This document shows, in pieces, positions 1 to 31,254 of a stretch of DNA of 31,254 bases. The position numbers and the translations under genes are program-made. Under the pieces are notes generated by a model that saw nothing but the letters and a program-made list of their open reading frames with translations, had not been told where the DNA came from and searched no databases. Source of the stretch: a virus. Every line of letters starts with the position of its first letter. The stretch's first letter is position 1. The stretch spans positions 1 to 31,254 of IMG/VR virus record IMGVR_UViG_3300013122_000012. One strand, 5' to 3'.

Positions 1-318
1 CTCATCCGGGCAGTATTCAAGGATGTAGAACAGGTCATAGTTGGATAAACAATGGCTAAACATCCAGGAATAATATCGGTCAAAATCTCGCAAAGTAGAT
101 TGGATTTTTTTGGGGAATAAGGATAGTGTCCAGAATTCCTTGACTTCTTTTTGTTCGCCACCTTCGATATTAAACGCTTTCCTGATTGCTCCGTGGCCGA
201 TTAAATCTTCGGGTGCACAACCCTTTAATCTTTCCTTGATAGTCTTATCCCTTAAATCAATGTCGGTAAGATGCAAAACTTTGCCGTCTTTTTCTATCCA
301 GCTTTTTAATTCACACAT
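1..318 (-). CDS. Pentapeptide-repeat protein, N-terminal part (runs off the left edge)
   Basis: This ORF starts at 318 behind a strong ribosome site (AAGGAGG) and encodes 106 residues before leaving the window. It begins MCELKSWIEKDGKV and contains DLIGHGAIRKAF. The layout resembles the N-terminus of the NSG-repeat protein at 29617-30495, which begins MCKF and has an SHTSIAHF stretch at a similar place. The frame ends exactly on a codon boundary at base 1 and continues without a stop into base 31254, where ANLEG/ANLGG repeats begin. I infer that 318-1 plus 31254-30700 is one gene of about 290 residues on a circular genome. The function is unknown; proteins of this build are common accessory genes in phages. 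Confidence 0.75.
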   Translation of the reverse strand, partial: MCELKSWIEKDGKVLHLTDIDLRDKTIKERLKGCAPEDLIGHGAIRKAFNIEGGEQKEVKEFWTLSLFPKKIQSTLRDFDRYYSWMFSHCLSNYDLFYILEYCPDE

Positions 319-464
319 TTAACTGCCTCCTTAAAATTAACCCCCGGCCTGGCAAGGCATAAAAAAACCCGATTGCATATTTTTATGCTTTCGGATTTCT
401 CGGGGGCTTTCGTTTTTAATTTTATTCTTCTTGCCAGGTCTTTCCATAGCTTAAATATCCTGCA
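319..464 (-). other. Intergenic structured leader ahead of the pentapeptide gene
   Basis: This stretch holds the terminator hairpin listed at 361-394. An outer 9-bp inverted repeat encloses it (CCTGGCAAG at 348-356, CTTGCCAGG at 430-438). A 36-codon ORF (337-447, beginning MERPGKKNKIK) also spans it. It has no good ribosome site and may be chance. The nested pairing just before a strong ribosome site could act as an attenuator, but no known riboswitch class is recognisable. Confidence 0.3.
361..394 (-). terminator. Rho-independent terminator (minus strand)
   Basis: On the minus strand a CCGA/TCGG stem, an AA/AA internal loop and a GCATA/TATGC stem with an AAAA loop are followed by G and seven T residues. 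It is the third terminator in series after the promoter at 685-712. Confidence 0.6.
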
Positions 465-995
465 TTATGAACAATAATAAAAAAAGCCTAATGATTGGTT
501 AGGCTTTAGTATGATTTGGTTTAATTTCTGCTTAAAAAAAGAAAAAGCGAAACTCAAATAAAACTCAAGTTTCGCTTTAAAAAAATTGACTATTTTCTTA
601 TTTCCGACGGAGAGATAACATGTATATTGTAGGAAGTTCCTGTTAATAGGTTTTAAAAAAATGGCGTTTGCCATAGTGAGTATAATTATAGCAGAAAAAA
701 CCCGATTGTCAAGCTTTAATTTTTGCCACAACGCGCGGGTTGATTTCTGGTCCTCTGTTTCCTTAAAGTCTTTTGTCTTATTTACGATGTCAAAATGCTC
801 AAATGCCTCCCTCAATTTATATTCTAATTCCAGGGATAGTTTTATCCTATCAGCAATCAAATTGCTTAATTTACTCTTTCTTATACCCATATAATCAGCT
901 ATTTCTTTTTCGGAAAAGCCGAAATACTGCTTAAAATAATGGGCGTATTTTATGTGTAATTGCCTTAAATACTCTAATTCTCTGACATTGCCCAC
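465..995 (-). CDS. HTH DNA-binding protein with a doubtful C-terminal extension
   Basis: A GTG start at 995 follows AAGGA with 7-nt spacing and overlaps the end of the ribbon-helix-helix gene. Residues about 25-60 (GFSEKEIADYMGIRKSK) form a Cro/CI-like helix-turn-helix. From about residue 97 onward the same frame passes through a consensus promoter and two terminators and ends inside the second one. The last 80 or so residues are therefore probably translated regulatory DNA rather than an evolved domain. The likely role is a transcription regulator of the neighbouring promoters. The real C-terminus could have been lost by a frameshift or a deleted stop codon. Confidence 0.55.
   Translation of the reverse strand: MGNVRELEYLRQLHIKYAHYFKQYFGFSEKEIADYMGIRKSKLSNLIADRIKLSLELEYKLREAFEHFDIVNKTKDFKETEDQKSTRALWQKLKLDNRVFSAIIILTMANAIFLKPINRNFLQYTCYLSVGNKKIVNFFKAKLEFYLSFAFSFFKQKLNQIILKPNQSLGFFYYCS
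483..507 (-). terminator. Rho-independent terminator (minus strand)
   Basis: A perfect 9-bp stem, AAAGCCTAA/TTAGGCTTT, with a 7-nt loop runs into TTTTATTATT on the minus strand. Confidence 0.75.
537..678 (-). ncRNA. Candidate small RNA of about 140 nt
   Basis: A near-consensus promoter (685-712) faces a strong terminator (544-578) only about 110 bases downstream, with a second terminator at 483-507. The predicted 5' end carries a small hairpin (ATGGC-GTTT-GCCAT, 661-674). The only reading frame through it is the doubtful tail of the 465-995 ORF. This promoter, hairpin and terminator arrangement is that of a small regulatory RNA. An alternative is a terminated leader for the operon starting at 318. 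Confidence 0.45.
544..578 (-). terminator. Rho-independent terminator (minus strand)
   Basis: A perfect 11-bp stem, AAAGCGAAACT/AGTTTCGCTTT, with a 13-nt loop is followed on the minus strand by TTTCTTTTTTT. It is the first stop for transcription from the promoter at 685-712. Confidence 0.8.
685..712 (-). promoter_or_regulatory. Sigma-70 promoter with extended -10
   Basis: On the minus strand, TTGACA (712-707) and TATAAT (690-685) are separated by 16 bp. TGC directly precedes the -10, which gives an extended -10. The promoter sits inside the 3' part of the HTH ORF at 465-995 and points at the candidate small RNA. Confidence 0.75.
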
Positions 996-1294
996 GGGAA
1001 CATCCTTTTCATTGTTTGCTTAACTGCCTCTTTAATATGCTTTCGTGCCCGGTGTTCATATAAACTACCGGGGTCTTTTACCCTGTTTTCTTCGGGATAA
1101 CCGAGTGTATGGTTAAACTCGTAAATAAGATCTCTAATTATATCACTTCTTGTCTTGCCGAAAAAGTCGCATTTTTTGTCAAGGAAATCTGCCTCGTTAA
1201 CTCTCACATCAATTGTTATCGGAACATACTCATTGCCAAATTTCCTATGGGTCCTGCGTATCTTTCCGTTAACCAAAACACTTTGGCGCTCCAT
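974..1294 (-). CDS. Ribbon-helix-helix DNA-binding protein
   Basis: This 106-residue protein has its ATG at 1294 behind AAAGGAAA. Residues about 25-60 have the pattern of a CopG/Arc-type ribbon-helix-helix: a beta strand VPITIDVRVNEADF, then two helices including KTRSDIIRDLIYEF. The C-terminal third is basic. It lies 20 bp after the HTH gene and overlaps the next HTH gene by 22 bp, so the three regulators are probably co-transcribed. The likely role is repression or copy control at the adjacent promoters. Its operator is not known. Confidence 0.65.
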   Translation of the reverse strand: MERQSVLVNGKIRRTHRKFGNEYVPITIDVRVNEADFLDKKCDFFGKTRSDIIRDLIYEFNHTLGYPEENRVKDPGSLYEHRARKHIKEAVKQTMKRMFPWAMSEN

Positions 1295-1314
1295 TATTTT
1301 CCTTTCTCGTGGCC

Positions 1315-1515
1315 TTACTTGTTATAACCCTGCATAATCCTCAAAAGCAACATCCTCTCCGCATTGCTTGGGCGGGTTTCCTGCTTATACCACCGTAAGA
1401 CTGTTCTTTCAGAAGTTTTCATCTTATGGGCGATCAGATTTATGTATTCCCTGCCCTTGGCATCAACAAACTTCTTTAGTTCCGGTATATATTCCCGCTG
1501 CGTCTTATTAGCCAT
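1315..1515 (-). CDS. Small HTH regulator
   Basis: This 66-residue protein starts at 1515 behind GAGGGAAGG. Residues about 24-50 (INLIAHKMKTSERTVLRWYK) form a helix-turn-helix like those of small phage repressors or excisionase-type regulators. It is the first gene after the tandem promoters at 1545-1573 and 1627-1655. It therefore probably heads the regulatory operon and may control it. Confidence 0.65.
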   Translation of the reverse strand: MANKTQREYIPELKKFVDAKGREYINLIAHKMKTSERTVLRWYKQETRPSNAERMLLLRIMQGYNK

Positions 1516-1544
1516 AAACCTTCCCTCTTATGCTGATAGGGCTA

Positions 1545-1573
1545 TATATACCATACTGACGACACATTGTCAA
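1545..1573 (-). promoter_or_regulatory. Sigma-70 promoter for the regulator operon
   Basis: On the minus strand, TTGACA (1573-1568) and TATATA (1550-1545) are separated by 17 bp. The promoter lies 30 bp upstream of the HTH gene start at 1515. Confidence 0.7.
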
Positions 1574-1626
1574 GCTTTTTTTATTTCCTTAATCTAGCCA
1601 GCCATCCTATCCGTGGCTTATCTTAG

Positions 1627-1655
1627 ATTTTATAAAAGGAGAGCAGACTTGTCAA
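1627..1655 (-). promoter_or_regulatory. Second sigma-70 promoter, tandem to the first
   Basis: On the minus strand, TTGACA (1655-1650) and TAAAAT (1632-1627) are separated by 17 bp, about 82 bp upstream of the promoter at 1545-1573 and pointing the same way. Confidence 0.6.
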
Positions 1656-1669
1656 TAACTTTCGTGTCC

Positions 1670-1687
1670 GACAAATAGCAGACAAAT
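1670..1687. repeat. Short direct repeat, possible operator
   Basis: GACAAAT occurs at 1670-1676 and again at 1681-1687. The starts are 11 bp apart, about one helical turn. The pair lies 15 bp upstream of the -35 at 1650-1655, where an activator or autoregulator could bind. The region 1516-1714 holds only these sites and the two promoters. Confidence 0.35.
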
Positions 1688-1714
1688 GGGGGTTGATGCT
1701 ATTCCTGATAGTAC

Positions 1715-1831
1715 TTATCGGCTTTCTTTCTTTGGGCGCACAAGACCCCTCACCCGCCTAATAAGCCTTTTCGGGACTTCCTTATTCTCGTTGAATAACT
1801 CTATATAGTAGTGTATTAGTTTGTTCTTCAT
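1715..1831 (-). CDS. Small basic protein, unknown
   Basis: A 38-codon ORF begins MKNKLIHYYIELFNEN and ends in an Arg/Lys-rich tail. A GGT lies close to the ATG, so the ribosome site is weak. The amphipathic helical look and its place between the Cys-rich gene at 1870-2040 and the regulator promoters suggest a real small phage gene. No family is recognised. Confidence 0.4.
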   Translation of the reverse strand: MKNKLIHYYIELFNENKEVPKRLIRRVRGLVRPKKESR

Positions 1832-1869
1832 ACCTTAATAGACGTAAGGACGGAGGAAATCTAACGGGA

Positions 1870-2040
1870 TTATTTTTCTAGCAATTCCTCAAGGTGATAT
1901 AACTGCCAGATAGTCATGCGGAGTAAACAGACTATATCTTCACATTCAGAATGTTTGAGGGTACAATACCAACTCACTCCGTCATTCATTTCACGGATAG
2001 CATCGTTTTCTTTTCTATGGGAACATTCTCTACAAGTCAT
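1870..2040 (-). CDS. Small Cys/His-rich protein, probable zinc finger
   Basis: A 56-residue ORF begins MTCRECSHRKEND, with further cysteines at WYCTLKHSEC and IVCLL. The CxxC..H and C..H..C spacing suggests one bound zinc. The C-terminal 20 residues are a Leu-rich helix. The start overlaps the end of the upstream gene by 11 bp. A second ATG two codons upstream (2046) is equally possible. The function is unknown. Confidence 0.45.
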   Translation of the reverse strand: MTCRECSHRKENDAIREMNDGVSWYCTLKHSECEDIVCLLRMTIWQLYHLEELLEK

Positions 2041-2185
2041 CGGCATAGCCTAGATGTACTTCTGGGTGGTTAATACAAACTATATCTATCCTGCCGTCAT
2101 CGCGAGGTATCCAGAGCTCTTTATAGGGGTCTGACCAGCGTTCACAGCAGTGTTTATAGACTTCGCCTTCGGAATTTAGGTGCAT
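2030..2185 (-). CDS. Small hypothetical protein
   Basis: A 51-residue ORF begins at ATG 2185 (MHLNSEGEVYKHCCERW). The same frame is open and protein-like for about 25 more codons upstream (for example LIDREQRATGK) but offers no ATG, GTG or TTG before a stop near 2267. Either the gene starts at the weakly preceded ATG, or it is longer with an unusual start. No family is recognised. Confidence 0.4.
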   Translation of the reverse strand: MHLNSEGEVYKHCCERWSDPYKELWIPRDDGRIDIVCINHPEVHLGYADDL

Positions 2186-2241
2186 TTTACCAGTGGCCCG
2201 TTGTTCCCGATCTATAAGACTTAGATATTGGAATAAAGAGT

Positions 2242-2613
2242 TTACTTGCTTTTTTCTTGAGCTTCTTTTTCTTCTTCATTCAGCCCTCTTGATTTTATAT
2301 ACTCAAGAACAGCTTTACCGATAGCATCCACGCAGGAGGTAGTCTTATCTTCATTCGGTATTGAATAGCATTTATGGTTTAACAACTGCTTAATTATTGC
2401 TCTTTTAGTTGTTCCTTCCCAGACTGACCTGCGGAGGGCATAAGTCAGAAGTTTGGCCATAGCGTTCATCCAGACTTCCCCGCAGGTGGCCTCCTTAGCA
2501 TTGCTTCCCTTTATGATGATATTATCAAAAGCCCCATCATTCTCGTTAAATATAATGTAGATTTTCCCGCAGCCTACTTTCTTAGTGATCGTGATAGCAT
2601 CGTAGTCCTTCAT
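2242..2613 (-). CDS. Stand-alone TSCPD-domain protein
   Basis: This 123-residue protein has its ATG at 2613 overlapping the metallophosphoesterase stop as ATGA; a TTG eight codons upstream is an alternative. The sequence GCGKIYIIFNENDG near the start, the central GEVWMNAMAKLLTYALR, and TTSCVDAIGKAVLEY near the end match the TSCPD domain. That domain is best known from the C-terminus of B12-dependent ribonucleotide reductases. Here no catalytic domain is attached and no reductase gene lies nearby. Stand-alone copies occur in phages and bacteria. Their role is unsettled but may concern nucleotide metabolism or metal binding (inference). Confidence 0.65.
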   Translation of the reverse strand: MKDYDAITITKKVGCGKIYIIFNENDGAFDNIIIKGSNAKEATCGEVWMNAMAKLLTYALRRSVWEGTTKRAIIKQLLNHKCYSIPNEDKTTSCVDAIGKAVLEYIKSRGLNEEEKEAQEKSK

Positions 2614-3287
2614 AAGTCCATAGCGAAAACCTGCCAATACCTGCCTTTATCAGTAATCACACCACACCCTAAGGCTGGTTTTTTAAGCAGATCACGGCCA
2701 TATTCAAAAGCATAAGTCTTCCGGTCTATTCCACAGCCGACATTCATTCCAAATATGCGGTCCCTTTCACTTACAAGATAATTTCCCGCCAAGGTATGAT
2801 GTGTATGGCCTATTACGGTAGGTTGCCTGTTTTGCTCGGCAGCCTTGATATGCGCCCTTTCCCCGCTTATCCCCGTTCCGTGCATAAACCTTACCCCGTA
2901 GAACTCCCAGGAAAAGTCCTCCTGCCAGCCAAGGGGAAACTTCCACATTTCCCTAAAAGTCTTTATTGCACGGGAAGGAAGTCCATTTGTCCTGGCTTTC
3001 CTTTGGACAAGCCTGTCGTGGTTACCTAGGCATAAAAAGACCTCCGGAAAAGCCCCAAACCAGCGCTTTAGCCTTAAGTCTGCCTCTTTTGCCTCATCTT
3101 CCGGGCTTTTCCCATCAGGGTCGTGTTCGTGGTAGGAAATAGCGTGGTTGTCCACCAGGTCGCCTATATGGACAATGATCTTACATTTACAGCGGTCAAA
3201 AATCTCAACGCAGAAGTTTAGGTAATCTGGCCTGCAGAAAGGTTCGTGAGTGTCCCCTATTATGCCTATGTTACCTTTATAGACCGT
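2610..3287 (-). CDS. Metallophosphoesterase (calcineurin-like fold), apparent ACG start
   Basis: The metal-binding motifs appear in order: GDTHEPF near residue 10, GDLVDNHA near 45, GNHD near 85, and GHTHH near 150. That is a complete di-metal phosphoesterase active site. The substrate (phosphodiester, nucleotide or protein phosphate) cannot be told. The first motif lies upstream of any ATG, GTG or TTG in the frame. The only codons between the stop at 3297-3299 and the first motif are non-standard. ACG at 3285-3287 sits five bases after a perfect AGGAGG, so I place the start there. A sequencing or assembly error (ATG to ACG) is the alternative. It is followed by the TSCPD gene with an ATGA overlap. 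Confidence 0.75.
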   Translation of the reverse strand, partial: TVYKGNIGIIGDTHEPFCRPDYLNFCVEIFDRCKCKIIVHIGDLVDNHAISYHEHDPDGKSPEDEAKEADLRLKRWFGAFPEVFLCLGNHDRLVQRKARTNGLPSRAIKTFREMWKFPLGWQEDFSWEFYGVRFMHGTGISGERAHIKAAEQNRQPTVIGHTHHTLAGNYLVSERDRIFGMNVGCGIDRKTYAFEYGRDLLKKPALGCGVITDKGRYWQVFAMDL

Positions 3288-3296
3288 AAGAACCTC

Positions 3297-3455
3297 CTAG
3301 TCTTCCCCTTTCCATAATAACCAGTAAAAAGGAACAAAGGGAAGCATAAACATTGCCAAAAGAGCCCCGGTGATTATTGTGCGTAAAAAATTACTTACTT
3401 GCTGCGCCCTGGACAGCTCCGGCGGCAGCGGCCGTAAGCAATTCTTTGGTAACAT
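3297..3455 (-). CDS. Small membrane protein overlapping out of frame with its neighbour
   Basis: A 52-residue ORF starts at 3455 after GAGGAG (7-nt spacing). It has one membrane segment, about residues 25-48 (TGALLAMFMLPFVPFYWLL), after a Pro-rich N-terminus containing one Cys. Its first 65 bases lie in another frame inside the upstream gene at 3391-3567. The location among envelope-type genes would fit a lysis accessory protein (holin- or spanin-like), but no family match is evident. Confidence 0.5.
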   Translation of the reverse strand: MLPKNCLRPLPPELSRAQQVSNFLRTIITGALLAMFMLPFVPFYWLLWKGED

Positions 3456-3567
3456 TTAAAATCTCCTCTTTCTGCTCATCCGTGAGCTTGGGAATTTGAG
3501 ATTTTATTAACTCTGCCAAGACTGGCTTAGACAGATAATTCAACAGAAAACCTAAAAATTTCTTCAT
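3391..3567 (-). CDS. Small helical hypothetical protein
   Basis: This 58-residue protein is preceded by a perfect AAGGAGG. It has a hydrophobic N-terminal helix (KKFLGFLLNYLSKPVLAEL), a charged middle (DEQKEEI) and an Ala/Gly-rich end. It follows the NlpC/P60-like gene by 9 bp. It may be membrane-associated. No family is recognised. Confidence 0.6.
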   Translation of the reverse strand: MKKFLGFLLNYLSKPVLAELIKSQIPKLTDEQKEEILNVTKELLTAAAAGAVQGAASK

Positions 3568-3576
3568 TTTTCCTCC

Positions 3577-4104
3577 TTATGTTATCGCACCTTCCCAGAC
3601 TGTCTCAAAAAAGTCAGGGTTTGTGAAGTCCGCGGGCATACAGTCGTAAGGTCTTTTGGGGTATAAAGCCACTTGACCGTATTCTTTCTGTAAAGCCCAG
3701 GCAGAGTTCTCTGAACAGAACTGACGACTTTGCCATTGTATGAGTAGCTTGATCTTAAATCTCAAGACCCCGAACCAGTCATACCTTAAATTACACTTGG
3801 AGGCCGCCCAAAATGCCACTTTTGCCCCTTTGCGGCCTTCGTAGTCAGGGGATTTATACCGGACTATCCTGACATACCTGCCATTAAAGCATTCTGTGAT
3901 GTCCACAACCTTTATGTTAGGCGCGGAAACCTGGACCATCCATTGACCCCCACCGGATACCCCAACATGCGTAAAACAGGCTTCCTCCGGCTTAAAACCC
4001 CTATTCCTCTGCTCTTTCTCTATCTGACGGCTAATAAAGTCCCCTTTGTGCTTAAAGAGGATGAAATAACCCATTTTCGGTATACTCAAAACAAAGTCAT
4101 TCAT
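3577..4104 (-). CDS. NlpC/P60-superfamily (YiiX-like, permuted papain fold) hydrolase
   Basis: This is about 175 residues from ATG 4104; an ATG at 4140 in the same frame is possible but overlaps the upstream gene more. FTHVGVSGGG near residue 45 supplies the probable catalytic His. QFCSENSAWALQ near residue 128 supplies the probable Cys. The His-before-Cys order is that of the circularly permuted NlpC/P60 branch (YiiX/YebB-like). It lies among small membrane-protein genes and no lysozyme or amidase is recognised elsewhere. It is therefore the best candidate for the phage peptidoglycan hydrolase (inference). A role in releasing lipids or modifying host envelope proteins remains possible. Confidence 0.55.
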   Translation of the reverse strand: MNDFVLSIPKMGYFILFKHKGDFISRQIEKEQRNRGFKPEEACFTHVGVSGGGQWMVQVSAPNIKVVDITECFNGRYVRIVRYKSPDYEGRKGAKVAFWAASKCNLRYDWFGVLRFKIKLLIQWQSRQFCSENSAWALQKEYGQVALYPKRPYDCMPADFTNPDFFETVWEGAIT

Positions 4105-4106
4105 AT

Positions 4107-4244
4107 TTAATTCGGTTGTGGACCCCCGCAGAAAGTGCATATCCAGCCGTATTTACCTTTTTTCTGTACCGTGTGGATATGACAGTAAATACAGAGACGG
4201 TTTCCCCGCTTCTTCTTATCCGTTGAATTCTCTCGCTTGGTCAT
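4107..4244 (-). CDS. Small zinc-ribbon protein
   Basis: This 45-residue ORF has its ATG at 4244 behind AAAGGAA. Two CxxC pairs (CIYC and CTFC) about 20 residues apart form a zinc ribbon. It overlaps the preceding zinc-ribbon gene in another frame. The partner is unknown. Confidence 0.6.
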   Translation of the reverse strand: MTKRENSTDKKKRGNRLCIYCHIHTVQKKGKYGWICTFCGGPQPN

Positions 4245-4383
4245 AAAATTCCTTTCTATCAACCAAACCCCTGAAGCACTTGATGAGATCCGCTCCGCAT
4301 TCGCACCTATAAGAAAGTTCCGCAAGGCCGGATTTCTTTTTTAGTGTCCGCTTACACTTAGGACAGATCAATTCTTCGTTCAT
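4216..4383 (-). CDS. Small zinc-ribbon protein
   Basis: A 55-residue ORF whose ATG overlaps the upstream stop as ATGA. It has CPKC near residue 7 and CEC near residue 27, plus one more Cys at 36, a typical zinc-knuckle spacing. The stop-start coupling and the metal-site pattern support a real gene. The function is unknown. Confidence 0.55.
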   Translation of the reverse strand: MNEELICPKCKRTLKKKSGLAELSYRCECGADLIKCFRGLVDRKEFYDQAREFNG

Positions 4384-4700
4384 AAGAGATATACGATTAA
4401 GAGCTGTATCAAATGCCAGAGCTGGTCAAGGGTATTAACGACATTGAAACTTACTCCTTTATCCCTGAATTTCCCCGCACTGATAAAATCACAGATAGCA
4501 TGCCCGGAGGATAAGAAGATGATCTTCCATAGCGGAAAAGAAAGCCCTATTTTCTCGGAGGTTATCCATACAATACATCCTGTCCACCAGATACAGTGCC
4601 AGGCCAAAACCATAGGATACTTATGCTTCTGTGAGCCGACAAAATCGGTCTGAAATTCCCCTATTGCGTGTGCGAAGAAAAGCCAAAAGAAGTTAATCAT
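4380..4700 (-). CDS. DUF3307-like membrane protein
   Basis: This 106-residue polytopic protein has about three or four hydrophobic segments. The pattern of AHAIGEFQTDF near residue 10, a mid-membrane His (AWHCIWW), HAICDF near 67 and LDQLWH near 91 matches the DUF3307 family of small membrane proteins. That family occurs in bacteria and many phages with no assigned reaction. The conserved His/Asp set suggests metal or lipid chemistry (inference). No clear ribosome site precedes it. Confidence 0.6.
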   Translation of the reverse strand: MINFFWLFFAHAIGEFQTDFVGSQKHKYPMVLAWHCIWWTGCIVWITSEKIGLSFPLWKIIFLSSGHAICDFISAGKFRDKGVSFNVVNTLDQLWHLIQLLIVYLL

Positions 4701-4740
4701 TTTGTTGACAAAATTTTAGAAATATGTAAAACACAAACAA

Positions 4741-4769
4741 TGGTTAAAGAAAAAAGCTTCATTTAACCA
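4741..4769. terminator. Weak hairpin, possible terminator
   Basis: An 8-bp perfect inverted repeat, TGGTTAAA/TTTAACCA, has a 13-nt loop and is followed on the minus strand by TTGTTTGTGTTTT. It overlaps the stop codon of the coiled-coil gene at 4759. Confidence 0.35.
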
Positions 4770-5115
4770 CAGTTCGATCTAGCTGGACATTCTGCTGTTT
4801 TTGCGATACTTTCTCAACCTTAGAATTAAGCTCCATAACCATTTTTCCTAGTCCAACACCGGTTGTAGTAAGTAGCATTATCATCACCCACATAAAAGCA
4901 ATTTGACGATTTGTTGAATTATACCAGCCTTTTCTTTCTCCGCAGGGAAGCCTCCCCAATGCGATATTCATTTCTTTCTGTCCAGCCCTTAGCTCGTCTA
5001 TCTTCTCGCATAGGCTTCTACGATAATCAGTCGTGGTGTTCATCCAATTATTAACTCTTTCTTCAAGAACCGCTATCTTTCCGTAATCCTGTCTGCGTTC
5101 TGGACCCTCATACAT
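4759..5115 (-). CDS. Coiled-coil protein with one membrane segment
   Basis: This 118-residue protein starts at 5115 after AGGAG. It begins YEGPERRQDYGKI, then has a charged heptad region (LEERVNN... KIDELRAGQKEMN), a membrane segment near residues 70-92 (FMWVMIMLLTTTGVGLG) and a short second coiled coil. The shape resembles small phage XhlA-like or holin-associated proteins, which fits the neighbouring hydrolase gene. The assignment rests on architecture only. Confidence 0.6.
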   Translation of the reverse strand: MYEGPERRQDYGKIAVLEERVNNWMNTTTDYRRSLCEKIDELRAGQKEMNIALGRLPCGERKGWYNSTNRQIAFMWVMIMLLTTTGVGLGKMVMELNSKVEKVSQKQQNVQLDRTVVK

Positions 5116-5207
5116 AGATACTCCTATTTTGCTAATTTCCTCGCTTTTAATATTTTTTAGAAACCACTCTTGATAGTCTTTCGGGTGAAGTAAGTTGGGC
5201 TTGGAGT

Positions 5208-5276
5208 TTACCTCCTATCCACCTTATCATAACCAATATGTTGATCTATGATTGTTAACCTAACATCAAAAGACAT
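5208..5276 (-). CDS. Very short ORF, possibly the start of a frameshifted gene
   Basis: A 22-codon ORF (MSFDVRLTIIDQHIGYDK) ends in AGGAGGTAA. Immediately after, a different frame is open and protein-like for about 30 codons (for example PKDYQEWFLKNIKSEE) and runs into the start of the 4759-5115 gene. That frame has no start codon of its own. Either this is one gene with a frameshift or indel, or both stretches are chance. Confidence 0.25.
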   Translation of the reverse strand: MSFDVRLTIIDQHIGYDKVDRR

Positions 5277-5277
5277 T

Positions 5278-5457
5278 TTATGAATTTTTCTTTTCTAAAA
5301 TCTCTATTCTATTTTTTAAATCTCCAATCACAGCATTAACATCGGACAAGGATTTTTTAAAATTAGCGATTTCTACATCAGTTCTGTTTACCTTTTCTTT
5401 ATTGGCAACGATGATATTTTCCAGCCTTGCGATTTCAGAAACGGGGTTTTTAATCAT
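5278..5457 (-). CDS. Small coiled-coil protein
   Basis: A 59-residue ORF whose ATG overlaps the stop of the ejection-protein gene as ATGA. Heptad-like hydrophobics run through IARLENIIVANKEKVNR and VIGDLKNRIEILEKK, so almost the whole protein is predicted coiled coil. A structural or chaperone role is possible. No family is recognised. Confidence 0.55.
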   Translation of the reverse strand: MIKNPVSEIARLENIIVANKEKVNRTDVEIANFKKSLSDVNAVIGDLKNRIEILEKKNS

Positions 5458-6956
5458 TTTTTATATTTTCCTTTCAAGAGACTGATGGGCTGTTTGTTTG
5501 CCTTGTCAATATTCCTGAACATCCCCTTTATTATCAAATTAGGGTTATTCCTACGTTGAAATATATTTAAAGCCGCTTTTTGCACAATACCCGAAGCGAT
5601 TAAGCCAGGGTCTAAAGATAAAAGTCCTCTTGCAATCTGGCCACTTGAGAATATATCCGTCAAATCAAAAAATCCCTTAACATTCTTCCGAGCATCTACG
5701 ATTGCCCTACGGTTTACATCTTGCTCTATTGTTTTTAAGGCGCTATATTTGTTTTTAAGCTGTTGATAGGAATATTTATTCCCCATTGATTCACTTGGCA
5801 GTCTTTCAGGCATCTCAAGAATTGATTTATCTAAAGATTGCCTCAAATTATTTACAATGGCGGCATCTATCACTGCCTTTTGAGCGGTGTCAAATGTAGG
5901 GTTCTTATAATAAGACTGGAGACTGTTATTAAGCAATTTAATGGCATTTTGAGTTTGTTCGGGAGTAAAATTTTGAGCTTTTTTAAGTTGTTGAACGCGT
6001 GTCTGGGCATAATCAACGATTTCAGGATAAAGGTTTTTAAGGGCCTTATTATTTACTCCCCTCATCACTTCATCGGCAATGGGAGATAGGTTTATCTTCA
6101 CGCCCTCTTTGCCTGCTTGTTGTTGCAAAGTATCGTATTGCTTAAAAATATTCTCTTTAGTGTTTTGTATTGCTTGGGAAAATTCATTTAAATTTTCAGG
6201 GAGCTTTTTGGTAGGTTGGTTATATTCATCAGTAAGTCCGAGATTATCTTTATTTTTATAAACAGTCTTTACCGCTTCTCTTGCATTTGTATAATAACCT
6301 TGCATTTGCCCGAATGTCTTTTTACCCATTACAGAAGGCCGGATTGCTTTACTAATGGCGGTATCTATAATCCCATTTATTCTATTCTCCAAAGGTTTGA
6401 TTGCGGTTTGGGCTTTATTCAGAATTAACCCTCCCGCACTTAATCCTCCAAGATAACCTCCCACACCTATCAATTCTTTTAATTCTCTTGGTGTTTTTTG
6501 CGGCAATGCCTCTTCTATTTTTTGGGCGGCTATATCCGATGCTTTAAAAACCGGATACCCCATAGCCAATCCTTTTAGGGTAGCAAGCGGTGAAGTAGCC
6601 ATACCTGCGATAATTGAACTCTGGATAAAAGGATGGGTTATCCCCTGCACTAACTGTTTGGTGGTAGGTTCTCTATACATACCAATATCAAAAGTGCGCC
6701 TTAATCCGGTTTCGGGAGTCTTGCCTTCATATTGCCTTGCCACATCCGATAATCTCATTCCTGAAATTCTCGATATAGCACCGATATTTTGGGCCTGGGC
6801 CTGTTCTTCAGCAGTCATCGGTTTTAGATTTAAGGGAGACTTGGCCGTGCGAAGTTCGGTATTGAAAGGGATATCCGTTATTATTCCTTTGGCTTTAGGT
6901 TTGAAATCTATTGTGATATTTTTTGATGAAGTTGGTCTAAAATCTATATCAGTCAT
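5454..6956 (-). CDS. Large internal virion (ejection-type) protein
   Basis: This 500-residue protein is coupled to the upstream gene by TAATG. Residues 1-60 are polar and low in structure. About 105-190 hold Ala/Gly-rich hydrophobic stretches (SIIAGMATSPLATLKGLAMG, GVGGYLGGLSAGG). About 220-420 are helical with many Gln and Lys. Podoviruses commonly carry such large helical proteins with membrane-active stretches last in the virion operon, as ejection or internal-core proteins. I infer that role from position and composition, not from a specific match. Confidence 0.5.
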   Translation of the reverse strand: MTDIDFRPTSSKNITIDFKPKAKGIITDIPFNTELRTAKSPLNLKPMTAEEQAQAQNIGAISRISGMRLSDVARQYEGKTPETGLRRTFDIGMYREPTTKQLVQGITHPFIQSSIIAGMATSPLATLKGLAMGYPVFKASDIAAQKIEEALPQKTPRELKELIGVGGYLGGLSAGGLILNKAQTAIKPLENRINGIIDTAISKAIRPSVMGKKTFGQMQGYYTNAREAVKTVYKNKDNLGLTDEYNQPTKKLPENLNEFSQAIQNTKENIFKQYDTLQQQAGKEGVKINLSPIADEVMRGVNNKALKNLYPEIVDYAQTRVQQLKKAQNFTPEQTQNAIKLLNNSLQSYYKNPTFDTAQKAVIDAAIVNNLRQSLDKSILEMPERLPSESMGNKYSYQQLKNKYSALKTIEQDVNRRAIVDARKNVKGFFDLTDIFSSGQIARGLLSLDPGLIASGIVQKAALNIFQRRNNPNLIIKGMFRNIDKANKQPISLLKGKYKK

Positions 6957-7879
6957 TATAATTTTCTCCTATAACCTTCCGCCAATGCTTGATTTAATTG
7001 TTCTATCGGTATATCCCCCTCTGTTCCATCGGGAGATATGACATTGACTCTTTGGTTTGAAGAAGTTGAAGTAGAGCCTACATTTAGCGCCTTTATACCT
7101 TTACGCATAAGTTGCTCACCGGCCATAAATTCTTTTTTGAATGTTTCTATGTCTCTGCGATAAGTTTCTTCGGATTTTCCCAATGGGTTAAGAAGAATGT
7201 CAACTCTCTTGGCTTCGGTTGAGGTTAATTGTTTACCACCTCTTAAAAAGGGAATATCGGCCTTTAGTGCCACAAGATTGCTTTTAAAATCCTGAACACC
7301 TTGGTCTTGGATAGCCAGATAAGGCATAGATTGGGCTTGGAATGACTGCCAGTTCCCAAATTTGCCTTCTTTGAATTTCGGCAATACATCAGTCAACAGA
7401 TTGTCAAGCCGAGTCTGTAATCGTTTGGAGGTAATGACATAATTTTTTTCCTCTTGTGTTAAATCCTCCGGTTTGATAAGTGGATTTTCTGTTATTCCGC
7501 TTCTTGTGATATTCTTTTTAGAGATGATGTATTTCTCTATGTTTCCCGCATTTATATCAGGAATGGCTATCTCTGGGGCTACTTCTTCTCCTGTGGTTGC
7601 GTTTCTATATACTATGCCCCCACCTCCTGTTCCCATTTGATTGGCTGCACTCTCATAAAACTTGGCCTGTGCTTTCTCCAAATCTGAGGGATACATATTC
7701 TTGATTTGCTGGACTTGACCCAATACACCTAATTGCTCCCCTTGTTCTCTCTGCGAACGCAACCTATCAGCCACACCTTTGATAATTGAACCTAATTGCG
7801 ACAATCGGCCACCGCCGGCATCACGCCCTATTTGATACCCGCTTACCAGATTTGCCGCAGCTCCTCTCCAATCAGCCAT
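6956..7879 (-). CDS. Internal virion/ejection-type structural protein
   Basis: This 307-residue protein begins MADWRGAAANLVSGYQIG behind GAGGTG. It has a Gly-rich N-terminus and a helical body. A stretch near residues 205-255 (DIPFLRGGKQLTSTEAKR, then an ETFKKEF helix) recurs in virion proteins of short-tailed environmental phages. It lies between two other large virion proteins and is translationally coupled to the next. The ejection role is inferred. Confidence 0.5.
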   Translation of the reverse strand: MADWRGAAANLVSGYQIGRDAGGGRLSQLGSIIKGVADRLRSQREQGEQLGVLGQVQQIKNMYPSDLEKAQAKFYESAANQMGTGGGGIVYRNATTGEEVAPEIAIPDINAGNIEKYIISKKNITRSGITENPLIKPEDLTQEEKNYVITSKRLQTRLDNLLTDVLPKFKEGKFGNWQSFQAQSMPYLAIQDQGVQDFKSNLVALKADIPFLRGGKQLTSTEAKRVDILLNPLGKSEETYRRDIETFKKEFMAGEQLMRKGIKALNVGSTSTSSNQRVNVISPDGTEGDIPIEQLNQALAEGYRRKL

Positions 7880-7899
7880 TTCACACCTCTATTTTTTTA

Positions 7900-7928
7900 T
7901 TGACTTTTGTAAAATTTATGCTTATAAT
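7900..7928 (+). promoter_or_regulatory. Sigma-70 promoter for the lipoprotein gene
   Basis: TTGACT (7900-7905) and TATAAT (7923-7928) are separated by 17 bp. The site is in the AT-rich gap between two minus-strand virion genes and 24 bp ahead of the plus-strand ATG. It is the best promoter in the late half of the window. Confidence 0.8.
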
Positions 7929-7951
7929 TCTCTTAAAAAAAGGAGAATAAT

Positions 7952-8452
7952 ATGAAAATAAAATTAATGGTTTCAATTCCGTTATTCTTGGTATTGTTCT
8001 TAACTGGATGCGCCAGTATTGTTGGTAAAAATCTATTTCCCTTAACAATTAATAGTAATCCAGAAGAAGCAAATATTGTAATTCAAGATGAAAAAGGAAA
8101 AAAAATGTTTTCAGGAACAACCCCAGCAACCATTACATTAACCGCAGGTGAACCTTATTTTCACGCAAAATCCTATCACATTACTTTTTCAAAGTCGGGA
8201 TATGCAGAACAATATGTAACAGTAAAGGCAACTTTGAGTGGTTGGTATTGGGGTAATATTCTTTTTGGTGGGCTTATCGGTGTATTAATCGTTGACCCCA
8301 TAACAGGTAAAATGTGGAAATTGCCTACTGATGATATTACCGTCAATCTTTCTCAAAAGTTATCCTTAAATCAAAATCAACCGACTTTGAAAATTTGGAC
8401 ATTTAATCAAGTTCCAAAAGATATTAGAAAAGAATTAATTGAAATTAATTAA
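7952..8452 (+). CDS. Lipoprotein moron on the opposite strand
   Basis: This is the only convincing plus-strand gene. The 166-residue product has a signal peptide ending in the lipobox LTGC at about residues 17-20, followed by ASIVGKN. A PEGA-like beta region with NSNPEEANIVIQDEKGKKMF then TPATITL follows. Near residue 100 a Gly-rich hydrophobic hairpin (GNILFGGLIGVLIVDPITGK) is typical of a common family of small bacterial lipoproteins. It has its own consensus promoter and an AGGAG site. It splits the minus-strand ejection-protein genes, and its base composition is AT-rich. This fits a moron expressed in the host envelope, perhaps for superinfection exclusion (inference). Confidence 0.8.
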   Translation: MKIKLMVSIPLFLVLFLTGCASIVGKNLFPLTINSNPEEANIVIQDEKGKKMFSGTTPATITLTAGEPYFHAKSYHITFSKSGYAEQYVTVKATLSGWYWGNILFGGLIGVLIVDPITGKMWKLPTDDITVNLSQKLSLNQNQPTLKIWTFNQVPKDIRKELIEIN

Positions 8453-8478
8453 ATAATTTTCAAAGAGCAATTAATTCT
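8431..8478. terminator. AT-rich inverted repeat between convergent genes
   Basis: AGAATTAATTG (8431-8441) and CAATTAATTCT (8468-8478) form a perfect 11-bp stem with a 26-nt loop. The repeat spans the ends of the convergent lipoprotein and ejection-protein genes. It could stop transcription weakly in either direction. Confidence 0.35.
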
Positions 8479-9976
8479 ATCTTCCCAAGTTTATATTTAT
8501 ACCGCCCGTGCCAGTAAAAACCCCTGGCTTTTGGGTTCCCCTGATTAAAAGTTCAGTCCCCAAGGTTCCCAATGCCTGGCGGATTTGCTGAACATCTTGC
8601 ACATTCGCCCCATAAATCATTGCTGCCGTTTGGACATCCAATCCAGTAAGGCCCACCAAATCATCCATCGTTGCCGCATCAACTCCTAATGCCTGTTGAA
8701 TGGCATTATATTTTTCTGTCCGCGCTAATTCAAATCTCCTTTGTTCGGTTTCAGAAGCTAATGCACTTTCGGTTCTGGCGAGTTCTTCTTGTAGTTTAGC
8801 TTTAGCCGCTAAATGCTCACCGGTTCCGTAAACACCCGCTAAATTATAAGCAGCGTCTAACTGCTTCTGTGCCTCTGTATAATTCTCTCTTGTCCTGCGC
8901 AGAGCCGCATTATAATATTCGTCATTTGCGGTCGGATAAAGCTCGCTTGCGGGAGTTTTTAAGATTGTCTGTAACTCTGCTTGGGCCTGCTGACCTAATG
9001 GAGTTAATCCCTGTCCACTTAATAATTTTCTCCTAATGTCTTCTATACTCGAAGGCATTTGAAAGGTGGGGGTTTTAGGCAACATAGATGCTCCCACTAA
9101 CCCTGTTCCAAGGATATTTTCAGGTGAAGTAAGTTTTTGGAATAAATTTTTCTCTCCTGTTTTTTCTATACCTCCCCCCACCCCTGCTTTAACATTTGTT
9201 TGCATAGGAGAAACATTTGTATTACCCATTGCTAAGGGTTGTCTCGTACTTATAGATTTAGCAAGAGCAGGTTGAGCCAAAACACCAATTCCAGAAGCAT
9301 ATGTTTGGGCAGCAGAAGGAGCTAAACCTTGCCCAATTGCTGATGGTAATCCTATTTTAGCTGCTTCTGTTGCGGCTTTAGTAGTCATACCTAAAGCAGA
9401 TTGAACACCACTTTGTAGTTGTCCTAAAAATCCAGATGTAGTAGGAACTGTCTTTGCAGCCTGAATTCCAGGAGCCATACCCGCACCGCCTAATGCGCCA
9501 CCTACCCCTGATAAAATAGTAGGTAATGGTTCAACCCTTTGTCCACTGGCTGCTTGTTGCGCAGCACTCGCTCCCGCACCGCCTAATGCGCCGCCCACCG
9601 TAGAACCAACCTGTGCAGTGGATCCTAATATTGGCCCTAATGTTGCTCCCCCTACACCACCAAGCAGGGTGCCTAAAACCGGAACAACCACGGGTGCGAT
9701 TTTCTCAAAAATTCCCCCCACTCCTCCCTTCCACCGAATACCGTTTTCATCTTCGTGTCCGGAGTTCTTGGCTAAGAGTTCCTGGAGTTCGTGTTGCATT
9801 GTCGCAGCATCCATTTCCTTGACTACCGTTCTGCGGACATATGCCTCTCTTTTTTCTTTGTCGGCAAAACCCAGCGAGTCCTTTAGTTTTTCTTCCGTAA
9901 TATACGGAAACTGCTTATGCAGGCTGTCGTAATCTTTATCATCGAGAACTGCTATCGTATAAATTTCCTTTTCCAT
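8477..9976 (-). CDS. Gly/Ala-rich internal virion protein
   Basis: This 499-residue protein starts at 9976 behind GGGAGG. About residues 85-190 are repetitive, small-residue hydrophobic sequence (for example VVVPVLGTLLGGVGGATLG and VGGALGGAGAS), like membrane-penetrating parts of ejection proteins. About 345-430 form a long charged helix (YTEAQKQLDAAYNLAG, QEELARTESALASETEQRR). The C-terminus is Gly-rich again. Position and composition suggest an ejection or internal-core protein of a short-tailed phage. There is no residue-level match to a named family. Confidence 0.5.
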   Translation of the reverse strand: MEKEIYTIAVLDDKDYDSLHKQFPYITEEKLKDSLGFADKEKREAYVRRTVVKEMDAATMQHELQELLAKNSGHEDENGIRWKGGVGGIFEKIAPVVVPVLGTLLGGVGGATLGPILGSTAQVGSTVGGALGGAGASAAQQAASGQRVEPLPTILSGVGGALGGAGMAPGIQAAKTVPTTSGFLGQLQSGVQSALGMTTKAATEAAKIGLPSAIGQGLAPSAAQTYASGIGVLAQPALAKSISTRQPLAMGNTNVSPMQTNVKAGVGGGIEKTGEKNLFQKLTSPENILGTGLVGASMLPKTPTFQMPSSIEDIRRKLLSGQGLTPLGQQAQAELQTILKTPASELYPTANDEYYNAALRRTRENYTEAQKQLDAAYNLAGVYGTGEHLAAKAKLQEELARTESALASETEQRRFELARTEKYNAIQQALGVDAATMDDLVGLTGLDVQTAAMIYGANVQDVQQIRQALGTLGTELLIRGTQKPGVFTGTGGININLGR

Positions 9977-9977
9977 T

Positions 9978-10370
9978 TTATTCCTCCCTTATTTTCTTAA
10001 TCCGTGTTTCCAATTCGTTTTTATCTTTATTAAATCTAAGCCAATAAATGCACTTTACATTTTTGTAATTATGCAGAATATGAAGTTTAAACTTATGCCA
10101 TACCTCAAACGCTATTCTTGGATTTCCTAACTCCTTGAATGTTTCGTTGTCAGTCAAAAGTTGCGCAGCATAACAGGTATCACCGTCTTTGTCATCGCTC
10201 AAGACTTCCCAGGGGTTGCCCTGGATATATTTGTCCAGATTTTCTTTATGACAGATATAAAAAGTAATGAGGCAACCTATTGTCTGTTTATTCTTTAAAA
10301 GAAATGGGAATGCCCTGTCCTTTTTTAACATCTGCTCATAATATGTTTTGTTTTCTAAAATTGCGTTCAT
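9978..10370 (-). CDS. Conserved-looking phage protein, unknown (possibly acetyltransferase-like)
   Basis: This 130-residue protein has alternating strands and helices. It includes TIGCLITFYICHKENLDKY, a Cys/Asp-rich turn and a C-terminal KCIYWLRFNKDKNELETR. Genes of this size between tail and internal-protein genes in podoviruses sometimes encode GNAT-fold proteins. I cannot see the acetyl-CoA loop, so that identity is only a possibility. It ends 2 bp before the next gene. Confidence 0.4.
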   Translation of the reverse strand: MNAILENKTYYEQMLKKDRAFPFLLKNKQTIGCLITFYICHKENLDKYIQGNPWEVLSDDKDGDTCYAAQLLTDNETFKELGNPRIAFEVWHKFKLHILHNYKNVKCIYWLRFNKDKNELETRIKKIREE

Positions 10371-10391
10371 TCTATCTATGTTTTTACTACT

Positions 10392-10481
10392 TTAATTTTC
10401 CTTCCCTAAGCTCTGTTGAGGACTTGAATTGCAATCAGTATTTATGCCCTTCTGCGCCTTAACATTTAATTTATATTTCAC
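10392..10481 (-). CDS. Possible 29-residue ORF
   Basis: A GTG at 10481 overlaps the stop of the upstream tail gene as GTGA. The product is polar and Lys/Gln-rich. It has no ribosome site of its own, so coupling would be needed. It fills most of the otherwise empty 10371-10477 gap. Confidence 0.25.
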   Translation of the reverse strand: MKYKLNVKAQKGINTDCNSSPQQSLGKEN

Positions 10482-11080
10482 GAAAGTCGTTCTAATAGAA
10501 CAAAAATTCCATATTTCGGACTTCCGGTTGCCCCCCCAACTGTCGTAGAGTAGCTTATGGCTGCCGCGGTTGTTCTAATAAAAGACATTCCCGTGGCGGC
10601 ATTGCCTTTTCCATTCAAATTTATCTGTGCAGCTGGCTTTACCTGTTGGGCTTGTGCATCATCAGTCCAGTAAATATCGGTATCGAGCGTTCCCCCTGTT
10701 CCAGCGGTTGTGCAGACGTGATATACAGAGGCCCTGTATAAACCTGATTCCGGTGGTGTCCATAAAGTAGTCTTACTGATACTGGCGGTTTGTTCCGTGA
10801 GTTGGACTGTGGTAGCGATAGTTGCCTGTCCAATCGTTGCTTGATTCCATTCCACGAATTGCCAGGTCGAGTTTGTATCATCCCAAAAGTAGAATCTTCT
10901 TGAAGTCCCTGATATAAAAAGAAAATGCTCTCCTGACTCACCTGTATGGGTAGGAACAGAACTCACTATCCGCATTTGATACCGGCCTAAATTCAGGATA
11001 TTGCGGATGTCATTGACAAAGTTTATAAAGCCGACATCTTTGCGAAGTTCTTTTGAAAATTCATAATCTTCTACCTTCAA
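10478..11080 (-). CDS. Tail-associated beta-rich protein
   Basis: This 200-residue protein reads from a TTG at 11080 with AGGAG six bases before it. The N-terminal 40 residues are helical. From about residue 55 the protein is Ser/Thr/Gly-rich with aromatic beta strands (FLFISGTSRRFYFWDD, TLWTPPESGLYRASVYH). The second half resembles the TNF/C1q-like or jelly-roll tips of tail fibres (inference). It sits directly after the large tail protein and may assemble with it. Confidence 0.45.
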   Translation of the reverse strand: MKVEDYEFSKELRKDVGFINFVNDIRNILNLGRYQMRIVSSVPTHTGESGEHFLFISGTSRRFYFWDDTNSTWQFVEWNQATIGQATIATTVQLTEQTASISKTTLWTPPESGLYRASVYHVCTTAGTGGTLDTDIYWTDDAQAQQVKPAAQINLNGKGNAATGMSFIRTTAAAISYSTTVGGATGSPKYGIFVLLERLS

Positions 11081-11089
11081 GAGTTCTCC

Positions 11090-14014
11090 TTATGCTGTTG
11101 CCCTGTCATTGATACTTACGCCAATGGGTTCTCCATAGAGGTCTATCCCATAAATCGTCGGTGCTGGGTTGCTTGAATTGTCTTTTATTTTTACCTGGAA
11201 CATATTTTCAATCGTCCCTATGTCAAATCCGTAGGACTTGCCAAAAGCAAGTTCGTCGTTATGGTTAAAACTGAATGTCTGGGCTGTTGACCAGGACACA
11301 TTCCAGTCAAGCCGGAATTGAAAGTTTGCATTTAAAATTGAGACAGAGGTAACTTCTTTATAATGAATGAATAATTGTAGTAGTTTGTTTAATAAACTCA
11401 CTGCCTGCGGCCTGATTTTTCCTGATACCCAATAGGCATTTATCGCTGAGCCATCATCGGAGTTACCGCTTTCCTGTAACCAGGTATATCCCGTATATCC
11501 AGAACAGTATAATTTTTTGATTTTATCGGTGGACATAGCGTAACAGGAGCTTGCGAAAATCTGACCGTCATACGGATAAACCCCACCCGTCTTGTAGTCA
11601 AAGACAAAACCATAATTTACAACTGTATCTGTCCCCAAAACGCAATACAGGATATATTCGTGGGTGTCAGTCTTGACTACTGCGTGAAACAAGTCTATAT
11701 AGGCAAAATTCATATCCGAGAAAGATAATGGTTGGTCGTCTGCTGTTGCGAACAAGTCGTTGGTTTCCTCGGTAAGACTATCGTTTATAATCTGAATGTT
11801 ATATCCGTCAAAAATAGCCAACTTTTTATCGGTAGTAAGGAATATCAAAACTGAACCTATATCTCCCCCCATATCCACTTCTTTTATCGTGAAATGGCAC
11901 GGACAACCTATGCCCGCAACCTGGTCAACTTGAAAGGTCGGGTTTGAGCCAAGATAAGTAATCCTGTGAATCGAGTAACGCTTAAAGACATAGAGACGGC
12001 CTTTAAGCATTCTTACGCCGGTTATCACATCTCCGTCATTTGTGTTAAAGGCATTAGAAAAAGTATTTCCCGCGGGCCAACTGCTATAATCCGATAGGGT
12101 AGAATATTGTCCGTTGTTAGGCGAACCCCTTATGCCGAAGATAAAGGCATAATTTTTCCAAATGGCAAGAAACTTTCCTCTGGGGGCAGCGGTTACTAAC
12201 GAAGCATCCCCTGAACCCGTATATGTGTAAAGTCCGATGTCGGTATTTATTAACGCCCTGCCGGATTGCCAGTCCCCAAAAGTCCAGAAGCGGCTTGAGG
12301 TGAGGTTTGAGGCAGCGTAAAAATTGTCTATATAAAAAGTATTATCAGCATCGGCATTGACAATCGTGATAATTATTCTGTCTATCGCATCCTTATTCAC
12401 ATTTGCCACCGATGAAATATCCCATACGACTGTTTGCCACACACTCGCCGTGGTTATGTTTGGTGTTATCTCGGTAGTCGTTCCCCCTGAATCGTGTATG
12501 CCGATTTTTATATTACTTCCCGTGCGGGATGAATAGATGCTGAATTTTAAAGTATCTTGATTGCTTAAATCTATCGGGGAGCCGATTGTGCGCGTAAGGG
12601 TATCGTTGAGCGAAGAGGTCGCCAAGGCAATGCCTTTTAAAGAATAAGACCCTTGAGTTTTGATAGTAGATTCGGAGTAACTTTGTAAAGATACACCTTT
12701 TATCTCCAAAACTTCTATCTCGTATATAACAGCATTGTTTGGGTCATAAAAACTTGTAATATAAAGCCTAAGATATCGGTAAGGTGTGGAATTAGAGAAA
12801 GTAAATTCCTGCCAATCAGATGTTGCTGCGGAAGTTCCATTATATAAATTTGTCCAGTCGCTGTCATTATTTGAACCTTGAAAAATAAAATCCTTAATGC
12901 CTATCGTGGCGTGAGACTTTATTCTTAATTTTCTGGGTATCTTTGTTATACCTGCCCCAAGGTCATATTTCCACCAATCAGGTGCAGGATTTAGATATTC
13001 CGATTGCCAATACGATGCTTCATTATCATCACAAGCATTTGAAGGTGGAAAAGAAGGATGGCTACTTTCTGCGGTAGGAGTGCCGCCAGTTAATATATCG
13101 GGGCCATATACAGGAGAGGTATCGCTACTTACATACGCCGCCTGCGCCGCCGCATCCGTGGCATACTCCATATAGTCAACTTCGACACTGGCACTCAAAA
13201 GTGCATCCCAGGTTCCGTCAGGAGTTCCTGTAGAACCTTTATCCATCTTGTAGATATTTGAACCCCAAATTCCCAAAACCATATTCTTGGATGAGAAGTC
13301 AAACAAGGCATATCCGTCGTTTCCTTTTGCCCCACCTGTTATATAAATCTCAAAGATAGCATCGTGAGTCCCGTTTGCTCCCCAGGTTGTAGCATCATAG
13401 GCGCTCATACTGCCATCGGGATAAACTACATCATAGTCATCAGCACCCCACTGGACATAAGCAGTCCCGTTTATGGTGTTGTCTCCTTGAAAAACAAGAT
13501 GATATTGCGTTCCGGCCGTCAGGGTGGGTTGGGTAGCGAAAGTAAAAGTTACCCAGGCATAAGTAGTGGTGATTTTGGTAGCAATGTCCAGATTTGCAGA
13601 AGTTCCGTTAGTAACCGCTGTCCCGGAAGGAACTCCGGAACTATCTGTCTGGATCTCAATGTTGATATTCCCCGTGGGAGAGCCGGTTTTCTTAAGCCAT
13701 AATCTGACCTTTTTTACAGCCGCAGAGGTATTGGACTTAAATCCTTGCGATATTTGTGTCCTGGCTACTGCATCACGAAGAGCATAATCATAAGTCTGGA
13801 ATCCAGGGGGATAATAGACATCAAGCCCATCAGAAGCAATGACAGAAGAATTTACTTTTGCAAAACCATCCCGCTTAATAAGCCGATTTCCCACTCCTGC
13901 GCAATGAAAGTTGCGCATATTCGGACTCTTATTAAGGGGCATATTGATAAGTGGAGTCTTGGTATCTTGGCCACCCGAAAAGTCATTAATCACTGTAACT
14001 GCTTTGCGTATCAC
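11090..14014 (-). CDS. Large multidomain tail protein with carbohydrate-binding-type modules
   Basis: This 974-residue protein has a GTG start overlapping the adaptor stop as GTGA. Residues 1-60 (DFSGGQDTKTPLINMPLNKS) are a virion-docking start seen in podovirus tail proteins. About 85-230 is a beta sandwich of the type with QPTLTAGTQYHLVF. About 310-440 is discoidin/F5-8C-like (SHPSFPPSNACDDNEASYWQ, WWKYDLG, YRYLRLYI). About 445-575 is a jelly-roll CBM-like module ending in NTFYIDNFYA. About 580-800 is propeller-like repeats. The core probably forms part of the tail nozzle or stopper while the inserted modules bind surface glycans. The fold calls come from motif patterns only. Confidence 0.65.
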   Translation of the reverse strand: MIRKAVTVINDFSGGQDTKTPLINMPLNKSPNMRNFHCAGVGNRLIKRDGFAKVNSSVIASDGLDVYYPPGFQTYDYALRDAVARTQISQGFKSNTSAAVKKVRLWLKKTGSPTGNINIEIQTDSSGVPSGTAVTNGTSANLDIATKITTTYAWVTFTFATQPTLTAGTQYHLVFQGDNTINGTAYVQWGADDYDVVYPDGSMSAYDATTWGANGTHDAIFEIYITGGAKGNDGYALFDFSSKNMVLGIWGSNIYKMDKGSTGTPDGTWDALLSASVEVDYMEYATDAAAQAAYVSSDTSPVYGPDILTGGTPTAESSHPSFPPSNACDDNEASYWQSEYLNPAPDWWKYDLGAGITKIPRKLRIKSHATIGIKDFIFQGSNNDSDWTNLYNGTSAATSDWQEFTFSNSTPYRYLRLYITSFYDPNNAVIYEIEVLEIKGVSLQSYSESTIKTQGSYSLKGIALATSSLNDTLTRTIGSPIDLSNQDTLKFSIYSSRTGSNIKIGIHDSGGTTTEITPNITTASVWQTVVWDISSVANVNKDAIDRIIITIVNADADNTFYIDNFYAASNLTSSRFWTFGDWQSGRALINTDIGLYTYTGSGDASLVTAAPRGKFLAIWKNYAFIFGIRGSPNNGQYSTLSDYSSWPAGNTFSNAFNTNDGDVITGVRMLKGRLYVFKRYSIHRITYLGSNPTFQVDQVAGIGCPCHFTIKEVDMGGDIGSVLIFLTTDKKLAIFDGYNIQIINDSLTEETNDLFATADDQPLSFSDMNFAYIDLFHAVVKTDTHEYILYCVLGTDTVVNYGFVFDYKTGGVYPYDGQIFASSCYAMSTDKIKKLYCSGYTGYTWLQESGNSDDGSAINAYWVSGKIRPQAVSLLNKLLQLFIHYKEVTSVSILNANFQFRLDWNVSWSTAQTFSFNHNDELAFGKSYGFDIGTIENMFQVKIKDNSSNPAPTIYGIDLYGEPIGVSINDRATA

Positions 14015-14730
14015 TTATAATCCCTTTGTGGTGTTTCTCTATTTACCCCGTGAAGTATCCCATATAAAGGTTTTCCTCTCTGGCGTTTCACTCCCCGGAA
14101 ATGAATATCGTTTTTAAAGTAATTGTTTATCTCATTCCTTGCCTTTACTTCCCAGGCAGTTGCATTTGCAATATCCCCCTGTTTCAGATTTAATTCGGCG
14201 ACTGCTAAATAAACCAACGCCATTTGTAAATTAGTGGGTGGTATATCTGGTATGGAAGTATCAGTAGATAATTCAGTGGGTTTTTTATCGTAGTCTATGT
14301 AAATCGTGGAATAGAGCGACACAAAAGAAGATGATGGACGAGGAGAAAGATAGAGTTTAAACGCTCCGGATATTTCGAGAAAAGCGCAGATTGTAGGATC
14401 GCCGTCATCGTCGTTGTCGTTTTTTTGCGCCCATACCTCATCGCTAACTATATCTATTGGCTCCTCAATACCGTTAGAAATATAGAAAACCCTAACCGGA
14501 TAGTTAAAATCTGATAGGGAAGTAAGAGCATAGCTTTGAGTAGAAGTGACGGGTGTTATGGTTCCCTGCCTGCGTAGCGCATACCACCTACGCATAGCGG
14601 CAAGTTTTCTCAAAGCATCATTTATTGCTCTCTTTGCTTTCGTGTCAGCACCAGAGATATTATTGATATTTGCGTAGTCCTGGACGCGCGTTACTAGGTC
14701 GGAAAACTGCAATCCATATGTAGGCGACAT
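14011..14730 (-). CDS. Head-tail adaptor protein
   Basis: This 239-residue protein is preceded by AGGGGAA. It begins with a helix (FSDLVTRVQDYANINN) followed by AKRAINDALRKLAAMRRWY. A beta segment and a C-terminal helical stretch with a TPR-like look (NLQMALVYLAVAELNLKQGD) complete it. That order is the podovirus adaptor / P22 gp4-like arrangement that joins portal to tail. It lies between the zinc-finger protein gene and the large tail gene, with overlaps on the tail side, which fits. Confidence 0.6.
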   Translation of the reverse strand: MSPTYGLQFSDLVTRVQDYANINNISGADTKAKRAINDALRKLAAMRRWYALRRQGTITPVTSTQSYALTSLSDFNYPVRVFYISNGIEEPIDIVSDEVWAQKNDNDDDGDPTICAFLEISGAFKLYLSPRPSSSFVSLYSTIYIDYDKKPTELSTDTSIPDIPPTNLQMALVYLAVAELNLKQGDIANATAWEVKARNEINNYFKNDIHFRGVKRQRGKPLYGILHGVNRETPQRDYK

Positions 14731-14732
14731 AT

Positions 14733-15005
14733 TTAATTCCCCTTATGCTTTTTTTTATGAACCATTAATCCAAAATCGCTTTTTGCTTCAAATCCGCAAA
14801 CCCCGCATTTTAAATCCTGACCATCCTTGACGATAACCATATTCACAGGCTCAAACTGTCCGGTTTGTAAAAGCTGTTTTGCTAACCCTTGTGGAATATC
14901 ACAAGTAAAACTGGTTTCCTTTCTCCAAACATAAGACTTTCTCTGGAAAGAGGCTTTCATAAAGCTTCTTTTTCCTGTGTATTTAAGTCTAACTAGATCA
15001 CCCAT
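14733..15005 (-). CDS. Small protein with a C2H2 zinc finger
   Basis: This 90-residue protein is preceded by GGAGGAAG. The N-terminal 60 residues have strands VRLKYTGKRSF and FQRKSYVWRK and a helix AKQLLQTGQF, like small head-completion proteins. The C-terminus CGVCGFEAKSDFGLMVHKKK, ending in H, gives Cys-X2-Cys-X12-His-X3-His, a classical zinc-finger spacing that is unusual in a phage virion operon. It overlaps the end of the glycosyltransferase gene by 8 bp. The role may be head-tail joining with the zinc site stabilising the fold. Confidence 0.55.
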   Translation of the reverse strand: MGDLVRLKYTGKRSFMKASFQRKSYVWRKETSFTCDIPQGLAKQLLQTGQFEPVNMVIVKDGQDLKCGVCGFEAKSDFGLMVHKKKHKGN

Positions 15006-16461
15006 TCTTCCTCCTGTTGTTTTTCAACCCTTTGCGGGCTTCTGTTAAAGCCCTGCTTATGTTCTTATCTTCACTATCAAATTTTTGTGCCTTAACTAGT
15101 CTGTTCACTGCTTCGTCAAATCTACCGGAATAAAGGTATAAAATTCCGAGATTAACATTGGGAATAAACAAGGTGTCGTTAATCTTTAATGACTTCTCAT
15201 AACATTTCATAGCTTCCTGGTAATTGTTTTTGGCTAAATAAGCCGTTCCCAGATTAGCCCATCCTTGATAATGAAAAGGAACAAGCTTAACCGACCGCTG
15301 GAACTCCTTAATAGATGCTTCCACATTTCCTTCTAACAAAAGAGCTTTTCCCAGGTCATTGTGAGCCCTATAGGATAAGGGGTTGACCTTGATGGTTTGT
15401 TCCCAAAGCCTTCTATTTGTCCTGTAATCTTCATTTCTTGATACCGTTCTGAAAGAAAAAATTAAGAAAACTAGGGCCAAAAAAATAAACGCTCTTCTGT
15501 TAGGAAATTTAGAATAAATATATGCCACTACACAAGAAAACAGGATTGAAGGAAAATAGAGATATCTCTCTGCTATCATTGAACAAACAGCCTTAGGTGA
15601 ATATGTCGGTATAAGAAAGATAAGAAAACTTAATAATCCCCAGAATAAAAGTTTTGACTTCTTCCAGAATATAAAAATCAAACATAAAACCAGAACCGTG
15701 ATTATCAAATCAAAAAGAAATCTGTTTAATCCAACAATAACCGGCTCGTGGTAAAGAGAAAGTCTGAAAGGAAAGAATGTGTAGAATAAATTTGAGGTAA
15801 TCGAGTGAGTGATCGGGATAAAGACATTGTGCATCAGTTTTGCCGGCTCCATCCTGTGCTGTATCCGTGGAGCTTTTACTAATAAGCAGAATAAAGACAG
15901 AATAAAAAATGGTATGCTTAATAAAAGATTTTTTCCTTTTCCCTTAAAAGATAGCTCATATAAAGCTATCAGCACAGGTAGGGTAAATAACCAGGCAACA
16001 TTGTCTGAGGAAAAAAGAAAAAACCCGTAGAGAAACAATGAAGTGACATATTCTTTTCTATATAACAATAAAATTGTAAAGATAATTAAGGAAATGAAGA
16101 TATACCAATCAGCGGATATCCAATCCACAACCTCGGTGTGTATGGGGTGAACCGCAAAAAATAAAGCCCCAATAAATGCAGGGGTGCGCTCAACTATCCT
16201 TTTCAAAAGAAAAAACAGAAACACAGTGGTTAAGGAGTGAAAAAATATACTATTTAGGTGGAAAGGCGTAGGATTATTTTTAAAAAAGTTATAGACTGGT
16301 TTCCTAAAAACAAACTGGAAGCTATTAACTGGTGTAAGTTTCCTGTCATTTATGACAAACATCCCTATATTGTCGTCGGAAATAAACTCTCCATGCAGGG
16401 CATTGAAATAGATCAGGAAACATACTGCTATCAGAAGGAATATAATCGGCTTAGTTTGCAT
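14998..16461 (-). CDS. TMTC-like membrane O-glycosyltransferase with TPR repeats
   Basis: This 487-residue protein starts at 16461 behind AAGGA. The first about 345 residues hold roughly ten membrane segments. GEFISDDN near residue 25 gives the Asp pair expected in the first outer loop of GT-C enzymes. FAVHPIHTEVVDWISADW near 103 and ERYLYFPSI near 297 are hallmark motifs of the TMTC/PMT-like family, which uses lipid-linked sugars (mannose in known members) to glycosylate exported proteins. About 360-475 are three or four TPRs (for example YRAHNDLGKALLLEGNVEAS). It overlaps a small membrane gene upstream and the virion gene downstream, so it is expressed with late genes. A cargo acquired from a bacterium seems likely. 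Confidence 0.75.
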   Translation of the reverse strand: MQTKPIIFLLIAVCFLIYFNALHGEFISDDNIGMFVINDRKLTPVNSFQFVFRKPVYNFFKNNPTPFHLNSIFFHSLTTVFLFFLLKRIVERTPAFIGALFFAVHPIHTEVVDWISADWYIFISLIIFTILLLYRKEYVTSLFLYGFFLFSSDNVAWLFTLPVLIALYELSFKGKGKNLLLSIPFFILSLFCLLVKAPRIQHRMEPAKLMHNVFIPITHSITSNLFYTFFPFRLSLYHEPVIVGLNRFLFDLIITVLVLCLIFIFWKKSKLLFWGLLSFLIFLIPTYSPKAVCSMIAERYLYFPSILFSCVVAYIYSKFPNRRAFIFLALVFLIFSFRTVSRNEDYRTNRRLWEQTIKVNPLSYRAHNDLGKALLLEGNVEASIKEFQRSVKLVPFHYQGWANLGTAYLAKNNYQEAMKCYEKSLKINDTLFIPNVNLGILYLYSGRFDEAVNRLVKAQKFDSEDKNISRALTEARKGLKNNRRKNG

Positions 16462-16595
16462 ATGATCCTTATTGCCAAGATTATTGTTAACGATTCAATA
16501 ACCATGAACCAGACAATCCCACCCTGAAAGTTCCTGTTAGTGAAGAACAGGAAAATAAAAATAACAAGCAAGGTAGCCAAAAACAGATTCAGCAT
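16431..16595 (-). CDS. Small two-helix membrane protein
   Basis: This 54-residue ORF has an ATG that overlaps the stop of the secreted-protein gene as TAATG, and its end overlaps the glycosyltransferase start by 31 bp. It has two hydrophobic segments (LNLFLATLLVIFIFLFF and GIVWFMVIESLTIILAI) joined by a short loop. The size and topology would suit a flippase-like or small accessory subunit of the glycosyltransferase, or a holin. None of these is proven. A TTG nine codons upstream is an alternative start. Confidence 0.55.
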   Translation of the reverse strand: MLNLFLATLLVIFIFLFFTNRNFQGGIVWFMVIESLTIILAIRIICKLSRLYSF

Positions 16596-16954
16596 TATTC
16601 GTATGAAATTACTAACGAGCAATCAGTTCCATAAAGGTATAATCCGGTTGAAAATTCTAATGGTTTCTGCGAATAATCTAATAATGCACTGTTTTTAGAA
16701 GTCGCCTGCGAACCAATGACCTTAATGTCATCAGCTGAACCGTTGGATGTACTGTCATAAAGGTAAAAATAGCCGTTATTTGCGGTAGCTTGAAAATTTA
16801 TACGATATACCTTGCCGTTCCCGCGCTTAATCAACCCGTTATCGGTTGACACATCATATTTAGTGTTCGTGGCGACATTCCTATCAGCAAACACCGGTCT
16901 GCACATCAATCCGATGACCGCTAATACCATAAATGCCAAAATTGTCCTTTTCAT
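16595..16954 (-). CDS. Secreted small protein, paralogue of the next upstream gene
   Basis: This 119-residue protein is preceded by AGGAG. It has a typical signal peptide (MKRTILAFMVLAVIGLMC...) with probable cleavage after VFA near residue 23. The mature part is beta-rich, with YRINFQATANNGYFYLYDS in the middle and LEFSTGLYLYGTDCSLVISY at the end. The same pattern occurs in the 17006-17377 product. Small beta-rich proteins next to a capsid gene would normally be called decoration proteins, but a Sec signal argues for export. The mature part is Ser/Thr/Asn-rich and could be a glycosylation substrate. Confidence 0.6.
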   Translation of the reverse strand: MKRTILAFMVLAVIGLMCRPVFADRNVATNTKYDVSTDNGLIKRGNGKVYRINFQATANNGYFYLYDSTSNGSADDIKVIGSQATSKNSALLDYSQKPLEFSTGLYLYGTDCSLVISYE

Positions 16955-17005
16955 ATTCTCCTCATAAGTTAGACGGGGGAGCCGTAAGCTCCCCCGTCCC
17001 CCTGT

Positions 17006-17377
17006 TTACAGATATTCTATTGCTATGGTGCAGTTGGAAATGCTGCTATATAACCCACTATTAAACCTCATACCTTCTTCGCCGAAATCAATAGTCGGTA
17101 ATGAGTCATAAGCAGACGCCTCTCCACCCGCTAATTTTGCAGTAGAATCAGCGACTAAAGAATAAGTGGAAGCATCATATAGGGTATATTTGGCTGCGTC
17201 GGTTGTCGCATAACCAGTAACCTTATATAATGTTATCCCGTGTGCCGCTGTCTGTTCGGATGAAGATATTGCCTTTCCTTTTTTTGCTATGGTTCTTGTT
17301 GATTCTGCTTGCGAAATACCAAACCCTATGCGGCAGATAAAACCAAGAACCATTAAAGCGATAATAAATTTTTTCAT
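17006..17377 (-). CDS. Secreted small protein, paralogue of the next downstream gene
   Basis: This 123-residue protein is preceded by AAGGAGG. It has a signal peptide (MKKFIIALMVLGFICRIGFG) with possible cleavage after SQA near residue 24. The mature part contains LYKVTGYATTDAAKYTLYDA and ends MRFNSGLYSSISNCTIAIEY, matching its neighbour in order and spacing, including one conserved Cys. It starts 11 bp after the major capsid gene end, so it should be strongly expressed late. Either the signal is retained as an N-terminal helix in a virion protein, or the phage exports these proteins. Confidence 0.6.
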   Translation of the reverse strand: MKKFIIALMVLGFICRIGFGISQAESTRTIAKKGKAISSSEQTAAHGITLYKVTGYATTDAAKYTLYDASTYSLVADSTAKLAGGEASAYDSLPTIDFGEEGMRFNSGLYSSISNCTIAIEYL

Positions 17378-17387
17378 ATTATCCTCC

Positions 17388-18701
17388 TTAAATAGTTCCC
17401 GGATTATTTGCGTAAGATTTCATAAGCAGGTAATTCTTGCAAGCACCAGCACTATCCTTTACAGCCACCTGTCCAAAGATAGCCTTGATACCGATACCTT
17501 TTTCAAACCCATAGTCGTGTTCTTGGGTTATGGGCGTCGGTTTCATACCCCAACCACGCACAGCGATTTCTGCGCCGAAACCTATCTGGGTAGAAACATT
17601 CCTCAAGGTAACTAGCGCTCCCGCGGTATGAGCTGCTCCGGTTGTGCCGTTAGCACCTCTTGCAGAAATAGTAAACCCATAATCGGATGCTGCCGTGTAA
17701 GTCAGGTCTTCGTCGTCAATTCTTAAAGTTCCCGTTGATGGGAAGAATTTGGTAAAATCTGACTTTGTGGTTGAAGCCCCCAGGGTTACATAATTTGCCC
17801 CAGTCGTGGAAGAATTAATGCTTGAGTAAAGCCTTCCCTCTGGTCTTAACGGCGAACCCTGGATGTTGTTAGCCGATCTGACGGAGCGATGAACATACAA
17901 AATACAACCGTTATAAATACCTAAAGCTCCAGTGAATATCTTGTTTTCATCTCCCCTTATGTCGGCATCTCTCTGAGCCTGCTGCCATACCTGATCACCT
18001 TTTAACCAATACTCGTCAATTTCGGAGATAACTATTCCGTAATTATCTAGTTCTTCCCCGTCTTTCATTTTCACGGATATTGGTATTGCGCCCTTACGCT
18101 GTAATGCTAGCTTTATGCGGTCTATTTCTTCGGTTCCGAATGTATCATTGCTTCCTAGCGTTGCTTCGGAAGAAGCGCTACCGGCGTAAAGGGTGCTCGG
18201 TGATTCGGTGGTGATTAACTGCACGAACATGTTTTCATCAATGTAACGGCCCTGCCAATCAGATAATCTCTGACGGGCTACCTGTATAGCATTGAAGTTT
18301 ACTCGTCTTTCAAGGTTCTCCGTAAAAGCTACCGCATTTCTTATCCAATCAACTGTTAGGTCAAACTGGCTTAACGATAGCTTATCTTCATAACCTTCAA
18401 GCGTATCCTCTCCTGTCTTTCCTGCAGATATGAGTTGGCTCATTATCTGGAAATGTATCTTATCCCCAGGCCCCTTAGTGAAATCATCTTTGGTAATGAT
18501 GGGTTTATTCGAGCCTTCTTTGCCCTCAAATCTTGCGCCCCAGAATGCTTTTCGGATACCATCGTCGAAAAGCCGCTCACTCCAAAACTCCGGAATCGCA
18601 TAATCCCATTCTGCTCCGGAGACATAGGTGTGTGTATTTAAGGTCGCAAATCCTCTTTCATCTTTCAAGAATTTGGAGAGAGATTTTAACCATTTGAACA
18701 T
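17388..18701 (-). CDS. Major capsid protein (N4-gp56-like) with an inserted surface module
   Basis: The start is ATG 18701, behind AAGGAG; the open frame upstream to 18923 is a shadow inside the scaffold gene. It gives 437 residues. GDKIHFQIMSQLISAGKTGE and the following LEGYEDKLSLSQFDL, then VAFTENLERRVNF, are the typical core of N4-gp56-type capsid proteins (HK97 fold). The end QEHDYGFEKGIGIKAIFGQV fits too. Residues about 298-367 look inserted: FFPSTGTLRIDDEDLTYT then ARGANGTTGAAHTAG is a module otherwise seen in phage tail and surface proteins. It probably projects from the capsid. Confidence 0.8.
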   Translation of the reverse strand: MFKWLKSLSKFLKDERGFATLNTHTYVSGAEWDYAIPEFWSERLFDDGIRKAFWGARFEGKEGSNKPIITKDDFTKGPGDKIHFQIMSQLISAGKTGEDTLEGYEDKLSLSQFDLTVDWIRNAVAFTENLERRVNFNAIQVARQRLSDWQGRYIDENMFVQLITTESPSTLYAGSASSEATLGSNDTFGTEEIDRIKLALQRKGAIPISVKMKDGEELDNYGIVISEIDEYWLKGDQVWQQAQRDADIRGDENKIFTGALGIYNGCILYVHRSVRSANNIQGSPLRPEGRLYSSINSSTTGANYVTLGASTTKSDFTKFFPSTGTLRIDDEDLTYTAASDYGFTISARGANGTTGAAHTAGALVTLRNVSTQIGFGAEIAVRGWGMKPTPITQEHDYGFEKGIGIKAIFGQVAVKDSAGACKNYLLMKSYANNPGTI

Positions 18702-18714
18702 CGTGCTCTCCTTG

Positions 18715-19476
18715 TTATTGTCGCATTGATTGGTCATAGGCATCTTTGTCTTCATCAGGTAACTGCTTATATTGTTCATAGGTAAGTTTTCCCTGTGGTG
18801 CAGATTTAGAACCCTTACCCTGAATAGCGGTTGCCTGCGTTTTTTTCGTCTGTAATTCGGCATTAGCCGGAGCCTGCCTGCTTGATTCTTCGGCTGCCGC
18901 TTCAACAGCAATTCTGTAAGCAAAGGGAGTCAATAAGTGCAAAATCCCGTTGTTCATTTCAGCGAGGCCGCGTTCAAATAAGATTTCATTTGCTCGTCTG
19001 TATAATGGACTATTGGGATTTGCGACATCGGGATAGATTTTTTTAGTCTCATTCCATACGTCGGTTACCTGATTTTCAAAATCACTCTGAGATTTAGTCT
19101 GCTGGCGATAGTTGTCCAATGCTTCTGTTACTCTTTTTTCAACTTTTCTGTCCACATATCCAGAGATAATCTTGGCTGTTTCAGGATCAAAGTATTTATT
19201 GAGGTCATCAATCTTATCCTGTATCGCCTCTCTTTGCTGAGGGGTTTGTGCCTGCTGGAGAAGCCCGTTTAGCCTTTGGACCTCCTGTGCAAGTCTAATT
19301 CCCTCTTGGCTTGAAAATTTATAGGCATTCTCAAGTTCATCGGGGGTTTTATACCTGCCAGCATATAACCTCTCCTGTTGTGTCCCCTCCTGCGTTGCCT
19401 GTTGGGTTGCAGTCTGGGTTTGTTGCTGTTGTATTTCCTGGTTTCCTTCTGCGGTTTGCGCATTAGGGTTATCCAT
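18715..19476 (-). CDS. Capsid scaffolding protein
   Basis: This 253-residue protein starts at 19476 behind AAAGGAG. Residues 1-35 are Gln/Thr-rich and disordered. LYAGRYKTPDELENAYKFS near residue 37 is a motif typical of scaffolds in this capsid family. A coiled-coil middle (60-140) and a basic C-terminus with GKLTYEQYKQLPDEDK follow. It directly precedes the major capsid gene, the usual position, and would be lost from mature heads. It is the first gene after the terminator at 19501-19547. Confidence 0.75.
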   Translation of the reverse strand: MDNPNAQTAEGNQEIQQQQTQTATQQATQEGTQQERLYAGRYKTPDELENAYKFSSQEGIRLAQEVQRLNGLLQQAQTPQQREAIQDKIDDLNKYFDPETAKIISGYVDRKVEKRVTEALDNYRQQTKSQSDFENQVTDVWNETKKIYPDVANPNSPLYRRANEILFERGLAEMNNGILHLLTPFAYRIAVEAAAEESSRQAPANAELQTKKTQATAIQGKGSKSAPQGKLTYEQYKQLPDEDKDAYDQSMRQ

Positions 19477-19500
19477 TGTTTCTCCTTTGTATAAATAAAA

Positions 19501-19547
19501 AAGCGGTTACATCTTCCTGACACATTCAGGGTTAGATATAACCGCTT
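19501..19547 (-). terminator. Strong hairpin terminator between portal and scaffold modules
   Basis: A 14-position stem with one mismatch (AAGCGGTTA and ATCT paired with AGAT and TAACCGCTT) encloses an inner CCTGA/TCAGG hairpin. On the minus strand it is followed by TTTTTTATTTAT. It separates terminase-portal genes from scaffold-capsid genes, so it may be partial and set the ratio between the two. Confidence 0.8.
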
Positions 19548-19569
19548 CTTATTTCCTAAAGATTGTCGG

Positions 19570-19731
19570 TTACTTTAAAATGGGTTTTCTTGTCTGATAT
19601 TTATTTATGTCCACGATACTTCCTTTGAAAAAATTTAGTTGTATATGTCCGAAGAACTCCCGTTCTTTAAGATTGTTGATTTCTTTGTCATTCTGGAATT
19701 TCTTTATAAAATCATCGAGCCAATCAATCAT
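19570..19731 (-). CDS. Small phage protein, DUF2292-like pattern
   Basis: A 53-residue ORF whose ATG overlaps the upstream stop as ATGA. After a charged helix, FFGHIQLNFFKGSIVDINKY resembles the short beta motif of DUF2292-type small proteins found near phage and prophage portal genes. The resemblance is loose and the role is unknown. It is the last gene before the terminator. Confidence 0.5.
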   Translation of the reverse strand: MIDWLDDFIKKFQNDKEINNLKEREFFGHIQLNFFKGSIVDINKYQTRKPILK

Positions 19732-19895
19732 TTGTGCATACCTTTATCCATCATACTTTTTTCATCGGCATTGTCTTTTTCCTCGTCGGACATAGACATA
19801 TATTCTTCTTTGGGGATTGACTTAACTCCCATATGCTCCATCATCGCGTCCATTTTTGACATCATTTCTTGCATCATAGCTTTCATTTCTTCCAT
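19728..19895 (-). CDS. Methionine-rich small protein
   Basis: A 55-residue ORF behind GGGAGG. About a quarter of the residues are Met, concentrated in MEEMKAMMQEMMSKMDAMME, an amphipathic helix, followed by an acidic stretch. It is coupled to the next gene. Its position between the portal and scaffold genes suggests a head-assembly helper, but no family is recognised. Confidence 0.55.
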   Translation of the reverse strand: MEEMKAMMQEMMSKMDAMMEHMGVKSIPKEEYMSMSDEEKDNADEKSMMDKGMHK

Positions 19896-19898
19896 TCT

Positions 19899-20219
19899 CT
19901 ACCTCCCGATGATTTTTCTAAGTCCCTCTCTCGCCTTTTGTCCCAATGTCTTGTGCTGTGCCATTTTTGCCTTATTTTCGAGATAAACAGGAATATGGAG
20001 GGCCATTTTCAACCCTTTCCTGATTAACTGATAATTTTTTAATTTATCGGCCGAAAGCTCTACATCTTCCATTAAACGGGAATACAAATCAACTAATCCA
20101 TTCAATTCATTCTCGTAAACTAGCCATCCGTTGTGATTCTTTATATCAAACCAACTCGTAAAATCCCGTATTGCTTTATTGTCCGAGCGGACTTCCTGCA
20201 CCTGCGGGGATTGTTCCAC
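19899..20219 (-). CDS. Small helical protein after portal
   Basis: This 106-residue protein reads from a GTG at 20219 with GGGAGG five bases before it, overlapping the portal end by 44 bp. It is largely helical and charged (LVDLYSRLMEDVELSADKLK), with a basic C-terminus (GQKAREGLRKIIGR). It is an unknown virion or assembly protein. Confidence 0.55.
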   Translation of the reverse strand: MEQSPQVQEVRSDNKAIRDFTSWFDIKNHNGWLVYENELNGLVDLYSRLMEDVELSADKLKNYQLIRKGLKMALHIPVYLENKAKMAQHKTLGQKAREGLRKIIGR

Positions 20220-22128
20220 CTTGTCCTCCCTGTTGCTTTAATGCCGCCTGTTGCTGCATTTGTTGAGCTAGCAACATAGCCTGCGCCTGTTCTTCTATTT
20301 TTTTCTGCTGTAATTGAGCAATAGAGGGTAGCTTGATATTCCTCATATCTATTGACCTGAAAAAGTTTTCCGTTACTGCCTGCATAACTTCTTCGGTAAG
20401 AACAGGGTTTTTTCCATAAGAATTCATTGAAGTGTTATACGCTAAGATAGCCCTATTCTGCTCTATTTCGCGATTTATATTTACCGAATTTCCCGCAGCC
20501 TCAAAATCAAAGTTTCCAGCCCAGACTTTCTTGCTTATCTTCTTAAAGGGGTTGTCTTGACTTTCGGTAACATAATAAACAAATTCGTCTTCTAAAAATT
20601 CTGCGTCTAGCTGGACAATAAAATCGTATAAATCCTCGTTGACATCCTGAAGAGCGCGAATCATATCATCAAATTTGATATTACCTTCCCCCACAATGGT
20701 CATAATTCCGGAAGCCGTCCTGTTGTTGGAAATAACACTCTGCTGACCAAGGGAGTAATCTGTAACGCCGAATAATTTTTGGACTAAAGCAAGCAGAAAC
20801 TCCATTTTGGTAAATTCAAGTTGTTCAGATTTCGGAAGCTCTAAGACCCTATAAACACCGGGGTTATCTGATACCCATTGCACCCCTGGTCCAAAAGGAT
20901 TTTCATCAGGATCGTGGTCTGGGGGAACGATGGTTGGAGGGTGGTTTGCTATGGAACCCCTATCTATCATCTGGTTAAATACTGCGTCAACTAGATTACG
21001 AATACCGATTAAAAACTCTGGAACCCCCTTTCCGTAGAAAGAATTATCCATTGGGATAATCTGATAATGGAAGAAAGGCCTTTGCGGATAAGGAGTAATC
21101 ATCCAGCCAAGCAATTTACTGTTCTTTATTGCATCGGAAGTATTAACTATCCCCTGAAAACCTGTTTGGCCTATGAAAACGACTATTTCCTCGTCGTATC
21201 CGTCATCATTGACATCATATTTACCGTGCCACTCGCTTATTAGGATTTTCTGGTAAAAAGGATTTAATTTATCGGGGCCTGAACTTTTATTCACAATATC
21301 TTGTTCTATCTCGAATACTGCTACTTCATCAAATCCACCCTCGTCAGTATTCCCTATCCTTCGCTTGCACCAGTCAATCGTCCTTTCGTATTGGTCGGCA
21401 ATCCAGTCAAGTTCTTCGATTTCAGGAGTGTTAGCATCTTTGGGTATGATTATCTGTTTTATGTTTCGGGAGTAAATTTTCGGCCCGTCATAGATTTTTT
21501 TAGGTTCGGAAAGTATCTTTTTGATCTTTACTTGGAATTGTCCGGTGATCTGATTAACTTGAGAGACTTCCTCATCTTTCCCAACCTCCACAGGTTGCTG
21601 TTGTTCATTTAATATCGGCTCTTTGGTAACGGCATCAGCAACAAAATAAGCAACCCTATTAACGATCTTTTCTTCCTTCTCCCAGACACATTTAATAAAA
21701 CCATCACCAGCCATCGTTACATTCTTAAAACAATTTTTCATCCTGCGGTAAATCTTCATTTTCTTGGTAAGCTGAAAATTTAAGGCATCCTGAACTATGG
21801 GGGCCTGTTCAAGATCATCTTGGCTATCCCCTCTTATCCAAACAATAGGCTTTGCCCCATAACAGACTTTCAGAAATCTCGGTAATAAACCTTCAATAGT
21901 AAAGGCCTCAATAGGAATTCCGATGTCGGAAGCATTATCCCAGGGTTCGTTTTTGGGATTTGCCTTCGGGTCATCCCCCCACCCCATAAGTCCTGAAATA
22001 GACCTCTTGGCCTCATAGCGTTTTATATAGTCATCAACCTCGGAGAAACGCTTGGAATAGTAAGTTTTAGACTCTGTTATCCAGCGAACAACATCATCCT
22101 TCATTTTCTTCGGGTCAAATTGCGCCAT
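20176..22128 (-). CDS. Portal protein (P22-like)
   Basis: This 650-residue protein starts at 22128 behind AGGAG. A WITESKTYYSKRFSEVDDY helix opens the protein, then NASDIGIPIEAFTIEGLLPR near 65, typical of P22-type portals. RPFFHYQIIPMDNSFYGKGV near 355 and NRTASGIMTIVGEGNIKFDD near 470 are the conserved wing and stem region. The C-terminus is Gln-rich. It forms the dodecameric DNA channel and docks the terminase, whose gene lies two small genes upstream. Confidence 0.85.
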   Translation of the reverse strand: MAQFDPKKMKDDVVRWITESKTYYSKRFSEVDDYIKRYEAKRSISGLMGWGDDPKANPKNEPWDNASDIGIPIEAFTIEGLLPRFLKVCYGAKPIVWIRGDSQDDLEQAPIVQDALNFQLTKKMKIYRRMKNCFKNVTMAGDGFIKCVWEKEEKIVNRVAYFVADAVTKEPILNEQQQPVEVGKDEEVSQVNQITGQFQVKIKKILSEPKKIYDGPKIYSRNIKQIIIPKDANTPEIEELDWIADQYERTIDWCKRRIGNTDEGGFDEVAVFEIEQDIVNKSSGPDKLNPFYQKILISEWHGKYDVNDDGYDEEIVVFIGQTGFQGIVNTSDAIKNSKLLGWMITPYPQRPFFHYQIIPMDNSFYGKGVPEFLIGIRNLVDAVFNQMIDRGSIANHPPTIVPPDHDPDENPFGPGVQWVSDNPGVYRVLELPKSEQLEFTKMEFLLALVQKLFGVTDYSLGQQSVISNNRTASGIMTIVGEGNIKFDDMIRALQDVNEDLYDFIVQLDAEFLEDEFVYYVTESQDNPFKKISKKVWAGNFDFEAAGNSVNINREIEQNRAILAYNTSMNSYGKNPVLTEEVMQAVTENFFRSIDMRNIKLPSIAQLQQKKIEEQAQAMLLAQQMQQQAALKQQGGQGGTIPAGAGSPLGQ

Positions 22129-22129
22129 A

Positions 22130-22294
22130 TTAGCTCCTGCGTATTCCCTTGATATTACCTAAGACCTTTGGCCTGGACATTCCCGCCTTATTCATCGCAA
22201 TAGCAATAGATTGTTTCTGTGGACGGCCGGAGTGCATAAGTTCTCTTATATTTTGCGAAATAACCTTCCTGGATTTACCCTTTTTTAATGGCAT
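22130..22294 (-). CDS. Small basic phage protein, DUF6496-like
   Basis: This 54-residue protein is preceded by [28 protein letters not shown] then [16 protein letters not shown] is a small conserved phage protein pattern. It is usually found beside portal or terminase genes and is of unknown function. It lies exactly between the 98-residue protein and portal. Confidence 0.65.
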
Positions 22295-22295
22295 A

Positions 22296-22592
22296 TCACC
22301 TTCTCCTGAATTTTAATCTGCTGGCAAAATCCTTTAACATATGCTTGCTTGCGGGGATTATACTTTTTTTATTTTCCTTGTTGAAATTTTTGACTATGTC
22401 CTTGCACATCTCAAGAACTCCTAAAGCCCTTAACTTATCCATCCAGAATTCAGGCGAAGCATCTAAAATAAGTTGGCCTTCTTTTATCCATATTTCGGCG
22501 ATTTTAAAATCTTTCGGCTGCTCCTGATTTTGGGTTTCCTGTTTTGGTTCTTCTTTCTTGGTTTCTTCTTTTGCTCCGTTATCATCAGACAT
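22296..22592 (-). CDS. Hypothetical protein between terminase and portal
   Basis: This 98-residue protein starts at 22592 behind AAAGGAC. The first 30 residues are Glu/Lys/Gln-rich and disordered. The rest is helical ([20 protein letters not shown]) with a basic end. Possibly a portal or terminase accessory protein; no family is recognised. Confidence 0.55.
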
Positions 22593-22606
22593 TTTCTGTC
22601 CTTTCG

Positions 22607-25075
22607 TTAATATCCAGCCAATCCCTTAAATCTTTTTCTCTTGGGCTTTCTGTCAAGTTTCTCTTTATAAGGTTGCTCCATCCTCACCTGGCCGGCAATG
22701 GCGCGGGCCATAACCAGGTCATCGCATTTGCCTTTTTCCGCTTCCGGTTGTCCACGTTTAGGATTGTTTATAAAAGTCCAGCATTGCTGTATGAGTTCCC
22801 TATCCAATAAGTCGGTTGAGTTATTGGTGATTTCCTCGGCAAGTTGAGATAACATCTGGGGGCGTGTTACGGAGTTGGTATTATGACTTAATATCCCATT
22901 AGTAATAATAGTATGCCCTGATGTCTCTATGCCTATAACATCAATTTCTCCTATTTCTTCTACTCTTATTACCTTTAATTTATCTAAACGAGAAGTTGTT
23001 TTGGCAGACAAATAATTTTTTTCTTTTAATTTTCTAATCAATCTTTTTGGTTGTAATTGACCAATAGCAACAAATACGCTGGATGCTTTATTAAGACCAG
23101 AATAAACCATCGTTTTATGCGGTCTTGTTGGATTTTTTCTTTGAATAAACTTAAATGTTACATTAAATCCACATTTCTTCCATAACTCTATTATCTCTTC
23201 AGAAAGTTCTCCTTCAGTTTGAGCAATATGCATTCTTAATCCAGAATATCTATTTAAACTTTTAGAAAATGTTGAAGTAATATATCCCTCTCCACAAAGC
23301 AAACCCGATAAACGACCCGCGTCAAATGTTTTCAGAGATTCCCATACTGGAATAGTTTTCAATCTTATTCCTTTGTAAATTTCATCTGCTTGCTTCCAAA
23401 ATTCTCCATTATCTGAACTCCAAGCTAAAAATGGATGATTGTTGCTTACTTCTATCTTTCTCCCATCCTCCAAAACAATCCTGAATCCATTGGCTTTAAA
23501 TTTTTCAACCTTTAAAACATTCTGATAATTAAAAGTGCGATGCCTATATCCCCACCTGCCATTATTTGATTTTTCTGGTAAATTTTCTTCAAATGCAATA
23601 AGTTCATCATCTGTGGTTACTTCACCAGCTTTTTTCCAAATAAAATCAGATGTTAAGACTAAGGTATCCAAAGCTACACAATTCCATCCAAGTTCCAGGG
23701 TCGGTTCTGTGTATCCTTTTGAAGTCTTGACTTTTCGATAAACCCGGCCATAGTTCTTATAAAGTCCCTGGTTTACAGAATATCCATAGCCCTTGCTTTC
23801 ACAGGCGATTAAAGCGTCATTATAGAAATGCCCCATTTTAATCAAATCTTCTTCAAATCTATCGGGAGCGACATTGTGATTATAAATACAGGCAGTCTTA
23901 TTCGTGCGCTTGTTTAAGACTACCCCCGAAGATTTATCTCCGTGTTCCAGTCCTTCAGCTGTATCACCCGCCACTACATATTGGTTATCTTTGACAGGAT
24001 GCTCGTAAATCCTGAAAAGCCCTGTTGGGTCTTCCCTGAAGACATACCGGGAATCCTCTTTAACGATGTTTCCTATGGCTAAGGGTTTTTTAATCTCCTG
24101 TCTTTTAAGTCCGTCTTTATTGAAATATAAATCTCCTGTTGATATAAAAGCAGTTTCCGGTGAATCCGGATATTCCTGGTTAAACTGTAAGACTGACCTG
24201 TTACAGTTATTGACTATGCACCACCTGCGCCAGTTGAGTTGTTCCTGGGTCAAGCCATACTTTTCTTTTATCTTTTTCTCATCAATTAAAAAGATTTCTC
24301 TTTCGGCGGGGGTTACGAATTCAATACCCTCAACCGGATATAGTTGACCGCCCTCAAGTGGCATTTGGTATTCCCTGACTTCCCACCAGGCAATAAACAG
24401 GGTTTCCCAATCCGAAAGCCCGGTCTGGCACTTCTGCCATTCATCGTAAAACTGGTTTCCTATGCCATTTGCGGTAGTCTCCCCGATTATCATTGTCCTT
24501 GGTAGATTAGGCACGGACTGATTTAAACCCAACATCAAGGCCCTCAAGTCCTTAAAAAATGCCACTTCTGACAGATGAACTGCCCTAAAGGTGAATTTAC
24601 GGCCGGCATTTAAGTTCTCGGAGGTATCTATAAGTATCTGGCTATGGATTCCCTCGAATTCTAACTTCTTTTCGTTTGAATGCTTAGGCATCGGTTTTAA
24701 GTGGTTATCAAGCATCTCTTGGTAGAGTTTCTGCATACCGAAGATATAATTTGCCCCGTCAATATCATCAGCAACCACGAGTGAGTTAGTGGCCTGTCTT
24801 TGGGAAGTGAAAGCGTAAATCAGGGCTTCAATCAGGGTAGAAATACCAGTCTGTCGCGCTTTCAATATCCAGAGTCTTATAGGTTTGTTCTTGGCTATAA
24901 TCTCCTTGATTTTATTCAGGACTTTTCTCTGGATGGTATTGGGTTTAAATTTTACGAGGTCGCCAGATTTGGTTTTTATAGTAAGAAACTCACCCTCAAC
25001 CAAAACAAAAGGATTGTCTTCGATTACTACTTTCTCGGCTTCCAAGATTTCCCTATCGGTTAGAGTGGCTTCCAT
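22607..25075 (-). CDS. Terminase large subunit interrupted by an intein
   Basis: 822 residues. LKARQTGIST near residues 71-80 is the Walker A of the ATPase, and RAVHLSEVAFF near 164 is the Walker B region. The nuclease carboxylates are VVAGDTAEGLEHGD (Asp 371), ALIACESKGYG (Glu 425) and KCDDLVMARAI (785-786). Residues 466-732 are an intein between ELGWN and TNSVTRP. Removing it leaves about 555 residues, normal for the family, and joins the exteins as ELGWN-TNSVTRP, which reads like uninterrupted terminases. No ribosome site precedes the ATG, so translation may depend on the upstream overlapping ORF. Confidence 0.9.
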   Translation of the reverse strand: MEATLTDREILEAEKVVIEDNPFVLVEGEFLTIKTKSGDLVKFKPNTIQRKVLNKIKEIIAKNKPIRLWILKARQTGISTLIEALIYAFTSQRQATNSLVVADDIDGANYIFGMQKLYQEMLDNHLKPMPKHSNEKKLEFEGIHSQILIDTSENLNAGRKFTFRAVHLSEVAFFKDLRALMLGLNQSVPNLPRTMIIGETTANGIGNQFYDEWQKCQTGLSDWETLFIAWWEVREYQMPLEGGQLYPVEGIEFVTPAEREIFLIDEKKIKEKYGLTQEQLNWRRWCIVNNCNRSVLQFNQEYPDSPETAFISTGDLYFNKDGLKRQEIKKPLAIGNIVKEDSRYVFREDPTGLFRIYEHPVKDNQYVVAGDTAEGLEHGDKSSGVVLNKRTNKTACIYNHNVAPDRFEEDLIKMGHFYNDALIACESKGYGYSVNQGLYKNYGRVYRKVKTSKGYTEPTLELGWNCVALDTLVLTSDFIWKKAGEVTTDDELIAFEENLPEKSNNGRWGYRHRTFNYQNVLKVEKFKANGFRIVLEDGRKIEVSNNHPFLAWSSDNGEFWKQADEIYKGIRLKTIPVWESLKTFDAGRLSGLLCGEGYITSTFSKSLNRYSGLRMHIAQTEGELSEEIIELWKKCGFNVTFKFIQRKNPTRPHKTMVYSGLNKASSVFVAIGQLQPKRLIRKLKEKNYLSAKTTSRLDKLKVIRVEEIGEIDVIGIETSGHTIITNGILSHNTNSVTRPQMLSQLAEEITNNSTDLLDRELIQQCWTFINNPKRGQPEAEKGKCDDLVMARAIAGQVRMEQPYKEKLDRKPKRKRFKGLAGY
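22880..23680 (-). mobile_element. Intein with a LAGLIDADG-type endonuclease
   Basis: 267 residues inside the terminase. It begins Cys (CVALDTLVLTSDFIWKKAGE, block A), has block B GRKIEVSNNHPFLAW, and ends with block F/G IDVIGIETSGHTIITNGIL then SHN before Thr. All residues needed for splicing are present: Cys1, the block-B His, the penultimate His, Asn and +1 Thr. RLSGLLCGEGYIT near the middle is one LAGLIDADG-like motif. A second is not clear, so the endonuclease may work as a dimer or be decayed. The DNA is more AT-rich than the flanking terminase. The insertion splits the nuclease domain between Glu 425 and Asp 785. Confidence 0.85.
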
Positions 25076-25175
25076 TTAATCTAAAAAGTTGGGAAAATTC
25101 AGATGAGGGGAATAGGAATTCTCTTGATTTTCTCTGTGCCCCCTCCGGCCCCCCCCTTGCGTTCCTCGGCTTCAT
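25053..25175 (-). CDS. Possible small ORF overlapping the terminase start
   Basis: A 40-residue basic ORF (MKPRNARGGPEGAQRKSRE...) whose ATG overlaps the preceding ORF stop as TGATG and whose end overlaps the terminase start by 23 bp. It could serve to couple translation into the terminase, which lacks its own ribosome site. It contains an eight-G run that could hide an indel. Confidence 0.3.
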   Translation of the reverse strand: MKPRNARGGPEGAQRKSREFLFPSSEFSQLFRLNGSHSNR

Positions 25176-25285
25176 CAGTATGCTCTGCCAGTCCATTCTG
25201 TGATGCCCTTTATTTGCCCCTGGTTGCCCCTACAATCAACGAACGCCTGATTAACATAGATCTCCTCTTTGCTAAAATAGCCCAT
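25175..25285 (-). CDS. Possible small ORF upstream of terminase
   Basis: A 36-residue ORF (MGYFSKEEIYVNQAFVDCR...) with a poor ribosome site. The stop-start chain into the next ORF supports it weakly. I see nothing coding in 25286-25417, which is AT-rich. Confidence 0.3.
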   Translation of the reverse strand: MGYFSKEEIYVNQAFVDCRGNQGQIKGITEWTGRAY

Positions 25286-25417
25286 TCTAAAGCCAATGTG
25301 CGCATAATAGGTATTATGTTAACTTCAAAACTATACTTAAGTTATTATATTTCAATAGGTAATGAATATACATACCATTTAAGCTGATGATTGTTCAATA
25401 AACATTATGAGTATATA

Positions 25418-25819
25418 CTAATTTGTGTTAAGAAATTCCTTGAGTCTATTAATCCGAGCTTGGCGTTCCTGTTGGTCTTTGATGGTCATATCAGATTGGA
25501 GTTTGTCAGTAAACATAGCAAGGTACTTGCCGAGAAGGTTGTCAACCTCTTTCATTGTGGCGATGTCATTCTTCTTTCGAGCAAGTTCTCTATCCTCAAA
25601 TAAATTATTCAAAACTAATAACACCGTAACATCAGCTTCTTTAATCTCTTGGGCTATTCTACTTTTTTCTACTTCCAATGCCTTAATCTGCTTTCTGTCT
25701 TTATGCTTAATCATTGATTCAGAAAATCCAGCGGCTCTTAAAACATCACTATCATTTTTACCTGCCAAGATTCCTTGTCTAATTTTACTCTTTATAACTG
25801 GATTGGTTATCTTGGGCAT
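25418..25819 (-). CDS. Terminase small subunit (probable)
   Basis: This 133-residue protein begins MPKITNPVIKSKIRQG. An HTH-like region (LAGKNDSDVLRAAGFSESMI) lies at about residues 18-38, followed by a long charged helix for oligomerisation and a short basic tail. HTH plus coiled coil, and its place just upstream of the large subunit, match small terminase subunits that recognise phage DNA. No clear ribosome site is present. Confidence 0.65.
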   Translation of the reverse strand: MPKITNPVIKSKIRQGILAGKNDSDVLRAAGFSESMIKHKDRKQIKALEVEKSRIAQEIKEADVTVLLVLNNLFEDRELARKKNDIATMKEVDNLLGKYLAMFTDKLQSDMTIKDQQERQARINRLKEFLNTN

Positions 25820-25861
25820 TCTTTATGATTTTCTTTTTTGTACTTTATTCCGAAATCATCC

Positions 25862-25975
25862 TCAAAGCGGAGCCACCAAAGTTATCAGAGCTGATATGTA
25901 TATAATATTTTTATATAGTTTGCCTCTGCCTTTGCGTGGCTCATAAGTTATCTTCATAAATATTTGTTCTCTCAT
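25862..25975 (-). CDS. Possible small ORF, perhaps frameshifted
   Basis: A 37-residue ORF (MREQIFMKITYEPRKGRG...) without a ribosome site. A second frame just after it (LWWLRFEDDFGIKYKKEN...) is protein-like but has no start. A +1 shift near 25880 would join them into about 55 residues. Either a frameshift or chance. Confidence 0.25.
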   Translation of the reverse strand: MREQIFMKITYEPRKGRGKLYKNIIYISALITLVAPL

Positions 25976-25979
25976 ATTG

Positions 25980-26312
25980 TTATGACATTTTTTCTTCTTT
26001 TTCGTGAAGCTCTAAATGGCAATTTGCACATAAAACAATGCATTTATCTATTTCTTCCAACATTTTATTTTTGCTATGTGAATAAAGACTCCTCACACTA
26101 CCATTTTTAGTAGAAAGGTCTAAATGATGAAAACATAATGCTCTTGCATTTTTTCTATAACCGCATATATTACAACCCTTTGTTAATTTAATTTTATCTG
26201 CGATTTTTCTATTTCTTTCTCGTGCCAGATAAACCCATTGATTGTATTTTTCTAAATTATTTTTCCTATATTCGTGAAGATATTTTTTCCGTTTCTCCAA
26301 ATCTAAACCCAT
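25980..26312 (-). CDS. HNH endonuclease
   Basis: This 110-residue protein starts at 26312 behind AAGGAGAG. CNICGYRKNARALCFHHLDL near residue 47 and KCIVLCANCHLELHEK near 90 make the two CxxC zinc pairs and the HH...N/H residues of an HNH nuclease. The N-terminal 45 residues are a basic helix. HNH genes next to terminases either assist packaging cleavage or are free-standing homing nucleases. The AT-rich surroundings favour the latter. Confidence 0.8.
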   Translation of the reverse strand: MGLDLEKRKKYLHEYRKNNLEKYNQWVYLARERNRKIADKIKLTKGCNICGYRKNARALCFHHLDLSTKNGSVRSLYSHSKNKMLEEIDKCIVLCANCHLELHEKEEKMS

Positions 26313-26315
26313 TTA

Positions 26316-26576
26316 TCAAAATCTCTCCTTCCTATCTGTTAGGACATTTTCTTGGTCTTTTTGCCTTATTTTCCAGCCGAATTTAATCCTGAATGCCCTT
26401 TTTGTGACTAAATTATCTATATCCTGGCTATCCCACAGAATCTCTTTCCTGCGCCTATGACGGTCAGAATAGCCCTCAACGGCTTGTAAATGGGTCAGAT
26501 AGCGCTCCAAGGGCTTGCAGATGGTCTTACAAGTGGGTTTTATAAGGCAAGATAAACAAAAAGAGGCTTTAGACAT
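26316..26576 (-). CDS. Small Cys-rich N-terminal protein, possible late regulator
   Basis: This 86-residue protein is preceded by AAGGAGT. CLSCLIKPTCKTICKPLERY at the start has four or five spaced cysteines, then a basic helix (GYSDRHRRRKEILW). Small proteins with this Cys cluster occur just upstream of phage terminases and may act as sigma-like or packaging regulators (inference). It lies 4 bp before the HNH gene. Confidence 0.5.
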   Translation of the reverse strand: MSKASFCLSCLIKPTCKTICKPLERYLTHLQAVEGYSDRHRRRKEILWDSQDIDNLVTKRAFRIKFGWKIRQKDQENVLTDRKERF

Positions 26577-26647
26577 AGAGACTCCTTCCTTGTCTAAAAC
26601 CTCTTTAACCGGCTTATTAAGCTGTTAGGCGGGTTTTAAGGGTAAAA

Positions 26648-26734
26648 CTATTTAGGTTTTTTATTGTTTTTTGCTTTGGGTTCTTTTACTTTTGCTTGCA
26701 AATCTGTCAGTTCAGTTTCTTTGGATTTAGGCAT
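26648..26734 (-). CDS. Tiny Lys-rich protein
   Basis: A 28-residue ORF (MPKSKETELTDLQAKVKEPK...) behind a good GAAGGAGAT site, directly after the preceding stop. The good ribosome site supports expression. The function is unknown. Confidence 0.45.
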   Translation of the reverse strand: MPKSKETELTDLQAKVKEPKAKNNKKPK

Positions 26735-26893
26735 TCATATCTCCTTCGTCAAATCTATCTCCTCAATCCGCACATTCTTGGCTTTAAAAGGCAAACCATC
26801 CTTATGCTCAATCTCATATTCAAGCTTGCTTCCGTTAGCCAGTCTGGAGATCAATTTCAAGTTCTTCCAGCAGATTTTTTCGTTATCTTCCAT
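26735..26893 (-). CDS. Small hypothetical protein
   Basis: A 52-residue ORF (MEDNEKICWKNLKLISRLAN...) overlapping the end of the membrane-protein gene by 11 bp. Mixed alpha/beta with an acidic C-terminus that encodes the ribosome site for the next gene. The function is unknown. Confidence 0.5.
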   Translation of the reverse strand: MEDNEKICWKNLKLISRLANGSKLEYEIEHKDGLPFKAKNVRIEEIDLTKEI

Positions 26894-27254
26894 TATTCGC
26901 CGATAGTTGTAAAATAATTAAATTCCTCTTCAGACTAACTTCTCCCTTTGCCACAGCAAGGTCTTTTCCAGTTGCTTTATCCCTGACAACCATAACCACC
27001 GGAATAGGAATATCACCAGTTTTAGTCTGGTATAACAAAAGACACGTATAAATCAATAATCCGGTAATGATAAGTTTCCAGAAATATCTATCATGAAACT
27101 CTTTTATGTTTCTTTTGATCTCGTTCCACTCCACAACATCTTGTAATGACGGTTTTTCGTGAAATATATCCCAAAGAACTATCGCGGGAGAAAACACCAA
27201 AAATAATAAAACTTTAATAAATGTTAAGCTTTTATTTTTACGTTCTGATTTCAT
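26883..27254 (-). CDS. Membrane protein, unknown
   Basis: The start is ATG 27254, behind GGAGG; the open frame upstream is not supported. 123 residues with two hydrophobic segments (FIKVLLFLVFSPAIVLWDIF at 12-31, LIITGLLIYTCLLLY near 61-75). Between them is a charged helix with NEIKRNIKEFHDRYFW. The C-terminus is a soluble beta part (VVMVVRDKATGKDLAVAKGE). No family is recognised. Confidence 0.55.
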   Translation of the reverse strand: MKSERKNKSLTFIKVLLFLVFSPAIVLWDIFHEKPSLQDVVEWNEIKRNIKEFHDRYFWKLIITGLLIYTCLLLYQTKTGDIPIPVVMVVRDKATGKDLAVAKGEVSLKRNLIILQLSANNGR

Positions 27255-27289
27255 TTTTATTTTCCTCCCATTCCAATCCGCGCATCTTT

Positions 27290-27457
27290 TTAATTTTCTT
27301 TCTGAACCAATCCCCCATCTTCCCAAGCCATAATGTGAGTATATCCCAGATAGTCCAGCTTGTAATAAAGGTCATGGACCAAGAACCTGAAATCATAGCC
27401 AAACCGGCGCTCAATATTTTTCTGCTTGTCTTTTATCCTTTGTTCGACCCAGGACAC
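27290..27457 (-). CDS. Small protein with GTG start
   Basis: A 55-residue ORF from GTG 27457, with AGGAG five bases before it, nested out of frame in the end of the upstream Cys-rich gene. It contains an aromatic-rich helix (DFRFLVHDLYYKLDYLGYTH). The function is unknown. Confidence 0.5.
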   Translation of the reverse strand: MSWVEQRIKDKQKNIERRFGYDFRFLVHDLYYKLDYLGYTHIMAWEDGGLVQKEN

Positions 27458-27554
27458 ATCTGCTCCTTTTTAGCTGTTTTTTGTAAATCGGACAACTTAT
27501 ACAGTCATTCACGCAGTCCCCGCAGACTTCCGAGATCTCCTTGGATTTCTTCAT
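27411..27554 (-). CDS. Small Cys-rich protein
   Basis: A 47-residue ORF whose ATG overlaps the upstream stop as ATGA, behind GGGGGAG. It has CGDCVNDCISCP near residue 11 and one more Cys later. Four clustered Cys suggest a zinc or iron-sulfur knuckle. The function is unknown. Confidence 0.5.
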   Translation of the reverse strand: MKKSKEISEVCGDCVNDCISCPIYKKQLKRSRCVLGRTKDKRQAEKY

Positions 27555-27673
27555 TCTCCCCCTTCCGGTGGCCTGGCATACCCTTCCTCATCCGCCACAT
27601 TGCCTAATATGAATAACCAGATAACTACAAGAATTAATAAATTATCCAGAAAATCAAAGTTGAGTTTCTTCAT
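27551..27673 (-). CDS. Small single-span membrane protein
   Basis: A 40-residue ORF with one membrane helix (LDNLLILVVIWLFILGNV) and a polar C-terminus. It follows the truncated Avd gene by 21 bp. The ribosome site is poor. The function is unknown. Confidence 0.45.
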   Translation of the reverse strand: MKKLNFDFLDNLLILVVIWLFILGNVADEEGYARPPEGGE

Positions 27674-27694
27674 TCCTTAGGATCCCCAATTCTC

Positions 27695-27865
27695 TTAAAG
27701 GTTGGCTTCCTTGACTAGGTCAAGGATTTTATACGAGAGCTTACGGATATCGGTGCCGATGGCATATTTATGATACCGGGGAAAGCCCATGACTATGATC
27801 TCAAGATATGAAACCAAGCTGGTTGCTTCCCTGAATACCGATAAGCTCTCGTATGCCGAACTCAT
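27695..27865 (-). CDS. avd: Half-length DGR accessory protein Avd (four-helix-bundle/S23 family)
   Basis: This 56-residue ORF is absent from simple long-ORF listings but is well supported. ATG 27865 follows GAGG, which overlaps the stop region of the variable protein upstream. YESLSVFREATSLVSYLEII then GFPRYHKYAIGTDIRKLSYK and LDLVKEAN match helices 1 and 2, with the FPR..KY.IG..IR turn, of Avd-like proteins. Those proteins bind the reverse transcriptase and template RNA in DGRs. Usual Avd is about 110-130 residues with four helices; here a stop comes right after helix 2. A 13-bp inverted repeat (27731-27743 and 27842-27854) spans the gene. It is probably a remnant or minimal form. Confidence 0.65.
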   Translation of the reverse strand: MSSAYESLSVFREATSLVSYLEIIVMGFPRYHKYAIGTDIRKLSYKILDLVKEANL

Positions 27866-27869
27866 TTTG

Positions 27870-28319
27870 CTACCTCACGGGCAAATAGTCTAATTGACAC
27901 TGGCTGGAGCGGACAGGCCACACATAATTGTAGCTGGCCTTATGGTAGAGGTACACTGGGCCGTAGTAGAAGTCCACGCACCAGAGGGAGCTCTTACCGC
28001 AAGGAGTTCTTGTCCAATACCAGTCGTTATAAGGAACTTTTTTAAACGGCTCAATGATAGCCGGGCATTCCTTTGAGTGGTCTATAAGGGTTATAAGCTC
28101 GAAGTCGTCTGCCAGCCTGTCGCCTATTTCTGCGGCGTAAGCAGCGCCTTCTTCGGCATTCAGGTGTTTAATCATCTCCAGGGGTGCCCTATCTACTCCG
28201 CATAACTTATCCCAGAACCAACCATCAGGCTTGACTTCTATACGATTGGGATGCCGCAGAAGTTGCATAAACTTGGTGAGTTGCTCTGCTTCATTTACTG
28301 CCTTCGCTTTCTTTACCAT
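27870..28319 (-). CDS. DGR-type variable protein B (DUF1566/C-type-lectin-like)
   Basis: 149 residues. The N-terminal 75 are helical. From FELITLIDHSKECPAI near residue 75 the sequence follows the DUF1566 (Lcl C-terminal, C-type-lectin-like) pattern through DWYWTRTP to YVWPVRSSQ. The last part of the gene (27898-27985) is an 88-bp block shared with the gene just upstream, differing at only 15 positions. DUF1566-type lectin folds display DGR variable residues in known systems. The predicted role is ligand or receptor binding on the virion or host surface. The Avd gene follows immediately. Confidence 0.65.
   Translation of the reverse strand: MVKKAKAVNEAEQLTKFMQLLRHPNRIEVKPDGWFWDKLCGVDRAPLEMIKHLNAEEGAAYAAEIGDRLADDFELITLIDHSKECPAIIEPFKKVPYNDWYWTRTPCGKSSLWCVDFYYGPVYLYHKASYNYVWPVRSSQCQLDYLPVR
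27898..27985 (-). repeat. DGR-like variable region, copy B
   Basis: An 88-bp block pairing with 28359-28446. It runs from TCTGGTGCGTGG to CCAGTG on the minus strand; identity stops abruptly on both sides. Codons in this copy at the nine variable sites are GAC, TAC, CCA, TAC, CTC, CAT, GCC, AGC, TAC. Confidence 0.75.
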
Positions 28320-28357
28320 GCTTTCCTCCTCCTGTAGGGGTTAATTGTTAAAGTGTT

Positions 28358-28879
28358 TCACTGGCTGGAGCGGACAGGCCACACATAATTGCTGGCGACC
28401 TTTCGGTAGTCGAGCACTCCGCCGTAGTTGAAGCCCACGCACCAGAACCAATCCGGATGCCCCTGAACTTCTTCACCTGTTCCATACCATTCAGGTTTGA
28501 TATCCGGGAATATCTCCGTATTTACGGCCGGGTTATAACGTGAGAAATCCCTCATGGATTCCAATTCGGCACGGTTAGGCTGACGCCAATCGGTCTTGCC
28601 GGCAAAGTTAAGATTTTTACATGCGGCCTCTCTCTCGGCGAAATTCATAGACTTTTTAAACTGATCCGGTAAGTCTGTATGCGGTCGGCGGATCCAGGTG
28701 AGCTTTTTACCATTGCAATTATTATCTGTTACCGTGCCGTCTCCGTTATCTGTGAAGCGATCGTTGATGATGCGGGGAAAAGCTGTCGCGGGCTGACCTT
28801 CCAATATGCTCAATATCTTCCCTAACTGCTCCACAGCCACCTCCAGTAATCCTGCTACAGTTACATTCTTCTTGCTCAT
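28358..28879 (-). CDS. DGR-type variable protein A (DUF1566 domain)
   Basis: 173 residues, ATG 28879 behind GGAGGA. The N-terminal 35 are helical. RFTDNGDGTVTDNNCNGKKL near residue 41, then AACKNLNFAGKTDWRQPNRA near 85, are clear DUF1566 signatures (GDGTVTD and the dWRxPn motif). The C-terminal WFWCVGFNYGG then YVWPVRSSQ closes the lectin-like fold. The final 88 bp are the variable block shared with the next gene. It probably folds as a C-type-lectin-like binder with the variable residues on one face. Confidence 0.75.
   Translation of the reverse strand: MSKKNVTVAGLLEVAVEQLGKILSILEGQPATAFPRIINDRFTDNGDGTVTDNNCNGKKLTWIRRPHTDLPDQFKKSMNFAEREAACKNLNFAGKTDWRQPNRAELESMRDFSRYNPAVNTEIFPDIKPEWYGTGEEVQGHPDWFWCVGFNYGGVLDYRKVASNYVWPVRSSQ
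28359..28446 (-). repeat. DGR-like variable region, copy A
   Basis: An 88-bp block pairing with 27898-27985. Codons at the nine variable sites are GGC, AAC, GGA, CTC, GAC, CGA, GTC, GCC, AGC. The last about 30 bp, ending GCTCCAGCCAGTG, are identical in both copies and GC-rich, as expected for an initiation-of-mutagenic-homing type end. Confidence 0.75.
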
Positions 28880-28880
28880 T

Positions 28881-28946
28881 TTATCCTCCTTTTCCTCCGC
28901 TCTTGGACTTGGACAAGTTACTATGATACCTGCGAGTTTCGGGCAT
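28881..28946 (-). CDS. Possible 21-residue peptide
   Basis: A short basic/Gly-rich ORF (MPETRRYHSNLSKSKSGGK...) whose last codons are the ribosome site of variable protein A, so it may couple translation. The rest of the gap 28947-29100 shows no supported gene. Confidence 0.3.
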   Translation of the reverse strand: MPETRRYHSNLSKSKSGGKGG

Positions 28947-29100
28947 CTTCGGTTTCCCTACTATTAGCCCCGCATAGCAAAACTGGTTTTAATCATCTCA
29001 TTTGTCGTTCTGCCAAAGCATAACGGACTGTGTGCATGGATTATTACCACCAAGCCAAAGAACAGAGGTTAGTTATCCTGCTCTATATATAAAAGTTGTT

Positions 29101-29388
29101 CTACGTTTTAACATTTCGTATCTTTTTATTTCTTCTCGGTGCATTTCCATAATTGGTATATTTTATTTTAATATTTGTCTTGGCTTCTTCTACTTTATTA
29201 CCAGGTAATTGTGATGCCGCTTTTTCGATTGCCTCTGTAATATTGCAAGTAGTAGCTAAAATTTGTTTATTGTTAGGAATTCTATCTTGAATACTTTGAG
29301 TAAAACCAAATAAGCTAATTCCTAAACCAATACTCCCGATAATCCAGACCACAATGAAAAATTGTGTTACTCCGCTATATATAAACAT
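29101..29388 (-). CDS. Single-span membrane protein
   Basis: The start is ATG 29388, behind GGAGGAGG; the open frame upstream overlaps the previous gene and lacks support. 95 residues: a membrane helix at about 8-30 (QFFIVVWIIGSIGLGISLFG), then a soluble helix with one Cys and a basic C-terminus. Topology (N-in or N-out) is unclear. A lysis or superinfection role is possible. No family is recognised. Confidence 0.5.
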   Translation of the reverse strand: MFIYSGVTQFFIVVWIIGSIGLGISLFGFTQSIQDRIPNNKQILATTCNITEAIEKAASQLPGNKVEEAKTNIKIKYTNYGNAPRRNKKIRNVKT

Positions 29389-29417
29389 CTCCTCCTCCTT
29401 TTGTGGTGGGTTAGTTA

Positions 29418-29579
29418 TTAGTCTTTTAATTCTATTGCTAATATAATTTCTGCTATGGCTAATCCAACAACAACCCCCAAAGCAAACATAGACCACCAAT
29501 GATGCCCAAAGTAAATATAACATACAAGATTTATAAACATACAAAGCACATATATAAGTGATGAACGAATAAATAACAT
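29418..29579 (-). CDS. Small two-span membrane protein
   Basis: This 53-residue protein reads from ATG 29579, with GGGAAGGG just before it; a TTG at 29600 is an alternative. Two membrane segments (LIYVLCMFINLVCYIYF and WSMFALGVVVGLAIAEIILA) are joined by GHHW. The size and topology fit a class II holin or a small envelope protein. The evidence is structural only. Confidence 0.5.
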   Translation of the reverse strand: MLFIRSSLIYVLCMFINLVCYIYFGHHWWSMFALGVVVGLAIAEIILAIELKD

Positions 29580-29616
29580 TTTCCCTTCCCCCCCCCGCAA
29601 AATAGGTATGGTTAGG

Positions 29617-30495
29617 TTAAATATCTAATCCCGAAATTTCCTTGAATACCTTTTTATTAAAGTTTTTCAACCCTTCGATTTCCTGCAATTTCTTTTTCGG
29701 CACATTCGCCCAGGCCTCTTTGTAAGTAAAGGTCTTGAGATAACCGCCTGTTGTTTTGTAAGTAGGATTGTCGGCTTTCTCCTTCTCAGTCATTTCGCTT
29801 TCGGCAATCCATTTCTCTAAATCAAAGTATTGCCAAAGACCTAACTCATAAACCTTTTGGGCTTCTTCTTCCGTGCAGGGTTTATTGAAAAGGAAATACA
29901 TTTTTTTAGATGAGAAGTGTCCGATAATACAGCCGCTATTCCCGTCGCCGCTATTCCTGTTGCCGCTATTCCCGTTGCCGCTATTCCATTTGCCGCTATT
30001 CCCGTCGCCGCTATTCCCGTCGCCGCTATTCCTGTCGCCGCTATTCCCGTCGCCGCTATTCCATTTGCCGCTATTCCTGTCGCCGCTATTCCCGTCGCCG
30101 CTATTCCTGTTGCCGCTATTCCCGTTGCCGCTATTCCCGTTGCCGCTATTCCCGTCGCCGCTATTCCTGTTGCCGCTATTTTTATTATATAAATTTCTCA
30201 TAAGCACGATGTCCTTGTCTTTCAGATACTTTTCCAAAACTTCCTTGACTTTCTTTCTGTCGTCTTTGGCTACCAGACTATCGGGAGTGATTTCTTTTGT
30301 GTCAGGATTATACTCCCACTTATTCCAGTTATCTTCCTGTTCGGCGGTCAACCCGATAAAATGGGCAATAGAGGTATGGCTGTTCCATTCATAATTTTTC
30401 GGATTACCTTTAGCCGTTTCGTTAATAATGTCCTCTAATTTGAAAAACGCTACCTTATCCTCTCCATTACTGATTGCTGATGCAAATTTGCACAT
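29617..30495 (-). CDS. Pentapeptide-type NSG-repeat phage protein
   Basis: 292 residues behind a perfect AGGAGG. Residues 1-107 (MCKFASAIS..., with SHTSIAHFIGL) are an N-terminal domain also found in the gene at the window ends. Residues about 108-190 are 17 NSG units spaced every five residues, with only Asn, Asp or Lys then Arg, Gly or Trp in the two variable places. This should form a right-handed beta helix. The C-terminal about 100 residues (FNKPCTEEEAQKVYELGLW, TTGGYLKTFTYKEAW, then LKNFNKKVFKEISG) form a domain that recurs in phage proteins of this type. The function is unknown. Confidence 0.75.
   Translation of the reverse strand: MCKFASAISNGEDKVAFFKLEDIINETAKGNPKNYEWNSHTSIAHFIGLTAEQEDNWNKWEYNPDTKEITPDSLVAKDDRKKVKEVLEKYLKDKDIVLMRNLYNKNSGNRNSGDGNSGNGNSGNGNSGNRNSGDGNSGDRNSGKWNSGDGNSGDRNSGDGNSGDGNSGKWNSGNGNSGNRNSGDGNSGCIIGHFSSKKMYFLFNKPCTEEEAQKVYELGLWQYFDLEKWIAESEMTEKEKADNPTYKTTGGYLKTFTYKEAWANVPKKKLQEIEGLKNFNKKVFKEISGLDI
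29932..30180. repeat. 15-bp coding tandem repeat (NSGxx)
   Basis: Sixteen and a half in-frame 15-bp units. Ser and Gly codons are invariant (AGC GGC). Variation is confined to codon 4 (AAC, GAC or AAA) and codon 5 (AGG, GGG or TGG). Confidence 0.9.
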
Positions 30496-30521
30496 CTTGT
30501 TCCTCCTTTTTGATTACTCAT

Positions 30522-30644
30522 CTAATTCCTTGAAAAACAATAATTATGTTGTTTTCCAATACGACCATCTCTATGTTGTTCACAACAATAGTGATTTTCT
30601 TCCCACCATAAATCTTGCCAAAATTCTTTGATTTTTTTAAACAT
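30522..30644 (-). CDS. Small Cys/His/Trp-rich protein
   Basis: A 40-residue ORF behind AGGAAAGAATAGGA. WQDLWWEENHYCCEQHRDGR then KQHNYCF gives three Cys and three His in a short span, which may bind zinc. It lies between the two repeat-protein genes, in a gap that otherwise shows no gene. Confidence 0.45.
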   Translation of the reverse strand: MFKKIKEFWQDLWWEENHYCCEQHRDGRIGKQHNYCFSRN

Positions 30645-30699
30645 TCCTATTCTTTCCTACCAGGGAAAATTCTTGTGCTGGCATATGAACCCTTTGATT

Positions 30700-31254
30700 T
30701 TACGCTTGCGTTTCTTTTTGGGCATTTTCATCTTTAATCAATACTATTGCTTCTTTACGGTTGATTTTTCGTAATACCTTAAATTTTGAGGTTCGGAATT
30801 TTCCATCAGTAAAATAAGGCACGATTAAATCCTTGGTATCAAATTCTACTTCAATAAATTCATCTGCGTCTTTGCTATCTTTCAAACACCAATTAAGCGT
30901 AGCGCAATTACCACCTTTACCGCAGAGTTCATTTTTATCTTTGTCCAAATCATCAAATTTATAAGTTTTTCCGACTTCATATTCTTTATGTTGATATGGG
31001 GATTTTCCGTATTTGAGATATTTCCAAGCCCTTAATTTAAGATTTGGTTGTAAGGTAAGCAGATAATAAAGGTCGGTATATAAAATCGGTTCATCATATT
31101 TTGCGCCCTCAAGATTTGCGCCCCCAAGATATGCGCCCCCAAGATATGCGCCCTCAAGATTTGCGCCCTCAAGATTTGCGCCCCCAAGATTTGCGCCCTC
31201 AAGATTTGCGCCCCCAAGATTTGCGCCCTCAAGATTTGCGCCCCCAAGATATGC
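30700..31254 (-). CDS. Pentapeptide-repeat protein, C-terminal part (enters from the right edge)
   Basis: The true frame starts at 31254 and runs 184 codons to a stop at 30700. Ten A(N/Y)L(G/E)G units (31254-31105) are followed by YDEPILYTDLYYLLT. Then comes a DUF7666-like end (LRAWKYLKYGKSPYQHKEYE, VGKTYKFDD, ADEFIEVEF, KFKVLRKI) with a Cys pair at LCGKGGNC. It is in frame with the ORF at 318-1 across the window ends. The combined protein would have an N-domain, ten pentapeptides and this C-domain, the same plan as the NSG-repeat gene. The function is unknown. Confidence 0.75.
   Translation of the reverse strand, partial: AYLGGANLEGANLGGANLEGANLGGANLEGANLEGAYLGGAYLGGANLEGAKYDEPILYTDLYYLLTLQPNLKLRAWKYLKYGKSPYQHKEYEVGKTYKFDDLDKDKNELCGKGGNCATLNWCLKDSKDADEFIEVEFDTKDLIVPYFTDGKFRTSKFKVLRKINRKEAIVLIKDENAQKETQA
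31105..31254. repeat. 15-bp coding tandem repeat (pentapeptide A-N/Y-L-G/E-G)
   Basis: Ten perfect-length 15-bp units reach the window edge. On the minus strand each reads GCA (AAT or TAT) CTT (GGG or GAG) GGC. Assemblies often break at such arrays, which fits the contig ending here. Confidence 0.9.

Follow-up and report, generated by a model that had tools for sequence, protein, structure and literature searches.

In the DGR of phage BPP-1 (mtd, avd, TR, brt), the variable repeat (VR) occupies the 3′ end of a single C-type-lectin target gene and is followed by a hairpin and then by avd; the element is intact and active (PMC3240598). Its homing requires the RT, Avd and the template repeat (TR), and inactivation of RT, Avd or TR in the reconstituted system left a level of ~1e-9 (PMC12875486). 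Incomplete DGRs of phages, DGRs with several targets, DUF1566 targets and action in trans in a bacterium have all been published already. Several crAss-like phages keep VR-bearing targets of the tail-collar fibre type although they lack, or have a defective, TR or RT, and the crAssphage LMMB cassette has no avd (PMC7290462; PMC11054128). In one crAss-like genus, cassettes are incomplete in 66 of 91 genomes (PMC7290462), and in some Epsilonunovirus phages the RT is fragmented or deleted (PMC11054128). Isolates of Treponema denticola have VR-bearing targets without RT and TR on their chromosomes, interpreted as what remains after loss of the core DGR (PMC4891356). Multiple VRs are common, at 28.6% of the DGRs surveyed in one study (PMC6642488; see also PMC3521204), DUF1566 is a common target domain (PMC4159848; PMC6642488), and trans action, together with disrupted loci alongside intact ones, is described in Thiohalocapsa (PMC10907252).

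The locus analysed here shares with BPP-1 the VR at the target 3′ end, avd as the next gene and a target of predicted C-type-lectin-like fold; unlike BPP-1, it has two targets and a broken cassette. With the crAss-like phages and the T. denticola isolates it shares targets that appear to have outlasted their machinery; its targets are, however, Lcl_C proteins (the domain formerly named DUF1566) with an avd remnant, and they lie in a phage and not in a bacterial chromosome. The coordinates are collected in Table 1.

Table 1. Features of the locus, in coordinates of the window.
Feature	Position	Strand	Remarks
Target gene B, Lcl_C (DUF1566) protein, 173 aa	28358..28879	-	PF07603 E 3.7e-24; VR is the exact gene end
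Variable repeat B	28359..28446	-	88-nt repeat; variable sites overlap TR adenines
Target gene A, Lcl_C (DUF1566) protein, 149 aa	27870..28319	-	PF07603 E 3.3e-11; nine codons after the VR
Variable repeat A	27898..27985	-	88-nt repeat; variable sites overlap TR adenines
Truncated avd, first 56 codons then TAA	27695..27865	-	50% identity over 56 aa to L042 Avd, E 8e-16
Expected site of the remaining avd, TR and RT	26883..27694	-	40-aa ORF (27551-27673) and unrelated 147-aa ORF (26883-27326) instead

The window is the whole IMG/VR entry IMGVR_UViG_3300013122_000012, of 31,254 bases; the entry is classed as linear and the window may therefore be a fragment. A domain search identified an SU10-type portal and a Phage_capsid_3 head protein. 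Some portal-related phage records measure 41-48 kb, compared with the 31 kb of the window, and neither RVT_1 nor Lcl_C was matched in 24 such records. A sibling contig (L002), 99.5 to 99.8% identical to the window, ends at window position 26698 and falls short of the truncated-avd junction. Over its positions 4090-4671, opposite window 22513-22608, this sibling is longer by ~0.5 kb, with flanks that are again 99.5 to 99.8% identical. The terminase gene (within window 22607-25075) contains an in-frame insert of ~260 codons, at about 22892-23680, with a weak intein-splicing match below the cut-off (E 1.5e-4); the terminases of relatives are devoid of it and align on both of its sides. Tandem repeats of 15 nt are found at 29932-30186, where the array encodes pentapeptide repeats (PF01469), and at 31100-31254. 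Since the record stops within the second array, its end is likely an assembly break.

Both target proteins score above the PF07603 cut-off. The fold comparison covered gene B, whose structure model (pLDDT 88, 173 aa) has as its best match the C-terminal domain of Legionella Lcl (8q4e, Z 13.1 over 115 residues, 2.8 A); 8oks (Z 10.8) and Bdellovibrio Bd2740 are among the next matches, and many C-type lectins follow at Z 8 to 9.6. A C-type-lectin-like fold is thus predicted for gene B from the model. That such DUF1566-type folds are known DGR targets, as had been stated when the letters alone were read, agrees with the literature (PMC4159848; PMC6642488). Searched by sequence with gene B, solved structures gave no match, and a search with this single protein found no relative in viral contigs or in the annotated phage collection.

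A repeat search of the window returned the two 88-nt blocks as an ungapped pair, as the sequence-only reading had described them. Its counts were also reproduced: on the coding (minus) strand, 15 differences fall in 9 of the 28 complete codons, all nine codons differ in the encoded residue, and 14 differences occupy the first or second codon position, leaving one at the third. The block had been said to end both genes, which holds for gene B, while gene A continues beyond it (Table 1). No synonymous difference exists, in agreement with the same reading; taken alone this is weak evidence, because 12% of sets with 15 changes drawn at random likewise have none. Better evidence comes from the concentration in codons and the bias toward positions 1 and 2: in simulations, 15 random changes were confined to nine codons or fewer in 0.5% of cases (p 0.005) and placed at most one change at position 3 in 1.1% (p 0.011). 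The argument that a template adenine explains every difference proved to be no test, as any two bases can be derived from A; an A is kept in one copy at only 9 of the 15 differences, which is about chance level. We take the real support for a DGR pattern to be the overlap with adenines of homologous TRs, described below. The two repeats are identical at 73 of 73 constant sites, which limits the divergence accumulated after they were last copied to ~4%.

The G+C content of the repeats is 56 and 60%, against 40% for the whole record, and the target-bearing phage L026 has a similar contrast (59% against 40%). A GC-rich hairpin of the BPP-1 type (GRNA loop) was sought, and neither repeat A nor repeat B is followed by a stem longer than 4 bp. 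This is not decisive, as the repeats of the intact phage cassette in L042 are also without a hairpin. The motif TTTTGACAATTT stands after the VR in several phages (the VR2 end of L042, L026 at 8035 and both VRs of L094), and in the window a diverged form alone is found, downstream of repeat B. The motif could be a target-recognition element that replaces the BPP-1 hairpin.

Intact homologous cassettes were found by profile search in two phage contigs, L041 and L042 (IMGVR_UViG_3300030493_000350 and IMGVR_UViG_3300001866_000045). Like the window, they carry on one strand two Lcl_C targets in tandem, each with a VR at its end, followed by avd, and the VR tails in both cases code for VRSSQ; they then continue with the TR and RT, whereas the window holds 56 avd codons and neither TR nor RT. 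The repeats of L041 and L042 differ from their own TR at 13 of 25 adenines, but at only one or two of the 61 remaining sites, and so provide a clean DGR control. When the window pair was placed on the L042 TR, 12 of its 15 differences coincided with adenines, which make up 22 of the 78 sites (Fisher p 4.3e-6, with sites taken as independent and a TR that is homologous, not cognate). On bacterial TRs, 11 to 13 of the 15 differences fell on adenines; here too the TR positions of the window come from homologues. Variable codon 4 has no adenine in the L042 TR. Both window repeats end in CAGTG, as do the VRs of L042, while the L042 TR ends in CAACG. The window repeats thus appear to carry a VR-type 3′ end distinct from the TR end (IMH versus IMH*).

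Degenerate patterns of the repeat tail led to L026 and to bacterial loci. Three of the latter (L031, L032, L035) have adenine-rich TRs that read in frame into the RT, and a fourth (L033) has a TR-like copy. The two-target layout recurs, since L054, L055 and L056 each combine a pair of VRs with a TR and an RT. In these three loci, as in L041 and L042, the targets are followed at a distance of no more than ~700 nt by avd or the TR. An exact copy of the VR tail was absent from viral and genome collections, and the TR-tail pattern from viral contigs. A search for repeats matching the window, run over 395 genomes from the phylum that includes G054 (which contains L035) and 396 from that of G053 (which contains L033), yielded only more distant repeats, that of L094 included. 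The template search proposed on the basis of the sequence alone was therefore answered in part: homologous TRs exist in phages and bacteria, and a TR with the constant bases of the window was not found. Homologues with ordinary synonymous divergence and without a TR were not seen.

The truncated avd starts four bases past the stop codon of target A, on the same strand, and is the sole Avd match in the record. It matches NF033474 DivGenRetAVD (E 2.4e-5) and PF22296 bAvd (E 3e-4); both scores lie under the cut-offs, as expected for only half a protein. As a query in viral contigs, the remnant matched only distant DGRs. Downstream of the 56 codons there is no trace of the remaining avd in the window. 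In the 31-kb record, itself a fragment, RVT_1 has no match, nothing is homologous to the RT of L042, and the repeat has no further copy, beyond A and B, that could be a TR. Avd is an accessory protein that is common, and not universal, among DGRs. Some natural phage DGRs are without avd (PMC7290462). Given the cut in avd, the missing TR and RT and the effect of inactivation in BPP-1, the cassette at this locus is very probably dead in cis, and adenine-directed homing in cis is unlikely here. The proposal of adenine-directed homing onto lectin targets consequently stands insofar as the blocks are DGR variable repeats; as an account of the whole element it is incomplete, the adjoining cassette being broken.

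Other loci without an RT resemble the window. In L043, a repeat is joined to the TR 3′ flank and to ~60 RT residues (70% identity), the arrangement expected if VR and TR had recombined and a deletion had occurred as well. L094, whose genome was reached via the search of the G054 phylum, carries two targets whose starts lie 2.6 kb from each other, and its avd stops near residue 111. Its repeat pair is identical at 92 of 92 constant sites (divergence bound ~3%), and a search of the genome bin showed neither RVT_1 nor a third repeat copy. Directly after its avd, at the place expected for TR and RT, lies an ORF labelled HNH-like by reading of its sequence (reverse-complement coordinates 4286-4699, minus strand). 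Invasion at this ORF may have removed or replaced the TR and RT. L026 has a single target in 41 kb, with neither avd nor RT in that stretch. Because the breakpoints differ among the window, L094, L043 and L026, these loci look like separate losses, as far as sequence records that may be incomplete can tell.

These data make it likely that both blocks are variable repeats belonging to a phage DGR that had two Lcl_C targets in tandem and later lost part of its cassette. The DGR origin is supported by the intact cassette of L041 and L042, the bacterial TRs, the truncated avd and the predicted lectin-like fold. In the ancestral cassette, the TR would have been copied to cDNA with random bases opposite adenines, and the cDNA would have homed into the ends of both lectin genes, giving repeats A and B. 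A deletion would then have taken the TR and RT together with the 3′ half of avd, and the two lectin genes would have been retained with their last written variants, probably frozen. The perfect agreement at constant sites in the window and in L094 implies either a recent loss or homing from elsewhere. A recent loss accounts for it most simply, and the 73 matching sites count against any loss that is not recent; homing that still goes on, whether in trans or from a part of the genome outside the sequenced record, explains them too.

The machinery may have moved rather than been lost: since the record is a linear fragment, the TR and RT, perhaps with another avd, could lie in the unseen part of the genome and still rewrite the repeats, which would also agree with their identity at constant sites. 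We regard this as unlikely, because avd or the TR closely follows the targets in L041, L042 and L054-L056, the avd of the window is cut, and a TR-like tail was found in no viral contig. A DGR in the host or in a co-infecting phage might instead rewrite the repeats in trans, and we give this a small chance of being correct. It predicts matching constant sites in RT-less lineages, as seen in two separate ones (the window and L094), and Thiohalocapsa PB-PSB1 provides a reported case of trans action (PMC10907252); against it, searches of viral and genome collections and of the 791 genomes of the two phyla found no TR with the window's constant bases, and the L094 bin offers neither RVT_1 nor a third copy. 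The truncation might also reflect faulty assembly, or an allele that coexists with intact ones in the population; we give this a similarly slight chance. Short repeats of the VR/TR type are prone to misassembly, disrupted loci coexist with intact RT/TR variants in Thiohalocapsa (PMC10907252), and the sibling contig stops before the junction; however, the break lies inside avd, in non-repeated sequence ~200 nt from the nearest repeat, and the RT-less relatives have different breakpoints. Duplication or gene conversion of the lectin tails under diversifying selection, with no DGR at all, would suit the unseen cognate TR and the p of 0.12 for the lack of synonymous changes taken alone, but is scarcely credible: the differences coincide with TR adenines, an avd remnant adjoins the targets, and the genes are ordered as in intact DGRs.

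Partial loss of the cassette, the reading we prefer, adds a phage group that lost its mutation machine yet retained the targets. If rewriting in trans were true instead, RT-less phages would keep pairs of targets by borrowing the mutation machine of another element. The main value of the work lies in the series of related RT-less loci. With the intact phage cassettes, the loci show different states: the cassette is intact in L041 and L042, avd is cut in the window, the TR and RT are gone with avd present in L094, L043 has a VR that adjoins the TR flank and a stub of the RT, and the target stands alone in L026. This series lets one ask why phages abandon targeted hypermutation, how long the targets remain useful, and whether they borrow another machine.
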